A stretch of DNA of 64,000 nucleotides from Exiguobacterium artemiae 255-15. GTDB lineage: Bacteria > Bacillota > Bacilli > Exiguobacteriales > Exiguobacteriaceae. A program made the position numbers and the translations under genes. The stretch covers positions 1,762,001-1,826,000 of the forward strand of contig NC_010556.1 of the NCBI RefSeq assembly GCF_000019905.1, in the 5' to 3' direction. Of the stretch, positions 1-64,000 are shown piece after piece. Under the pieces are notes generated by a model. It was given only the letters and a program-made list of their open reading frames with translations. It was not told the origin of the DNA and searched no databases. How positions within the stretch are numbered: the first letter of the stretch is position 1; the number at the start of each line of letters is the position of its first letter.

Positions 1-828
1 GTTCTCAAGAACGGTTTCAAGTTTTTCGCCCCGGCCGATCGCATTTCCGGCGCGCCAGTTCCGACTGTGGACCGATGTACAGGTCACGATTAAGTCGCCC
101 ATTCCCGTTAAACCGGTGAACGTCATCGGATTTGCACCGAACAATGTGCCTAGTCGGGCAATTTCGACCATCCCGCGGGTGATCAAGGCTGCTTTGGCAT
201 TATCACCGTACCCTAATCCATCAGCCATTCCGGCTGCTAAGGCAATGATGTTTTTGAACGCTCCGCCCAGTTCTGCTCCGATAATATCGGCGTTTAAATA
301 GACACGGAAGTTATCATTCGTAAACAATTCCTGTACTCGTCCTGCCTCTTCCATGTCAGTGGAAGCAACCGTTACGGTCGTCGGCTTACGTAATGCGACT
401 TCTTCCGCATGGGATGGACCGGTCAACACACAAATCGCCGAACGTTTGGAGGCATCGATTTCCTGCTCCATCAATTCTGACAACCGTAAGTGTGTTTTCG
501 GTTCAATCCCTTTTGAGGCATGAATCAGCACGACCGGTTCCGTCAACAATTCGTTTAATTGACGCGATACAGAACGAATCGCAGAAGAAGGCGTCACAAT
601 CAAGATATGGGATACCCCTTCGACAGCTTCGCTTAAAACAGTAGTTGCCCGAAGTGATTCCGGCAACGTCACACCTGGTAAGAACTGCGTATTTTCATGA
701 TTTTGATTAATGGCATCAACATTTTTTTGATCCCGACCATAAAGAATGACCTCATGACCGTTATCGGCTAAAACGAGCGAGAGTGCGGTTCCCCAACTCC
801 CGGCTCCAATGACTGCAATTTTTTTCAT
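1..828 (-). CDS. gpsA: Glycerol-3-phosphate dehydrogenase [NAD(P)+], 3' end cut by window edge
   Basis: Reduces dihydroxyacetone phosphate to sn-glycerol 3-phosphate in the cytosol, supplying the backbone for phospholipids and teichoic acid. The N-terminus reads [16 protein letters not shown], the dinucleotide-binding GxGxxG motif of GpsA. The frame stays open for 276 codons to the left edge, against about 335-345 for the family, so the C-terminus is missing. Two adjacent ATGs (831 and 828) follow an AAGGTGA ribosome-binding site; I chose 828 for its spacing. It lies 17 bases downstream of der, in the same order as in Bacillus. Confidence 0.95.
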
Positions 829-845
829 CATGATTCACCTTGTCC

Positions 846-2156
846 TTATTGTTTTTGACGTGCCAGAATCCGAATCGGTGTTCCTGTAAAATCAAAGGCT
901 TCACGAATCCGGTTATCCAGATAACGTTTGTATGAGAAGTGTAACAATTCCGGATCATTGACGAATAAAACGAATGTCGGCGGACGGGAAGCGACCTGTG
1001 TTGCATAGTTGATCCGCAGACGAACCCCTTTATCCGTTGGTGCAGGATTCATCGCTACAGCGTCTACGATGACATCATTCAAGACACTTGTCTGAATACG
1101 TTGGGCATGGCTCTTCGCTGCTTGTTTGATGACAGGAAGTAACGTTTGTAAACGACGTTTTGTTTTCGCAGAGACGAAAACGATTGGGGCATAATCAAGG
1201 AACCGGAATTCTTCGCGAATTTCCTCTTCCATTTTTTTCATTGTTTTATCGTCTTTTTCAACGGCATCCCATTTGTTGACGACGATGACGATGGCACGGC
1301 CTGCTTCATGGGCATAACCGGCGACTTTCTTATCTTGTTCGATGATTCCTTCTTCACCATCTAATACGACACAGACGACATCTGCCCGTTCGATGGCTTT
1401 TTGTGCACGCATAACACTGAATCGTTCTGTTGATTCATAGACTTTTCCGCGTTTACGCATACCGGCTGTATCGATGATGACATATTCCTGCTCATCCCGT
1501 GAGAACGGTGTATCAATCGCATCGCGTGTCGTACCAGCGATACTCGAAACGATGACACGTTCTTCACCGAGAATCGAATTCGTCATGCTTGATTTTCCGA
1601 CGTTCGGACGTCCGACTAAAGCAAATTTAATCGTATCCTCATCGTACTCGATATCTTCTTTATCCGGTGCCAGTTCAAGCACGCGGTCGAGCATATCTCC
1701 GAGTCCTAAACCGTGTGTACCGGAAATCGGATATAAATCACCGAATCCGAGCGAATAAAATTCATACATTAAATCGCGCATTTCAAAATTGTCCACTTTG
1801 TTAACAGCGACGACAACCGGTTTATTTGAACGGAATAACATGTTCGCCACTTCTTCATCCGCTGCCGTAATCCCTTCACGGCCGTTGACCATAAAGATAA
1901 TGACGTCCGCTTCATCAATGGCGAGCTCCGCCTGATGACGCATCATTTGAAGTAAGGGCTCATCCCCGACTTCGATTCCACCTGTATCAATCAAATGAAA
2001 ATGACGATTCAGCCATTCTCCAGTTCCGTATATACGGTCGCGGGTAACACCTGGCTTGTCTTCTACGATCGAAACCCGATCTCCAATCACCCGGTTAAAA
2101 ATCGTCGACTTTCCGATATTTGGGCGACCTACGATCGCCACTACTGGAATTGCCAT
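846..2156 (-). CDS. der: Ribosome biogenesis GTPase Der (EngA)
   Basis: Double GTPase needed for maturation of the 50S ribosomal subunit. The 436-residue protein has the typical tandem layout: a first G domain with P-loop GRPNIGKST near residues 9-17 and NKVD near 118, a second G domain with GRPNVGKSS near residues 180-188 and NKWD, then a C-terminal KH-like domain. Length matches the family. The start follows AAGGTG five bases upstream. It is read after the terminator of the S1-like gene, from its own extended -10 promoter, and is followed by gpsA. Confidence 0.98.
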
Positions 2157-2197
2157 CCCAACACCTTCTTTCTCTTCTCTCGCTTCATAGCCGTTCT

Positions 2198-2206
2198 ATT
2201 GTACCA
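2198..2206 (-). promoter_or_regulatory. Extended -10 promoter for der-gpsA
   Basis: On the minus strand TGG is followed by TACAAT, an extended -10 element, about 45 bases before the der start and just after the terminator of the upstream gene. No good -35 box is visible. Confidence 0.5.
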
Positions 2207-2241
2207 AATGAAGCGGTTTTATACCATATCTATCGGAACAT

Positions 2242-2273
2242 AAAAAAAGTGAACACGTTTCGTGTTCACTTTT
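2242..2273 (-). terminator. Rho-independent terminator after the S1-like gene
   Basis: Minus-strand hairpin AAAAGTGAACACG / CGTGTTCACTTTT with a three-base loop, running directly into a T tract. It separates the S1-like gene from der. Confidence 0.85.
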
Positions 2274-2279
2274 ACTGCC

Positions 2280-3413
2280 TTATTCTTTTGTATCCGATTC
2301 CTTCTCAGAAAGATCGGCTACCGAAAATCCTTCGTTTTGATCCGTGTACTGAGAGTAGTCATCATTCGACGAATCTTCCTGTTCAAGCACACGTGTCGAT
2401 AAGGAAATCTTATGTTCCGCGAGATGAACCTCGAGAACTTTTGCTTCAATTTCCTGACCTTCTTCAAGCACTTCGGACGGCGAGCCGATATGGCGGTTGG
2501 CAATTTGCGAAATATGAAGTAATCCTTCGACCTGAGGTGCCAACTCAACGAAAGCACCAAATTGAACGATCCGGCGGACACGTCCTTTGACGATGTCTCC
2601 CGCTTCAATTTTGCCTTCCATCTGTTGCCATGGACCCGGTTGCGTTTCTTTGATCGAGAGTTTGACTTTTTCCGTGTCCCGATCAACACCTAGGACCTTC
2701 ACTTCAACTTTTTGTCCTTCCGTCACGATATCCGACGGACGTTCCACGCGGTGATGTGCCATTTCTGAAATGTGAACCAACCCGTCAACACCGCCGATGT
2801 CAACGAATGCTCCGAAGTCCGTCAGACGTTGGACGGTTCCTTCTAGAACCTGTCCGACTTCAAGATGTTCCAGTGTCTCTTTTTTCTTTGCATTCAGTTC
2901 GCCTTCGACAACGGCTTTATGCGAAAGAATGACACGATTTTTTTCTTGATCCAGTTCGACGACTTTAACGGCAATCGTCCGACCGATATAATCCGAAAAG
3001 TCTTCCACGTAGTGGCGTTCGACAAGCGAAGCAGGAATGAATCCGCGGACACCAATATCGACGACCAGTCCGCCTTTGACAATATCTTTCACAACGACTT
3101 CAAAAATTTCACCCGATGCGTATTTCGCCTCAACTTTTTCCCATGCCTGTAAGGCATCGACTTCACGTTTGGAAACGACTACTTCTTCATCTGTAATTTT
3201 CTTGACCTTTACTTGTAGTTCATCACCGACTTTGAGTGCACCTTGAATGTCATCCAGATGGAGACTCGATACTTCGCTAATCGGCAGGATTGCTTCTGTC
3301 TTATATCCGATATCAATGAGTGCTTGCTTGTCTTCAATCTTCACGACCGTTCCGGTTACTACCTGGTCCCGATGAATTTCAAAATCAGGCATATCTTTCA
3401 TTTCTTCGACCAT
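2280..3413 (-). CDS. ypfD: S1-domain RNA-binding protein (30S ribosomal protein S1 homolog, YpfD-like)
   Basis: RNA-binding protein made of four S1 (OB-fold) repeats, at about residues 14-80, 100-165, 186-254 and 271-340, followed by an acidic low-complexity tail. At 377 residues it matches the four-repeat Firmicute S1 homolog (YpfD in B. subtilis) rather than the six-repeat E. coli RpsA. The start lies ten bases after AGGAGG. A perfect 18-base inverted repeat occurs just upstream of the ribosome-binding site. Whether it is a true ribosomal protein or an accessory RNA-binding factor cannot be told from sequence. Confidence 0.93.
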   Translation of the reverse strand: MVEEMKDMPDFEIHRDQVVTGTVVKIEDKQALIDIGYKTEAILPISEVSSLHLDDIQGALKVGDELQVKVKKITDEEVVVSKREVDALQAWEKVEAKYASGEIFEVVVKDIVKGGLVVDIGVRGFIPASLVERHYVEDFSDYIGRTIAVKVVELDQEKNRVILSHKAVVEGELNAKKKETLEHLEVGQVLEGTVQRLTDFGAFVDIGGVDGLVHISEMAHHRVERPSDIVTEGQKVEVKVLGVDRDTEKVKLSIKETQPGPWQQMEGKIEAGDIVKGRVRRIVQFGAFVELAPQVEGLLHISQIANRHIGSPSEVLEEGQEIEAKVLEVHLAEHKISLSTRVLEQEDSSNDDYSQYTDQNEGFSVADLSEKESDTKE

Positions 3414-3444
3414 TCCAACACAACCTCCTCACGATGAGTACAAG

Positions 3445-3462
3445 AAACGTATGAATACGTTT
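3445..3462. promoter_or_regulatory. Perfect inverted repeat in the leader of the S1-like gene
   Basis: AAACGTAT-GA-ATACGTTT, two perfect 8-base arms, ends 15 bases before the AGGAGG of the S1-like gene. It could be a DNA operator or an RNA stem with a UUCA loop. No known regulator is recognised. Confidence 0.55.
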
Positions 3463-3506
3463 AACCTTCTTCTAACTTCTTACAATTCTGACTATTTGTC
3501 AAGGCA

Positions 3507-4106
3507 TTACGCGTGATTGAAGTAGACGGTTTTAACTTCTTCCAAAATCCGTTCGGAAATTGCCTTTGCCGCTCCCCGTTGATCTCTTAAATCCGAAATA
3601 TCAACCGGTTTTCCAATGGCAACACGCATCCGGCGGAACGGACGGTAATCGCCGATGATGGCGATCGGTAAGATTTGGGCCGGCGAACGTAAAGCAAAGA
3701 ATCCGACGCCGGGTTGAGCAGATGTAAACTCGCCGGGAGCCGACCGCGTTCCTTCCGGGAAAATTCCGACCGTTTCATCCGAATTCAGCAATTCAATCGT
3801 CCGCTTCAACGCTTGGCGATCGCCTTGTCCGCGACCGACCGGATACGTTCCGGCTGAAATCATGATTTGTTTGAGAACCGGAATGTTGAACAATTCCTCT
3901 TTCGCCATGTAGCGGACAGAGCGACTTGTCGGAATGGCACTGACCAAGAACACCGGATCCCAGTTGGAACTGTGATTGGCACAGACTAAAAGCGATCCGT
4001 CCGACGGAATATTTTCCTTACCTGTCACCTTTAAACGAAACACCGTTTTGGCAATGATCAGAACGATGAATCGTGCAAGCCGATAGACAAATTCGTTTCG
4101 TTTCAT
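3507..4106 (-). CDS. plsC: 1-acyl-sn-glycerol-3-phosphate acyltransferase
   Basis: Transfers a second acyl chain to lysophosphatidic acid, giving phosphatidic acid at the inner membrane face. The acyltransferase HX4D motif is present as NHSSNWDP (H45, D50), and FPEGTRS near residues 114-120 binds the glycerol phosphate. A hydrophobic N-terminal stretch (about 10-22) probably anchors it. The 199-residue length is normal. Its ATG overlaps the cmk stop codon (ATGA), so translation of the two is probably coupled. It is functionally linked to gpsA in this neighbourhood. Confidence 0.93.
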   Translation of the reverse strand: MKRNEFVYRLARFIVLIIAKTVFRLKVTGKENIPSDGSLLVCANHSSNWDPVFLVSAIPTSRSVRYMAKEELFNIPVLKQIMISAGTYPVGRGQGDRQALKRTIELLNSDETVGIFPEGTRSAPGEFTSAQPGVGFFALRSPAQILPIAIIGDYRPFRRMRVAIGKPVDISDLRDQRGAAKAISERILEEVKTVYFNHA

Positions 4107-4774
4107 TTTAAGGCACCCTCTGCCAGTTCAGTCAGTCGCGCAACGACTTGATCAATGTTCAGTTCTGTCGTATCGAGATAAATCGCATCATCTGCCTGTT
4201 TGAGCGGTGAGACCGTTCGTTCACTGTCCCGCTTGTCGCGCAACGCGATTTCATCCTGTAATCCCTTTAAATCGCTGTCCATTCCACGGGCAATGTTCTC
4301 CCGGTGACGGCGGCTGGCCCGTTCTTCGACCGATGCCGTCAAAAAGACCTTCAGCTCGGCTTCCGGCAAGACGACCGTCCCAATGTCACGTCCATCCATG
4401 ACGATGCCTCCCCGTTCCGCCAGTTTACGTTGTGCGATGACCAGTGCTGACCGGACTTCTGCTTGGCGGGCGACAAATGAAACATTGTTCGTGACTTCAT
4501 TTGTCCGAATCGCATCCGTCACTTCCCGTTCTCCGATGAACACACGTTGTCCCTGTTCGCCCGGCGTCAGTCGGATATCAAGTGATTTCATCAATTCTCC
4601 AAGAACCGGTCCGTTCTCTAAATCAAGTCCTTGTTCCAATGCAGCCAGTGTGACCGCACGATACATGGCTCCCGTATCGATATAAACATAATCAAGATGT
4701 GATGCTAACTGTTTGGCAATCGTACTTTTCCCGGCACCTGCAGGTCCGTCTAAGGCAATTTGAATCTTCTTCAT
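4103..4774 (-). CDS. cmk: (d)CMP kinase
   Basis: Phosphorylates CMP and dCMP with ATP in pyrimidine salvage and turnover. The P-loop GPAGAGKST (residues 10-18) and the DGRDIGTVV substrate motif are clear, and the length of 223 residues fits. I start at the ATG of MKKIQIALDGP, which aligns with the family N-terminus. A longer reading from an upstream TTG adds ten residues that resemble nothing in the family. AAGGA lies 12 bases before the ATG, a rather long spacing. The stop overlaps plsC. Confidence 0.95.
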   Translation of the reverse strand: MKKIQIALDGPAGAGKSTIAKQLASHLDYVYIDTGAMYRAVTLAALEQGLDLENGPVLGELMKSLDIRLTPGEQGQRVFIGEREVTDAIRTNEVTNNVSFVARQAEVRSALVIAQRKLAERGGIVMDGRDIGTVVLPEAELKVFLTASVEERASRRHRENIARGMDSDLKGLQDEIALRDKRDSERTVSPLKQADDAIYLDTTELNIDQVVARLTELAEGALK

Positions 4775-4851
4775 GAGTGACTTCGTTCCTTCCATCTTCA
4801 CCAACTTAAGTGGTGTATAGTATCGACCGTTATCATAGCAAAAAAATACGC

Positions 4852-5508
4852 TTACGTGAATGGGTTCGTTCCACGCCGTGAGTTTTTCATTTGCGCTTGG
4901 TAACAGTGCCGTAAGACTAGTTCCCGACTCCGGTCATTGATCCGGGTAAATTGAAAGGCCAGTTCATACCGCGTCTCTCGCGGGTCAACACGAACAAGTT
5001 CTGCCAATACATCAACCGTATGTGTCACACCGTCTCCCGTCGGCAGTATGAAGGTTAATTCGAGCTCATCCTTTACTTCGATCGGAATTTGATTTGCCAA
5101 TACTAAAATACCGCCTGCCGATAAATCGAGCGTGACGGAAGTGAACGGTTCAAACGCTGTTTTGTGCGGGTGAACTGCTACATCCAACAATTGAGGCACC
5201 CGGACGAACTGCCGGCGCTGAACACGCTGGATCATTTCTTCCTTCGGCCGGCGTAACGCATACCGCTGACCTCTTAACGGATCATTTTGACGTTCGACGA
5301 CTTCGGTCTCAAATCCATACAGCTTTCCTTTTTCCTTAAAAAAATAAAATCCAACTTGTTCCTGATCCGATAAAATAAAGGTTTTTAACGTCGAAACTTC
5401 ACTCGGTGCTTCGATCCAGATTAACCGGTTGGTCACGGCCGTCACTTTCGTCCGTCCTTGACGGTCCTCTTGGTTAGCCAACATGACTAAATCTCCAGTT
5501 TCTATCAT
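4852..5508 (-). CDS. motI: c-di-GMP receptor of the YcgR/PilZ family, flagellar brake MotI (YpfA)
   Basis: Two-domain PilZ protein of 218 residues: an N-terminal YcgR-like beta domain (about 1-90) and a C-terminal PilZ domain. The c-di-GMP signature is complete: RRQFVR at 98-103 gives the RxxxR arm and DLSAGG at 128-133 the DxSxxG motif. In B. subtilis the ortholog at this locus, next to cmk, binds c-di-GMP and disengages the flagellar stator MotA. The ATG follows GGGAGAG. It lies 25 bases downstream of prsW, so the two are likely co-transcribed. The flagellar and chemotaxis cluster at the other end of the window is its logical target. Confidence 0.9.
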   Translation of the reverse strand: MIETGDLVMLANQEDRQGRTKVTAVTNRLIWIEAPSEVSTLKTFILSDQEQVGFYFFKEKGKLYGFETEVVERQNDPLRGQRYALRRPKEEMIQRVQRRQFVRVPQLLDVAVHPHKTAFEPFTSVTLDLSAGGILVLANQIPIEVKDELELTFILPTGDGVTHTVDVLAELVRVDPRETRYELAFQFTRINDRSRELVLRHCYQAQMKNSRRGTNPFT

Positions 5509-5533
5509 CTTACTCTCTCCCAGCCCATTCTAT

Positions 5534-6193
5534 TCAGTTACTTTTTCTGTTGTGTCGTTGGTTCAAGCGATTGGCGCTTCGAATTTGATACAGGCCGACA
5601 ATCCATAATCCGATCATAAATAAAATCGGCACAACCGATATACCACCATTTTCCAATATTAACAAATTAAAGATGGTGTGTACAATCATCGGAACGAAAA
5701 TTGATAAGGCGAGCCAACGATACGGATGCGTCGAGAACTTGGCTTTTCCCATAAAAAATCCCATGATGACTGCAAATAAAGCATGCCCTGAGACCGGTAA
5801 CAAGGCACGGAAAACCATATGTTCAACCGTCCCGTTGACCATTAAATATAAAATATTTTCCAGTGTCGCAAATCCTAAGGAACAAGCGACGGCATAAATG
5901 ATTCCGTCATAATAATCATTAAACCGTTGGTGAATATACACGGTATAAAAGACAACAAACCATTTTGCAAACTCTTCCGTCACGGCCGAACGAACCAATT
6001 GAATCGATTCGAGTCCACCAAATTCACTTTGGATGATGTATTCAACGAACATTAAAGGAAAAACAAGAAGTATCCCGAAAATAAAACTACGTAGGATATA
6101 GCCTACGGGTTCTGACTCGTGTTCGTGGCGTAAATAAAAATATGTCAGCAATGCAATTCCTGGGGCAATTCCTGAGAAAACGATTGGTAACAC
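5534..6193 (-). CDS. prsW: PrsW family intramembrane metalloprotease
   Basis: Polytopic membrane protease of 219 residues with about seven hydrophobic helices. In B. subtilis PrsW makes the first cut in the anti-sigma factor RsiW. The family motifs are visible: EEFAK at residues 73-77 with the paired glutamates, SGHALFA in the middle and HTIFN near the end. It starts with GTG five bases after GGAGGAG. In Bacillus sleB and ypeB (germination genes) separate prsW from motI; here they are absent. No rsiW lies nearby, so the substrate is unknown. Confidence 0.88.
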   Translation of the reverse strand: MLPIVFSGIAPGIALLTYFYLRHEHESEPVGYILRSFIFGILLVFPLMFVEYIIQSEFGGLESIQLVRSAVTEEFAKWFVVFYTVYIHQRFNDYYDGIIYAVACSLGFATLENILYLMVNGTVEHMVFRALLPVSGHALFAVIMGFFMGKAKFSTHPYRWLALSIFVPMIVHTIFNLLILENGGISVVPILFMIGLWIVGLYQIRSANRLNQRHNRKSN

Positions 6194-6256
6194 GTCTCCT
6201 CCCCCTTCCTATTCTCTTAGAATAAAGGTTTCTCACGGAAAAGAAAACCGCACCCA

Positions 6257-6284
6257 TTGTTTCTCTTGAAAAAAAGGGTACAAT
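6257..6284 (+). promoter_or_regulatory. Sigma-A promoter of ansA
   Basis: TTGTTT, a 16-base gap, then TACAAT. Transcription should begin near 6291, giving a leader of about 55 bases before ansA that contains a short upstream ORF. Confidence 0.65.
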
Positions 6285-6294
6285 GTTAATGAAA

Positions 6295-6345
6295 ATGACC
6301 GGAAAGAAGGTGAAGGTTGTTCGTTATCCGACGACAACTGTTTAA
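6295..6345 (+). CDS. Possible 16-codon leader peptide overlapping the ansA start
   Basis: An ATG reading frame of 16 codons (MTGKKVKVVRYPTTTV) ends in TAA that overlaps the ansA start as TAATG. ansA has no purine-rich site at normal distance, while GGAAAGAAGG lies inside this mini-ORF, and a second in-frame start (GTG, 6310) follows it. This arrangement suggests translational coupling. Expression is unproven and the 5' end of the mRNA would lie only a few bases before the ATG. Confidence 0.3.
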   Translation: MTGKKVKVVRYPTTTV

Positions 6346-7313
6346 TGAAAAAATTACTTTTGATTCATACCGGAGGCACCATCGCGATGGCGCAAAATCA
6401 TTCCGGTCACGTTTTACCGAATGAGATCAATCCTCTGGACGCCTCGTTGCCACGTGCGACCGATATCGCCGACATTACGACGCGTCACTTCTCGAACCTG
6501 CCGTCTCCACACATCACACCGGAAATCATGTTGCGGCTGGCTCATTTCATTAAAGAGGAGTTACAGACCGGTGGATATGACGGAGTCGTCATCACGCACG
6601 GCACAGATACATTGGAAGAAACCGCTTATTTTCTTCAGCTCACAATCGGAGCTCCTATCCCAATCGTCTTGACCGGTGCCATGCGTTCGTCTAACGAAGT
6701 CGGATCAGACGGTGAATTTAATTTGATTACCGCCTTACGGGTTGCCGTCAGTGCGGCTGCTCAAGACAAAGGCGTCCTCGTCGTCTTTAACGGAGAAATC
6801 CACTCGGCGTTTAATGTCACGAAAACCCATACTTCTTCAGTCGATACGTTCAAATCCGTCCATTTTGGAAATTTAGGGATGGTCACAAAAGATCACGTGT
6901 ACTTATTTAATACTCCGCTTCTTAAACCGACTCATATGGTGACACAATTGAGTAAACGTGTCGCTGTCTTGAAAGTCTATGCCGGGATGGAACCGGACTT
7001 ACTGCTTGCGATCAGCGAACTCGGATACGACGGTCTAGTGCTCGAAGTTCTCGGTCAAGGAAACGTGCCGCCTAGCCTGGTCGATGCGATCCAGTCGTTA
7101 ACCGAACAGATGCCTGTCGTCATCGTCAGCCGTTGTTTTAACGGGATTGTCCAGGACGTATACGGCTATACGGGAGGCGGTCAACAGTTAAAAGAACTGG
7201 GCGTGATCTTCTCGAATGGATTGAATTCTCAAAAAGCACGGTTGAAGTTAATGATTGAACTTGAAATCGGTGCCAATCATCATGCTTTGGAAGAATCTTT
7301 CCGCGTCGAATAA
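6345..7313 (+). CDS. ansA: L-asparaginase
   Basis: Hydrolyses L-asparagine to aspartate and ammonia. The 322-residue protein shows both catalytic threonine motifs of the type I/II family: HTGGTIAM at residues 8-15 and THGTDTLEET in the next third. The second carries the Thr and Asp that bind substrate. No signal peptide is present, so it is probably the cytoplasmic form. The ATG lacks a proper ribosome-binding site, and in-frame sequence upstream contains no alternative start; a 16-codon ORF overlaps it. It is one of only two plus-strand genes here, divergent from prsW and convergent with ypdA. Confidence 0.93.
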   Translation: MKKLLLIHTGGTIAMAQNHSGHVLPNEINPLDASLPRATDIADITTRHFSNLPSPHITPEIMLRLAHFIKEELQTGGYDGVVITHGTDTLEETAYFLQLTIGAPIPIVLTGAMRSSNEVGSDGEFNLITALRVAVSAAAQDKGVLVVFNGEIHSAFNVTKTHTSSVDTFKSVHFGNLGMVTKDHVYLFNTPLLKPTHMVTQLSKRVAVLKVYAGMEPDLLLAISELGYDGLVLEVLGQGNVPPSLVDAIQSLTEQMPVVIVSRCFNGIVQDVYGYTGGGQQLKELGVIFSNGLNSQKARLKLMIELEIGANHHALEESFRVE

Positions 7314-7325
7314 AATTATGCAGGC

Positions 7326-7361
7326 AAAAGGGAGAGGCTTCCGTAGAGGCCTCTCCCTTTT
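7326..7361. terminator. Bidirectional terminator between ansA and ypdA
   Basis: AAAAGGGAGAGGC and GCCTCTCCCTTTT form a 13-base-pair stem with A and T tracts on both sides, placed between two convergent genes. Confidence 0.88.
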
Positions 7362-7373
7362 ATTGCTTATGAA

Positions 7374-8363
7374 TCACGGTCGAGCTGTTTCCGGTTTCAG
7401 GCGGTGTTTGAGACTGTCTGCAATCAACCCGCCGTGGAATCGTCCGTTTTCAATAAAGATTTTATTGGCATCATAACCAGCGGCCACGACACCGGCAATG
7501 TAGATTCCCGGAACGTTCGACTCCATTGTCGTTTCGTCAAATGCGGGAATCCCTGTTTCCGGATCGATTTCGATGCCCGCATCGGCGAAAAGACCGATGT
7601 CCGGTGTATATCCTGTCATCGCAAATATAAAATCTGCTTTGACAGCAGATTGTTCACTATGAACGGAATATCGCACTTCCGTATTTGTAATTTCATCAAT
7701 CGTCGCGTCAAACACCATCGTTACTTTTTCTGCCCGTACCAACGATTCGAAATTCGGCAGGACCCACGGTTTGATGGACGGACTATAGGATTCCCCGCGA
7801 TACAGCATCGTCACACGGGCGCCTGCCTTTTCGAGCTCGATGGCCGCATCGACACTCGAATTTTTTCCGCCGATGACGACGACATCCTGACCGTAAAACG
7901 GATGGCCTTCTTTAAAGTAATGGAAAACATGCGGTAAGTCTTCGCCCGGAATGTTCATCAGGTTCGGCAATCCGTAGTAACCGGTCGCCAGCACCACTGA
8001 TTTGGCCGTCCGCGTCACAACTTGCCCGTTCCGGAGCGATGTCACGTTAAACCCACCTTCAATACGTGCGACGTCTTGAACCGTCTCAAACGGTCGCACA
8101 GTGACCTCTTTTCGCCGCACGACTTCCCGGTAATAGACAAGGGCATCTTGCCGTTTCGGTTTTAATTCTTTATTGATGAAAGGCACACCGCCGATTTCTA
8201 ATTTTTCACTGCTTGAAAAAAATGTCTGGTGTGTCGGATACTGATAAATCGCTTCCACGATGTTTCCTTTTTCAATGACTTCGACAGTCAGTCCAAGGTC
8301 CTGCATTTCAATTGCCGCGGATAATCCGCAAGGTCCTGCGCCGATGACGATACAATCCAACAT
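7374..8363 (-). CDS. ypdA: YpdA family FAD-dependent NADPH reductase (putative bacillithiol disulfide reductase)
   Basis: Flavoprotein of the thioredoxin-reductase-like superfamily, 329 residues. The N-terminal FAD fold has GAGPCGLSAAIE (residues 8-19), and a second dinucleotide motif GGKNSSVDAAIE in the middle binds NADPH. There is no CxxC redox pair, as expected for YpdA/Bdr, which reduces bacillithiol disulfide in low-GC Gram-positives. The ATG has a GGAAGAGG site upstream. It sits directly downstream of gudB as in B. subtilis, but a terminator separates them. Confidence 0.9.
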   Translation of the reverse strand: MLDCIVIGAGPCGLSAAIEMQDLGLTVEVIEKGNIVEAIYQYPTHQTFFSSSEKLEIGGVPFINKELKPKRQDALVYYREVVRRKEVTVRPFETVQDVARIEGGFNVTSLRNGQVVTRTAKSVVLATGYYGLPNLMNIPGEDLPHVFHYFKEGHPFYGQDVVVIGGKNSSVDAAIELEKAGARVTMLYRGESYSPSIKPWVLPNFESLVRAEKVTMVFDATIDEITNTEVRYSVHSEQSAVKADFIFAMTGYTPDIGLFADAGIEIDPETGIPAFDETTMESNVPGIYIAGVVAAGYDANKIFIENGRFHGGLIADSLKHRLKPETARP

Positions 8364-8438
8364 ATCTCTTTCGCCTCTTCCACTTGCTTTTTTTTCATCT
8401 TAGCAAATCTTTCCCGTCGAAGAAAGAAATAACCATAC

Positions 8439-8468
8439 AAAAAAGCCCACTTCTAGACGAAGTGAGCT
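8439..8468 (-). terminator. Terminator after gudB
   Basis: Minus-strand stem AGCTCACTTC / GAAGTGGGCT with a five-base loop, followed by TTTTTT. Confidence 0.85.
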
Positions 8469-8476
8469 GACTGAGA

Positions 8477-9742
8477 TTAAACCCAACCGCGGAATCGTGA
8501 TGCTTCCGCCATTTTCCGGACACCGACCATGTATGCCGCAAGTCGCATGTCGACATTTCTTGTCTGTGCCGTCTGATACACCTGGTTAAAGGAATTGACA
8601 AGCACTTTTTCAAGTTTTTCATGAACTTCTTCTTCCGTCCAGTAATATCCTTGGTTATTCTGCACCCATTCAAAGTAAGAGACGGTAACGCCACCACTCG
8701 AAGCAAGGACATCCGGAACAATCAAGATATCACGTTCCGCTAAAATTTTCGTCGCTTCGTTAGTCGTTGGACCGTTCGCTGCTTCGACGACGATACTTGC
8801 TTTAATGTCATGGGCGTTATCTTCTGTAATTTGATTTTCGATGGCTGCCGGTACTAAAATGTCACATTCCAGTTCAAGCAACTCTTTATTCGAAATGGTA
8901 TTTTTGAAAAGTGTCGTGACGGTACCAAATGAGTCCCGGCGATCGAGCAGATACGGAATATCAAGACCGTTCGGATCATGTAACGCACCGTACGCATCAC
9001 TAATGGCGATGACTTTTGCACCAAGATCATGCATGAACTTCGACAAGAAGCTTCCGGCATTACCGAATCCCTGAACGACAACACGTGCTCCTTCAAGTGT
9101 AATTCCTTTTTTAGCAGCCGCTTCACGAATCATGATGGCGACACCTTTTGCCGTCGCCGTCTCACGACCATGCGAACCACCAAGGACTAATGGTTTCCCT
9201 GTAATGAAGCCTGGTGAGTTGAATTCATCGATTCGACTGTACTCATCCATCATCCAAGCCATGATTTGTGAATTCGTAAAGACGTCCGGTGCTGGAATGT
9301 CTTTCGTCGGACCAACGATTTGACTGATGGCACGGACATAACCGCGGCTTAATCGTTCAATCTCACGGAAACTCATCTCACGCGGATCACAAATGATTCC
9401 GCCTTTACCACCACCATAAGGCAGATCGACGATTCCCGCTTTTAGACTCATCCAGACGGACAAGGCCTTGACTTCGACTTCCGTGACATTCGGGTGGAAA
9501 CGAATTCCGCCTTTTGTCGGACCGACCGCATCATTGTGCTGGGCACGGTATCCGGTAAAGATTTTTGTCGATCCGTCATCCATCCGAACCGGAATCCGGA
9601 CCGTCAGCATCCGAAGTGGTTCTTTCAACAATTCATACATTTCGTCTGGATAACCCAGCTTCTCAAGAGCTTCCTTGACGATTTCTTGTGTTGCTTCGAG
9701 TACATTCTTGCGATGATTTGCGTGTTGTTGGTCAGTGATCAT
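8477..9742 (-). CDS. gudB: NAD-specific glutamate dehydrogenase
   Basis: Catabolic enzyme converting glutamate and NAD to 2-oxoglutarate, ammonia and NADH. It has the Glu/Leu/Phe/Val dehydrogenase motif with catalytic lysine in [10 protein letters not shown] and a Rossmann domain beginning VVQGFGNAG. The catalytic region shows no short in-frame duplication like the one that silences gudB in laboratory B. subtilis. I start at MITDQQ, nine bases after GGGGAGG; a longer reading adds nine residues (MPLMGRNVG) that include the ribosome-binding site. Length is then 421 residues. A cre-like box lies about 60 bases before the predicted transcription start. Confidence 0.96.
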
Positions 9743-9797
9743 TCCAACGTTCCTCCCCATAAGTGGCATCCCCTATGCCGTTTCCTTGTTCGGATAA

Positions 9798-9826
9798 AGT
9801 ATACCTTTTTCCGAGCCGTAATGAAA
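9798..9826 (-). promoter_or_regulatory. Predicted gudB promoter
   Basis: Minus strand TTTCAT, 17 bases, TATACT. The -10 box is strong and the -35 box poor, so help from an activator is plausible. Confidence 0.5.
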
Positions 9827-9843
9827 GGGGTTCCCATCATATT

Positions 9844-9857
9844 TGTAAGCGCTTTCT
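9844..9857. promoter_or_regulatory. cre-like CcpA box upstream of gudB
   Basis: TGTAAGCGCTTTCT differs from the cre consensus TGWAARCGYTWNCA only at the last base. It is centred about 60 bases before the predicted start of gudB transcription. Confidence 0.6.
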
Positions 9858-9873
9858 ACCATCTACTTCATTT

Positions 9874-10821
9874 TCAGTTTTTTCTACTGGCCGATTCGCT
9901 TTCATGACGTGTGATTGCCAGTTCAATAAACGTTTCCACAAGTTCCGGATAGTCGATTCCGACGGCCCGAGCACCATCCGGGAACAGACTCGTAGATGTC
10001 ATTCCCGGCAACGTATTCGTTTCTAAAATAACCGGTGCCCCTTCATCGGGAACGAGGAAATCGGTCCGGGAATAGCCGGCGCATCCTAATACTTGATGGG
10101 CCAAAACAGCCCATTCCTGTAATGTTTGCGTCGTCTTCTCATCGAACTGTGCCGGACAGATGTGCTCCGATCCGCCGATGGCATATTTCGACTCATAGTC
10201 ATAGAATTCATTTTTCGGGATAATCTCGATGACCGGCAATGCTTTTTCTTGTCCTTTTGCCCCGAGAACCGGTACCGTCACTTCACGTCCTTTGATGAAT
10301 TGTTCAATCAAGACGGCATCATCCGCCTGGAAAGCCAGTTCAATACCTTGACGTAACATCTGCTCATCCATCGCAATCGTCAACCCATTCGAAGAACCTT
10401 CTTGGGCCGGTTTGACGACACAAGGAAACTGGGCGTCCCACTGTTTAATTTTTTGTTCGATGTCATCTCCACGCTCGACCAAGACATCACGTGCAATCCG
10501 GATTCCCGCCTTTTCAAAATGTACCTTAGAGCGCGCTTTATCCATCGCTAACGCGGATGCCAACACTCCTGAACCGGTATATGGAATACCCGCCATCTCG
10601 AGCAGCGCCTGGACACGGCCATCCTCACCATATTTGCCGTGAAGGGCAATGACAGCGGCCTCTACTTGTAGATTTAAAATTTCTTCTGCACGCTCTGGAT
10701 GAAAGTCGACGGCAACGACTTCATGCCCTTTACTTTCCAGCGCATTAATTACCGATTTCCCACTATTTAATGAAACTTCCCGTTCACCGGAAATTCCGCC
10801 AAACAATACTGCCACTTTCAT
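9874..10821 (-). CDS. ddl: D-alanine--D-alanine ligase
   Basis: ATP-grasp enzyme joining two D-alanines for the pentapeptide stem of peptidoglycan. The N-terminal FGGISGEREVS motif, the EQFIKGREVTVPVLG grasp segment and the C-terminal ETNTLPGMTSTSLFP Mg/ATP loop are all present. I use the ATG eight bases after AAGGAG (315 residues); an upstream GTG that overlaps that site would add three residues. It lies between gudB and ypbH, with its own extended -10 promoter. It is separate from the other wall genes in the window (murE, femX). Confidence 0.96.
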   Translation of the reverse strand: MKVAVLFGGISGEREVSLNSGKSVINALESKGHEVVAVDFHPERAEEILNLQVEAAVIALHGKYGEDGRVQALLEMAGIPYTGSGVLASALAMDKARSKVHFEKAGIRIARDVLVERGDDIEQKIKQWDAQFPCVVKPAQEGSSNGLTIAMDEQMLRQGIELAFQADDAVLIEQFIKGREVTVPVLGAKGQEKALPVIEIIPKNEFYDYESKYAIGGSEHICPAQFDEKTTQTLQEWAVLAHQVLGCAGYSRTDFLVPDEGAPVILETNTLPGMTSTSLFPDGARAVGIDYPELVETFIELAITRHESESASRKN

Positions 10822-10854
10822 CTTGTTCACTCCTTCATCTTACGTTCAATGCTT

Positions 10855-10863
10855 ATCATACCA
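10855..10863 (-). promoter_or_regulatory. Extended -10 promoter of ddl
   Basis: Minus strand TGG TATGAT, an extended -10 element 34 bases before the ddl ATG and downstream of the ypbH terminator. Confidence 0.5.
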
Positions 10864-10916
10864 TCACTTTTTGTATGAAAAAACACAAATTGGTCGCAAC
10901 CACCGTCCGGACATAT

Positions 10917-10957
10917 AAAAAGTCACTTCCCGATTGCGTTCGGTGAAGTGACTTTTT
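10917..10957. terminator. Terminator between ypbH and ddl
   Basis: AAAAAGTCACTTC and GAAGTGACTTTTT form a 13-base-pair stem that ends in T tracts on both strands. It stops transcription coming from ypbH. Confidence 0.87.
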
Positions 10958-10998
10958 AGTTACATCTTGAAAATTCCCGTTAACGACAGTCATCGGAA

Positions 10999-11589
10999 TC
11001 AAGGTGTAAAGCTTGCGATCATTGTTGGAACGGCTTGTTCCAACAGGATGGTTTTTCCGTATTCGGACATCACGAGCGGACTTTTCGGACTGGGTACACC
11101 GTATTCCGACAAAATCGTCGTTACAGTCTGCTCGACATGTTGCTTCATTTGTTCTTGGAAGTATAAATAATAGCGGTCTTCGAAGAAATACAGTGTGCCA
11201 CCCGTTTCCGTTTGATCGATGTGACGTGCCAAACCATGACTCGCCTGAATGACATCTTCCAATTGGTCGAGTTGATAGAGGACATGATGGACGATATCGA
11301 CCGTCATCCGAATCTCAACTTGATCAAATTCCTCAAACGTTTCTTCCGGCAGGGCACCTTCACGCCGAACGTCGACCAACATACCGTCGTTCGGGAAAAA
11401 TGTTACAAAAAAGTCGAGTGTCCCGACTGCATGAAATCCATAATTCGATTCAGCTTCTTCCAGTAAATTACGTAATAAAGCCTGGCCTTTGCCGACAGCC
11501 AATGTCTCCGGTCGAACGTCATGGACCGACAGTTCTTGTTTTGATACGAAGACCCGTAAATGACCTTGCTTAAATTGCTCAAACCTCAT
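10999..11589 (-). CDS. ypbH: MecA/YpbH family Clp adaptor, divergent
   Basis: Protein of 196 residues with the MecA-family layout: a small N-terminal domain (about 1-75, beginning MRFEQFKQGHLRVFVS), an acidic linker and a C-terminal domain (about 100-185) with the FEDRYYLYFQ strand. MecA and YpbH hand substrates to the ClpC ATPase. The position next to gudB matches ypbH of B. subtilis, but similarity is weak and the N-terminal domain lacks the usual acidic run. The ATG follows GGAGGAG. It lies 59 bases downstream of the B12-binding regulator gene. Confidence 0.72.
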   Translation of the reverse strand: MRFEQFKQGHLRVFVSKQELSVHDVRPETLAVGKGQALLRNLLEEAESNYGFHAVGTLDFFVTFFPNDGMLVDVRREGALPEETFEEFDQVEIRMTVDIVHHVLYQLDQLEDVIQASHGLARHIDQTETGGTLYFFEDRYYLYFQEQMKQHVEQTVTTILSEYGVPSPKSPLVMSEYGKTILLEQAVPTMIASFTP

Positions 11590-11648
11590 GTTAGACTCCT
11601 CCAGTTACTCGGCAGAGTACAAATGCTCTCCGTTCGATATGACTCACA

Positions 11649-12533
11649 CTATACACCAGTTGTCGGAGTGAGTCGACTTAACCAACTTTTCCAAGCGTTG
11701 TCATCGGATCCAAGTAACATATCTCCGTACTTTTCCGGATGTTGCTCAACGGCATAGCCGCCTAAACCAATTTCCGTTTGTGGTGCCTGCTTTTGAATCT
11801 GGTCAATTGCTTCATCTAAGTCCTTCAAATGATCCGAGATTGTACATGATAGCACGACTGCTCGAGGCGTCAGCTGTTTCGTCACTGTTACAAGATCCGG
11901 TACAGGAATACCCGCTCCAAGGAAGATGACATCGAATCCGCTCTGACGGAGGTACAGCGTAAAAAACAGCAATCCGAGTTCATGTTCTTCTTCCGGCGCG
12001 CAGACACACAAGATGCGTGGTAAAAATGGATTGATCGGCATTTGAAGAGACAATGTCGAGAGACGTGCCCGTAAAAAAGCGGTCGCGAAATGTTCATGGG
12101 CAATCGTAATCGTTCCCTTTTCCCATCGCATCCCGATTTCATGTAACAACGGACCGACGATGTCTTGGATGACCTTATCAAAGCTGAACATCGAAAATGC
12201 TTTGTTCATAATGTCATGGGCATGTCGTTCTTCGAAATTCGTCAGTGCTTCGAACAATTGATCCCGCAGCTCGATTCCATAATCAATCGGAACCTCCGTT
12301 CGATTCACGGGCATTTCATATAATTGAATGGCTTTTGAAACCGACAGCCCTTCTTTTTGTTTATCAACGATCCAACGCAGCTTGGCAACATCGTTATCAC
12401 TGTAAATACGATGGCCTGATTCGCTCCGATCCGGATCCAATACTTGATACCGCCGTTCCCAAGCACGAATGGTCGTCGGATTGAGTCCCACCAATGCAGC
12501 AACTGCTTTGATATTATATTTCCCACGATCCAT
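11649..12533 (-). CDS. MerR family regulator with cobalamin-binding domain (CarH/LitR-like)
   Basis: Three domains are visible in 294 residues. An N-terminal MerR winged helix begins YNIKAVAALVGLNPTTIRAWERRY (cut here to its key part: TTIRAWERRY at 20-29). A helical bundle (about 85-165) follows, then a Rossmann-like B12-binding domain (about 172-290). The helical bundle has W137-x9-E147-H148, the signature that caps adenosylcobalamin in CarH photoreceptors. The Rossmann domain has E182-x-H184-x2-G187, where H184 would be the lower cobalt ligand. Thermus CarH has His right after the Trp; here it is Glu138. The ATG lies eight bases after AAAGGAGG. Probable role: light- or B12-controlled repressor. 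Its targets are not visible here apart from its own promoter. Confidence 0.85.
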   Translation of the reverse strand: MDRGKYNIKAVAALVGLNPTTIRAWERRYQVLDPDRSESGHRIYSDNDVAKLRWIVDKQKEGLSVSKAIQLYEMPVNRTEVPIDYGIELRDQLFEALTNFEERHAHDIMNKAFSMFSFDKVIQDIVGPLLHEIGMRWEKGTITIAHEHFATAFLRARLSTLSLQMPINPFLPRILCVCAPEEEHELGLLFFTLYLRQSGFDVIFLGAGIPVPDLVTVTKQLTPRAVVLSCTISDHLKDLDEAIDQIQKQAPQTEIGLGGYAVEQHPEKYGDMLLGSDDNAWKSWLSRLTPTTGV

Positions 12534-12556
12534 GCACCGTGCCTCCTTTCTTCTTC

Positions 12557-12577
12557 CCTTTAGTATACCCGTAAAGG
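12557..12577. promoter_or_regulatory. Inverted repeat over the -10 box of the MerR/B12 gene
   Basis: CCTTTA, nine bases, TAAAGG. The gap contains the minus-strand -10 box TATACT (12563-12568). Bound protein would block polymerase, which suggests autoregulation. Confidence 0.55.
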
Positions 12578-12604
12578 AAAAAAATCTCCGTTCATAATGT
12601 GCGC

Positions 12605-12808
12605 TTACATCATGAAACCGATGGAGACAAAGGCAATGATAATTGTAATCATCAAAACTGTGAGTGTAATCGCGAGTGGATTTTTAGCAAATGGTTGTTT
12701 TAATCGTTCATTGCGAACGTGTTCGATTCTTGAGGATCGAGGAGGTAATGACGTGCGTTGTTGTTCATCTTGCCGATTTTTTCGTTGATCCTGTTTACTC
12801 AATTTCAT
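12605..12808 (-). CDS. Small single-pass membrane protein, unknown
   Basis: About 65-67 residues. The first 40 are highly charged (rich in Lys, Arg, Gln), then one strong hydrophobic helix (about residues 45-66) runs to the C-terminus. This is a tail-anchored layout with the basic part in the cytosol. A possible site AAAAGGTGA precedes both an ATG (12808, very close) and a TTG (12802, eight bases). I do not recognise the family. It lies between recQ and the MerR/B12 gene on the same strand, 33 bases after recQ. Confidence 0.55.
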   Translation of the reverse strand: MKLSKQDQRKNRQDEQQRTSLPPRSSRIEHVRNERLKQPFAKNPLAITLTVLMITIIIAFVSIGFMM

Positions 12809-12841
12809 CACCTTTTCTAAAAAATAAGGACTACTATTAGT

Positions 12842-14275
12842 TTACACTGAAGGACGGGATGAAAAAAAGACTTCTTCTAGCCGGTTCTTCCAGTCCAGTT
12901 GGGCAAAACCGGTCCGGACGACAGGTTCATCCATCGTAATCGTGCCGCAATTGTCACAACACCGGTCTTGTACAACGGGACGTTCGTCAAAATGTTCCAA
13001 TATGAATGCTCGGCGGCAAAACATATTTTGAATATAATTTATCATTTGCATGAGTTCACGTAAACGTATTTTTTTCCGTTCCTCCTGCCACTCGATGATT
13101 TGGGATTTTGTTTTCCCTTCCGTAAGCTGACCTTTTAGCAGACGATAAGCCGGATCGTCCGGATCGAGATGCAGGCGTTGCTCAATCGCCTCAAACGACT
13201 CCCCTCGTCCGCGGTATTGCGTCACTTGATCAATCCAAAGCAGAGACGCATATTGTTTATCCACTAAAAATTGTTGAAGTTGCTGATCTCCCGGTGCATA
13301 AAGCAATACTGCGGTCGACGGTTGCCCGTCCCGTCCCGCTCGACCGATTTCCTGCATATAGGCTTCAATCGTCGCCGGCATCGTGTAATGAATAACCGTC
13401 CGGACGTTCCCTTTGTCGACCCCCATACCAAAAGCACTGGTACAGACGAGACAGTCGATTTCGTCGTGCAGAAACTGTTGTTGGATCAGTTGGCGATCTT
13501 CCGGTTCAAGACCGGCATGATAATAAGCGGCCTGAGGAACAATCGATGCAATCCGTTCTGCTTCTTTGCGTGTCGTCGTATAAATGACACATGGACGATT
13601 GACGGTTTCCAATCGTCGGCTCAAGACCTCATCTTTTTTACTCGGCTCGGTTTGCTCGACGATGAGTTGAATTTCCGGCCGGTTGACGGAATGGCGAATC
13701 CGCTTCGCTTGCGTCAGCGCCAGTCCCCGAATGATGTCTTGTTCGACTTGTGCCGTTGCCGTTGCCGTCAAGGCTAAGCAAGTTGGATTGCTGAGTCGTT
13801 GGCGAATCTCACCCAGTTTAGCGTAGTCCGTCCGGAACTCATGTCCCCACTGCGAGATACAATGAGCTTCATCAACGACAAACAGATTAATTTTAATTTC
13901 CGCTAATCGCTGTTGAATTTGCGGGGCGGCCAATTGTTCGGGTGACAGATACAAATAACGCAATTGATTCAGATGACGTAAAATTTCTTCCTTTTGATCG
14001 CGGGATTCAAGAGACGTCAACTTAGCGACGGCTCGTTCCCCGCGGCGTTTAATCTGCATGATTTGGTCTTCGATCAGCGATAATAACGGGGATACAATCA
14101 CCGTCAATCCGGCCGGTTGCAGATAAGACGGCAGTTGGTAACAAATTGATTTCCCGCCTCCTGTCGGCAGAATGGCGACTGTATCGTGACCGGCGAGGAC
14201 CGACTCGACGATTTGCCGCTGTCCGTCTCGAAACGCACCATACCGAAAGACTCGTTTTAATACTTCCTCCATCAT
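12842..14275 (-). CDS. recQ: ATP-dependent DNA helicase RecQ (short, RecS type)
   Basis: 3'-5' DNA helicase of recombination repair. Motif I is PTGGGKSICYQ, motif II VDEAHCISQWGHEFR, and the helicase C domain ends with QEIGRAGRDG. A zinc-binding region with cysteines (MFCRRAF, CCDNCG) follows. At 477 residues it lacks the C-terminal HRDC domain and resembles the shorter RecS (YpbC) of B. subtilis, which also follows ypbB. The start overlaps the ypbB stop as ATGA. Confidence 0.95.
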   Translation of the reverse strand: MMEEVLKRVFRYGAFRDGQRQIVESVLAGHDTVAILPTGGGKSICYQLPSYLQPAGLTVIVSPLLSLIEDQIMQIKRRGERAVAKLTSLESRDQKEEILRHLNQLRYLYLSPEQLAAPQIQQRLAEIKINLFVVDEAHCISQWGHEFRTDYAKLGEIRQRLSNPTCLALTATATAQVEQDIIRGLALTQAKRIRHSVNRPEIQLIVEQTEPSKKDEVLSRRLETVNRPCVIYTTTRKEAERIASIVPQAAYYHAGLEPEDRQLIQQQFLHDEIDCLVCTSAFGMGVDKGNVRTVIHYTMPATIEAYMQEIGRAGRDGQPSTAVLLYAPGDQQLQQFLVDKQYASLLWIDQVTQYRGRGESFEAIEQRLHLDPDDPAYRLLKGQLTEGKTKSQIIEWQEERKKIRLRELMQMINYIQNMFCRRAFILEHFDERPVVQDRCCDNCGTITMDEPVVRTGFAQLDWKNRLEEVFFSSRPSV

Positions 14276-15285
14276 GAATGCACCACCTTTCTTGCTAAAA
14301 CGATACGAATTTGAAAATAGTCCATTTCCTGTGTCAACTCTTGCTTGATCCGTTTCAGCGAAAACGTTTGGAGCCGGTCGGTGATTTGAATGACCTCTTC
14401 ATACTGTGCAGCAGCAACAAACTGCTCGATCGGGAAAACGGGAGCATACATCGCAATTTCCACCAGATGATCCTCCATTGTACTTTTTTTCAAACGCCGT
14501 CGTTCAGCAATTTGCGGAACCGTGTAGCCCTGTTTCAGCAGATCCCAGGTTTTTTGCGCAGACTGTGTCATTTTGAAATGATTGATGTCGTTTCCTAAAG
14601 ATAAAATCAGACTGTCTTCAGGCAAGACACGTAAACATCTTCGCCATGCAATCACGAATTCCAACTGGAGTGAAAGTAAATCCGTTCCCAGCCGTTCACT
14701 CAATTGAGGAAACGATAATCCTGTCTTTAATCCCGACAACCGGTAAGTGATCAGAATCGCTTCTCGTTCTGTCAATTGATGTAACGCCTGATTCAGTTCC
14801 TGATAGACGGCCGCTTTCCAGACGGACCGTTCAGCTACCTGACGGATTTGTTGTTTGACCCATTCCTTTACGCCGCTGTCTTGTTGCACCGGAATAAAAA
14901 AGGTTTTTTCATCCAGACAAACGATTGATTGGATCATCAGACTGACCCGTTTCCACAACTGCATCGGATAGCCGCGCAGTTCTCCACCTAAGTCATCCAG
15001 TAGAAAAGGAGAACCAAGTTGTGCTTTTCCGGCATCTGTCATCAGCAGATTCTGTTCCCGCTTAATCCATCCGGCATGCTCCAGTTCGTGTAAGACTTGC
15101 TCAAACCGGTCTTTTTTTAATGGAAGCATTCCAAAAACTGCTTCCAGTCCATAAAAGTGTGCATCTTGTAAGGAAGTAGCGGACCGCTTTCCTTGCAGCA
15201 GATGGAACAAGCTTCGATCCGTCCGTTCATTTTGTAATCGACTAATGGCTTCCAGTACTACCTGTCTCACAATCGTTTTTTCCAT
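14272..15285 (-). CDS. ypbB: YpbB family helix-turn-helix protein
   Basis: Protein of 337 residues, encoded just upstream of recQ and overlapping it by four bases, as in many Bacillales. The C-terminal third holds a helix-turn-helix of the helicase-associated type (LLKQGYTVPQIAERRRLKKS, about residues 245-265). The rest has no motif I recognise. The conserved pairing suggests it assists the RecQ helicase, perhaps in DNA or partner binding. It diverges from fer across 285 bases, which hold the fer promoter and no further gene I can support. Confidence 0.82.
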   Translation of the reverse strand: MEKTIVRQVVLEAISRLQNERTDRSLFHLLQGKRSATSLQDAHFYGLEAVFGMLPLKKDRFEQVLHELEHAGWIKREQNLLMTDAGKAQLGSPFLLDDLGGELRGYPMQLWKRVSLMIQSIVCLDEKTFFIPVQQDSGVKEWVKQQIRQVAERSVWKAAVYQELNQALHQLTEREAILITYRLSGLKTGLSFPQLSERLGTDLLSLQLEFVIAWRRCLRVLPEDSLILSLGNDINHFKMTQSAQKTWDLLKQGYTVPQIAERRRLKKSTMEDHLVEIAMYAPVFPIEQFVAAAQYEEVIQITDRLQTFSLKRIKQELTQEMDYFQIRIVLARKVVHS

Positions 15286-15480
15286 GTCAGCCCTCCCCTC
15301 CGTTACATCACCCGTTTTAACTTTAGTTTATCATCAGGATACATCTGGCTCCTGTTTCGTACACTTGTTCTTATTTTACATTTCCAATCAGATTTATGCC
15401 ATGTTGAATCGATTAAAGAAACAGAAAAGGTGATTTCGCTCCGACAATCGGTTTATTCACATACTTCTGCCTCTTCCTCA

Positions 15481-15509
15481 TTGAAATGCGCGCATGAGTC
15501 CGATACAAT
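15481..15509 (+). promoter_or_regulatory. Sigma-A promoter of fer
   Basis: TTGAAA, 17 bases, TACAAT: close to consensus, about 60 bases before the fer start. Confidence 0.8.
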
Positions 15510-15567
15510 GACTTATAGATGAGAACAGTACTTAGTTTCCAATGTTTTCGAATCGAGAGGAGAATGA

Positions 15568-15819
<252 letters not shown>

Positions 15820-15832
15820 TATTCGCTTCACC

Positions 15833-15863
15833 GGTCTGCTCTTACACGAGCAGATCTTTTTTT
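15833..15863 (+). terminator. Terminator of fer
   Basis: GGTCTGCTC / GAGCAGATC stem with a six-base loop followed by seven T. Confidence 0.9.
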
Positions 15864-15867
15864 GTCG

Positions 15868-15908
15868 TAAAAAAATCACTTTCCCGCGACAAGCGCAGAA
15901 AAGTGATT
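15868..15908 (-). terminator. Terminator of the nucleoside ABC transporter operon
   Basis: Minus-strand stem AATCACTTTTC / GAAAGTGATT followed by a T tract, 12 bases after the last permease gene. Confidence 0.75.
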
Positions 15909-15919
15909 CTCAGAAAACG

Positions 15920-16879
15920 TCAGCGTTTTCCTTTAATATACGGTACACCAACAGCTTTCGGTGCATCCGCCCGTCCAACGACACCGGCAAGGGCAAGAAT
16001 CGTCAACAAATATGGTGCAATCAACAAGTAAACTTGTGGAATTTGATCAAGAAGCGGTAACTGTTGCCCGATGATCGAAATCGCTTGAGCGAATCCGAAG
16101 AACAGGGCCGCTCCCATCGCTCCGAGTGGATTCCATTTCCCAAAAATCATCGCTGCAATAGCGAGGAAACCTTGTCCAAGAATCGTCGTCACGCTGAAGT
16201 TCAGTGAAATCGACGTCGCGTAAACAGCGCCGGCAAGACCACCGAAACCACCTGAAATCATGACACCGATGAAACGCATTTTTGTAACGTTGATTCCCAT
16301 CGTGTCCGCTGCCATCGGGTGTTCCCCGACTGAACGAAGACGAAGACCAAACGGTGTTTTAAAGATGACGTACCATGCAACGAATGCTAAAGCAATCGCA
16401 ATGTACGATGTGTAATAGACGTTGGCAAAAAACATCTTCAGTACCGGAATATCCGATAAAAATGGAACGTTTTCTTTCGAAATCCGGTTCGGAATCGAAT
16501 CGGTCTGCCCTTTTCCGTAGAATGCCCGGACAAGGAAAATCGCGAGACCGACTGCTAACATATTAATCGCTACTCCAAGAACCGTTTGATCGGCCCGGAA
16601 CAAAATGGCGGGAATCGCGAGGAACAAGGAGAACACTGCTCCAACGATGATTGCAATCAGCATGGCAATCCAAGGACTGGCAGCACCTAAGCCCATTTTC
16701 GATAACGTCAAGGCTGAGACGATACCCGAGAACGCCCCCATGACCATTAGTCCTTCAAGTGCGATATTGACGACACCGGAGCGCTCACTGAAAATTCCGC
16801 CGAGTGCCGCAATGATCAACGGAGCCGAATAGGCAAGTGCGATCGGTACGATAATATACAGTACTTCTAAAAAGCCCAT
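15920..16879 (-). CDS. nupQ: ABC transporter permease, nucleoside/BMP type, second subunit
   Basis: Integral membrane protein of 319 residues with about eight to ten hydrophobic helices, of the branched-chain-like permease family. The segment ALGGIFSERSGVVNIALEG near the N-terminus is typical of the YufQ/NupQ subunit. It pairs with the preceding permease to form the channel. Its ATG overlaps the stop of the first permease by one base (TAATG). By analogy with nupNOPQ it imports nucleosides; related systems carry other purine compounds. Confidence 0.88.
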   Translation of the reverse strand: MGFLEVLYIIVPIALAYSAPLIIAALGGIFSERSGVVNIALEGLMVMGAFSGIVSALTLSKMGLGAASPWIAMLIAIIVGAVFSLFLAIPAILFRADQTVLGVAINMLAVGLAIFLVRAFYGKGQTDSIPNRISKENVPFLSDIPVLKMFFANVYYTSYIAIALAFVAWYVIFKTPFGLRLRSVGEHPMAADTMGINVTKMRFIGVMISGGFGGLAGAVYATSISLNFSVTTILGQGFLAIAAMIFGKWNPLGAMGAALFFGFAQAISIIGQQLPLLDQIPQVYLLIAPYLLTILALAGVVGRADAPKAVGVPYIKGKR

Positions 16880-17952
16880 TATTTATCGGCTCCTTTCACT
16901 TTTTTATCTTCGGATTTCTTGACCGTGAATTTCTCGATCAAGAGACGGATCGCATATCCAGAAGCGACGAAGATAATGATAAACGCGATGATGATTTTAA
17001 TTAACTCCGGCGGGATTCCGATTTGTTGCATCGAAAGACCACCGATATTCAGACCGGCAAACAGCAAGGCGGCGAGTACGACACCAATCGGATTGTTGGC
17101 ACCAAGTAAGGCAACGGCAATCCCGTCAAATCCGACACCCGTGAATGAAGCGTTTAACGTCATATTCTGGAATGTCCCCAAACCTTCCATTGCTCCTGCG
17201 AGTCCGGCAAATACACCTGAGATGACGAACGAAAGAACAATGTTCTTATTGACGCCCATACCGGCATATTCTGCGGCACTCTTGTTGAATCCAACGGCCC
17301 GTAATTCGTAACCAAGCGTCGTTTTCCAAAGGATGAACCAGAAGACGAGTGCTGCGATCACGGCAATGAAAATCCCATTATGCAGACGTGAGAAATCTGT
17401 CAACTCTTGCAGGAAAGGTGACGCAAGCGAAGCGGATTCTTTTACTGATTCCGTCCGTTCGTTTTCAATCCCGATGACATTCCGAAGAATATCGTTTGTC
17501 ACGTACAGTGCGATATAGTTCATCATGATGGATGTGATAACTTCGTGGACATGGAATTTCGCTTTTAGGATACCCGGAATCGATGCCCACAGTGCTCCTG
17601 CGAGTCCTGCTCCGATTAAAGCAAGCGGCAGGTGAATCGCTGTCGGAAGATCAAACTCAATCCCGATCCAGACTGCAACCATCCAGCCGACCAATACTTG
17701 TCCCTCGACTCCGATGTTAAACAATCCAGTCCGGAAAGCGAAGGCAACAGCAAGACCTGCAAAAATCAACGGGGCAGCAGCTCGTAATGTTTCACCGATG
17801 CTGTACGGTTCCCCGAATATGCCGTAAAACAATTGATCAAATCCGTCAACCGGATTGTAACCGCCGGCGAGCATAACAATCGCACCGACGACCATTCCCA
17901 AGATGATGGAAAGAATCGGAATCAATATTCCGTAAAAACGTTCTAGTTTCAT
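16879..17952 (-). CDS. nupP: ABC transporter permease, nucleoside/BMP type, first subunit
   Basis: Membrane permease of 357 residues with about ten hydrophobic segments and a charged C-terminal tail (VKKSEDKKVKGADK). The LGYELRAVGFNKSAAEYAGM loop, shared by this family, is the likely contact with the ATPase. It overlaps the ATPase gene by four bases (ATGA) and the next permease by one, so the transporter subunits are probably made by coupled translation. Confidence 0.88.
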   Translation of the reverse strand: MKLERFYGILIPILSIILGMVVGAIVMLAGGYNPVDGFDQLFYGIFGEPYSIGETLRAAAPLIFAGLAVAFAFRTGLFNIGVEGQVLVGWMVAVWIGIEFDLPTAIHLPLALIGAGLAGALWASIPGILKAKFHVHEVITSIMMNYIALYVTNDILRNVIGIENERTESVKESASLASPFLQELTDFSRLHNGIFIAVIAALVFWFILWKTTLGYELRAVGFNKSAAEYAGMGVNKNIVLSFVISGVFAGLAGAMEGLGTFQNMTLNASFTGVGFDGIAVALLGANNPIGVVLAALLFAGLNIGGLSMQQIGIPPELIKIIIAFIIIFVASGYAIRLLIEKFTVKKSEDKKVKGADK

Positions 17953-19478
17953 GAACGACCGACCTCCTCTTTCTTACCGCCGGCCATCAAGAAGCCAAGT
18001 TCGATTTCGTTTGTTTCTTTTGGATCAAGGAAGGCGACTGTCCGTCCTTCGTAAAGAACCGCAATCCGGTCCGATACTTGCAGGATTTCTTCTAGTTCAA
18101 ATGAAATCAGAAGAACGGCGCGGCCTTTTTCACGTTCGAGTACCAATTGTTCGTGAATGAATTCAATGGCACCGACGTCCAATCCACGGGTCGGCTGTGC
18201 TGCAATCAATAAGTCAGGTGAACGGTCCACTTCCCGGGCGATGATCGCCTTTTGCTGGTTTCCGCCTGACAGAGCGCGGGCAAATGTTTCCGGACTTGGA
18301 GTTCGGACGTCGAACTTCTCGATTAAGGTTTTTGCTTTATCCATGACCTGACCGTAGTTCATGATGCCTGCTTTTGAATACGGTTTTTGATAATACGTTT
18401 GCAATACCATATTGTGACCGATTGAGTAATCGAGGACCAGTCCATGCTTATGACGGTCTTGCGGGATGTGTCCGACTCCGGCTTCCGTCACTTTTCGTGG
18501 TTTTAAGTTTTTAATGGATTTGTTATTGAGGAAAATCTCTCCGCTGTCCGCTTTACGCAAACCGGTAATGGCTTCGATCAATTCCGTTTGTCCGTTTCCG
18601 TCGATTCCAGCGATCCCGACAATTTCACCGGCTCGGATATCGAGGTTTAATCCGTCTACTGCCTTGATGCCGCGACTGTCTTTGACAACCAAGTCTTTGA
18701 TGTCGAGCACCAGTTCTTGTGGAGTTGCCTTGGAATACTCCGCATTAAAGTTTACTTCCCGCCCTACCATCATCTCGGCTAATCTTGATTGGGTCATTGT
18801 TTCATCGATATCAACTGTTCCGATGTATTTACCACGACGAATCGTTGTACAACGATCGGCGACTTCCATGATTTCCTTCAATTTGTGGGTAATCAAGATA
18901 ATCGATTTCCCTTCAGCAATCAAGCGATTCATGATCTGAATCAATTCTTTGATTTCTTGTGGGGTTAAAACAGCAGATGGTTCATCGAAGATTAGAATAT
19001 CAGCACCGCGGTATAGTGTTTTTAAAATTTCAACACGCTGTTGCATCCCGACCGAAATATCTTCGATTTTTGCATCTGGATCAACGGCAAGACCATACTG
19101 TTCCGAAATTTGACGGACTTTTTCCCGCGCTGCTGCTCGGTCGATTTTCAAACCGGCTTTCGGCTCAGCACCTAAGATGATGTTTTCTGTTACCGTGAAA
19201 TTTTGAACGAGCATGAAATGTTGGTGTACCATTCCGATTCCCAGATCATTCGCAACGTTCGGACTCGTAATATTCACTTTTTCACCACGTACACGAATCT
19301 CTCCAGCCTCAGGCTGATACAAACCAAATAAGACGTTCATCAGCGTCGATTTTCCGGCACCGTTTTCACCAAGTAAAGCGTGAATCTCACCTTTCCGAAG
19401 CTGGAGCGTGATGTTATCATTTGCGACGAAACTGCCAAACTCTTTTCGTATGTTTAGCATCTCAATGACGTATTCCAA
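17949..19478 (-). CDS. nupO: ABC transporter ATP-binding protein, nucleoside type, two ATPase domains
   Basis: Cytoplasmic ATPase of 509 residues with two fused ABC domains. The first has Walker A GENGAGKST (about 37-45), signature VGMQQRVEILK and Walker B ILIFDEPSAVL. The second has a degenerate P-loop GIDGNGQTELIEA without lysine, signature LSGGNQQKAIIAREV and LLIAAQPTRGLD. This asymmetry is normal in the sugar/nucleoside subfamily, where only one site is fully active. It lies in the order lipoprotein, ATPase, permease, permease. Confidence 0.93.
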   Translation of the reverse strand: MEYVIEMLNIRKEFGSFVANDNITLQLRKGEIHALLGENGAGKSTLMNVLFGLYQPEAGEIRVRGEKVNITSPNVANDLGIGMVHQHFMLVQNFTVTENIILGAEPKAGLKIDRAAAREKVRQISEQYGLAVDPDAKIEDISVGMQQRVEILKTLYRGADILIFDEPSAVLTPQEIKELIQIMNRLIAEGKSIILITHKLKEIMEVADRCTTIRRGKYIGTVDIDETMTQSRLAEMMVGREVNFNAEYSKATPQELVLDIKDLVVKDSRGIKAVDGLNLDIRAGEIVGIAGIDGNGQTELIEAITGLRKADSGEIFLNNKSIKNLKPRKVTEAGVGHIPQDRHKHGLVLDYSIGHNMVLQTYYQKPYSKAGIMNYGQVMDKAKTLIEKFDVRTPSPETFARALSGGNQQKAIIAREVDRSPDLLIAAQPTRGLDVGAIEFIHEQLVLEREKGRAVLLISFELEEILQVSDRIAVLYEGRTVAFLDPKETNEIELGFLMAGGKKEEVGRS

Positions 19479-19543
19479 GAAAATCCACTCCCATGTTTAG
19501 TTTAAAAGGGGAGGCCGCAGTACTAGCGACCCCCGCTTCCATT

Positions 19544-20617
19544 TTATTTCAGTGACGCTTCGTATTCTTTGTACTCGTCGTCAGTAGACGGAACTTTGAT
19601 GTCACCAGCGATGATTTGTTTTTTGTAGTCTTCCACTTTCGTCAAGACGTCTTTCGCAATATTGTCTTGTGATGGCGCGATATCAACTCCGCCGTCTTTA
19701 AGACCGAACTCAACAACTTTACCAGCCGGGAAGTTACCGTCTTTTGTATCTTTAGCTACTTGTTCAACTGCTGTATCAACACGTTTGACCATCGAAGTCA
19801 ATGTAACGTTTTCCGGCATACCTTCTTCTACTTGGTCACGGTCAACACCGATTACCCAAACATCTTCGCCGTTTTTCTTACGGTTTTTCGCTTCCGTGAA
19901 GACACCTTGTCCTGTTCCACCGGCAGCGTGATAGATGACGTCAACTTTTTTACCGTACATACCTGAAGCAATTGCTTGTCCTTTTTCAGCAGCGTTGAAA
20001 TCTTCTGCGTATTGAACTTGGATATCCGCTTTTGGATTGACGGCTTTAACGCCGGCTTTAAATCCACTTTCGAACTTTTTGATCAAGTCTGAGTTAACAC
20101 CACCGACGAAACCGACTTTGTCCGATTTCGTAGTCAAACCGGCAACAACACCAACGAGGAATGATCCTTCGTTTTCTTTGAAGACGATTGACGCAACGTT
20201 TGGTTTATCAACGACCATATCAACAAGTGCAAAGTTGTTGTCTTTGAATTGATCCGCAACTTTACCGATATCTTCTGCCATCAAGAATCCGATTCCGAGA
20301 ATCAGATCATATTTCGCACGCGCCAATTGCTGAAGGTTCGGTTGGTAATCCGATTGTTTTGCCGACTGAAGATACTTGTAGCCCGTACCTTCTTTTAAGT
20401 CGTTGTCTTTACCGAATTTTTGAATCCCTTCCCACGCTGATTGGTTGAACGATTTATCGTCAACACCGCCCGTATCTGTAACCATACCTACTTTGAAGCC
20501 TTCTTTTTTGTCTCCGCCGCTTGAATCTTTCGAATCATCGTTACCACCACATGCTGCGAGTACCGAACTCATTGCTAAACCTGTTGCTGCTAATGCGAGA
20601 AGTGACTTCTTTTTCAT
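19544..20617 (-). CDS. nupN: BmpA/NupN-type substrate-binding lipoprotein
   Basis: Extracellular lipoprotein that captures the substrate for the adjacent transporter. The signal peptide (MKKKSLLALAATGLAMSS) ends in a lipobox LAAC near residue 22, followed by a Gly/Ser/Lys-rich linker. The mature part has the BMP family motifs DTGGVDDKSFNQSAWEG and HAAGGTGQGVF. I start ten bases after AAAGGGG; the longest frame adds ten residues lacking signal character. Length 357. It is a paralog of the lipoprotein encoded at 21688-22707. Confidence 0.93.
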   Translation of the reverse strand: MKKKSLLALAATGLAMSSVLAACGGNDDSKDSSGGDKKEGFKVGMVTDTGGVDDKSFNQSAWEGIQKFGKDNDLKEGTGYKYLQSAKQSDYQPNLQQLARAKYDLILGIGFLMAEDIGKVADQFKDNNFALVDMVVDKPNVASIVFKENEGSFLVGVVAGLTTKSDKVGFVGGVNSDLIKKFESGFKAGVKAVNPKADIQVQYAEDFNAAEKGQAIASGMYGKKVDVIYHAAGGTGQGVFTEAKNRKKNGEDVWVIGVDRDQVEEGMPENVTLTSMVKRVDTAVEQVAKDTKDGNFPAGKVVEFGLKDGGVDIAPSQDNIAKDVLTKVEDYKKQIIAGDIKVPSTDDEYKEYEASLK

Positions 20618-20709
20618 CTGAAATAATCCCCTTTCGAATATGGTCATACAAAGTTCCTGACTACGTCAAGCACCTGAGGCTGGTGATGAGGAGCGTTACG
20701 TAGGTAGGC

Positions 20710-20723
20710 GGAAAGCGCTTTCA
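20710..20723. promoter_or_regulatory. cre-like CcpA box upstream of nupN
   Basis: GGAAAGCGCTTTCA has one mismatch to the cre consensus and a perfect 12-base palindromic core GAAAGCGCTTTC. It lies between the GntR gene and nupN. Confidence 0.6.
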
Positions 20724-20745
20724 GTAAAACCCCTAAAACGAGTGG

Positions 20746-21465
20746 TTAAACACGCTTACGGATGACATGGAAATCAAACTTGTCCGCACGGAAATAGTTC
20801 GCTGAATAAAGAACGGATCGGTCAAGCTCATCATAATGCGTCTGGCGCAGTACGAGTAACGGTTGGTCCGTATGTAATTGTTCAGCGATCTTTGGATCAA
20901 TCCGCGGCTCGATATGCGTAACCGCATGAGTGACACGGCGTCCTAATTCTTTTTCTAGTGCGTCAAACAGTGATGTCGAAGACGTAAACTGTTCTTCGTT
21001 TTTAATATAATGGCTCGGAATCTTATCGACACAATAAACGACAGGAACATCTCCCGCAAGTCGGATTCGTTCGATTCGATAAACCAGTTCATCCGGTCCT
21101 AACTGAAAACGTTCTCGGTCACGTTCAGTTGGTTGCACCATTTCTGATGACAATACTTCTGAGGTCGGAATCATACCTGCACGTGCAATCATCTCTGTAA
21201 CACTGTAAAGCTCCTCAATCCCTGAAGTAAACGGTGGTCTTGCATTGATAAACGTACCGACACCGTGTTTACGGATGACGATGTTCTCATCTTCAAGAAT
21301 TCGTAAAGCCTCTCGAAGAGTCGCTCGACTAACGCCAAGTTGCTTTGAAAGTTCAAACTCTGAAGGTAGCTTTTCGCCTTCCTTGTAAACGCCGTCATCG
21401 ATGTCAGACTTGATTTTTTCAATCACACGTAAATAAAGCAAACGATGATCTAATTTAATCGACAT
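20746..21465 (-). CDS. GntR family regulator, HutC/UTRA type
   Basis: Transcription factor of 239 residues. The N-terminal winged helix (LPSEFELSKQLGVSRATLREA near 34-54; key part GVSRATLREAL) is followed by a UTRA ligand-binding domain that ends in LLVLRQTHYDELDRSVLYSANYFRADKF (key part YSANYFRADKF). YmfC of B. subtilis, also downstream of the spoIIIE gene, is the positional counterpart. I start at MSIKLDHR, seven bases after GGAG; a longer frame adds 23 residues. It lies between two lipoprotein genes of the importer and probably controls them. Confidence 0.9.
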   Translation of the reverse strand: MSIKLDHRLLYLRVIEKIKSDIDDGVYKEGEKLPSEFELSKQLGVSRATLREALRILEDENIVIRKHGVGTFINARPPFTSGIEELYSVTEMIARAGMIPTSEVLSSEMVQPTERDRERFQLGPDELVYRIERIRLAGDVPVVYCVDKIPSHYIKNEEQFTSSTSLFDALEKELGRRVTHAVTHIEPRIDPKIAEQLHTDQPLLVLRQTHYDELDRSVLYSANYFRADKFDFHVIRKRV

Positions 21466-21501
21466 GACGCATCTCCATCCTCTATCTAGTTGTAACCAGT
21501 G

Positions 21502-21515
21502 CTCAGACTTCTGAC
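21502..21515. promoter_or_regulatory. Predicted GntR operator B, in the gntR leader
   Basis: CTCAGA-CT-TCTGAC, a near-palindrome located about 20 bases after the predicted transcription start of the GntR gene. Confidence 0.5.
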
Positions 21516-21538
21516 GTATGAGAACTCCAGCCAAGATA

Positions 21539-21567
21539 AGTATATGATGCCGGACTCAATCCTGCAA
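21539..21567 (-). promoter_or_regulatory. Sigma-A promoter of the GntR gene
   Basis: Minus strand TTGCAG, 17 bases, TATACT. Predicted operators lie on both sides. Confidence 0.7.
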
Positions 21568-21581
21568 TCATTTTGTAACAG

Positions 21582-21595
21582 GTTGGAAGTCTGAC
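21582..21595. promoter_or_regulatory. Predicted GntR operator A, upstream of the gntR -35 box
   Basis: GTTGGA-AG-TCTGAC: a perfect right half-site and a weaker left one, 80 bases from operator B, which is close to a whole number of helical turns. Confidence 0.45.
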
Positions 21596-21647
21596 TTCTG
21601 GCGCTTTTGTAACCCTTTTCATAACGTAAATAAGTTTGGAAGAAAAT

Positions 21648-21672
21648 AGGGCATTCTACCTAAGAACACCCT
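21648..21672 (-). terminator. Terminator after the second lipoprotein gene
   Basis: Minus-strand stem AGGGTGTTCT / AGAATGCCCT (two G-T pairs) followed by ATTTTCTT. It separates this gene from the GntR gene. Confidence 0.65.
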
Positions 21673-21687
21673 CTTTTCTCTTACCGC

Positions 21688-22707
21688 TTATTGTTCAGGG
21701 ACAACTGTTTCCCCTTTAATGACAGCTTTTTTCGCTTGTTCAACTTTTTTCAACGTCTCTTTTGACAACTTGTCTGACTCCACTAAATCGACACCTTGTT
21801 CTTTTAAACCGTAACGGATTGTTTTTCCACCCGTTAATTTTCCGTTTTTGGCTGCATTCGCTGTGTCTTCCACTGCGCGGTCCACCCGTTTGATAACCGA
21901 TGTCAACGTTACGTCTTCCGGCATACCTTCTTCTTTTTGGTCCCGGTCAACTCCGATGACTGAAACGTCTTCCCCGTTTTTCTTACGGTTTTTCGCTTCC
22001 GTGAAGACACCGTTCCCTGTTCCGCCCGCTGCCGGGAAAATAATGTCTGCGCCTTTTCCGTACATTCCGGCTGCGATCGCCTGTCCTTTTTCCGGAGCTG
22101 CAAAGTCTTCCGCGTATTGTACATCGACTTTAATTTTCGGATTCACGGATTTTGCACCTGCTTCAAATCCAGCACGGAACCGTTCAATGACATCCATCTT
22201 CATGCCGCCGACAAAACCGATATGATCCGTTTTCGTCTGCATTGCCGCGACGATTCCCGCAAGATACGCGCCTTCATTCTCTTTGAATGTAATCGATGTG
22301 ACGTTTTTACCCGGAACGACATTATCCACGATGGCAAACTGTGTGTCTTTGAATTGTTTTGATACCGTTTCGATGTCTTCGTTAAAGGTATTCCCGATTC
22401 CGAACACTAAGTCTTCCCCGCTTCGTGCAAGTCGAGACAAGTTCGGTTGGTAGTCTTGTTGGGATTTCGATTGAAGATAAGAGTAGCCTTCATTTTTCTT
22501 GAGCTGATTTTCTTTTCCATATGCCTGTAGACCTTCCCATGCTGATTGGTTAAACGACTTGTCGTCGATTCCGCCTTTATCGGCAACCATTGCTACAGAA
22601 AATTCATCCTTTTTACTCGAATCTTTGTCTGCTGAACCTCCACATGCTGCTAATCCGACTGTCGCAACAGTCATCATTGATACGAATGCATACTGTTTTT
22701 TCATCAT
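21688..22707 (-). CDS. Second BmpA-type substrate-binding lipoprotein
   Basis: Paralog of NupN, about 339 residues. The signal peptide MMKKQYAFVSMMTVATVG ends in lipobox LAAC near residue 22. Shared motifs include DKGGIDDKSFNQSAWEG and PAAGGTGNGVF. I start at the ATG six bases after GAGGAG (22707); 22704 is equally possible. It is a stand-alone unit with its own promoter, operator, cre-like box and terminator, without transporter subunits. It probably serves the same importer with another substrate preference. Confidence 0.92.
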   Translation of the reverse strand: MMKKQYAFVSMMTVATVGLAACGGSADKDSSKKDEFSVAMVADKGGIDDKSFNQSAWEGLQAYGKENQLKKNEGYSYLQSKSQQDYQPNLSRLARSGEDLVFGIGNTFNEDIETVSKQFKDTQFAIVDNVVPGKNVTSITFKENEGAYLAGIVAAMQTKTDHIGFVGGMKMDVIERFRAGFEAGAKSVNPKIKVDVQYAEDFAAPEKGQAIAAGMYGKGADIIFPAAGGTGNGVFTEAKNRKKNGEDVSVIGVDRDQKEEGMPEDVTLTSVIKRVDRAVEDTANAAKNGKLTGGKTIRYGLKEQGVDLVESDKLSKETLKKVEQAKKAVIKGETVVPEQ

Positions 22708-22728
22708 CGCCAACTCCTCTTCCTATTA

Positions 22729-22742
22729 TGTGAGCGCTTTCA
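22729..22742. promoter_or_regulatory. cre-like CcpA box in the leader of the second lipoprotein gene
   Basis: TGTGAGCGCTTTCA has one mismatch to the cre consensus. It lies 22 bases before the ATG and downstream of the predicted promoter, a road-block position for repression. Confidence 0.6.
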
Positions 22743-22804
22743 TTATCTATTTGTGAAAAAGTCGCTCACGTACCTTTTATCGGGTACGCCAACTCATATG
22801 ACTG

Positions 22805-22833
22805 AGTATGACAAATATTTCGCGCAAAATCAA
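22805..22833 (-). promoter_or_regulatory. Predicted promoter of the second lipoprotein gene
   Basis: Minus strand TTGATT, 17 bases, CATACT. The -35 box overlaps operator C. Confidence 0.5.
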
Positions 22834-22845
22834 CAGACGTCTGAC
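22832..22845. promoter_or_regulatory. Predicted GntR operator C
   Basis: AACAGA-CG-TCTGAC with a perfect palindromic core CAGACGTCTG. It differs by one base from the 12-base core of operator B (CAGACTTCTGAC) and overlaps the -35 box. Confidence 0.55.
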
Positions 22846-22898
22846 AACTATTTTCATGAAAACGGTTTAAGTTTTCTTTTTTTTGTTTTCACCGTCAA

Positions 22899-22931
22899 AA
22901 AGAGGATAAAGCACCCGGCTTTATCCTCTTT
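22899..22931 (-). terminator. Terminator of ftsK
   Basis: Minus-strand stem AGAGGATAAAGC / GCTTTATCCTCT with a five-base loop, followed by TTTT. Confidence 0.88.
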
Positions 22932-22938
22932 CCGATTA

Positions 22939-25104
22939 TTAGTGACCCATGACGCGACGTGGTTTTGAGCCTTCCGACGGACCGATTAAACCATTTTCTT
23001 CTAGTGCATCAATCAGACGGGCGGCCCGGTTGTAACCAATCCGGTATTTCCGTTGGATCATCGAAGTTGACGCTGTTTCTTGTGTCAAAATGAACTGGAC
23101 GACTTCATCATATAGCGGATCGTCGACTTCCGTCTCCCCTTCCGGAAGATCCTTTGGAATCATCGCTTCAACATATTGGGCTTTTTGCTGGGAGATGACA
23201 TGGTTGACGATTGTTTCGACTTCTTCATCCGACAAGAACGCCCCTTGGACACGGACCGGTTTATTCATGCCGTTTCCAAGCAACAGCATATCTCCTCGTC
23301 CAAGTAGTTTGTCTGCCCCGCTCGTATCAAGAATCGTCCGGGAATCCGTCCCGCTCGAGACACTGAAGGCAATCCTCGATGGGATGTTTGCCTTGATGAC
23401 ACCGGTAATGATGTCAACGCTCGGTCGTTGCGTCGCGATGACCATATGAATTCCGGCTGCCCGTGCCATCTGGGCAAGACGCATGATGGCATCTTCGACT
23501 TCGTTTGAGGCGACCATCATCAAATCGGCTAACTCATCGACGATGACGACGATGTACGGCAGACGTTGATGGACTTTTTCTTCGGCGTTCATCTTATCAA
23601 TCAGGGCATTGTATCCTTCGATATTCCGCGCCCCGTTCTGACTGAAGATTTCATAACGCCGTTCCATCTCCGATACGACCTGTTTTAACGCTTGAGCCGC
23701 TTTCTTCGGATCGGTCACGACCGGTGCCAGCAGATGGGGAATACCGTTGTAGACATTCAATTCAACCATCTTCGGATCGATCATCATCAACCGGACTTCA
23801 TCCGGGCGGGCCCGCATCAAAATTGAGACAATCATCCCGTTGATGCAGACGGATTTTCCCGATCCGGTTGAGCCGGCGACTAAGACGTGCGGCATCTTAT
23901 TCAGTTTCGCCGTGACCGTCTCACCGGAAATACTTCGACCAAGTGCCACGAGCAAGCGGTCCGGATCGGCCTGGACACTCTCTGCACCTAAGACCTCCCG
24001 TAGGGAAACCATGGCGACCTCCCGGTTCGGAACTTCGATTCCGACGGCAGCCTTACCGGGAATCGGTGCTTCGATCCGGATATCTTTTGCGGCGAGCGCA
24101 AGCGCCAAATCATCGGCTAGTCCGGTAATTCGACTCAGTTTGATGCCTTGATCCGGTTCAATCTCATATTTCGTCACACTGGGACCGAGATGAATTTTCA
24201 AGACTTTTGCTCCGATTCCGAAAGATTTTAACGTCGCAATCAATTTTGTCGCATTGTCTTTTAATCGTTTATTTTCTCCTGATAAATCTTTTGTGACAGG
24301 TTCTGCCAGTAAATCAAGCGACGGCAACTGATAGCCGTCCGGCGTCTCCGTCATCGTCAATGGTCCTTGTGTCTCTTTTGCCTGTGGTTCGACATGATCT
24401 GCAAAGCCGATAATCGGGACGTCCTGAAGAGTGACAGGAGCTTCTTCCGCCACAATTTCTTCAATGGCCTGTCTTTTCAGTGTCTTCTTATCATTGACCG
24501 GTTGCACCACCGCTTCTGACCGGTCTGGTTTCTTTTTCTCAGGACGTTCTTTGACGACAGTCTGCCGTTCACGTTGCTGGAATTCTTGAATCCGTTCTCT
24601 GATTCCTAAAGCCAGTTCACTGAAAAACGTCGGTTGCAGCAAATGAATCCCTGCCACAATCAGAAATAAACCGATCATGAATGCGCCAAAACTCGAAATA
24701 TAATAGGACGAACCTTGATACAACCACGCATTCATGGCTCCGCGCGGTTGACCAAGCAGCAAGTCAATCCAGATTAATCCGCCGAGAATCAAAAACGACC
24801 AGGCCCATTTGTTTAACCGTGGTTGATTCGACAAAATCAGCAACAGCAGTCCGCCAATCAATCCGTACAGGAGTGAACCAAACTGTCCGACCTGATCTTT
24901 CGCAAACTCGGCCAGTACTTCTCCGACACGTCCAAACTGTCCAAGTGCCAATACATACGAAAGCAGCGATAAGACCGCAATGATGGCTGCATATGTACGG
25001 TATTGAATCGGCTGACGTTGCTTTTTCGCTGGTGGCCGTTTTTTAGCCGGTGTACGTTTTCGCGGCGGGGTTTTCCGGACCGGTCCTTTTTTTGTCGTTG
25101 CCAT
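22939..25104 (-). CDS. ftsK: DNA translocase FtsK/SpoIIIE
   Basis: Septal motor that pumps chromosomal DNA out of the closing division septum. The 721 residues show an Arg/Lys-rich start, four hydrophobic helices (about 30-165), a variable linker, a RecA-like motor with Walker [11 protein letters not shown] and Walker [15 protein letters not shown]. The C-terminal gamma winged helix ([20 protein letters not shown], about 675-700) reads polar DNA sequences. The ATG follows CAGGAGG. Gene order (RNase J, ftsK, GntR, nup) matches that around B. subtilis spoIIIE, but no sporulation genes accompany it. Confidence 0.95.
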
Positions 25105-25130
25105 CTTTTTCTGACCTCCTGATAAAAAAA

Positions 25131-25166
25131 CGACTCAGCTGACCATCCATCGGCCTCCCTGAGTCG
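25131..25166 (-). terminator. Terminator of the RNase J gene
   Basis: Minus-strand arms CGACTCAG / CTGAGTCG around a 20-base loop, followed by eight T. Confidence 0.75.
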
Positions 25167-25176
25167 CTCCTTTTTG

Positions 25177-26841
25177 TTAGATTTCCATGATGATCGGTAA
25201 AATCATCGGACGACGTTTCGTTTGTTCATAAAGATACGAACTTAACTTGTCACGAATCAATGACTTCATTTCCGTCCAGTCAAGCTCACCTGTTAATTTA
25301 CCTTGCAGTTGCTTGGCAACAATCCGGTTCGCTTCGTTGATCATATCTTCTGATTCACGCATGTAGACGAATCCACGTGAAATGATTTCTGGTCCGGAGA
25401 CGATCGTTTTGTTTTTACGGCTGATCGTGATGACACAAAGGACGACACCGTCTTGCGACAGAAGACGACGATCGCGTAACACGATGTTTCCGACATCACC
25501 GACACCGATTCCGTCAATCAAGACGTTTCCGGCATTCACTTTACGTGACATCCGGGCTTTACGTTTCTCGAACTCGACGACATCCCCATTTTCAATGATG
25601 AAGATGTTATTTGCATTGACACCAATTGTTTGTGCTAAACGGCTGTGTGCCTTCTGCATCCGGAATTCCCCGTGGATCGGGACGAAGAATTTTGGTTTGA
25701 TCAAGTTCAGCATCAACTTCAAATCTTCGGCATGTCCGTGACCGGATACATGCACTTTCCGCTGGTTATAGATGACGTTTGCACCGGCGCGGAACAACAA
25801 ATCAATCGTTTTCGAAACGGATTTTTCGTTTCCGGGAATCGGAGACGCCGCGACGACGACTGTATCATTTAAACGGATGTTGACCTGCTTGTGTGCATTC
25901 CGTGCCATGCGTGTGAGTGCTGCCATCGGTTCGCCTTGCGAGCCCGTTGTTAAAATCACGACTTGATTGTCATCGAGTCGATTGATATCCGACAGTTCGA
26001 CCAACGTCTTTTGTTTGAAACGCAAGTAGTTCAGGCGTTGTGCCACTTCGACGATATTGACCATACTGCGACCGACAACGGCCACTTTACGGTTGTTAGC
26101 TTCTGCCGCTGCAAAGACTTGTTGCAGACGATGGACGTTTGATGCGAATGACGCAACGATCACGCGACCCGGTGCCTCGTAGATGACGTCGTTGAGTTCC
26201 GACCCGACCGTTGATTCCGATCCGGACATTCCGGGACGTTCAGCGTTAGTTGAGTCTGATAAGAGACAAAGGACTCCCCGCTGACCAATTGCGGCAATTT
26301 TTCCGAAATCAGCTTGTTTTCCATCAACCGGTGTGTAATCAAATTTAAAATCTCCCGTGTGTACGATTGCCCCTTGCGATGTTTGGATACATACCCCGAC
26401 TGCATCCGGAATCGAGTGATTGACACGGAAAAATGTAATGAAATGACCTGCTACGGTTAATTTCGTCTTGGCATCAATTGGACGAAGATCTGCCTTTTTC
26501 AATAAACCGGCTTCTTTTAATTTAATTTCAATTAAACCCAGTGTTAAGCGTGTTCCATACACCGGCACTTTTAAGTCCCGTAAGACATAACTGAGGGCAC
26601 CAATATGGTCCTCGTGTCCATGCGTGATGAAAATCCCTTGGATCCGCTCTTTGTTTTCTTTTAAATAACTAATGTCTGGAATGACTTTATCAATTCCAAG
26701 CATCTCATCTCCTGGGAACATTAATCCGGCATCGATTACGAAGATGTCCTCGTCGAGTTCGACGACGTACATGTTCTTACCGATTTCACCGGCGCCACCA
26801 AGAGCAAAGACGCTTACCTTTTCCGTCTTTTTCTTTGACAC
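25177..26841 (-). CDS. rnjB: Ribonuclease J (rnjB position)
   Basis: RNA-processing enzyme with endonuclease and 5'-3' exonuclease activity, 554 residues, beta-lactamase fold plus beta-CASP domain. The metal site is complete: H74-G-H76-E-D78-H79 in HGHEDHIGAL, then HTGDF near 165, and VHGEF/SGHGH in the C-terminal part. Location next to ftsK matches rnjB of B. subtilis, whose product has a degraded motif (HGHADA, from memory). This copy looks active. It begins with GTG after TAGGAGG. Confidence 0.93.
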   Translation of the reverse strand: MSKKKTEKVSVFALGGAGEIGKNMYVVELDEDIFVIDAGLMFPGDEMLGIDKVIPDISYLKENKERIQGIFITHGHEDHIGALSYVLRDLKVPVYGTRLTLGLIEIKLKEAGLLKKADLRPIDAKTKLTVAGHFITFFRVNHSIPDAVGVCIQTSQGAIVHTGDFKFDYTPVDGKQADFGKIAAIGQRGVLCLLSDSTNAERPGMSGSESTVGSELNDVIYEAPGRVIVASFASNVHRLQQVFAAAEANNRKVAVVGRSMVNIVEVAQRLNYLRFKQKTLVELSDINRLDDNQVVILTTGSQGEPMAALTRMARNAHKQVNIRLNDTVVVAASPIPGNEKSVSKTIDLLFRAGANVIYNQRKVHVSGHGHAEDLKLMLNLIKPKFFVPIHGEFRMQKAHSRLAQTIGVNANNIFIIENGDVVEFEKRKARMSRKVNAGNVLIDGIGVGDVGNIVLRDRRLLSQDGVVLCVITISRKNKTIVSGPEIISRGFVYMRESEDMINEANRIVAKQLQGKLTGELDWTEMKSLIRDKLSSYLYEQTKRRPMILPIIMEI

Positions 26842-26898
26842 GATATGACCTCCTATTTGTATTCACTTTTCGTGAGCCGTCCACTTATCACTATCACT

Positions 26899-26927
26899 AT
26901 TCTAGCCGAACTTTGCCATTCTGCCAA
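26899..26927 (-). promoter_or_regulatory. Sigma-A promoter of rnjB
   Basis: Minus strand TTGGCA, 17 bases, TAGAAT, about 60 bases before the GTG start. Confidence 0.7.
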
Positions 26928-26952
26928 CAACAGGGATGGTGAAAACGAAAAA

Positions 26953-26989
26953 AACATCGCGCGGACCTTCTTTCGGTCCACACGATGTT
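26953..26989 (-). terminator. Terminator of the murE-femX-cwlK operon
   Basis: AACATCG..GGACC / GGTCC..CGATGTT stem followed on the minus strand by eight T. A T-rich run also follows on the plus strand. Confidence 0.87.
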
Positions 26990-26993
26990 CGTT

Positions 26994-27656
26994 TTACGGA
27001 TTCAACAGCTTCTCGATTTCTTCTGTTCGGTTCGCTTTTTCCTGCCTGCCCGGTTTTTCACCTGCTTGAAGTTCATTCAAGGAATAGCCGAATGTCATCT
27101 CGAAGTGCGGATAGTCAACAAAACGTTTCCAATCCCCTCCCCATTCAAAGCCAAGCGCCTTTCCGACAGCAGCGACCTCACGCCAGTCACTTTTACCGGA
27201 TTGATTTCCGTCATACTCTAAATCGTAAGAAATGTCCCCGTCTATCATTTGAACGAAGTCAATCGCTAAACCATAGTTATGCATCGATTCCCCGCCCCGG
27301 GCGTTCGTCACGACTTCTCCGGCTTGCGAGCGTCCTTGTTCATACAATGCGTCCTGCTGTTTTTTCGTCCGGTATCCTTGGGTGATCCGGATGTCGATGT
27401 TGTAGCAGGAATGACTGAGACGAATCAAATCCTTGGCACCTGCACGGACTGCCGGATGAAGTTGCTTTAACTGATCCGAACTGTCGTTGATGAGACGGTT
27501 CTCACCAGCGCGGTCGCGGGGACAACTCTCCAGTCCCAGCTCCGGCTGATCGATTAAAATGCTTGGCATGCGATTAGTCGACGCTGCCAGAAAGGAGCCG
27601 ATGGCAAACATGACCAGCAGGAACAAAATCCAAATGAAGATTGTTCCCCGCTTCAT
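26994..27656 (-). CDS. M15 family peptidoglycan peptidase, CwlK-like
   Basis: Membrane-anchored wall hydrolase of 220 residues. An N-terminal hydrophobic helix (about 5-27) has no cleavage site I can name. The catalytic domain has the M15 zinc motif S-x-H-x2-G-x-A-x-D as ESMHNYGLAIDF, then a second ligand in DYPHFEM. This subclass (CwlK) cleaves the L-Ala-D-Glu bond in peptidoglycan stems; a D-Ala-D-Ala carboxypeptidase of the VanY type is the alternative. Its ATG overlaps the stop of the femX-like gene by one base. Confidence 0.88.
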   Translation of the reverse strand: MKRGTIFIWILFLLVMFAIGSFLAASTNRMPSILIDQPELGLESCPRDRAGENRLINDSSDQLKQLHPAVRAGAKDLIRLSHSCYNIDIRITQGYRTKKQQDALYEQGRSQAGEVVTNARGGESMHNYGLAIDFVQMIDGDISYDLEYDGNQSGKSDWREVAAVGKALGFEWGGDWKRFVDYPHFEMTFGYSLNELQAGEKPGRQEKANRTEEIEKLLNP

Positions 27657-28915
27657 TAGCGGCGTAACTTCTTCCGGATTTTTTGAAGAATCGGTAATCC
27701 TGTTTCAAGCAACAGATACAACGGCTTGTTCAGGACATAGTCAAACTCTCCGATTTTTTCAATCATTTCACTGCCCCAACCGGACTTAAAGGCATACAAT
27801 CCGGCATAGTGGTCATCCGGATCCGTTGACCCGCTGACACCACCAAAGTCGTATGAGAGGGCGCCGTGCGCTTTTGCATGACGCATCATGGTCCACTGCA
27901 TTAAATGGTTCGGCATGAACTCACGGTATTCGTTTGACGACGCACCATACAGGTAATACGACCGTCGACCGGCTAACGTCAACAAACCGCCCGACAGAAT
28001 CACTCCGTTCGGGTGTTTTGCCGCAATCGCCATCAATTCAGTTTTCGACTTCTCTGCTTTTTCAATCTGAGCAGTCGTTTGTTCCAGTCGATTATTCAAA
28101 CTGTTGATTTTTTTCTCGACCGTTTCTTTTTCAAGTTGACGATGAATCTTCACCAATTCCTTCTCTGCTTGTAATAAGGCCGCTTCCGTATTTTCAAGCG
28201 CCCGGACGACATCCAATTTCGTCAAAAACAATGCCGCATCTCCGGTTGGACGAAGATGGTCGTATAGATTTTCAAAGTAATCAAGACCGCGGATGGAGAA
28301 CCCGTCGCGTTCACCCGTTTCGACCATCAGGTTGGCGAATATTTTCAACTCTTCCCGTGATGCTTCGTAACACACGATTCCTTTTCGTTCGGCCAAACGG
28401 ACATTGTAACGGAACTTCGAATGGAAGCGGTCAAAGATTTCTTTTTCCGACCCTTCAAGACTTGTCTCCATCGTAAAACGCGGTTGCGCATAATCAAATC
28501 CGCCTCCGAATCCGTTGTGCTTAAACCCTAACGCCTTCATTTCTTGAAGTAAATTCGGATATTCCGTCCGATCAACGTTTGGATCGAGTTTAATTGTGAT
28601 TGCTTTTCGCTTTTTCGCGACTTGGATCGCTGCATCCCGTAATGCGGCAACAGCTGCCTGATCTGTATAATCGACGACAAATCCGCGCGGAGCATAACAT
28701 AACGTAAACGGTAATTTCGGAACTTTTTTAAACAATAACAGTGCGACCCCGACCAGTTGACCACTCGCTGTCCCGACTGCAATCCGTTCATGTGTCCAGC
28801 CGGTCGCTGCCTTGACGGATCCCCAAGCCGGTAACTGCAAGAGGTCTCCTTTAGGATGGGTTTTTACAAACTGTTCAAACTGAGCCTGTTCAATTTCAAG
28901 TTGTTGATAAGTCAC
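27656..28915 (-). CDS. FemX/FemAB family peptidyltransferase (interpeptide bridge)
   Basis: Uses aminoacyl-tRNA to add the first amino acid (glycine in FemX) to the lysine side chain of lipid II. The 419 residues show two GNAT-like domains, with LPAWGSVKAATGW near residues 27-39 and the C-terminal HLMQWTMMRHAKAHG and DFGGVSG motifs. A Lys/Glu-rich coiled-coil arm (about 235-295) is inserted in the second domain, as in other Fem enzymes. The start overlaps the murE stop (ATGA). The donor amino acid is not readable from sequence; glycine is inferred. Confidence 0.88.
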   Translation of the reverse strand: MTYQQLEIEQAQFEQFVKTHPKGDLLQLPAWGSVKAATGWTHERIAVGTASGQLVGVALLLFKKVPKLPFTLCYAPRGFVVDYTDQAAVAALRDAAIQVAKKRKAITIKLDPNVDRTEYPNLLQEMKALGFKHNGFGGGFDYAQPRFTMETSLEGSEKEIFDRFHSKFRYNVRLAERKGIVCYEASREELKIFANLMVETGERDGFSIRGLDYFENLYDHLRPTGDAALFLTKLDVVRALENTEAALLQAEKELVKIHRQLEKETVEKKINSLNNRLEQTTAQIEKAEKSKTELMAIAAKHPNGVILSGGLLTLAGRRSYYLYGASSNEYREFMPNHLMQWTMMRHAKAHGALSYDFGGVSGSTDPDDHYAGLYAFKSGWGSEMIEKIGEFDYVLNKPLYLLLETGLPILQKIRKKLRR

Positions 28916-30375
28916 TTCTTTTCCTCCAATTGGCGTATCATCTCTTTGACGAGTGCTTCTTCGTCGAGGGGTGTTTTCTCATCCCCAATGATTTGATATT
29001 TTTCATGCCCTTTTCCTGCCAGGATGACGATGTTATCCGGACGGGCGAGGCTCGCTGCATAGCGGACCGCTTCTTCCCGGTCTCCGATTTCAACGAATTG
29101 ATCGTGAAGCATTCCGGAGGCGATACCGGATGTAATCGACTCATACGATTCAAAACGGGGATCGTCCGTCGTGATGACGACAGTTCCCGCATACGTCGAT
29201 GCAAGTTGACCCATCATCGGCCGTTTCGTCACATCGCGATTACCGCCTGTTCCAATCAAGAAGATAATGTTTTCTTTCGGAACATCGACCAGTGCTTTCA
29301 GACATTGTTCAATGCCGTCCGGCGTATGGGCATAATCCACATAAATGTTGTACCCGTCAATCGGCAATCGTTGCATCCGGCCTTTTGCCGGCTGTATCTG
29401 AGTGATCGCATTCGAAATCTCAGTTAAACTGTAGCCGATTGACAGCAGGATACCCGTTGCAAGCAGTAAATTATAGACATTGAATCGACCGATGAACTGA
29501 ACGGTCAATTCGACTGCCTGCTCTTGATAGACCATCGTAAAGGTCGTTTCCTGAAGGGTTTGTGTAATATTTTTAGCCTGTAAGTCGGCCGGCTGCTCAA
29601 TGCCATATGTCAGTACGCGGGCACCCGTCATCATCTCAAATAAATGGCTGATCTCATCATCTGCATTCAAGACTGCTACTTTCTTATCCGACAGCCGTTG
29701 TCCGAGTTGCGCAAAGAGCAGACCTTTTGCTCGTGCATAGTTCTCGAACGTCTTATGGAAATCCAGGTGGTCGTGCGTCAAATTCGTAAACCCAGCAACA
29801 TCAAAATCCGTTCCGGTCACACGACCGAGCTCTAATCCATGCGAAGAAACTTCCATGATGACGTCTTCGACGCCCTCTTGATGCATCTGATGGAAAAAGG
29901 CCTGTAATTCCGAACTTTGAGGTGTCGTGTTGCGACTCGGGACGACCCGGTCCCCAATTTTGACTTCAACGGTACCAATGATTCCCGTTTTCCGCCCCAG
30001 CTGAGCCAAGACGTCACGTACGATGGTCGTCGTCGTTGTTTTTCCGTTCGTTCCAGTGATTCCGATCATCCGCATCTTTTCAGAAGGATAATCATAAAAC
30101 TTCCCGGCAAGTTCTGCCATCGCTCGGGTTGTACTCCGGACAAGAATGACAGGAATCGTCACATCGAGCAACCGTTCTGACACGATGGCGACAGCCCCCT
30201 GTGCTTCGGCCTGTTTGGCATAATCGTGTCCATCCACTGTATAACCTTTAATGGCGACAAATAACGTTCCCGGCTTCACATCACGTGAATCGGTTGTTAA
30301 GGAGGTCACGACTGCCTCTACCATACGTTCCGTTTTTTGAGTCTGAATGACTTCGATTAGTTCAGCTAAATTCAA
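28912..30375 (-). CDS. murE: UDP-N-acetylmuramoyl-tripeptide synthetase MurE
   Basis: Adds the third stem-peptide residue to UDP-MurNAc-L-Ala-D-Glu using ATP. The 487-residue ligase has the Mur P-loop GITGTNGKTTT (about 107-117) and the usual three domains. The diamino-acid selectivity region reads TTDDPRFE rather than the DNPR of diaminopimelate enzymes. This, with the neighbouring FemX-type gene, points to L-lysine. It begins at TTG six bases after AAGGA. It overlaps femX by four bases, and no diaminopimelate genes lie at this locus. Confidence 0.93.
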   Translation of the reverse strand: MNLAELIEVIQTQKTERMVEAVVTSLTTDSRDVKPGTLFVAIKGYTVDGHDYAKQAEAQGAVAIVSERLLDVTIPVILVRSTTRAMAELAGKFYDYPSEKMRMIGITGTNGKTTTTTIVRDVLAQLGRKTGIIGTVEVKIGDRVVPSRNTTPQSSELQAFFHQMHQEGVEDVIMEVSSHGLELGRVTGTDFDVAGFTNLTHDHLDFHKTFENYARAKGLLFAQLGQRLSDKKVAVLNADDEISHLFEMMTGARVLTYGIEQPADLQAKNITQTLQETTFTMVYQEQAVELTVQFIGRFNVYNLLLATGILLSIGYSLTEISNAITQIQPAKGRMQRLPIDGYNIYVDYAHTPDGIEQCLKALVDVPKENIIFLIGTGGNRDVTKRPMMGQLASTYAGTVVITTDDPRFESYESITSGIASGMLHDQFVEIGDREEAVRYAASLARPDNIVILAGKGHEKYQIIGDEKTPLDEEALVKEMIRQLEEKK

Positions 30376-30439
30376 GGGTATTCCTTCTTTCTCAACAACT
30401 TGTTTTTCAATTACATGCTATTTCAGTGTAGGGTAAGCC

Positions 30440-31681
30440 TCACTCGGTTTCAAGGTCTGCCTCATCGATTTCCGGCAAGATGTATGCTTTCGCCGGCGGT
30501 TCACTAAAGATATACGCAATCATTTCCTGAACGTCAGCAGGCGTAATCTGCTCCACTTCCGTAAGAACATCTTCTAATGTCGGATGCATGCCAAGATGGA
30601 GTTCATTCCGGGCATTACGGTTCATGTGACTCGATATACTCTCATTTCCTAAAATCAATGATCCTTTTAACTGCTCGATGCCGTCTTCCAGCTCTTTCGT
30701 TGTCAGACCATGTTCGAGCAACTGTTTGATTTCCGCCGAAAGAACCGTCTCGACTTCTTCCAACGTTTCTTTTGATGTCCCGACATAAATCGTAAACGTT
30801 CCATGATCATCAAACGTCGTATAGTACGAAAAAACAGAATAGGCCAATCCGCGGTCTTCACGAATCGATTGGAACAGACGGCTCGACATCGTCGCCCCAA
30901 ATGCATTATTGAGTAAGGCAAGCGTCGGTAAACGGTCGTCAGCAGACGGAATCGCCCGGAAATTATAACAGACATGCACTTGTTCCGTGTCTTTTTCTTT
31001 TCGTAACGCGTCACTTTTTAAGACAGGTTCAGTAATTTGTCGGATCTTGCCACTTGACTGCAACGAACCGAATCGATTTTTAATTTGTGTAATCAGTTCA
31101 TCTGTCACATGTCCTGCAACGGAAATAACGATTTGTTCCGGTGCATAGGCTTCTTGCAGGTATTCGACAATCATTTGCCGGCTGAGTTGTTTGACGCTCT
31201 CCTCTGTACCGAGAATCGGGCGTGCCATCACGTCTTCTCCGTAAGCCGCAACGGCTAACAGTTCATGTACAAGGTCGTCCGGTGTATCTTCATACATTTT
31301 AATTTCTTCAATCACGACCCGTTTTTCTTTTTCGAGTTCCTCTTCATCAAAGGTTGACTCCAAAAACATGTCTGCCAAAACATCAAACGCCGTAATGGCA
31401 TGTTCGTCCAATGTCTTCACATAATAGCAGGTCTGATCTTTACTCGTGAATGCATTAATATTACCACCCAAGCGGTCAAAATAAACGGCAATTTCTTTTG
31501 CCGATTGTTTTTTTGTTCCTTTAAACATCATATGTTCAATCAAATGGCTGATTCCATGCTCTTCTTTTGTTTCCGTCCGTGAACCAGCTTTAATGAAAAT
31601 TCCGGTTGCCACACTTCGGGCGTTCTCAATCCGTTCACTGACAATTCGAACGCCGTTCTCTAATACGAGTCTTTCGACCAT
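30440..31681 (-). CDS. ymxG: M16 family zinc peptidase (YmxG/MlpA)
   Basis: Peptidase of the pitrilysin family, 413 residues. The inverted zinc motif HxxEH is at residues 46-50 (HLIEH), and the third ligand glutamate lies in VVIEEIKMYED near residue 124. The second half is the non-catalytic M16 C domain with RGLAYSVFSYY. The gene follows pnp as in Bacillus, though ylxY, usually between them, is missing. The substrate is unknown. The 31681 ATG follows CAAGGAGG. Confidence 0.93.
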   Translation of the reverse strand: MVERLVLENGVRIVSERIENARSVATGIFIKAGSRTETKEEHGISHLIEHMMFKGTKKQSAKEIAVYFDRLGGNINAFTSKDQTCYYVKTLDEHAITAFDVLADMFLESTFDEEELEKEKRVVIEEIKMYEDTPDDLVHELLAVAAYGEDVMARPILGTEESVKQLSRQMIVEYLQEAYAPEQIVISVAGHVTDELITQIKNRFGSLQSSGKIRQITEPVLKSDALRKEKDTEQVHVCYNFRAIPSADDRLPTLALLNNAFGATMSSRLFQSIREDRGLAYSVFSYYTTFDDHGTFTIYVGTSKETLEEVETVLSAEIKQLLEHGLTTKELEDGIEQLKGSLILGNESISSHMNRNARNELHLGMHPTLEDVLTEVEQITPADVQEMIAYIFSEPPAKAYILPEIDEADLETE

Positions 31682-31708
31682 CGTTCATTCCTCCTTGAAA
31701 TATGAAAC

Positions 31709-31752
31709 AAGGTGGCCCGCGGTGCACGTATTCGCACCGTTGAGCCACCTTT
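31709..31752 (-). terminator. Terminator of pnp
   Basis: Long minus-strand hairpin with arms AAAGGTGGC/GCCACCTT and inner CGGTGC/GCACCG, followed by the modest T tract GTTTC. Confidence 0.65.
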
Positions 31753-31759
31753 GTTTTCA

Positions 31760-33979
31760 TTAGTTACGACGTGGTGGACGTTGTCCGTCACGTGGTGGGC
31801 GAGATCCAGTATCCCGACGCGGCGGGCGGCTGTCACGCTCTGTTTTTTTCTTTTCATCATATGCGGCACGATCTTCTGGACTCATACCTTCCACGAGAAG
31901 GACTTTATGCGACGCATTGACACGTCCTTTATCATCGACTTCCGTGACACGTACTTTCAATTTATCGCCTAATTTGACGACATCTTCGGTTTGACCAACA
32001 CGTTCAAGCGCCAGTTCCGAGATATGCACGAGGGCATCTTTCCCTTTGAACAATTCGACGAAAGCTCCGAATTTTTCGACGCGGCGAACCGTACCGTCAA
32101 ATTCTTCTCCGATGACGACTTCACGAACGATATCTTCAATCAACTGACGCGCATGGTTGATACCGTCTTGATCCGTTGACGCGATAAAGACTGTACCGTC
32201 TTGATCGATATCGATTTTGACACCTGTCTCATCGATGATACCGTTGATGACTTTACCGCCGGGCCCAATCACATCACGGATTTTATCAGGATTGATTTTC
32301 AATGTGACGATTTTTGGTGCATATTTAGACAACTCGACACGTGGTTCAGCAATGACTGAATTCATGTGTTCCAGGATGTGTAAACGACCAAGACGTGCTT
32401 GTTCAAGCGCCTCTTCTAAAATCTGACGCGTGATTCCGCCAATCTTCATATCCATTTGCAAAGCCGTCACACCATCTTTTGTTCCAGCAACTTTAAAGTC
32501 CATATCGCCGAGGTGATCTTCCATTCCTTGGATATCTGTCAAGATTGAGTAATTTTCGCCTTCTTTGATCAAGCCCATTGCAATTCCGGCAACCGGTGCT
32601 TTCAACGGCACACCCGCATCCATCATCGCAAGAATTGATCCACAAATTGACGCCTGTGAAGACGAACCGTTTGATTCGAGGACTTCCGAAACGAGACGAA
32701 TCGTGTACGGGAAATCTGTTTCTGACGGAAGAACCGGTAACAAGGCACGTTCACCGAGTGCTCCGTGACCAATTTCACGACGACCTGGTGCGCGCATCGG
32801 ACGAGCTTCCCCGACAGAGAACGGCGGGAAGTTATAATGGTGCATAAAACGTTTCTCTGCTTTAAGTCCAAGACCGTCAATGATTTGTGCATCTCCAGCA
32901 ACACCAAGCGTTGCGACGGACAAGACTTGTGTTTGACCGCGTGTGAACAGACCTGAACCGTGTGCCCGTGGCAACAGTCCAATTTCCGAATCAAGCGGAC
33001 GGATTTCAGCAAGACCACGACCATCTGGACGGACTTTATCTTCTGTGATCAAGCGGCGGACTTCTGTCTTAACGAATTTATTTAAGACACCGGATACTTC
33101 AGCTAATTGAGCTTCCGTAATTGAGTCATCCGCTGCGTACTGATCGATGTATTTCGAAATGACTTCATTGATAGCAAGATCACGTGCTTGTTTTTCTTCG
33201 ACTTGAACGGCTGTCGTGACTTCTGCAAGCGCCTCTGCTTTCAAGCGGTTGACGAGTGTTTCGTCAAACGAAGCAACCGTGTAAGCGAACTTTTCTTGTC
33301 CGACTGCTGCGACGATTTCTTCTTGGAACGCAATCAATTCCTTAATGACGTCATGTCCGAGGAGAATCGCTTCAAGCATTGCTTGTTCCGAAACTTCTTT
33401 TGCTCCGGCTTCTACCATGTTGACCGCATGTTTCGTTCCGGCAACTTGAAGGTCGATATCACTTTCAGATGCTTGACTCATCGTCGGATTGATGATGAAC
33501 TCACCGTTCACACGACCAATCGTCACGCCGGCAATCGGACCGTCAAATGGAATGTCTGAAATCGACAAAGCAATCGATGCCCCAATCATTGCTGCCACTT
33601 CCGGTGAATTATCTTCGTCAGAAGACAAAACTGTCGTTGCGACTTGGATATCATGACGGAAACCGTCTGGGAACAACGGACGGATCGGACGGTCAATCAA
33701 ACGTGATGTCAAAATCGCATTTTCACCCGGACGTCCTTCACGTTTTAGGAAACCACCTGGAATCTTACCTGCTGCATATAGTTTTTCTTCATAGTTCACA
33801 GTTAATGGGAAGAAATCTAAGTCTTTTGGTTGTTTGGATGCGACGACCGTCGCAAGGACTGCTGTCTCACCGTAACGGATCAATGCTGCTCCGTTTGCTT
33901 GTTTGGCCAGTTGACCGATTTCAATTGTTAATGGACGTCCACCGAGTTCGGTCGAAAACGTCTGCTTTGTTTGTGACAT
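31760..33979 (-). CDS. pnp: Polyribonucleotide nucleotidyltransferase (PNPase)
   Basis: Phosphorolytic 3'-5' exoribonuclease of mRNA turnover. It has two RNase PH domains (about 1-215 and 310-540) separated by a helical domain. A KH domain (about 550-610, [10 protein letters not shown]) and an S1 domain (about 620-690) follow, then a basic Arg/Pro-rich tail. I begin at MSQTKQ, eight bases after GAGGGG (739 residues); the longest frame adds 12 residues. It follows rpsO, with its own promoter, as in most bacteria. Confidence 0.97.
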
Positions 33980-34024
33980 GCACAAATCCCCTCTCACTTC
34001 TATCCGTTTTTTCATTCAAATCTA

Positions 34025-34053
34025 ATTATGGATGTTCTTGCGCCAAATGTCCA
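34025..34053 (-). promoter_or_regulatory. Sigma-A promoter of pnp
   Basis: Minus strand TGGACA, 17 bases, CATAAT: one mismatch in each hexamer. It lies just after the rpsO terminator. Confidence 0.65.
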
Positions 34054-34062
34054 TGAATCGGC

Positions 34063-34096
34063 AAAAAAAAGAAGCAGGAGACGATGCTCCTGCTTC
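34063..34096 (-). terminator. Terminator of rpsO
   Basis: GAAGCAGGAG / CTCCTGCTTC stem with a six-base loop, followed on the minus strand by eight T. Confidence 0.9.
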
Positions 34097-34114
34097 CTTG
34101 TTGATCTGTTCGGA

Positions 34115-34384
34115 TTAGCGACGAAGACCAAGACGCTCGATCAATGAACGGTAACGTGAAACATCCTTGTTACGAAGGTATGTGAGCAAGTTACGACGAC
34201 GACCAACCATTTTCAAGAGACCACGACGTGAGTGGTGATCCTTTTTGTGTGTACGTAAGTGATCGTTTAAAGTTGTGATCTGTTCAGTTAAAACAGCAAC
34301 TTGTACTTCCGGCGAACCAGTATCGCCTTGTTTCGTAGCATAAGCTTCGATAATTTCGTTTTTACGTTCTTTAGTGAGTGCCAT
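34115..34384 (-). CDS. rpsO: 30S ribosomal protein S15
   Basis: Primary binder of the 16S rRNA central domain, 89 residues beginning [12 protein letters not shown]. It has the family motifs [11 protein letters not shown] and [15 protein letters not shown], the second being the RNA-contacting helix-loop-helix. The start lies after GGAGGTGGAG; the longest open frame adds 24 residues of leader. The leader of about 90 bases can fold and may serve S15 feedback. Confidence 0.98.
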
Positions 34385-34476
34385 TGTCACTCCACCTCCA
34401 TCTTTTGAATGACCGTATTGCCGAGCATCGGATGGTGAGACCTGATGCCAAGCCAACCGGCTGTACGTATTCGTAC
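34385..34476 (-). promoter_or_regulatory. Structured 5' leader of rpsO
   Basis: About 92 untranslated bases with complementary segments GCATC/GATGC and a GC-rich CCGGTTGGC segment before the ribosome-binding site. S15 represses its own mRNA in several bacteria by binding such leaders. The fold here is inferred by eye. Confidence 0.4.
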
Positions 34477-34482
34477 TGACTC

Positions 34483-34511
34483 ATCATAACGAACCCGTCA
34501 TCGTCTGTCAA
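34483..34511 (-). promoter_or_regulatory. Sigma-A promoter of rpsO
   Basis: Minus strand TTGACA (perfect), 17 bases, TATGAT. The -35 box overlaps the ribF stop codon. Confidence 0.85.
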
Positions 34512-35437
34512 ACCGTTAATGCTTGCATCGCATGAATTTTATCTTGGGCAAGCTGTGTTTTTAAGCTTTCAATCCCGTCAAACGCACGTTCATCGCGTAA
34601 GTATGCCATCCACTCGAGTTTCAGTTCTTGTCCATATAAATCCTCGTCAAAGGCAAGCAAGTGGGTTTCGATGCTGACTTCTCCCGTCTCATAAAACGTC
34701 GGTCTCCGTCCGATATTCGTCATCGCCGGAAACTTGCGCCCGTCTTCAAGATGGACGAACGTCGCATAGACCCCAAGTTTCGGAATGACATAGGCAAATT
34801 CCGGACGGATGTTGGCCGTCGGAAAACCAATCTGCCGACCTCGGGCGTCACCGTGAATGACAATCCCTTTCGTTTGATACGGTTCCCCTAATAACAGAGC
34901 TGCTTCCGCGACCGCTCCATCCGCAAGCAAACGACGAATCCGTGTCGAACTGACCTTTTCATCGTCTGCCTGATGTTCGGAAACCGTCGTATGATCAAAT
35001 CGTCCACGGCTGTGGAAATCAAGCGTCGCCATCTTGCCTGCCCCGAACCGTCCATACGAATAATCAAATCCGGCCACAATGTGGCGTGCTCCGGCAGCAA
35101 TTAAATAATGATCGACGAAATCTTGCGGAGACAGTTCGGAAAAAGCGACTGTAAATTCGATGACATATACCCGGTCAATGCCGAGTTGTGCCATTTTTTC
35201 GAGTTTCCGGTCAAGTGGCGTAATGTAGAGAATCTGTTCCGTCCCGTTGCCAAGAACTTGTTTCGGATGAGGATCAAACGTCATCACTGCTACTGGCAGA
35301 TTGAGCTCACGGCTTTTTTCAATTGCGGTTTGTAAAACACGTTGGTGTCCAAGATGAACACCGTCAAAAAATCCGAGTGCGATGACCGCCGGATCTTCTG
35401 TTGGTTGTTCTGGGTATGTTAAGTGAATGATGTCCAT
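34508..35437 (-). CDS. ribF: Bifunctional riboflavin kinase/FAD synthetase
   Basis: Makes FMN then FAD from riboflavin and ATP. The N-terminal nucleotidyltransferase domain has GFFDGVHLGHQ (about 22-32) and the VSSTRIRRLLADG motif. The C-terminal kinase domain starts near residue 183 with GDARGRQIGFPTANI, the flavin and phosphate loop. Length of 309 residues is typical. It lies 17 bases after truB and was probably co-transcribed with it. Confidence 0.96.
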   Translation of the reverse strand: MDIIHLTYPEQPTEDPAVIALGFFDGVHLGHQRVLQTAIEKSRELNLPVAVMTFDPHPKQVLGNGTEQILYITPLDRKLEKMAQLGIDRVYVIEFTVAFSELSPQDFVDHYLIAAGARHIVAGFDYSYGRFGAGKMATLDFHSRGRFDHTTVSEHQADDEKVSSTRIRRLLADGAVAEAALLLGEPYQTKGIVIHGDARGRQIGFPTANIRPEFAYVIPKLGVYATFVHLEDGRKFPAMTNIGRRPTFYETGEVSIETHLLAFDEDLYGQELKLEWMAYLRDERAFDGIESLKTQLAQDKIHAMQALTV

Positions 35438-35454
35438 TCCTGATCGCTCCGATC

Positions 35455-36363
35455 CTAATCGATTTGTAACATGACTTCAACGCGTCCCATATTGATCTCG
35501 GAATCAAGCCGGTAGATCGCTAAAGGGATGCCCTCTTCATTATAGACAGTAAATCGTTCAAATTCGACCGGAATGCCTGGTAATTTTGCCCCATTCAATA
35601 CACGAGCCGCCGTCTCGGCATTTACAGTCAACCGCGGCCACTTTTGAATGACTTGTTCAATCGGTAAGACGTATTGCATCCGCTCTTCGACAGTCTCACA
35701 GGCTTCAAGCGTAGCCAGCGTCACTGCTTCTGTTTCAGACATCATTCCTGAACTCGTTCGGCGCAATTCACTCATGTGGGCCGCATAACCCAACTGTTCA
35801 CCGATTTCAACGGCAAGCGTCCGGATATAAGTTCCTTTTCCGCAAGCAATCTCGATTTGAAACCGGCAGAGTCCGTCTGCAAAAGTCAGCCCGGATGTCC
35901 GTTCCAACGTATCAATTTGAACCGTTCGGGTCGGACGTTCCACTTCAATGCCTTTACGGGCATATTCATACAATTTTTTCCCGTTTACTTTGACCGCCGA
36001 ATAATACGGTGGGGTCTGTTCAATCTGTCCGGTCAGTTGCTGTAGAATTTCATCTACTTGTTGCTCCGTAATTGACGCGGGCGTGACCGGTGTTTCGCGG
36101 ACGGTTTCACCGTGGGCGTCTTCGGTCGTCGTCGCATATCCGATCGTCACTTCTGCCACATATCTCTTTCCTTCGTCTGTAATGAAACGTGCAAGTTTTG
36201 TAGCACGTCCGAGACAGATCGGTAAGACACCTGTCACTTCCGGGTCAAGTGTTCCGGTATGCCCGACTTTTTTTGTCTGAAAGAGCCGGCGCAGTCGAAA
36301 GACACAGTCGTGACTCGTCATGCCTGCCGGTTTGTCCAGCGGTAATACTCCTATGGGTTCCAT
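35455..36363 (-). CDS. truB: tRNA pseudouridine(55) synthase
   Basis: Converts U55 in the T loop of tRNAs to pseudouridine. The catalytic aspartate is D40 in GHTGTLDPEVTG, and the KPAGMTSHD start motif and the YAAHMSELRRTSSG segment are also typical. A C-terminal PUA-like domain extends to 302 residues. The ribosome-binding site is AGGAGG in the spacer after the rbfA terminator. Confidence 0.96.
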   Translation of the reverse strand: MEPIGVLPLDKPAGMTSHDCVFRLRRLFQTKKVGHTGTLDPEVTGVLPICLGRATKLARFITDEGKRYVAEVTIGYATTTEDAHGETVRETPVTPASITEQQVDEILQQLTGQIEQTPPYYSAVKVNGKKLYEYARKGIEVERPTRTVQIDTLERTSGLTFADGLCRFQIEIACGKGTYIRTLAVEIGEQLGYAAHMSELRRTSSGMMSETEAVTLATLEACETVEERMQYVLPIEQVIQKWPRLTVNAETAARVLNGAKLPGIPVEFERFTVYNEEGIPLAIYRLDSEINMGRVEVMLQID

Positions 36364-36374
36364 CTTTTTCCCTC

Positions 36375-36406
36375 CTAAAAAAGGGCAACCACACCTGTGG
36401 TTGCCC
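36375..36406 (-). terminator. Terminator between rbfA and truB
   Basis: GGGCAACCACA / TGTGGTTGCCC stem with two-base centre, followed on the minus strand by six T. truB must be read by read-through or an unseen promoter. Confidence 0.85.
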
Positions 36407-36414
36407 TCGTCTTG

Positions 36415-36756
36415 TTAATCCTTGTTCAAGTTCCGGAGCAACTCATCAATCCGTGATCCATACTCGACAGATGTATCGATCTCAAACAGCAATTCAGGTG
36501 TCTTGCGTAAACGGATGCGTGATCCGATTTCTTTGCGCATGAACCCTTTTGACTTTTCAAGACCAACGCGCGCTTCTTCGCGCACTGTTTCATCACCGAG
36601 CACCGAATAAAAGATCGTTGCTTGTTGTAAGTCGCCTGTGACTTCAACACCAGTTACCGTAACCGCCTTGACACGCGGATCGTTCACATCTTTGATCAAC
36701 ATTTGCGTAATTTCTTTACGCACCTGTTCTGCTACACGATTGGAACGTACGCTCAT
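36415..36756 (-). CDS. rbfA: Ribosome-binding factor A
   Basis: Small KH-fold protein (113 residues) that helps mature the 30S subunit. It starts MSVRSNRVAEQVRKEI, and the SVLGDE and LRKTPELLFEID motifs are standard. It follows infB directly. In B. subtilis ylxP sits between infB and rbfA; here only 36 bases separate them. Confidence 0.97.
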   Translation of the reverse strand: MSVRSNRVAEQVRKEITQMLIKDVNDPRVKAVTVTGVEVTGDLQQATIFYSVLGDETVREEARVGLEKSKGFMRKEIGSRIRLRKTPELLFEIDTSVEYGSRIDELLRNLNKD

Positions 36757-36792
36757 TCTATATCCCTCCAGTTCGGATTCTGATCCGTTCTG

Positions 36793-38970
36793 TTACTTAC
36801 GTTTTACTTCTTCCATGATGAACGCTTCGATGACATCGTCGACTTTGATGTCGTCGTACCGTTCAATCTTAATTCCACACTCGTAACCGGCTGCGACTTC
36901 TTTAACGTCGTCTTTGAAGCGGCGCAACGTATCGAGTTTTCCTTCGTAAATAACGATGCTGTCACGGACGACACGAACACCTGCAGCACGTGTTAACTTA
37001 CCTTCTGTGACATAACCACCTGCGATCGTTCCGACTTTCGAGACTTTGATGACGTCACGAACTTCAGCTTGACCGATAATTTTCTCAACGAATTCAGGAT
37101 CAAGAAGACCTTTCATCGCTTGTTCGATTTCTTCGATGGCATTGTAGATGATTTTGTGAAGGCGAATCTCAACCTTCTCTTGGTCTGCCATCGATTTAGC
37201 GTTACCATCCGGACGGACGTTAAAGCCGATGATGATCGCGTTGGCTGCTGAAGCCAAGATGACGTCACCTTCTGTAATCGCACCAACACCTGAGTGGACG
37301 ATGTTGATTTTCGCGCCTTCGACATCGATTTTCTTGAGTGAACCGGCAAGTGCTTCGACAGAACCTTGAACGTCACCTTTGATGATGATGTTAAGATCTT
37401 TGACTTCGCCTTCTTTGATCCGGTCGAAGAGATCTTCTAAGCTGACTTTCGCTGAATCGCGGCGTTGTGCCTCGATTTCGCGTTGGTAACGTGCTTCCCC
37501 GATTTGACGGGCTTTTTTCTCATCTTCAAACGCAAAGAATTGATCGCCGGCTTTTGGCACGTCGTTTAATCCTGTGATTTCGATTGGTGTCGATGGACCG
37601 ACTTCTTTGACACGACGACCGATATCGTTGACCATGGCCCGGATACGACCGAACGTATGACCGACAACGATTGGATCGCCGACACGAAGTGTTCCGTGTT
37701 GGACAAGCAATGTCGCGACTGGTCCGCGTCCTTTGTCGAGTTTCGCTTCGATGACTGTTCCGCGTCCGTGCATATCCGGTGTTGATTTGTATTCTTGGAC
37801 TTCCGAAACAAGCAGAATCATTTCGAGTAACTCGTCGATTCCGTCTCCCTTAAGTGCTGAAACCGGTACGAAGATCGTGTCGCCGCCCCAGTCCTCGGCA
37901 ACGAGTTCGAATTCCGTCAATTCTTGTTTGACACGGTCCGGGTTAGCGCCTTCTTTATCCATCTTGTTGACTGCAACGATGATTGGAACACCGGCTGCCT
38001 TCGCATGGCTGATGGCTTCTTCCGTTTGCGGCATGACACCGTCATCCGCTGCGACGACGATGATTGCGATGTCTGTGACATCTGCTCCACGTGCCCGCAT
38101 CGTTGTAAACGCGGCGTGACCTGGTGTATCGAGGAATGTGATTTTCTTTCCTTCGATTTCAACTTGGTAAGCCCCGATGTGCTGTGTGATTCCGCCGGCT
38201 TCGCCTGCTGTGACTTTTGTGTTTCGGATCGAGTCCAGCAATGTCGTTTTACCGTGGTCGACGTGTCCCATGATCGTAACGACCGGTGGACGTTCTGACA
38301 ATTCGTAGTTATCGAGATTCAATTCGTATGCATCGAAGTCTGTTTCATCGACTTGAACCGTTTTCTCGACTTCAAATCCGAAGTCAGAAGCAAGCAATTC
38401 AACTGTCTCATCATCGAGATCTTGGTTAATGGTCGCCATAACGCCCATTCCCATCAATTTCATGATGAGTTCGTTTGGTTTTTTATCCATTTTTTCAGCC
38501 AATTCGCCGACTGTTAAGTTGTCTGCATATTGAACGACGTTCGCCATTGCTTCTTCTTGCGCCCGACGTGCTGCTTTTCGTTGGCTTGATTTTGAATTTG
38601 GATCTGCTACTTCCAATTTACGTGGTTCTACTTTCTTCTGGGGACGACGTTTTCCACCGCGGTTATTACGGTTTCCGAATTCTGGACGTCCGCCTTTTGA
38701 ATTGCGTGATTGGTTCCCTGCTGGTTTGTTAGTTGTTCCTGGTCTGTTCGGTTTATTGTCTGATTTCACTTGTTTTGGAGCCTCCGTTTTTTGGACCCGA
38801 TGTTTCTCGGGATTAAATACTTTGTCGAGTTGCTGTACTGTCTGTTCATCTAAAACCGCCATGTGATTCTTGACCGGTTTTTCCAGTTTTTCGAGCTGGG
38901 CGATGACCTGCTTACTCGTTACATTCTGTTCTTTCGCGAATTCGTATACACGTTTACCCAAAAGATCCAC
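36793..38970 (-). CDS. infB: Translation initiation factor IF-2
   Basis: GTPase that delivers initiator tRNA to the 30S subunit. In 725 residues: an IF2N domain (1-55), a basic Asn/Gly/Arg-rich linker (about 60-130), a second IF2N domain (about 150-205), and the G domain with [12 protein letters not shown] (about 234-245), DTPGHAAF and NKMDK. The C-terminal barrel domains bind formyl-Met-tRNA. The length is that of the short Gram-positive form. Confidence 0.98.
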
Positions 38971-38976
38971 CTCCAG

Positions 38977-39279
38977 TTAATCGTTCGAGAGGAGTTCCGT
39001 TAGCTTTTTCGCAAATCCGGCTTCGTTGACTGATACGACTACACGCGCATCTTTCCCAAGTGCATGTCCAAGAATGTTTCGATCTCCGACTTCGATGTAC
39101 GGAACACGATAACTTGTACATTTATCCGTCACTTTCTTACGCGTGGCAGCCCCCGCATCTGCTGCTAAGAGGACGAGTTTGGCTTGTCCTCCCCGTACTT
39201 CTTTCAGTACGAGTTCTTCTCCAGTCGTCACTTTCCGCGCTCGGTTCGCGAGACCAAGGAGCGATTCCCATTTACTCAT
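38977..39279 (-). CDS. ylxQ: L7Ae/L30e family RNA-binding protein YlxQ
   Basis: Kink-turn RNA-binding protein of 100 residues that starts [21 protein letters not shown]. The fold motif [15 protein letters not shown] is typical. I use the ATG after GGGAGG, which overlaps the end of rnpM by eight bases; the longest frame adds 14 residues. The gene sits in the nusA-infB operon as in all Bacillales. The cellular RNA target is not established. Confidence 0.92.
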
Positions 39280-39541
39280 GTGTACCTCCCGCGATCGCAA
39301 GCAATTGATCATATAACGCATCTGTTGTCTTGACTTTCAGATGATGATCGAGTGTGCGCTTCTTTTTGGCTGTCGCAATGACAGTTGCATCTTTCGTCAA
39401 ATAGGCGCCTCGCCCATTCATTTTACCATTAAGATCGACGACAACCTCACTGTCAGGTGTCCGGACGACCCGAATTAACTCTTTTTTAGGACGCATTTCT
39501 TGTGTGATGACACATTTGCGTAATGGTACCTTTTTTTGCAC
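39272..39541 (-). CDS. rnpM: YlxR family protein, RNase P modulator RnpM
   Basis: Small basic protein of 89 residues (DUF448), beginning [19 protein letters not shown]. The motif NGRGAYL and surrounding basic residues form the RNA-binding surface. In B. subtilis YlxR was renamed RnpM for its effect on RNase P. It lies between nusA and ylxQ, with three bases to nusA and an overlap with ylxQ. Confidence 0.92.
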
Positions 39542-39544
39542 GAA

Positions 39545-40672
39545 TTATTCCTCGCCTTCGACTTGGACCGTTTCCACGCCAACTGCTTCTGCTGTCGCAG
39601 GTTCGACTTTCATGAAGACATCCTTCAATTCCATCGATTCTGCTTCTGATTCGCTCTTGATGTCGATTTTCCATCCTGTCAACTTGGCGGCCAGACGGGC
39701 ATTTTGACCGCGTTTTCCGATTGCGAGTGACAATTGGAAGTCAGGGACGACGACGATTGTTGCTTTAGCCGGTTCGTTGACGTATACAGCAACAACTTGT
39801 GCCGGGCTTAAAGCATTGGCAACGTATTCTTTCGGATCATCTGAATAACGGACGATATCAATCTTTTCACCGTTCAATTCGTTGACGATGCGTTGAACAC
39901 GTGCGCCTTTTTGACCTACACATGCGCCGACAGGATCGATTTCGTCAGAAGCAACGGCAATTTTCGAACGGTCGCCGGCTTCACGTGCCACCGACTTCAC
40001 TTCGACTTCGCCGCTCGCGATTTCCGGTACTTCGATTTCAAACAGTCGTTTTAATAAGCCCGGGTGCGTCCGCGATACGAGAATCGATGCGCCTGATCCT
40101 TTGACCATCGGATCGACTTTCGTCACGTATACTTTGATGTATTCCCGAATTCCAAAACGTTCATTCGGCATCTGTTCGTGTGTCGTCAAGACCGCTTCAA
40201 TACCTTCGAGGTTAACGTATAGATTACGCGCATCTTGACGTTCGACCATCCCCGTCATGATTTCATCTTCCCGGTCCGCGAAATGATTGTAAATGCGTTC
40301 CCGTTCTGCTTCGCGCATCTTTTGTGTGACGATTTGTTTGGCCGTTTGTGCTGCAACACGTCCAAAATCACCTGGTGTCACTTCAACTTTGTGGAAATCA
40401 CCGAGTTCATACGTCGGATCGATTTCGTGTGCTTCCTCGAGTGAAAGCTGTTCTTCCGGCTGCGTCAAGCGTTCAACGACCTCTTTCAAGGCGAAGACAC
40501 GGATATCTCCTGTCTGTTGATCAAACTCGACTTTTACTGCCTCCGACTCTTTTCCAAAGTTGCGACGGTAAGCGGAAATCAATGCCTGTTCGAGCGCATC
40601 GATGATGATATTCTTATCAATCTCTTTTTCTTTAGCGATTTGTTCGATTGCTTCAAGTAACTGTGGTCCCAT
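39545..40672 (-). CDS. nusA: Transcription termination/antitermination factor NusA
   Basis: RNA polymerase-bound factor that promotes pausing and intrinsic termination. Domain order in 375 residues: N-terminal polymerase-binding domain (1-125), S1 domain (about 135-200), KH1 (about 230-280, with DPVGACVGQKGARVQ) and KH2 (about 300-345, LAIGKRGQNARLAA). It lacks the acidic C-terminal repeats of E. coli NusA, as usual in Firmicutes. It follows rimP by 16 bases. Confidence 0.98.
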   Translation of the reverse strand: MGPQLLEAIEQIAKEKEIDKNIIIDALEQALISAYRRNFGKESEAVKVEFDQQTGDIRVFALKEVVERLTQPEEQLSLEEAHEIDPTYELGDFHKVEVTPGDFGRVAAQTAKQIVTQKMREAERERIYNHFADREDEIMTGMVERQDARNLYVNLEGIEAVLTTHEQMPNERFGIREYIKVYVTKVDPMVKGSGASILVSRTHPGLLKRLFEIEVPEIASGEVEVKSVAREAGDRSKIAVASDEIDPVGACVGQKGARVQRIVNELNGEKIDIVRYSDDPKEYVANALSPAQVVAVYVNEPAKATIVVVPDFQLSLAIGKRGQNARLAAKLTGWKIDIKSESEAESMELKDVFMKVEPATAEAVGVETVQVEGEE

Positions 40673-40688
40673 CGTTCTCTTCCTTTCC

Positions 40689-41156
40689 TTAGAACACTAC
40701 CGCAAGCCGCGCCATCGCGATCTTGTTCACCGGTATTTCAATTTTCAATTTACGTGTCTTCACACGGACTTCGAGTTCCAGCATTTCTTCAGAATAAGTC
40801 AGTAATGTGCCTTCGAATTCTGTTGCGTCTTTAACCGGGTCATGGGTTTTGATATAGACATGTTTCCCGATTGCCTTCTCGAAATCCTCAGTTTTTTTGA
40901 GTGGTCGTTCGGCACCTGGACTCGCAACATCTAAATAGTAGGGTTCGTCGATCGGATCATCCTGGTTCAATGCTTCCGACAACTTTTCATTGATGTTGAC
41001 ACAGTCTTCCAGGTCAACGCCACCGTCTTTATCGATGGAGACACGTAGGAACCAATCCGCCCCCTCTTTGACGAATTCGACGTCGACAAGCTCCATCCCC
41101 TCACGTTCTACGATCGGTTTTGCGAGTTGTTCGACCTTCTCAGTTACGTTCGTCAT
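40689..41156 (-). CDS. rimP: Ribosome maturation factor RimP
   Basis: Assists assembly of the 30S subunit. The 155-residue protein has the N-terminal alpha/beta domain with LDVASPGAERPLK (about 78-90) and a C-terminal Sm-like barrel. I start at MTNVTEK, after AAGGAGG with seven bases between; an ATG two codons earlier overlaps that site. It is the first gene of the rimP-nusA-rnpM-ylxQ-infB-rbfA operon and has a leader with a terminator-like hairpin. Confidence 0.95.
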   Translation of the reverse strand: MTNVTEKVEQLAKPIVEREGMELVDVEFVKEGADWFLRVSIDKDGGVDLEDCVNINEKLSEALNQDDPIDEPYYLDVASPGAERPLKKTEDFEKAIGKHVYIKTHDPVKDATEFEGTLLTYSEEMLELEVRVKTRKLKIEIPVNKIAMARLAVVF

Positions 41157-41185
41157 CTTCATCCTCCTTCAAAAAACCAACAAGA

Positions 41186-41209
41186 AAGGAGCAGGTCCCC
41201 CTACTCCTT
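41186..41209 (-). terminator. Terminator/attenuator in the rimP-nusA leader, also after polC
   Basis: Minus-strand AAGGAG-TA-GG / CC-TG-CTCCTT hairpin with an internal bulge, then a broken T tract (TTTCTTGTTGGTTTTTT). It lies between the rimP promoter and rimP. Confidence 0.5.
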
Positions 41210-41242
41210 CCAAGTCGTAGTATAAAAAACATTTCCTTACTC

Positions 41243-41271
41243 AATATAGCATAATGCACCGTCTTAAGCAA
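41243..41271 (-). promoter_or_regulatory. Sigma-A promoter of the rimP-nusA operon
   Basis: Minus strand TTGCTT, 17 bases, TATATT, starting 15 bases after the polC stop. The transcript should begin near 41236 and carry an 80-base leader. Confidence 0.7.
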
Positions 41272-41285
41272 GCATTCGCAAGGCT

Positions 41286-44200
41286 TTAGAGGTCAAATAA
41301 CGAGAGCTGGTTCTCATCCGGAAGACCTTCGAGGCACCCGAGATTATCGAGTGTTTCGATGATCGATTTGGATAACTTCGCCCGTTTTTGAAGATCCTCT
41401 TTTGATAAGAACTCGCCACCTTTTCGGGCTTCGACAATCTGTTTCGCTGCATTCGTCCCGAGTCCGGTGACGGCATCAAATGGCGGTAGCAACGCGTCTC
41501 CGTCAATCAGAAATTCGGATGCGCTCGATTTATACAAATCAACTTTGCTGAAGGTGAAACCACGTTCGATCATTTCAAGCGCAATTTCAAGGACGGTGTA
41601 GAGTCCTTTGTCTTTCGCTGTCGCTTCAAATCCTTTGTCCTTGATGTCCTGCAACACTTTCCGGACCGCGGCCGACCCTTTATTCATCGCACCGATATCA
41701 AAATCACCGGCCCGGACCGTGAAGTAAGAAGCATAGTAGTACATCGGATGATGGACTTTATAATAGGCAATCCGGACAGCCATCAATACATAGGCTGCGG
41801 CGTGGGCTTTCGGGAACATGTACTTGATTTTTTTACACGAATCGATGTACCAGAGCGGGACATGGTTCTCAATCATCGCTTCTTCCATCTCAATCGACAG
41901 ACCCTTCCCTTTACGGACCGACTCCATGATTTTAAAGGCCAGCGACGGTTCAAGACCGGCGTAAATCAAGTAGACCATGATATCATCCCGGCACCCGATG
42001 ACGTCTTTTAGTTCACATGTTCCGTTATAAATCAGTTCACTGGCATTACCGAGCCAGACATCCGTTCCGTGGGACAGACCGGAAATCTGGACGAGCTCTG
42101 AAAACGTCGTCGGTTTTGTTTCTTCGAGCATCTGCCGGACGAATTTAGTTCCGAACTCGGGAATTCCGAGCGTTCCGGTTTTCGAATCGATCTGTTCCGG
42201 CGTCACGCCGATTGATTCTGTCGAACTGAAGATCTTCATGACTTCGGCATCGTCGACCGGAATCGTTTTCGGATCACGTCCCGATAAATCCTGTAGCATC
42301 CGGATCATCGTCGGATCATCATGTCCGAGAATATCGAGTTTCAACAGGTTATCGTGAATCGAATGGAAGTCAAAGTGAGTTGTCTTCCACTCGGATCCCA
42401 TATCATCCGCCGGGAACTGGATCGGACTGATATCATAAATGTCCATATAGTCCGGAACAACGATGATTCCCCCTGGGTGCTGTCCGGTCGTCCGTTTGAC
42501 ACCGGTCACTCCGCTGACGAGCCGGTCGACTTCGGCATTCCGGTAATTGAGGTCATTTTCCGACTGATAACCTTTGACATACCCATATGCCGTTTTCTCA
42601 GCAATTGTACCAATCGTTCCGGCACGGTAAACATAATCATCCCCGAACAAAACTTTTGTATAGGCGTGGGCTTTCGGCTGGTATTCTCCGCTGAAGTTCA
42701 AATCGATATCCGGGACTTTATCCCCTTTGAATCCGAGGAAGGTCTCAAACGGAATGTCATGCCCGTCTTTAATTAACGGCACATCACACGTCTTACACGT
42801 TTTATCCGGTAAGTCGAATCCGGAACCAACCGATCCGTCATCAAAGAATTCCGATTCCTTACAATTCGGACAGACATAATGCGGCGGCAACGGATTCACT
42901 TCCGTAATCTCCGTCATCGTCGCGACAAGGCTTGACCCGACTGATCCTCGCGAACCGACAAGATATCCGTCATCAAGTGATTTCTTGACAAGTTTGTGCG
43001 AAATCAGATAGATGACGGCAAATCCGTGTCCGATAATCGACTTGAGTTCTTTTTCCAATCGGGCCTCGACGATTTCCGGCAACACATCACCGTAAATCTG
43101 ATGCGCCATATCATACGACAGTGAGCGGACTTCTTCATCAGCACCTTCGATTTTCGGAGTGAACAGATCTTTCGGAATGATATCGATATTTTCGAACCAT
43201 CCGGCCACTTGCTGGCTGTTCGTAATGACGAGTCGTTCCGATACATCCGGTCCTAAAAACTTAAAGTCACTCATCATTTCCTGCGTCGTCCGGAAATGAG
43301 CCGGCGGCAGTTGTTTTCGCATATTAAGCATATTGGCGCCGCCTTGGGTCCGAATCAAGACTTCCCGGTATGTTGCATCATGTTGATCAAGATAATGAAC
43401 GTTTCCTGTCGCAACCGGCAAGATATCATTTTCTTCCGCCACGCGGATAACTTTTTTGATCAGTTCCCGCAGCTCCAGTTCATTTTGAACGATTTCCCGT
43501 TCAATCAAATGACCATACATCGCCGGAGGCTGAATTTCAATAAAATCATAAAAACGCATGACCTTCGCTAAATCCTCGTCCGACTTGTTAAGGGCAGCAT
43601 CAAACACTTCCCCGTTGTCACAAGCGGAACCGATAATTAATCCGTCCCGGTGTGCGACCAGTTGCGAACGCGGCGTCCGGACGACCCGGTGAACGTGCTT
43701 CGTATGCGCAAGCGAAATCAATTGATACAGATTTTTGAGCCCGGTCCGGTTTTTCGCATAGACCGTCGCATGATACGGACGAGCCCGCGAGATGTCTTTA
43801 CCCATTTCCCGGTTCAGCGAAAGGTGCGTTTTCATATTAAACATCTCATCTGCCATCTGCAGCAGTTTGAGCATCAAGTAGCCGGTTGCTTCCGCATCGT
43901 AAATCGCCCGGTGATGCTGGGTCAATTCGATATCAAAGCGTTTCGCGAGCGTATTCAGCCGGTGATTCTTGAGGCTCGGCATCAGGACACGTGCCAGTTC
44001 CAGCGTATCGATGACCGGTAACGTTGATTCTTCATGGTTACCGGACCGCAGTGTCGCATTCAGGAACCCAATGTCAAATGACGCATTATGGGCAACGAGG
44101 ATCGAACCTCCCGCCCAGTCCATGAACTCTTTGACGACTTGTTCCGGATCCGGTTTTCCGCGAACCATTTCATCGGTAATTCCCGTTAAGTCAATCGTCG

Positions 44201-45581
44201 TCGCCGACAACAAATGTTTCGGATCGGCAAAAGCTTCAAACTTGTCAATGACGTCACCGTCATAAATCTTGACGGCAGCGAGCTCGATGATTTTGTTGTA
44301 CATGGCAGACAACCCGGTCGTCTCGACGTCAAAGACGACGAATGTTGCTTTTTCTAATTCTTGATCCACCGGATGATAGGCGACTTGCACGCCGTCGTTG
44401 ACGACGTTCGCTTCAATCCCGTATAAAATCTTGATATCATTTTTCTTTCCGGCATAATACGCGTCCGGAAAACTCTGAGCACCGGCATGATCCGTGATCG
44501 CAACTGCCGGATGTCCCCAGGCGGCCGCCCGTTCGACGTACTTCGTCACGTTCATGACGGCATCCATCTGACTCATTTGGGAGTGGGCATGCAACTCGAC
44601 CCGTTTTTCACCGGCCCACGGATCAGCCGGCAATTCCATTTTGACTTCGGACAATTGAGCAATCATCATACATAAGTCACGTAAGAACGTATCAAATTCA
44701 ACACGACCCGCCACTTGAATCCACATGCCTTTTTTGATCGCCGACAAGATTTTGACATCGGTCTCGTCCCGGGCAAACATTTTGACGACAAGTGAATCCG
44801 TATAGTCGGTCAGTTTAAAGGTAAAAATTGTTTTCCCGCTGCGGAGTTCACGGCTTTCCGCCGCAAAAACAAGTCCGCGGATGGCAATCCGGCGCTCTTC
44901 ATCTTGAATCGTCTTGATCGGTACGACTTCGTCCTGAATCGGTTTTCCGATCCGGATATCAATCGGACCTTCATCATCGTCACGGGATTGTTCCCGTTTG
45001 AATTGCAGTTCAAGCATCCGTTTTGCTTCATCAATATCTTCCTGCTTCACCTGGTTCCGTAACTCTTCCTGCTCGGTCTGATCCATCTGGACGACCGGTT
45101 CACACACGAATTTCGGGAAACCATATGCCCCGTATAACAATTGCATTTCACTGCACAGATCGTTTTTCAAAAATCCGGCTTCCGGTTCACTGCGGACTGG
45201 AATAAACAATTTATTGTCCCGGTATTCTGGTAGAACCCGACTCAGGTGACTCCGCATCGCTGACGAAGCATCGGCCAGGTCTTCGACGATATACGGCCAA
45301 TAATCAATAAACAGTTTGGCATCGGGACGTTGCTCGGATTCAAGCAGCAGTTTGACCTCTGCAAACTGTTGATAACGGCTCTTCAACCGACTGTTAAACA
45401 TTTGATAGACGTTCTGAGGTAAAATTTGTGTCAACCGAATATGGAAAGTCCACGTTGCAGTTGCTTTTTGGACCCGTAATTTTTCAAGGGAAGCATCTGT
45501 AAAAAACTCTTCGACGATGCCGGTCGGTAATTCTAAATCGCTCATCAAGAGCGCCATGCGTTGTTGTGTATCCACTCGCAT
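41286..45581 (-). CDS. polC: DNA polymerase III alpha subunit PolC (Gram-positive type)
   Basis: Main replicative polymerase with built-in proofreading. Domain order in 1431 residues: N-terminal domain, OB fold, PHP domain interrupted by the 3'-5' exonuclease ([11 protein letters not shown] near 405), then the polymerase core. That core carries the CPNCKE...CKTC zinc knuckle and the [15 protein letters not shown] catalytic motif. The tail ends QLSLFDL, a beta-clamp-binding box. I use the ATG at 45581, which gives almost the B. subtilis length. The open frame extends 21 codons further to a TTG. A very strong GAGGAGGAGGAG lies far upstream and precedes a two-codon ORF instead. Confidence 0.95.
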
Positions 45582-45600
45582 TTGTGCTGTCGTTGTTGCT

Positions 45601-45609
45601 TCACACCAT
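45601..45609 (-). other. Two-codon mini-ORF in the polC leader
   Basis: ATG GTG TGA placed eight bases after the purine run GAGGAGGAGGAG (45618-45629) and 19 bases before the preferred polC ATG, in another frame. Confidence 0.3.
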
Positions 45610-45673
45610 GACAGCCACTCCTCCTCCTCTTGCAGATTGCCCAAGGGGCGAATGGGTGTGAGACAAGAAAACA

Positions 45674-45693
45674 GTCACTTTACGAAAAGTGAC
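45674..45693 (-). terminator. Terminator between proS and polC
   Basis: Minus-strand GTCACTTT / AAAGTGAC stem with a four-base loop, followed by TGTTTTCTTGTCT. Confidence 0.7.
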
Positions 45694-45705
45694 CGTTCCC
45701 ATTAC

Positions 45706-47406
45706 TTATTGTAAACCTTCATAAAGCGAACGAACAGCTTCAAGAAGATCTGCTTGTTGAATTTCCTCTGCTTCACCACCGCGTCGTGCTTTCAGTTCCA
45801 CGATACCGTCCGGTGCTTTTTTACCAACATTGATTCGGACAGGCAGTCCGATCAAGTCTGCGTCGGCAAATTTGACACCGGCGCGTTCTTTACGATCATC
45901 AAAGAGGACCGAGAATCCGGCAGCCGTCAGTTCACGGTAAACCGTTTCTGCCACTTCCAACTGTTCTGCATTTTTACCGTTAACGGCAATCAAATGAACA
46001 TCAAATGGTGCGATCGCTTTCGGCCAGATGATTCCTCGCTCGTCGTAATGTTGTTCGACGACGGCAGACATCGTTCGCGAAACGCCGATTCCGTAGCAAC
46101 CCATGATCAACGGTTGGGCTTTTCCGCCTTCATCGAGGAAGGTCGCATTCATGCCTTCTGAATAACGAGTTCCGAGTTTAAAGACTTGTCCGACTTCGAT
46201 TCCGCGGGCGAACTTCACGTGCCCTTGTCCGTCTGGCGACACGTCCCCTTCTTCGACGAATCGTAAATCCGTATACTCCGCTTCAAAATCACGGCTTGGA
46301 TCGACATGCACGTAATGTGTTTCCGACTTGTTTGCGCCGCAAACCGAATTCGTCAATGCCCGAACTGCATAATCCGCTACAATCTTCATGTCGGCTCCAA
46401 TCGGTCCGAGCGTGCCCGGCGTCGAATGGAGGGCCTGTTCGATTTCTTCATCCGTCGCCATCATGATATCGAGTGCTCCGAGATAGTTTTTCAGCTTAAT
46501 GTCGTTGACTTCATGATCACCGCGAACAAGTGCCATCACGAGACCCTGTTCTGTCTTGAAGACAACGGTCTTAATGGACTCCTGTTCCGGTAATCCAAGC
46601 ACTGAACTGACTGCTTCAATCGTTTTGGCGTCTCCAGTGTGGACTTCTTCGAGCGCTTCCGGTGCTTTATCCTGCTTCGTATACTGATCGACGGATTCTG
46701 CCATCTCCAAGTTTGCGGCATAATCCGACTGATCGGAGTAGACGATCGTATCTTCTCCGATGGCAGCTAACGCATGGAACTCATGTGTTCCGCTTCCACC
46801 GATTGCACCGGAATCTGCGACGACCGGACGGAATTCAAGTCCGACACGCGTGAAGATTTTTGTATAGGCATCAAACATGTTTTGATACTCCTCTTCCAGA
46901 CTCTCTTGCGTCGAATGGAACGAATACGCATCTTTCATGATAAACTCACGGCCGCGGAGCAATCCGAAGCGTGGACGACGCTCATCCCGGTACTTCATTT
47001 GAATCTGGAACAAGTTGACCGGTAATTTTTTATAGGAGTTCAGTTCATCACGGACGATGGACGTAATCAACTCTTCATGTGTCGCACCCAGCGCAAACCG
47101 ACGATCGTGACGGTCGGTCAGACGCATCAGTTCCGGACCGTAAATATCCCAGCGTCCGGTTTCTTCCCATAGTTCTGCCGGCTGAATGGCTGGCATCAAC
47201 AATTCCTGCGCACCAGCGCCCTCCATTTCTTGACGAATGATCGTCTCGATTTTTGACAGAACACGTTTTGCCAGTGGAAGGTAAGAATAGATTCCAGCTG
47301 CATTTTGACGCATGAACCCCGCCCGTAACAAAAGTTGATGACTGATGGCTTCTGCATCGGATGGTACTTCACGCAAAGTTGGCATAAATAGTTTGGATTG
47401 TTTCAT
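45706..47406 (-). CDS. proS: Prolyl-tRNA synthetase
   Basis: Charges tRNA-Pro. Class II motifs are present: motif 1 around [11 protein letters not shown], motif 2 with FKMQ-type [16 protein letters not shown], and motif 3 [11 protein letters not shown]. Between motifs 2 and 3 lies the INS editing domain (about residues 225-405) that removes mischarged alanine, as in the bacterial long form. Length 566 is normal. Only 29 bases separate it from rseP, so there is no room for a T-box leader. Confidence 0.97.
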
Positions 47407-47435
47407 GTGAGTCGTGAACCCCTTTGACTAATAAT

Positions 47436-48677
47436 TTAAAAGAACTTCTGAATATCGTTCCATGTGACGACCAACATCAAAAGCATCAACAGTGCAAATC
47501 CAACAAAATGGACCAGGCCTTCTTTTTGCGGATCGACAGGTTTCCCGCGCAACGCTTCTAAAAATAGGAACAATAATCGGCCGCCGTCTAAAGCAGGTAG
47601 TGGTAACAAGTTGAATACAGCCAAGTTAACCGAGAGCAGTGCAGTCCACGTGAGCAACATAGAAAATCCGCTATCTGCGACTTGATCCGTCATTTTGACA
47701 ATCCCGACCGGACCGGATAATTGATCGACGCCGACGACACCTGTTACGAGATCTCCGACCGCTCCGACGATTAAGGTCGACATCCGCCATGTTTCAGAAA
47801 CCCCTGTCTGTAAAGCAGTTCCGAATGATTTTTCTGTTTCATTCGTCACACCGATGATTCCGACTTTTTGATCACCTTGCTGTTGGACTTTCGGTGTGAT
47901 GGACGTCGTTTGTTCCTGACCGTCTCGTTCATAGACGACCGTCGTCTTTTTTCCGGCCTGATCTTGGAAACCTGCCCGTAAATCCGTCCATTTATCCGTT
48001 TCTGTCCCATTGACGGAAACGATCCGGTCTCCTTCGACAAGACCTGCCTTGTCGGCCGGAGAACCTTTTTGAACCGTTCCGATGACACTGTCCCCAGTCG
48101 GTGAACCGTTATACAATGCCAGGCCGAACAGAATGACAAACGCGAGGACGAAGTTCATTGCCGGACCCGCAGCAATGGCTAAGACACGCTTGAACACGGA
48201 TTTCGATCCAAACGTCCGATCGTAAGGCGCAATCTGTGTTTTCGTTTGTCCCTCGACAAGAAAGGCAGTCTTTGAGACAGGATAACGTGTCGACACTTCA
48301 TCTTGTAACGCAATGACTTCTAACTTGTGCAGCAAGTCAATTTTTTCAACGGTGACGACTTGATCTGCTTCCGGACGCGAAGCATCCAGATACATCGTTT
48401 CGACGACACCGTCACGAAGTCCCAATCCGATTGTCTGACCGGGCTTGACTACGACGAATTCCGGTTCTTCACCAGCCATTTTGACATATCCGCCGATTGG
48501 TAACAGGCGGACCGTATACAGTGTCTCATTTTTGAAAAAAGAAAAAATTTTCGGACCAAATCCGATGGCAAATTCACGGCAGAGAATTCCTGCCCGTTTG
48601 GCCATAACGAGATGACCCCATTCATGTACGGCAACAAGTACACCGAACATCAATACGATTGATATAAAGGTCGTCAT
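47436..48677 (-). CDS. rseP: RIP metalloprotease RseP/RasP (site-2 protease)
   Basis: Intramembrane zinc protease that makes the second cut in membrane anti-sigma factors and clears signal peptides. The zinc motif HEWGH is at residues 18-22 in the first helix and the third ligand is in LPLPALDGGR near the C-terminus. A PDZ domain (about 200-270) lies between. I start at MTTFISIV (413 residues) after AAGGATGGG; the long frame would put 46 basic residues before the first helix. It is functionally linked to prsW in this window. Confidence 0.95.
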   Translation of the reverse strand: MTTFISIVLMFGVLVAVHEWGHLVMAKRAGILCREFAIGFGPKIFSFFKNETLYTVRLLPIGGYVKMAGEEPEFVVVKPGQTIGLGLRDGVVETMYLDASRPEADQVVTVEKIDLLHKLEVIALQDEVSTRYPVSKTAFLVEGQTKTQIAPYDRTFGSKSVFKRVLAIAAGPAMNFVLAFVILFGLALYNGSPTGDSVIGTVQKGSPADKAGLVEGDRIVSVNGTETDKWTDLRAGFQDQAGKKTTVVYERDGQEQTTSITPKVQQQGDQKVGIIGVTNETEKSFGTALQTGVSETWRMSTLIVGAVGDLVTGVVGVDQLSGPVGIVKMTDQVADSGFSMLLTWTALLSVNLAVFNLLPLPALDGGRLLFLFLEALRGKPVDPQKEGLVHFVGFALLMLLMLVVTWNDIQKFF

Positions 48678-48690
48678 TGTTATCCCATCC

Positions 48691-49848
48691 TTAGTTAGCG
48701 AGTGAGAGAGAAGCAACAAACGCACGGGCCCAACGATCCGACTCCAAAATCTGGTCCAAAGACGGATCTTCGATGTTTTCATGTGCTTGAAGAGCCGCCT
48801 CAACGCTCGCTTCAATTTCTAAAAAGCTGATTTCCCCTTTTAAAAAACGGTCGACAGCTTGTTCGTTCGCAGCATTGAGCACGGAAGGCATCGATCCGCC
48901 GGCACGTCCTGCCTCAAACGCAAGACGAAGCAGTGGATACCGTTCAAATGAAGCTTCCGCAAAATTCAGGCGTCCGATTTGTTTTAAGTTTAACCGTTCT
49001 CCCCCTTTGATTTCAAGGCGGGACGGATATGTAAGGGCATATTGAATCGGTTCACGCATGTCCGGCATTCCGAGTTGAGCCATCACTGCACCGTCATTGA
49101 ATTCGACCATCGAGTGGATGATGGATTCTCGGTGGAGGACCACATCAATTTCGTCATACGTCACATCAAATAACCAGTGCGCTTCGATGACTTCAAACCC
49201 TTTGTTCATCATCGTCGCCGAGTCAATCGTGATTTTTGCACCCATCGACCAGTTCGGATGATTCAGCGCTTGTTCCACCGTCACGTTTGCCAACTGTTCC
49301 CGTGTTTGGTCACGGAAACTGCCGCCCGATGCAGTTAAAATGATTTGTCGAACATCCTGACGCCGTTCACCATTCAAGCACTGGAAGATGGCAGCATGTT
49401 CACTGTCGACCGGAAGAATCGCGACACCTTTTTCGCGTGCTTTTTTCATGACGAGGTGTCCGGCAGTCACCAATGTCTCTTTGTTTGCCAATCCAATTGA
49501 TTTTCCCGCTTCGATTGCAGCCAATGTCGGTCGAAGACCTACTGCACCGACGACGGCTGTAATGACGATATCCGCTTGGTCGGCTGTCGCAACAGCAATC
49601 AATCCGTCCTCCCCGACAAGTACTGTCGGCGAATAGTCAAGTACTGCTTCCAATTGCTCTTTTACAGTCTCGTCTAAGACCGCTACCAGCTCCGGACGTA
49701 AACGATTCAGCCAGGGTAAAGCAACCTCGATGTTTTTCCCGAACGCAAAGCTGACCAGTTGGAAACGGTCCGGATTTGCTGCGATGACATCTAACGTCTG
49801 GGTGCCGATCGATCCGGTTCCCCCAATGATACTAACCTGTTTCATCAT
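48691..49848 (-). CDS. dxr: 1-deoxy-D-xylulose 5-phosphate reductoisomerase
   Basis: Second enzyme of the MEP route to isoprenoids, giving 2-C-methylerythritol 4-phosphate with NADPH. The N-terminal GGTGSIGTQTLD binds NADPH, and NKETLVTAG, VDSEHAAIFQCL and TASGGSF are active-site segments. Length 385 fits. Start by two adjacent ATGs after GGAGG. Its products feed uppS, two genes upstream in transcription order. Confidence 0.97.
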   Translation of the reverse strand: MMKQVSIIGGTGSIGTQTLDVIAANPDRFQLVSFAFGKNIEVALPWLNRLRPELVAVLDETVKEQLEAVLDYSPTVLVGEDGLIAVATADQADIVITAVVGAVGLRPTLAAIEAGKSIGLANKETLVTAGHLVMKKAREKGVAILPVDSEHAAIFQCLNGERRQDVRQIILTASGGSFRDQTREQLANVTVEQALNHPNWSMGAKITIDSATMMNKGFEVIEAHWLFDVTYDEIDVVLHRESIIHSMVEFNDGAVMAQLGMPDMREPIQYALTYPSRLEIKGGERLNLKQIGRLNFAEASFERYPLLRLAFEAGRAGGSMPSVLNAANEQAVDRFLKGEISFLEIEASVEAALQAHENIEDPSLDQILESDRWARAFVASLSLAN

Positions 49849-49857
49849 TTTTCCTCC

Positions 49858-50658
49858 TTATCCGAATATACCGAGTACGATCAGAACGGTAAACACAATG
49901 ATCATACTGTCGAACCGGTCAAGAATCCCACCGTGTCCGGGTAATAATGCTCCGGAATCTTTTACGCCGTAATGACGTTTGTACGCGGACTGAACTAAAT
50001 CCCCAAGTTGGCCGACTACGGCAACGATCAGTGCCAATAATACAACTGTTCCCATGCCAACTGTCGGATGAATCAGCTCAAAGACTACTCCGAGCAGAAT
50101 GGCAAGAACAACACCGCCAAGTGCCCCTTCAACCGTCTTATTGGGGCTGATTGCCGGCCACAGTTTTGTTTTCCCGAGACTTTTTCCGACGAAGTAAGCA
50201 CCCGAATCCGTAAACCAGATCAGCAGAATAATCAGTAAAGAAAAGATTAATCCGTTCTCAAGCAGACGAATGTAAGTAAACGATGCAAATCCTACACCGA
50301 CATACACAGCAGTCAGCAACAGGAAGGCGACATCGTCAAAAGTGAACATGTTCTTTGAGAATACTGTCCAAAATAACCCGATCAAGACAATCAACATTCC
50401 CCAAGCAATCGGTGTCAGTCCCAGTGACAGCAACTGGTCGCTTGCCTGTTCGTACAAACTGATGAACGGAAGTAATGTACCTGCTCCAAACAACAGCACC
50501 GGAATCGACTTGAACGACAATTGCCGCATTTTAACCATTTCGGTATACCCGATGAGTGTCAAGATTGCCATAAAAGCAAGGAATGGGAGTCCTCCTAGAT
50601 AAAGCAAACCTAAAAAGATGGCACCTGCCCAGATTCCTGTAATAATTCGTGTTTTCAT
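49858..50658 (-). CDS. cdsA: Phosphatidate cytidylyltransferase
   Basis: Makes CDP-diacylglycerol from phosphatidic acid and CTP in the membrane. About seven hydrophobic helices are seen in 266 residues, and the family signature SAYKRHYGVKDSGALLPGHG lies near residues 218-237, continuing with GGILDRFDS. It acts directly downstream of plsC in lipid synthesis. It follows uppS by 19 bases. Confidence 0.96.
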   Translation of the reverse strand: MKTRIITGIWAGAIFLGLLYLGGLPFLAFMAILTLIGYTEMVKMRQLSFKSIPVLLFGAGTLLPFISLYEQASDQLLSLGLTPIAWGMLIVLIGLFWTVFSKNMFTFDDVAFLLLTAVYVGVGFASFTYIRLLENGLIFSLLIILLIWFTDSGAYFVGKSLGKTKLWPAISPNKTVEGALGGVVLAILLGVVFELIHPTVGMGTVVLLALIVAVVGQLGDLVQSAYKRHYGVKDSGALLPGHGGILDRFDSMIIVFTVLIVLGIFG

Positions 50659-50677
50659 AAGAAATGTCCTCGTTTAG

Positions 50678-51415
50678 TCAGACTCCGCCAAAACGACGGG
50701 TCCGTTGATTATAGTCTTCAATTGCCGCTAAGAACTGGTCACGCCGGAACTCGGGCCATAAGACATCGGTAAAGTAAAATTCGGCATAGGCAGCTTGCCA
50801 TAATAAAAAGTTTGAAAGTCGTTGTTCCCCACTCGTCCGGATGACGAGATCAACATCCGTCATCGAACCTGTCATCAATTCCTGTTCAATGATTTCATTT
50901 GTAATCATGTCGGGTTGCAACAAACCGGCCTGGACTTTTTCAGCAATTTTCTGCATGACTTGGACGATTTCATCCCGTCCTCCATAATTGAGGGCGAAAA
51001 TCAGCCGAAGTCCTGTATTGTTTGCTGTATCTGTTTTCGCTTGTTGAACGGCTTCCCGCGTATAAATCGGCAGACGTGATACTTCTCCCGCCACTTCGAC
51101 TTTGACATTACGTTCATTTAAGTCCTTTAAATCGGATTCTAAAAACTGGGCCGGCAGTTTCATCAGGAAACTGACTTCTTCTTCAGGACGCGTCCAATTT
51201 TCGGTCGAAAAAGCATATAACGTCAAACTTTTCACACCTAATTCATTTGCCGTCCGAACAACTTCCCGGACAGATTTCATCCCTTCACGATGCCCCATGA
51301 TCCGGGGAAGGCCTCGTTTTTTTGCCCAACGTCCGTTTCCATCCATAATAATCGCAATGTGTTCAGGAACTTGTTGTTCAATTACTTCTTTAGTCTGATT
51401 TAACCATTGAAACAT
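50678..51415 (-). CDS. uppS: Undecaprenyl diphosphate synthase
   Basis: Cis-prenyltransferase that makes the C55 lipid carrier for peptidoglycan and teichoic acids. The catalytic Asp lies in IIMDGNGRWAKKRG (about residues 22-36), then GHREGMK, YAFSTENW and the C-terminal DLVIRTSGEQRLSNFL motif. Length 245 is normal. A terminator lies between frr and this gene, so it may have its own weak promoter. Confidence 0.97.
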   Translation of the reverse strand: MFQWLNQTKEVIEQQVPEHIAIIMDGNGRWAKKRGLPRIMGHREGMKSVREVVRTANELGVKSLTLYAFSTENWTRPEEEVSFLMKLPAQFLESDLKDLNERNVKVEVAGEVSRLPIYTREAVQQAKTDTANNTGLRLIFALNYGGRDEIVQVMQKIAEKVQAGLLQPDMITNEIIEQELMTGSMTDVDLVIRTSGEQRLSNFLLWQAAYAEFYFTDVLWPEFRRDQFLAAIEDYNQRTRRFGGV

Positions 51416-51451
51416 TTACTTCTTCCTCCCCTCGTTTAGTTTAAGAAGAAA

Positions 51452-51478
51452 GGGACTCTTCGTGTGACAAAGAGTCCC
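51452..51478 (-). terminator. Terminator after frr
   Basis: GGGACTCTT / AAGAGTCCC stem with a nine-base loop, followed on the minus strand by TTTCTTCTT. Confidence 0.8.
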
Positions 51479-51498
51479 CAACCTGACGATATAGCGTG

Positions 51499-52056
51499 TC
51501 ATACTTCCATAATTTCTTGTTCTTTATCCGCGGCAGTTTGATCAAGTACTTTAACGAATTTATCCGTCAAAGTTTGAACATCTTCCGTGTAACCGCGCAG
51601 ATCGTCTTCCGTCAATACGCCATCTTTTTCTTGCTTTTTCAATTGTTCGTTCGTATCACGACGGATGTTCCGAAGTGCAACTTTTCCTTCTTCCGTGTAC
51701 TTCTTGACAAGTTTCACGAGTTCTTTCCGACGATCTTCTGTCAGTGGCGGAATCGCCAAACGAATGACAGTTCCGTCTGAAGAAGGAGCCAGTCCGAGGT
51801 CTGCACGTTGAATCGCTTTTTCGATTTCTGTCACCATCGATTTATCCCATGGTGTAATCAAAATCAAACGCGCTTCCGGCGTATTGACGTTTGCGACTTG
51901 ATTGAGCGGTGTCGGTGAACCGTAGTAGTCCACTTGAACCGGATCAAGGATTGAGACGTTTGCACGTCCTGCACGTAATGTTGCAAGTTCTTTTTTTAAT
52001 GACAGATGTGCTTTCTCCATCCGCTCTTCTGCTTGTTTCATGATTGCTTGTGACAT
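51499..52056 (-). CDS. frr: Ribosome recycling factor
   Basis: tRNA-shaped protein that splits post-termination ribosomes with EF-G. The 185 residues include [19 protein letters not shown] (shortened: key part [10 protein letters not shown]), TPLNQVANV and the helical [16 protein letters not shown] region. It follows pyrH by a single base and is surely co-transcribed with it. Confidence 0.98.
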
Positions 52057-52057
52057 G

Positions 52058-52777
52058 TTATTTCCCCCTTACAAGTGTCCCGATTTCATCACCGGTGACG
52101 ACCCGTTTAATGTTTCCTTCTTCCATCAACGAGAAGACGATGAGCGGGATATCATTATCCATACAAAGTGATGTTGCCGTTGAATCCATAACTTGAAGGC
52201 CGTCTTTAAGAACATCGAGGTAAGACAATGTCTCAAATTTCTTCGCGTCCGGATCGACGTTTGGATCAGCTGAATAGACACCGTCGACGTTGTTTTTCGC
52301 CATCAGGATGACTTCCGCCTCGATTTCAGCTGCCCGAAGCGCTGCTGTCGTATCTGTTGAGAAATAAGGATTTCCTGTTCCGGCTGCAAAGATAACAACC
52401 CGTCCTTTTTCAAGATGACGCATTGCCCGGCGGCGGATGTATGGTTCAGCGACTTGTCGCATCTCAATCGACGTCTGAACACGTGTTTCGACACCAACAG
52501 ACTCCAGGCTATCTTGTAAAGCGAGCGAGTTCATGACGGTCGCAAGCATTCCCATATAATCGGCATTTGCCCGGTCCATCCCAAGCTCCGCTCCCGTCTT
52601 ACCGCGCCAAATGTTTCCTGCACCTACGACGACTGCGACTTCTACGTTCAATTCGACTAATTCCTTAATCTGATTCGAAATCGAATTGACAATACCAGGA
52701 TGAATTCCGAACCCTTGATCTCCTGCGAGCGCTTCTCCGCTCAATTTTAACACAATCCGGTTATATTTCGGTTGCAT
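52058..52777 (-). CDS. pyrH: UMP kinase
   Basis: Phosphorylates UMP to UDP; a member of the amino acid kinase fold, not the P-loop kinases. Motifs: [11 protein letters not shown] at residues 9-19, [11 protein letters not shown] near 50-60 and [17 protein letters not shown] near 132-148. Length 239. The ATG follows AAGGGGG. It lies between tsf and frr as in most bacteria. Confidence 0.97.
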
Positions 52778-52808
52778 GACTATGTCCCCCTTGCTAAATT
52801 CCGTAAAA

Positions 52809-52861
52809 AAGGAACACGACCCACTTCCACACGAAAGTGGATTGAAGCATACGTGTTCCTT
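52809..52861 (-). terminator. Terminator after tsf
   Basis: Two-part hairpin, outer arms AAGGAACACG / CGTGTTCCTT and inner CCACTT / AAGTGG, followed on the minus strand by seven T. pyrH starts 31 bases later, so read-through must feed it. Confidence 0.85.
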
Positions 52862-52887
52862 CTCTTGTCATCAGGAAATCCTGATTC

Positions 52888-53769
52888 TTATTTTTTAAGC
52901 TGGTTCATTACTTCTTCAGCGAAGTTTTCTTCACGTTTCTCCATACCTTCTCCAACTTCGAAGCGTACGAATGAAACGATTTTTCCGCCTTTAGATTCTA
53001 CGTATTTACCAACTTTGAAGTCTGGATCTTTGACGAATGTTTGGTCAACGAGGCAGATTTCTTCGTAGAATTTGTTCATACGACCAGCAATCATTTTTTC
53101 AACGATGTTAGCAGGTTTGCCTTCGTTGAGTGCTTGCTCTGTCAACACTTTTTCTTCACGTGCTTTTTCTTCTTCTGTAACAGAAGAACGGTCGACGTAA
53201 AGCGGACGTGCTGCAGCGATGTGCATTGCGATATCTTTTGCAACCGTCTCGTCAGTTGTACCTTCGACGACGACGACAGAACCGATACGACCGCCCATGT
53301 GGAGGTAAGAACCGAATGCTGCATTGTCTTCTTTAGTGAAGAGAGCTACACGGCGGAGTGAAATTTTCTCTCCGATTGTTGATGCTTCTTCTGAGATGTA
53401 TGTGTCGATTGTTTTTCCTGCTTCGTATTCAGAAGCAAGTGCTGCTTCAGCCGTTTCAGAACCATTGCGGAGTACTGCATCTGCAATGTTTTGAACGAGT
53501 GATTGGAACCGTTCGTTTTTCGCAACGAAGTCAGTTTCTGAGTTGATTTCAACAAGTGCTGCTTTGTTTCCGTTAACTGCAACAGCTGTCAAACCTTCTG
53601 CTGCAATCCGGTCGCCTTTCGCTGCCGCTTTCGCGATTCCTTTTTCACGCAAGAAGTCGATTGCTGCGTTCATGTCCCCATCAGCTTCGACGAGTGCTTT
53701 TTTGCAGTCAAGCATCCCTGCACCAGTTTTTTCACGAAGTTCTTTTACCATAGCTGCTGTAATAGCCAT
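52888..53769 (-). CDS. tsf: Elongation factor Ts
   Basis: Nucleotide exchange factor for EF-Tu, 293 residues. The N-terminal UBA-like domain holds [20 protein letters not shown], followed by [13 protein letters not shown], the EF-Tu contact. The C-terminal dimer-like domains are complete. The ATG follows AAGGAGG. It is paired with rpsB; a strong hairpin in the gap probably lowers tsf relative to rpsB. Confidence 0.98.
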
Positions 53770-53808
53770 TCGATATTCCTCCTTATAACGTCCTTATTTT
53801 CAAAAAAA

Positions 53809-53840
53809 AGGTGATAAAAGGTCAATTCCCTTTATCACCT
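53809..53840 (-). terminator. Intercistronic terminator between rpsB and tsf
   Basis: AGGTGATAAAGG / CCTTTTATCACCT stem with a short loop, followed on the minus strand by eight T. Confidence 0.82.
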
Positions 53841-53851
53841 GGCATCACGAA

Positions 53852-54586
53852 TTACTCAGCGTCTGCTACTACTTCTTCAGTAGTTTCAGGTGCTACGTTA
53901 TCTTCGCCTTGTTTAACTTCGAGGATTGCGTCAGCCATTTTACCAGTAAGCAATTTGACTGCACGGATCGCATCGTCGTTTGCTGGGATGACGTAGTCGA
54001 TTTCGTCCGGATCACAGTTTGTGTCAACGATCGCAACGATTGGGATGTTGAGTTTGTGTGCTTCTGCAATCGCGATACGCTCTTTGCGTGGGTCAACGAT
54101 GAAGAGTGCATCTGGAACGCCTGGCATATCTTTGATACCGCCGAGGAATTTCTCAAGACGAGTCATTTCTTTTTTAAGAATGATGACTTCTTTTTTAGGA
54201 AGAACTTCGAATGTACCGTTCTCTTCCATTTTTTCGAGTTGTTTTAAACGGTTGATACGTTTTTTGATTGTAGAGAAGTTCGTGAGTGTTCCACCTAACC
54301 AACGTTCGTTGATGAAGTATTGACCTGCACGGATCGCTTCTTCTTTCACAGTGTCTTGAGCTTGTTTTTTCGTACCAACGAAAAGAACGTTTCCGCCTTC
54401 AGACGCTACTTCACGGATGAAGTTGTAAGCTTCGTCTACTTTTTTAACCGTTTTTTGTAGGTCAATGATGTAGATTCCGTTACGTTCTGTGAAGATGTAT
54501 TTTGCCATTTTTGGGTTCCAACGGCGTGTTTGGTGACCGAAGTGTACACCAGCTTCTAACAATTGTTTCATCGAGATTACTGCCAT
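53852..54586 (-). CDS. rpsB: 30S ribosomal protein S2
   Basis: Ribosomal protein of 244 residues. It starts [27 protein letters not shown] (key part [13 protein letters not shown]), and the [10 protein letters not shown] and [12 protein letters not shown] motifs are typical. The tail is acidic. The ATG follows AAAAGGAGG. It has its own promoter, which overlaps the end of swrB, and an untranslated leader of about 107 bases. Confidence 0.98.
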
Positions 54587-54694
54587 GATGAATTCCTCCT
54601 TTTGGGTTTTGGATGTCCTCCGCGATGATCGTTGTTCCAGCTAACCTATTAAAGGCACCGCAGCCGGCGATACATGCGTGCGTAATTAACACCG
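54587..54694 (-). promoter_or_regulatory. Untranslated leader of rpsB
   Basis: About 107 bases with GC-rich complementary segments (GCACGCATG, CGCCGGCTGCGG). Ribosomal protein leaders often bind their own product. I cannot assign it to a known class. Confidence 0.3.
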
Positions 54695-54700
54695 TAGACT

Positions 54701-54729
54701 AATATAGCATAAAGTTTAGCGCCGGGCAA
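54701..54729 (-). promoter_or_regulatory. Sigma-A promoter of rpsB-tsf
   Basis: Minus strand TTGCCC, 17 bases, TATATT. The -35 box lies in the last codons of swrB. Confidence 0.65.
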
Positions 54730-55129
54730 CCTTCGTTTTCCGAGAAAGTTTAGCAATCAGTGCGACTTCTCCTGCTCCCCGATTCAATGAACGTGCCAAC
54801 TGATCCAAATCAGCACCTTTTTCGAGCTGGTCTTTTACGTCTAACAGTTCCGGTTCTTCCAGGTCAGACGGATGCTCCGGCCGTCCTGATTCTTCTGCTA
54901 AAACGACCTCGACCCGCGACTGCTGTTGAACAGGAGCCGCCGGGCGGGATTTTTCTTCCCCGTCCGTCAACTCATTCACTTGTTGCATGAATTGTAACAG
55001 AATTGCTTCCGTTTCCTGCTTCTGTCGTTCCAGGTTGGTAACGCGATCCTTCAAAAGTGCCTGTTGTTTAAATAGTAATAAAAGGCCGTAGCAAATGAGT
55101 GCTGCCAGTAAAATATAAAAAAGTGTCAT
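54716..55129 (-). CDS. swrB: SwrB-like membrane protein at the end of the fla/che cluster
   Basis: About 137 residues: one N-terminal transmembrane helix (about 3-20), a Gln/Glu-rich coiled coil (about 22-55), a low-complexity middle and a C-terminal helix-turn-helix-like end (LEKGADLDQLARSLNRGAGEV, about 103-123; key part LARSLNRGAGE). This layout and the position between sigD and rpsB match B. subtilis SwrB (YlxL), which activates flagellar basal-body assembly. Sequence similarity is low. The start is the ATG six bases after AAAGGA. Confidence 0.75.
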   Translation of the reverse strand: MTLFYILLAALICYGLLLLFKQQALLKDRVTNLERQKQETEAILLQFMQQVNELTDGEEKSRPAAPVQQQSRVEVVLAEESGRPEHPSDLEEPELLDVKDQLEKGADLDQLARSLNRGAGEVALIAKLSRKTKVARR

Positions 55130-55140
55130 GGTCTGTCCTT

Positions 55141-55914
55141 TCACATCGCGACGCGGTCAGAAAGATAGGCGCTTCCAAGCGCTTGTTTCAGTTTTCTGAG
55201 CGCTTTCGAATGAATCTGGGAAATCCGTGAAGTGGATAATCCGAGGACCTCTCCGATTTCCGTCAACGTCAGTTCTTCAAAGTAAAAGAGGGATACGACA
55301 TATTGTTCCTTTTCGGACAACTGTTCCACTTCTTCCGCAAGCTTCGAAATCAATTCTCGCATCAAAAGTGTATCCTCAGGTGTCGCGGTATCCGGATCGA
55401 GGTAGGAAACAGCCATCGCCTTCCCTTCGTCTTGTAGCGTCACCGCTTCGTCGATCGAAAGAATATTCGCAAAATAACTCTCAGCGAGTGCCGTCTTGAC
55501 TTCTTCCGGACTCATATCAACAATCGACGAGACTTCATCAATCGTCGGCGTCCGTTGAAGACTTTGTTCTAAAATCTCAACAGCAGCTTCGACCCGTTTT
55601 GATTTTTCCCGTAACGACCGGGGCAACCAATCAATTTTTCGTAATCCGTCCAAAATGGCGCCACGAATCCGGAAAGCTGCATATGTATCAAATTTATTGT
55701 TGTGATTTTGATCAAATTTTTGAAGAGCATCATACAGTCCCATCATTCCAAGACTCTTTAATTCATCACGATCGACACTTTTCGGAAGTGTCGCGCTGAG
55801 ACGCTGAACGTGGTAGTGCACAAGAGGTTCATAATTTTGCAGTAACCGGTCAGCTACCGCTATATCACGCGTCGATAGCCATTGATTCCAAAGTTGTTGT
55901 AATTCCTCACGCAT
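55141..55914 (-). CDS. sigD: RNA polymerase sigma factor SigD (FliA type)
   Basis: Alternative sigma factor for late flagellar, chemotaxis and autolysin genes. Region 2 has LVHYHVQRLSATLPKSV and DELKSLGMMGLYDALQKFD (key part GLYDALQKFD), with RIRGAILDGLRKIDWLPRS linking to region 3. Region 4 helix-turn-helix is LTLTEIGEVLGLSTSRISQI (key part EVLGLSTSRISQIHS). I use the second ATG, eight bases after GAGGAGG (257 residues). An anti-sigma factor FlgM is not encoded in this window. Confidence 0.96.
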   Translation of the reverse strand: MREELQQLWNQWLSTRDIAVADRLLQNYEPLVHYHVQRLSATLPKSVDRDELKSLGMMGLYDALQKFDQNHNNKFDTYAAFRIRGAILDGLRKIDWLPRSLREKSKRVEAAVEILEQSLQRTPTIDEVSSIVDMSPEEVKTALAESYFANILSIDEAVTLQDEGKAMAVSYLDPDTATPEDTLLMRELISKLAEEVEQLSEKEQYVVSLFYFEELTLTEIGEVLGLSTSRISQIHSKALRKLKQALGSAYLSDRVAM

Positions 55915-55927
55915 GACCATTCCTCCT

Positions 55928-56410
55928 CTAAATTTCCAGCGTTCCGACGTTAACCGTCCGGATGACTAACCGGCCTGTCTGAGAATGGAACTCGATCGTT
56001 CGACCGTTTGTTCCACCAACGTCTTCCGCAACGAGTGGGACGTTCGCTTTTCGTAAAGCCAATTTTACAGCTGCAATATTCCGTTCGCCGATTCGCATCG
56101 ATTCGTGTTCGTATTTAAATTGAAACATCTGTGCACCGCCGGCAATTTTCGCCCGGAGACGAATCGCTCCGCTTTGACGAAGACGACGTGCCAACTCGAC
56201 GACGGCCGTATCGGCGAATTTCCCGATTTCCAGTGCGATATTCCGGCTGATGGTCGAATCCGGTAACATGACGTGGGCCATACTCGACAGTCCACGTTCT
56301 TGGTCGTAGATGATGACACCGACACAAGAACCTAAACCAGCCGTCCGAAGAATGATCGGTTTTTGGCTGACTGCATATTCTGCAATTCCAATCCGAACGA
56401 CTTCATCCAT
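55928..56410 (-). CDS. cheD: Chemoreceptor glutamine deamidase CheD
   Basis: Deamidates glutamines on methyl-accepting receptors and binds CheC, 160 residues. The catalytic cysteine is in RTAGLGSCVGVIIYD and the histidine in MAHVMLPDS, the pattern of the family. I start at MDEVVRIGIAEY inside the 3' end of cheC; the longest frame adds 24 residues that come from the overlap. Its stop lies 13 bases before sigD. Confidence 0.94.
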   Translation of the reverse strand: MDEVVRIGIAEYAVSQKPIILRTAGLGSCVGVIIYDQERGLSSMAHVMLPDSTISRNIALEIGKFADTAVVELARRLRQSGAIRLRAKIAGGAQMFQFKYEHESMRIGERNIAAVKLALRKANVPLVAEDVGGTNGRTIEFHSQTGRLVIRTVNVGTLEI

Positions 56411-57011
56411 CAATATCCACACCCAATCGCTGAAATACCGAACTAAAGGCACCTTCTTCAGGTAGTAACAGTAAATGACCATTCAAATCATTACCTGAAC
56501 TGGATAAGCGTGTATCGATGTATACTGCCATGTTACCAAATTTTGTCGACTCAAGTAAGGCAACTTCCAAAATTGCTCCCACCATATCAAAAGCTGACGC
56601 CGGAACCGTGACATGAACAGACAAATCCAACCAATCCGAAATCGCACGGGCATACGCTCCGATCAAAATGTTCCCGATCTCTTCCCATGCCGAAACGCCG
56701 AGCGCATGGTGGTCAGAGAAAAATTGAAACGGCTGTTGCAACAACTGTGAAATCAGTTTTTCAGCATCGTGAAGCGGCATCAAAAACAGTAAGGAGGCTT
56801 TAATATCACCGGAAAACCGAAGGAGTGCTCCTGCCGTATAAGCTTCAGCGCCTCCCACCCGTTCGATGATGGTTGTGAATCCTTCCAATTCTGCCGAAGG
56901 GACTGCGATTTCAATCGGTTGTCCGAGTAAAGTGGATAATGCGGTCGCCGCATGCGCTGCCCCGATATTGCCGATTTCCCGAAAGACATCCTGTTCCATC
57001 CGATTAAGCAT
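56403..57011 (-). CDS. cheC: CheY-P phosphatase CheC
   Basis: Dephosphorylates CheY-P and docks CheD in the receptor adaptation loop. Both phosphatase signatures are intact: D-x3-E-x2-N as DVFREIGN near residue 8 and S-x3-E-x2-N as SAWEEIGN near residue 105. That predicts two active centres. I start at MLNRMEQDV (202 residues), within the last codons of cheW. It overlaps both neighbours by eight bases. Confidence 0.95.
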   Translation of the reverse strand: MLNRMEQDVFREIGNIGAAHAATALSTLLGQPIEIAVPSAELEGFTTIIERVGGAEAYTAGALLRFSGDIKASLLFLMPLHDAEKLISQLLQQPFQFFSDHHALGVSAWEEIGNILIGAYARAISDWLDLSVHVTVPASAFDMVGAILEVALLESTKFGNMAVYIDTRLSSSGNDLNGHLLLLPEEGAFSSVFQRLGVDIDG

Positions 57012-57432
57012 GGATGATCTCTTCAAATAGACGATTCGGTTCGAGTAAAGAGAATAATTGATCTTCTCCTTTAGCGATGGCCGTCAAATAAGTCATTTCG
57101 TCTTGTTTTTGATCTGTCAGCGGTTCAATCCGGACATCTGCAGCTTCCACGACTTCATTTGCACAGTCCACGATGAATCCTGCATCCCCGTGTTCCAGTG
57201 TCGCGATGATGATGCGTGTTTCTTCTGTTTCCTCAATCGCTTCAAATCCTAAACGTGTCCGCAAATCGATCACGGGTGTCACGACACCGCGCAGGTTGAT
57301 GACACCTTTGACATAAGATGCTGCATTCGGAATCCGTGTAATCGGAATGACACGCTCGATTGAACGGACCGATTGCACATCAATCCCGTATGCATTTTCT
57401 TCTAATTGAAAGACGACCCATTTCTGTTCCAT
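57004..57432 (-). CDS. cheW: Chemotaxis coupling protein CheW
   Basis: Scaffold linking receptors to CheA, 142 residues, with a double SH3-like barrel. It starts MEQKWVVFQLEENAYGIDV, and the NLRGVVTPVIDLRTRLG motif marks the CheA/receptor contact. It lies 11 bases after cheA and overlaps cheC, so all are translated from one message. Confidence 0.96.
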   Translation of the reverse strand: MEQKWVVFQLEENAYGIDVQSVRSIERVIPITRIPNAASYVKGVINLRGVVTPVIDLRTRLGFEAIEETEETRIIIATLEHGDAGFIVDCANEVVEAADVRIEPLTDQKQDEMTYLTAIAKGEDQLFSLLEPNRLFEEIIHA

Positions 57433-57443
57433 TCTTCATTCCC

Positions 57444-59435
57444 TCACTTTCGTAACAGTGCATTGCTGTCAATGATTAACGCAACTTGCCCGTCACCCAG
57501 AATCGTCGCACCTGAAATCGCACGAATTCCCTCAAGATAACTTCCTAACGGCTTCATGACGATTTCCTGCTGACCAATCAGTTCAGAAACCATTAACCCG
57601 GCTAGTTTTTCTCCGCTTCGGACAACGACGACAGAATAAGCGTCGGCCTCCACATGCGGTAATCCGTATACTTGATTTAATGAGATTAACGGAACGAGCT
57701 GTCCCCGGAAATCGAATACTTTTTCCCGGTGGGCTTGTAAAATGACGTCCTGCTTCAAAGATGTTGTCTCAATGATGGCCGTCAAAGGAATCGCGTAGGT
57801 TTCTTGGTCCAGCTTGACGAGCATTGCCGAAATGATTGATAACGTCAGCGGTAAACTGATTCTGAAAATCGTTCCTTCCCCGCGTTTCGTCTCAACAAAA
57901 ACTTCTCCGCCGAGTGATTCGATTTTCGATTTGACGACGTCCAGTCCGACACCGCGTCCGGATAAGTCGGTGACGGTTTCCGCTGTCGAGAATCCAGGGG
58001 CGAATAATAACATTGCCGCTTCTTCCGGCGTCAATAGTGTCGCCTCTTCTTCCGTCAACAATCCTTTTTCCAGTGCGATTTTCGTCACCCGTTCCTGATT
58101 GATCCCTGCGCCGTCATCTTCAATCTCGATGAAGACACGGTTTCCGGAATGATAGGCCCGAAGTGACAGATTACCTTCGACTGGTTTTCCGGCTGAAATC
58201 CGGTCGGCTTTACTCTCGATTCCATGATCGACAGCATTTCGGATCAAGTGGACAAGCGGGTCGCCAATTTCATCGATGACCGTCCGGTCGAGTTCCGTTT
58301 CTGCTCCTGTAATGTGAAGCTTGATGTTTTTGCCGACATCTTTTGATACCGAACGTACCATCCGTGGAAAACGATTGAAGACTTGTTCGATCGGCATCAT
58401 CCGTAACGTCAGAACCAGTGACTGTAATTCATTTGTCCCGCGTTTAATCCGTTCAACCGTCTCCGTCAAATCAGACGAACCGACCTCTGCCGCAATTCGT
58501 TCGAGACGTCCACGGTCAATGATGAATTCTTCAAACAGATTCATCAGCCGATCAATTCGTTCGAGGTTGACACGAATCGTTTTTGCCGCGATTGGTGTTT
58601 GCGTCTCAGTTGAAGTCTCTATCGAAGTATTGACTGCCGGTGTCTCTTCCACCGGTTCGAGCAACGTCGCTGCTGCTGCCGGTTCCACCGACACCTCAAA
58701 TGGCTGAATCAAGACTTGCGCAACTTCCGAAACGGCTTTGATTTCCTGTTGAATGTCTTCTGCCGTTTTCATCGTCACAAACAAGACATCAAAACGGGTC
58801 TCGAACTGTTCTTGTTCCAGCTCATCCGATGTCGGATTCGACAAGATGACATCTCCGAGGTTTTGCAGCCGGTCGAATACCATGTAGACACGGGCTGCCT
58901 TCAAGATGACATCCGCTGATAATTCAACTGTAATGACGTACGCCTGATAACCGGAAGCCATTGATTGACGGACAACCGACTCGGAATAAACGTCACACTC
59001 AAAATTCATCATGACCGTCCCGGCAGCTTTAACCGTGTCCTTACCTGATTCGGTATCCGGATCGATAAACTGTTTCAAACGAATGACGGTTGTGGTGACA
59101 TCCAACTTTCCTGTTCCGCCTTGACTGATATCTTCGACCATCGTTTCAAGCTGTTCAGCTGCGACAAACAGCACATCGATCAATTCCGGTGTAGCCGGTT
59201 GTGTTTTTGAACGGACCAAATCCAGTGCACTTTCCATTTCGTGTGTTAAATCGGCAATCGCATCATATCCCATCGTTCCGGACATCCCTTTTAAGGTATG
59301 GGCGGAGCGGAAAATTTGATCGATGACGGCTTCATCGTCGAGTCGTTGTTCAAAAATCAGCAGACTCGAGTTAATGGCTTGTAAATGTTCAATCGATTCA
59401 TCAAGAAACAATCCTAAATATTCATTTAAATCCAT
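57444..59435 (-). CDS. cheA: Chemotaxis histidine kinase CheA
   Basis: Kinase that phosphorylates CheY in response to receptors. Domains in 663 residues: P1 with phospho-acceptor H46 in SAHTLKGMSG, P2 CheY-binding (about 150-255), P3 dimerisation (about 290-350), P4 ATPase with HLIRNAVDHGIE, DDGAGIN and GRGVGLDVVK, and P5 CheW-like (about 525-660). All key residues are present. In B. subtilis cheB precedes cheA; here flhG does, at 21 bases. Confidence 0.97.
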   Translation of the reverse strand: MDLNEYLGLFLDESIEHLQAINSSLLIFEQRLDDEAVIDQIFRSAHTLKGMSGTMGYDAIADLTHEMESALDLVRSKTQPATPELIDVLFVAAEQLETMVEDISQGGTGKLDVTTTVIRLKQFIDPDTESGKDTVKAAGTVMMNFECDVYSESVVRQSMASGYQAYVITVELSADVILKAARVYMVFDRLQNLGDVILSNPTSDELEQEQFETRFDVLFVTMKTAEDIQQEIKAVSEVAQVLIQPFEVSVEPAAAATLLEPVEETPAVNTSIETSTETQTPIAAKTIRVNLERIDRLMNLFEEFIIDRGRLERIAAEVGSSDLTETVERIKRGTNELQSLVLTLRMMPIEQVFNRFPRMVRSVSKDVGKNIKLHITGAETELDRTVIDEIGDPLVHLIRNAVDHGIESKADRISAGKPVEGNLSLRAYHSGNRVFIEIEDDGAGINQERVTKIALEKGLLTEEEATLLTPEEAAMLLFAPGFSTAETVTDLSGRGVGLDVVKSKIESLGGEVFVETKRGEGTIFRISLPLTLSIISAMLVKLDQETYAIPLTAIIETTSLKQDVILQAHREKVFDFRGQLVPLISLNQVYGLPHVEADAYSVVVVRSGEKLAGLMVSELIGQQEIVMKPLGSYLEGIRAISGATILGDGQVALIIDSNALLRK

Positions 59436-59456
59436 GAAACGTATCCTCCTTCATGA

Positions 59457-60311
59457 TTAACGGACACGGTTATGCCGTTTTTTCAAACGATTCAGTAACC
59501 GGTCTAAAAATTTCTGTTCCTGGACCTGAAGTCCTGTCAGCGATGTCGTGATATGGTCGAGCCGCCAACTGACATCACTCGTCCGATCAAATAGATAAAA
59601 GGGGCGTTGGGCTTTGACTGCCTTCATGACGGTCGGATCGTCCGGTAAAAAACCAACGAAACGCAATGATTTTCCCAAAAAGTTCTGACTTACCTGTTGT
59701 AACCGGTCAAACGTCTCAAGTGCTTCTTGACCGTTTGTCGCCCGATTGACAATGACAGCGACCGGAAGTTCGTTTGCATGATGATGCGCCAGTTTGACAA
59801 AGGCGTATCCGTCCATGATGGACGTTGGTTCAGGCGTCACGACCAGCCAGGCTTCGTCGGCACTGCTGATGAAATCAAAGGTCTGGTGCGTCGCCCCCGC
59901 TCCTAAATCAAGTAACACGAAATCATACTCATAAAAAAACCGAAACTCGCTCATCATGAATTCGACATCATGATCCGTCAGGTCCATCAGTTCTGTAAAC
60001 CCGCTCCCGCCATGGATGAAATGTAATTCCGGCGTCGCTTCGACGACGGCTTGGCTCAACGGGGACCGCTCCTTGACACAATCCATCAGTGACAGTTTGG
60101 ACGATTTTCCTAGCAATACCCCGACATTCGCCATTCCGATGTCCAAATCAATGATCAGTACTTTTTTAGCCTGCAACGATAGCGCGACACCGAGGTTTAC
60201 CGCCACATTCGTTTTACCGACACCGCCTTTACCACTGACGATGGCAATGGTCTTCGTTTGGCGGACGGAAACTTTTGATCTTAACGCACGTGCCTGATCT
60301 TCCGGCATCAT
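59457..60311 (-). CDS. flhG: Flagellar number regulator FlhG (MinD-like ATPase)
   Basis: Cytosolic ATPase of the MinD/ParA group that stimulates FlhF and controls flagellar number. The deviant Walker A reads VSGKGGVGKTN near residues 25-35, then LLDLGAGA for switch II. The N-terminal segment PEDQARALR matches the motif that activates the FlhF GTPase. I use the ATGs overlapping the flhF stop (284 residues). The longest frame adds 17 residues inside flhF. Confidence 0.95.
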   Translation of the reverse strand: MMPEDQARALRSKVSVRQTKTIAIVSGKGGVGKTNVAVNLGVALSLQAKKVLIIDLDIGMANVGVLLGKSSKLSLMDCVKERSPLSQAVVEATPELHFIHGGSGFTELMDLTDHDVEFMMSEFRFFYEYDFVLLDLGAGATHQTFDFISSADEAWLVVTPEPTSIMDGYAFVKLAHHHANELPVAVIVNRATNGQEALETFDRLQQVSQNFLGKSLRFVGFLPDDPTVMKAVKAQRPFYLFDRTSDVSWRLDHITTSLTGLQVQEQKFLDRLLNRLKKRHNRVR

Positions 60312-61378
60312 CTTAACCCTCTTTCTACAATCATTCGGGAAACTTCTGCACTTGTCGGCCAAATGATGTCTTCAGGCACTTCTTGTCCAGTCGTCAGACA
60401 AAACAGCGGCAACTGCGTTTTCTTCGTAAGTCCGTAAATCGACCACAAATCTATCGTTTCATCAGCTTTGGTAAAAATAAAACCGGACAGCGGCACTTGA
60501 TCGAACCGTTGTTGGATTTGTTCTAAATCACGGTACTTCGACGTTAGGCTGAGTACAAGAAACACATCGGTCTCTGAAAAATCATGTCGTTTTTTTAACT
60601 GCTCGACATAACCTGCGTCCAGAAAATTTCGTCCTGCCGTATCAATCAGAATGACATCACAATCTGACAAGTCGACTTTCGCTTGTTCAAACTCCTGTAA
60701 ATCGTATGCGACGCGCAACGGAATATCGATGATGTCGGCATACGTCCGTAATTGTTCAACAGCTGAAATCCGGTATGTATCCGTCGTGATCAATCCGACT
60801 TTTTGTTGTTTCGTCAAACGGTAATAAGCAGCCAGTTTAGCCAGTGTAGTCGTTTTCCCGACTCCCGTCGGTCCTGTCACCATGATGAAACGTGAAGTCG
60901 CCGCCGTGACTCGAATCGAATCCGTCACGGTCGCAGCGAAAACTTGCTCGACCTGGTCTAAATCATTTGTTTTGTAATAGGTCGACACTAACAAGTCATA
61001 AAGCGCTTCCGCTTCGTGTTGCAAGGCCGGTTCAGCGAGTAGAACTTCATAGGCACAGAGTGCTTCCGGCAACCGGCGTGACGCAAACGAAACAATTTTT
61101 GGACTGACCGTTTCTACAGACAATGCCCGTTTTTCCACTACCGGTTTAATCGGACGTGGTTCGGATGAAGCTTGCGGAGCAACCGGTTGGACTGTTTTCA
61201 CTACCGGATGCTCTTCTACTGAAGCGACCAACTCCACTTTCTTTTGTGCAAATAGACCAAACAATCCGCCTACTTTAATCTGGCGCGTGTTCAAAATAAT
61301 GGCATCGTTTCCTAAGTCCTGTTTGACCAGTTCCATGGCTTCGCTGACAGAATTTGCGACAATTCGTTTTACCATCAT
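60308..61378 (-). CDS. flhF: Flagellar GTPase FlhF
   Basis: SRP-family GTPase that sets the site of flagellar assembly, 356 residues. A B domain (1-90) precedes the N domain (about 95-160) and the G domain with P-loop GPTGVGKTTT (169-178), LIDTAGRN and FTKADET. It overlaps flhG by four bases and follows flhA by three. The FlhG partner motif is present, so the pair is probably functional. Confidence 0.96.
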   Translation of the reverse strand: MMVKRIVANSVSEAMELVKQDLGNDAIILNTRQIKVGGLFGLFAQKKVELVASVEEHPVVKTVQPVAPQASSEPRPIKPVVEKRALSVETVSPKIVSFASRRLPEALCAYEVLLAEPALQHEAEALYDLLVSTYYKTNDLDQVEQVFAATVTDSIRVTAATSRFIMVTGPTGVGKTTTLAKLAAYYRLTKQQKVGLITTDTYRISAVEQLRTYADIIDIPLRVAYDLQEFEQAKVDLSDCDVILIDTAGRNFLDAGYVEQLKKRHDFSETDVFLVLSLTSKYRDLEQIQQRFDQVPLSGFIFTKADETIDLWSIYGLTKKTQLPLFCLTTGQEVPEDIIWPTSAEVSRMIVERGLR

Positions 61379-61381
61379 GTG

Positions 61382-63406
61382 TTAAATCACCCCAATACTC
61401 TTGACTTCAATGGTCGGAATCAGTTCGTTATAGGACAGGACGGGTACATCCGGGAAATACCGTTCTGTCAATTGACGAACAAACATCCGAATACTTGGCG
61501 ATGCCAAGACGATTGGCTGAGCCCCGTATCGTTCGAATTCTGCCGTCAATTCATTTAATGATTCGATGAAACGTGTTGCTTTATCAGGATCAAGTGCCAA
61601 ATAATTACCGAACTCTGTTTTTTGGATCGCTGACTGGATATCCATCTCCAGCTCACTCGATACCGTTACGACGTGTAAGACGTCTCCTTGCAAGACCTGT
61701 TCCGTAATTTGTCGTGCCAAGGCTTGACGGACGTATTCGGCCAGCAAATCACTGTCTTTCGTCACAGTGGCATAATCAGCAAGTGTTTCAAAAATAAGCG
61801 GCAAATTTCGAATCGAAATTTTTTCTTTTAACAACTGAACGAATACTTTTTGTAATTCGCCGACTGACAACAATTGTGGTGTCACTTCGTCGACTAAAAT
61901 CGGATGCGACTCCTTCAAATGATCGACCAGTTGTTTCGTCTCTTCCCGACCGAGTAAATCGGCCGCATGTTTTTTCAAAAGTTCGGTTAAGTGCGTTGCA
62001 ACGACAGACGGCGGATCAACGACCGTGTATCCGGACATCTCGGCCCGGCTTCTCGTCCGTTCGTCAATCCATAAGGCCGGCATCCCGAACGCGGGTTCAA
62101 CCGTCTCGATGCCTTGAATTTCCGGATCATCGACACCGGGACTCATCGCCAGATAATGATCAAGCAACAGTTCACCGGTTGCCATCTCACTTCCGCGGAT
62201 TTTGATCCGGTAATGGTTTGGCGGGAGTTGCAGATGGTCGCGAATCCGGACCGTCGGTAAGACGAACCCGAGTTCAAGAGCCAGCTGTCTCCGAATCATA
62301 ACGACCCGGTCAAGTAAGTCGCCGCCCTGTGCTTCATCGGCGAGCGGGATCAAGCCGTAGCCGAATTCAAATTCAATCGTATCGACATTCAAAAGTGAAA
62401 TGACCGATTCGCTCGATCGCAGATTTTCAGTCGGTGCTTCTTCGACAGCGACTTCTTCCTGCGTTGCTTTTGACGTTCGTGTCAATCGCCAAGCGAAGAA
62501 GGCCGCTGCAGCCGCGACAGGAATCGTCACGTAATCGGGAATTGCCGTAAAGAGACCTAACAGGAAGATGGCACCGGCTCCAATCATGACGAGAAGCGGT
62601 GTCCGGGAGAGCTGACCGATGATGTCTTCTCCTAAATTTCCGTCCGAAGTCGAACGGGTAACGATGATACCGGTCGCAACGGAAATCAACAATGCCGGAA
62701 TTTGACTGACCAGACCGTCACCGACCGTCAACAGCGTGTAGAGTTTTACGGAATCTGCCATCGGTAATCCTTGTTGGACGACACCGATGATCATTCCGAA
62801 AATCAAGTTGATGATGACGATGATGATTCCGGCAATCGCATCTCCTTTAACGAACTTTGATGCTCCGTCCATCGCGCCGTAAAAATCCGCTTCCGATTGG
62901 ATTTTCTGACGGCGTGTCCGGGCCTGTAATTCATCGATCATACCGGAGTTCAAATCGGCATCGATGGCCATCTGCTTTCCGGGCATCGCATCGAGGGTAA
63001 AGCGGGCGGATACTTCCGATACCCGCTCAGACCCTTTTGTAATGACCAGAAACTGAATCAAAACAAGAATCAGGAAGACGACGAATCCGACGAGCGCATT
63101 TCCGCCGACAACGAAATCACCGAATGCTTCAATGACTTCCCCACCGTTCCCGTTCGAGAGAATCGATCGGGTTGTCGAGACGTTCAGAGCCAGCCGGAAC
63201 AAAGTCACGATCAATAAGAGTGTTGGAAAAACTGAAAACTCCAGTGCTTCCTTCGCATTCATGGCGACAAGTAACACCATTAAGGCAATCAAGATGTTGA
63301 TGATGATAAGAAAATCGAGTAAAAATCCTGGCAGTGGAATGACGAGCATGAAGACAATCATAATGACGCCTAGCAGGACAGATAAATCTCGTGTTGAAAT
63401 GGTCAT
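61382..63406 (-). CDS. flhA: Flagellar type III export protein FlhA
   Basis: Large ring component of the export gate, 674 residues. The N-terminal half has about eight hydrophobic helices with the conserved loop RFTLDAMPGKQMAIDADLNSG (key part DAMPGKQMAIDAD). The C-terminal half is the cytoplasmic domain that binds export chaperones, with IRDHLQLPPNHYRIKI. It lies 14 bases after flhB, as in Bacillus. Confidence 0.97.
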   Translation of the reverse strand: MTISTRDLSVLLGVIMIVFMLVIPLPGFLLDFLIIINILIALMVLLVAMNAKEALEFSVFPTLLLIVTLFRLALNVSTTRSILSNGNGGEVIEAFGDFVVGGNALVGFVVFLILVLIQFLVITKGSERVSEVSARFTLDAMPGKQMAIDADLNSGMIDELQARTRRQKIQSEADFYGAMDGASKFVKGDAIAGIIIVIINLIFGMIIGVVQQGLPMADSVKLYTLLTVGDGLVSQIPALLISVATGIIVTRSTSDGNLGEDIIGQLSRTPLLVMIGAGAIFLLGLFTAIPDYVTIPVAAAAAFFAWRLTRTSKATQEEVAVEEAPTENLRSSESVISLLNVDTIEFEFGYGLIPLADEAQGGDLLDRVVMIRRQLALELGFVLPTVRIRDHLQLPPNHYRIKIRGSEMATGELLLDHYLAMSPGVDDPEIQGIETVEPAFGMPALWIDERTRSRAEMSGYTVVDPPSVVATHLTELLKKHAADLLGREETKQLVDHLKESHPILVDEVTPQLLSVGELQKVFVQLLKEKISIRNLPLIFETLADYATVTKDSDLLAEYVRQALARQITEQVLQGDVLHVVTVSSELEMDIQSAIQKTEFGNYLALDPDKATRFIESLNELTAEFERYGAQPIVLASPSIRMFVRQLTERYFPDVPVLSYNELIPTIEVKSIGVI

Positions 63407-63420
63407 GATGCTTCATCCTT

Positions 63421-64000
63421 TCATTTCGCTTGTTTCATTTGATAGACAAAGGCGAGTGTTTCAGCGAGTGCCTGATAAAATGATTCATCCACTGCCATTC
63501 CTATTTCTGATTTTGCGAATAATGCTCGTGCGAGCGGTCTGTTTTCGATAATCGGGATCTCAGCTGCTGTCGCCTTCTCCCGAATCCGGAATGCGACAGC
63601 ATCCACTCCCTTGGCGACGACAATTGGGGCGGCATGTTTGCCGTCATCATATTGAATCGCGACGGCATAATGGGTCGGGTTCGTAATGACAACATCGGCG
63701 TTCGGTATTTCCTGCATCATCCGCCGCATCGCCATCTCCCGTTGTTGCTGTTTAATTTTCCCTTTGATTTGCGGGTCACCTTCCGTATTCTTATGTTCAT
63801 CCTTTAAATCCTGTTTACTCATCCGAATCGACTTTTCAAAATCGAATTTTTGATAAGCGAAATCCAGTACAGCAAGGACAATCAACGCGATACTGACCGA
63901 AATCCCTAACAGGAAAGTCAGATGACCGATAATCGCCAAGGCGTCACCAATCGGTTCTGACGTTAAACGTGAAATTTCCACTTTGTTATTCCATAAGACG
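63421..64000 (-). CDS. flhB: Flagellar type III export protein FlhB, 5' end cut by window edge
   Basis: Substrate-specificity switch of flagellar export. The visible 192 codons hold the last membrane helix, the basic linker and the cytoplasmic domain with the self-cleaving motif NPTH in ITNPTHYAVAIQY. The frame stays open to the right edge through residues before the first possible start, so the N-terminal helices are missing. The stop lies 14 bases before flhA. Confidence 0.95.
   Translation of the reverse strand, partial: VLWNNKVEISRLTSEPIGDALAIIGHLTFLLGISVSIALIVLAVLDFAYQKFDFEKSIRMSKQDLKDEHKNTEGDPQIKGKIKQQQREMAMRRMMQEIPNADVVITNPTHYAVAIQYDDGKHAAPIVVAKGVDAVAFRIREKATAAEIPIIENRPLARALFAKSEIGMAVDESFYQALAETLAFVYQMKQAK

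Follow-up and report, generated by a model that had tools for sequence, protein, structure and literature searches.

A CarH-like protein of Exiguobacterium with glutamate at the upper-ligand position and a predicted operator at an Spx/MgsR-family gene

CarH, the model photoreceptor based on B12, is known as a regulator of carotenoid genes. The best match of the protein discussed here is CarH (LitR) of Thermus thermophilus (TtCarH; structures 5c8d, 5c8e and 3whp), whose operator is made of tandem 11-bp repeats, one of them holding the -35 box. More generally, CarH operators are described as tandem 11-bp repeats of the form nnnnTnnACAn that overlap the -35 or the -10 element (PMC8156234, PMC9304148; here and below, cited statements refer to the parts of the papers available to us). 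CarH/LitR of Bacillus (Priestia) megaterium comes from the same phylum as our organism; with adenosylcobalamin (AdoCbl) it is reported to be a tetramer in the dark and a dimer after light, acting on four-repeat operators (PMC8156234, PMC9304148), and crt genes have been published as its targets (PMC6739363). CtMerR of Chloracidobacterium thermophilum (8jbs, 8jbt) likewise joins a MerR domain to a light-responsive cobalamin domain and has a residue other than His at the position of TtCarH His132 (PMC11796333). On the side of the predicted target, the closest relatives are Spx and MgsR (YqgZ) of B. subtilis, which share with it the family and the CxxC motif. The B. subtilis mgsR gene is described as exclusively sigma-B dependent and autoregulated, and MgsR affects about 70 genes in the sigma-B response (PMC7235348). 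Our literature search, whose reach stopped short of the subscription papers on B. megaterium LitR, showed no pairing of CarH/LitR with MgsR/YqgZ among the matches listed.

The gene considered here lies in the window, i.e. the whole stretch of 64,000 nucleotides that was analysed (G000:C1:1762001-1826000, where G000 is the source genome of 3.04 Mb, Exiguobacterium artemiae 255-15). It occupies positions 11649..12533 on the minus strand, with an ATG at 12533 and a stop codon that ends at 11649, and encodes 294 amino acids. Three Pfam domains, all above the Pfam cut-offs, follow each other on that strand: MerR_1 (12321..12518, residues 6-71), which contains a RAWERRY recognition helix, the four-helix bundle B12-binding_2 (12051..12269, residues 89-161) and the Rossmann domain B12-binding (11730..12017, residues 173-268). 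The best phmmer match in the PDB is TtCarH/LitR (3whp, E 4.3e-37; 5c8d, E 5.1e-37) over query positions 3-262; the query was window:11649-12530:-, without the first Met and with the stop included, so that a query position equals the residue number minus 1. An AlphaFold2 model based on an alignment of 34 sequences (mean pLDDT 91.3, pTM 0.74) is matched best in the PDB by TtCarH chains (Foldseek, E 1.3e-19), and CtMerR is a structural match to it as well. The TtCarH cobalamin domains superpose on the model at 2.2-2.6 Å over 189-197 residues (Z about 19), while the rmsd over whole chains is large, 7-13 Å, probably because the DNA-binding domain is placed differently.

The original prediction had described a MerR domain fused to a helical bundle and a Rossmann domain, as in CarH, in an open reading frame with W137, E138, E147, H148 and E182-x-H184-x2-G187. 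Each of these codons is indeed present, and Pfam, phmmer and AlphaFold2/Foldseek agree on the architecture. Domain order, the W-x9-E-H motif, the lower-ligand His and the RxWERRY helix are shared with TtCarH at about 30-35 % identity (about 24 % for CtMerR). The RAWERRY helix matches the DNA-reading helix of known CarH, for which RxWERRY is the named motif (PMC9304148). The score against the CarH equivalog model NCBIfam NF052513 is 171.9 bits, below its cut-off of 400. By family and by pocket, sequence comparison places the gene as the Exiguobacterium orthologue within the broad CarH/LitR family of AdoCbl photoreceptor-repressors, and from this we infer AdoCbl binding and a response to light. 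The gene itself is not new, since Eab7_1666, its counterpart in E. antarcticum B7, already carries a MerR/cobalamin annotation and has a published model built on 5c8a (PMC6016940); it is a counterpart by position, with RecQ (Eab7_1668) two locus numbers away, just as in the window.

All four residues by which the CarH pocket can be recognised are in register with TtCarH, as the prediction supposed. Trp137 (codon 12123..12125, here and below on the minus strand) corresponds to Trp131, and Glu147-His148 (12090..12095) to Glu141-His142, which together give the adenosyl-holding motif W-x9-E-H. His184 (11982..11984) corresponds to the lower ligand His177 and belongs to the motif D/ExHxxG, present as E182-x-H184-x2-G187. 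The alignment also puts Glu138 (12120..12122) against His132, the upper ligand of TtCarH after light, as had been claimed; hence a His after the Trp that could serve as upper ligand in a bis-His state is not found in this protein. In TtCarH the subunits are joined by a salt bridge between Arg176 and Asp201, and the residues that align on these two are Glu183 and Gly208. As the Arg-Asp pair is missing, the oligomer switch of TtCarH cannot be assumed here. The light-responsive signature of SignatureFinder (GxxW, EH, GxxH, GxxxP; PMC11796333) is incomplete in the window protein: GxxW, EH and GxxxP are present and the Gly of GxxH is Glu181.

We disagree with the original prediction on one point, that Glu138 would be a special alteration of this protein. 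Glu is found at the 132 position in 31/31 Exiguobacterium loci read (window included), all of which keep the four pocket residues, and in 29 of the 32 loci with an intact pocket among other Bacilli, so that we reject the idea of a rare change. The latter sample comprised 41 loci (nine with a broken pocket) from 39 of the 96 genomes outside Exiguobacterium that gave a match; the duplicate rows L001, L114, L119 and L128 were left out of the residue counts. Among 80 named loci, 52 of them from Bacillota (five of these Exiguobacterium), Glu occurs in 37 of the 40 intact Bacillota and is therefore the rule there; the 27 intact named loci of other phyla, mostly Chloroflexota, have Tyr (11), His (8), Phe (5), Glu (2) or Ala (1). 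The locus of Priestia aryabhattai (L381) reads Trp-Glu, as in the window protein, unlike that of P. megaterium CH447_14T (L389), which reads Trp-Arg. What stands of the earlier interpretation is thus the CarH-like fold and pocket, the Glu at the His132 position and a regulon located elsewhere; what does not stand is the peculiarity of that Glu.

Other members, described as light-responsive, have Arg (CtMerR), Gln (SasPcob) or Tyr (AbDPcob) at this position, and the light structures of CtMerR and SasPcob contain no bis-His state; water or hydroxide is instead placed close to the cobalt or bound to it (PMC11796333, PMC10979010). CtMerR has Arg rather than Glu, but together with Glu138 these structures lead us to expect that the light state here is not bis-His either. 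In our opinion, the light-adapted state likely differs from that of TtCarH, by analogy with these proteins, but it would then be the common state for this branch.

Twelve of the 52 named Bacillota proteins have lost at least one of the four pocket residues (L363, L385, L390, L397, L398, L402, L403, L404, L408, L410, L414 and L415). These loci had been found through MerR-domain peptides, and it is possible that they represent repeated turns to B12-free regulators similar to CarA of myxobacteria.

A carH-like gene is present in 38/38 genomes of the family, 19 in the genus of the window and the rest in the sister genus. In 23/23 genomes searched (the 19 of the window's genus and four of the sister genus) its product is the only PF02310 match over the cut-off, with weak matches under the cut-off in six of them, and a PduO-type adenosyltransferase is found in all 23. 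The PduO match in G014 (G014:C1:2695760-2696173) holds an in-frame TAA, and this genome keeps carH. It is conceivable that the cell uses its adenosylcobalamin mainly for CarH; that this would be the sole use can only be suggested, since a PF02310 search leaves out class II ribonucleotide reductase, the diol and ethanolamine lyases and QueG.

In the window, the order is carH, a mecA-like gene (10999..11589, minus strand, downstream of carH), ddl, glutamate dehydrogenase and ypdA, a neighbourhood common to other Bacilli. In the related Bacillaceae loci L130-L143, the carH-like gene adjoins, by eye, a MecA-like (12) or a YpdA-like (2) frame in 14/14 cases, which argues for vertical descent. In the tree, the window protein falls into a supported Exiguobacterium clade among Bacillota. 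The likely -10 box of carH, TATACT at 12562..12567 on the minus strand, has no tandem TnnACA array beside it, hence there is no sign of autoregulation at this promoter. Directly upstream of carH lies an open reading frame of 68 amino acids (window 12605-12811, minus strand) with a basic N-terminus and a hydrophobic stretch at the C-terminus; it may be a shortened YpbE, as its LPPRS stretch resembles, by eye, proteins encoded near carH in other Bacilli which we take for YpbE.

A candidate operator was sought in 38 Exiguobacterium genomes as three successive tandem 11-bp nnnnTnnACAn repeats. Arrays of TCCACA were rejected as CarH sites, since we take them to be DnaA boxes near the origin (DnaA box TTATCCACA; e.g. 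G000:C1:94). With such arrays set aside, two three-repeat sites recur in 19/19 genomes of the window's genus. The first of these, site A, is TGTACAATAGTTGTACAAAAGGTGTACA in G000 and lies upstream of an Spx/MgsR-family gene. At this mgsR promoter at least two tandem repeats are present in 38/38 genomes of both genera; the last repeat forms the -35 box and stands 17 bp (36 genomes) or 18 bp (2) before TATA[AGT]T. The repeats largely persist in the second genus, with spacers that have changed. Of the 38 genomes, 34 contain the strict pair TGTACA-N5-TGTACA, always at the mgsR promoter, and seven have one further place each. The extra pairs of five genomes (G000, G013, G017, G004 and G011), which share two sequences between them, look like chance; in G000 and G011 the extra pair adjoins enolase, by eye, and the remaining extra places are in G027 and G032. 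The second recurring site, site B, is TTTACA three times at 11-bp steps (L221 6269-6296, i.e. G000:C1:1196268-1196295), followed in G000 and G008 by a DeoR-family gene and CutC. Site B may possibly be a second CarH site; we keep it as a candidate only, because no promoter fits it.

The predicted target (G000:C1:933891-934274) is outside the window, which bears out the claim that the regulon is elsewhere. It scores 109.7 bits with TIGR01617 (cut-off 75.05) and 126.2 bits with NF002459 (cut-off 123), and its translation contains the CxxC motif as CTSC. DUF2626 and comG-like frames (comG by eye) are found near it, as they are around mgsR of B. subtilis. The promoter in Exiguobacterium looks like one of the primary sigma factor combined with a CarH-type operator, unlike that of B. 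subtilis mgsR; given the pure sigma-B dependence in B. subtilis (PMC7235348), the wiring in Exiguobacterium must differ. The target also differs from TtCarH, in that an Spx/MgsR gene, not crt, is predicted.

The same pattern is seen in other Bacilli. An mgsR orthologue was located in 11 Bacilli outside the family that have a carH-like gene of 42-46 % identity, with gene starts set by the CxxC pattern and not by the annotation. Upstream of it, at least three tandem repeats stand in 9/11 (those of G071 lie on the opposite strand), two in G321 and none in G389; none is found either at mgsR of the more distant G047, whose carH-like gene (38 % identity) has an intact pocket. Counted over Bacilli outside the family with an intact carH, the operator is present at the mgsR orthologue in 10/12 examined. 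Of shuffled upstream regions, 1.6 % reach two repeats and 0.013 % reach three, and the chance of the 9/11 placements is about 1e-30 if shared ancestry is ignored. Spx-type paralogues in nine of these genomes are without tandem repeats in eight cases, and G321 has two. Of the genomes that have no canonical carH, seven (G053, G058, G057, G055, G037, G041 and G048, the last with a broken pocket) have no tandem repeats at mgsR. A degenerate triple, TTGACA-TGAACA-TTTACA, is seen at mgsR of G050, which has no carH-like match, and a two-repeat match at mgsR of G043, whose carH relative is pocket-less. Genome-wide, the 15 genomes searched from the carH group contain 68 three-repeat places and 13 matches to the reversed control pattern, as compared with 10 and 14 in eight genomes that lack a carH-like match. 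In carH-bearing relatives, the repeats at mgsR include non-palindromic ones such as TATACA and TAAACA. On these several lines of evidence, we conclude that the TnnACA array is a CarH operator, its binding by the protein being predicted. Four carH-bearing genomes have no close mgsR orthologue; two of them have two tandem TnnACA repeats before an Spx-like gene (G310, locus L303; G215, locus L304, on the opposite strand), and G349 and G365 have none upstream of it.

As to carotenoid and photolyase genes, their predicted absence from the neighbourhood holds: the genome has two PF00875 and two PF00494 matches, all outside the window. An operator near crt or phr had also been envisaged; however, no three-repeat array is present in the Exiguobacterium stretches scanned, namely crt of G000, G008, G018 and G019 and the photolyases and pduO of G000 and G019. 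The crt, photolyase and pduO promoters were therefore dropped as three-repeat targets, as they contain isolated two-repeat matches only. With carH itself also lacking such an array, the classic CarH targets are without the pattern in the Exiguobacterium sequences read. The second photolyase of G000 closely follows a frame of 1156 aa, by eye a pyruvate carboxylase.

A single repeat is found in the crt promoter of 16 of the 21 genomes that could be aligned, as TTTACA in 15 of them and as TGTACA in one. The crt operon promoter has GGGAAA in 21/21 and an upstream GTTT in 18/21 aligned regions (two of 23 could not be aligned), which by consensus we assume to be sigma-B-like. In the spacer there is an inverted repeat, ACAA-N4-TTGT (L110 about 4530-4560, G000), whose arms are kept in 18/19 genomes of the window's genus (G008 being the exception) and whose centre varies; this suggests a further regulator of carotenoid genes. 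A gene named carH is listed among those near crt in Exiguobacterium SH31 (PMC6158405). We see no CarH in the crt stretch of G000 and take this to be a matter of naming.

In a wider set of 84 three-repeat places from 28 genomes, 20 chosen stretches were read, with genes named by eye from translations: the array lies upstream of a crtN-type operon in six genomes and of a photolyase in one, and 13 stretches have no target that could be named. At crtN the repeats are oriented opposite to the gene. In three carH loci (G310, G278 and the more distant G129) the array is upstream of carH itself.

The mechanism that we propose, and consider rather probable, is repression of mgsR by AdoCbl-bound CarH in the dark and its release by light. 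Family, pocket, the operator array with its place, and conservation are read from sequence; AdoCbl binding, the light response, repression and the effects downstream of MgsR we infer. In the dark, the AdoCbl-bound protein would sit on the two to three tandem 11-bp TGTACA-type repeats and block the -35 box of mgsR. Light would cleave the Co-C bond, and with Glu138 the Co(III) would probably take water or hydroxide as its ligand and form no bis-His state. The protein would then leave the DNA, the Spx/MgsR-type regulator would be made, and it would redirect RNA polymerase to redox and general-stress genes. Targets of MgsR might include the carotenoid operon with its sigma-B-like promoter, and a cascade from light over CarH and MgsR to carotenoids would be a natural hypothesis. 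Several points weigh against the mechanism: the equivalog score under its cut-off, the incomplete light signature and the changed Arg176 and Asp201 positions, the lack of three-repeat arrays at the carH, crt, photolyase and pduO promoters read, the triple at mgsR of G050 and its absence in G389 and G047, and the pure sigma-B dependence of mgsR in B. subtilis.

The protein could instead be a sensor of cobalamin that reports the AdoCbl supply to the mgsR promoter, with Glu138 making photolysis unproductive. Indeed, the H132A variant of TtCarH is photolysed, yet most of it stays tetrameric after light (PMC10442372), and since no other PF02310 protein exceeds the cut-off in 23/23 genomes, a B12 response could well use the carH-like protein. 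However, all 31 Exiguobacterium loci read retain the Trp and the Glu-His by which the adenosyl group is held, CtMerR and SasPcob respond to light without the His (PMC11796333, PMC10979010), and similar arrays at crtN and photolyase promoters of other Bacilli point to light. We regard a pure cobalamin sensor as unlikely. Much the least probable, in our opinion, is a B12-independent regulator of the CarA kind that keeps its pocket residues by descent only. The losses in 12/52 named Bacillota indicate that B12-free variants may arise in this branch, but the retention of all four residues in 31/31 Exiguobacterium loci speaks against this, and so does an adenosyltransferase that is kept though no other PF02310 protein over the cut-off was found.

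It can also be argued that the protein is a CarH-type photoreceptor but that the TGTACA array at mgsR serves another regulator, the true CarH targets being weak sites such as the single repeat at crt. As a palindrome, TGTACA could suit a repressor that acts as a dimer; there are reports of CarH operators with a single true repeat (PMC9304148), and the crt promoter does have its TTTACA or TGTACA in 16 of the 21 aligned genomes. Against this stand the exact 11-bp phasing and the overlap with the -35 box in 38/38 genomes, the non-palindromic repeats at mgsR of carH-bearing relatives and at some carH and crtN promoters, and an excess of arrays that is confined to the carH-bearing group. We rate this possibility slightly below that of the cobalamin sensor, and we retain light-released repression of mgsR by CarH. 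A broader statement we make only tentatively: that throughout the Bacilli an Spx/MgsR regulator is under the direct control of CarH, and that in Exiguobacterium, where one clearly conserved target was found, this is perhaps the main use of AdoCbl, with a Glu-pocket light state unlike bis-His.

If this is true, the redox and general-stress programme would receive green or blue light as a direct input at the level of transcription, and a large group of Gram-positive bacteria would have light sensing coupled to the control of thiol and general stress. As the Glu pocket is usual among the sampled Bacillota, the bis-His state reached by Thermus CarH in the light may not be typical of most family members, and Glu-type pockets offer ready natural variants for photochemistry and optogenetics.
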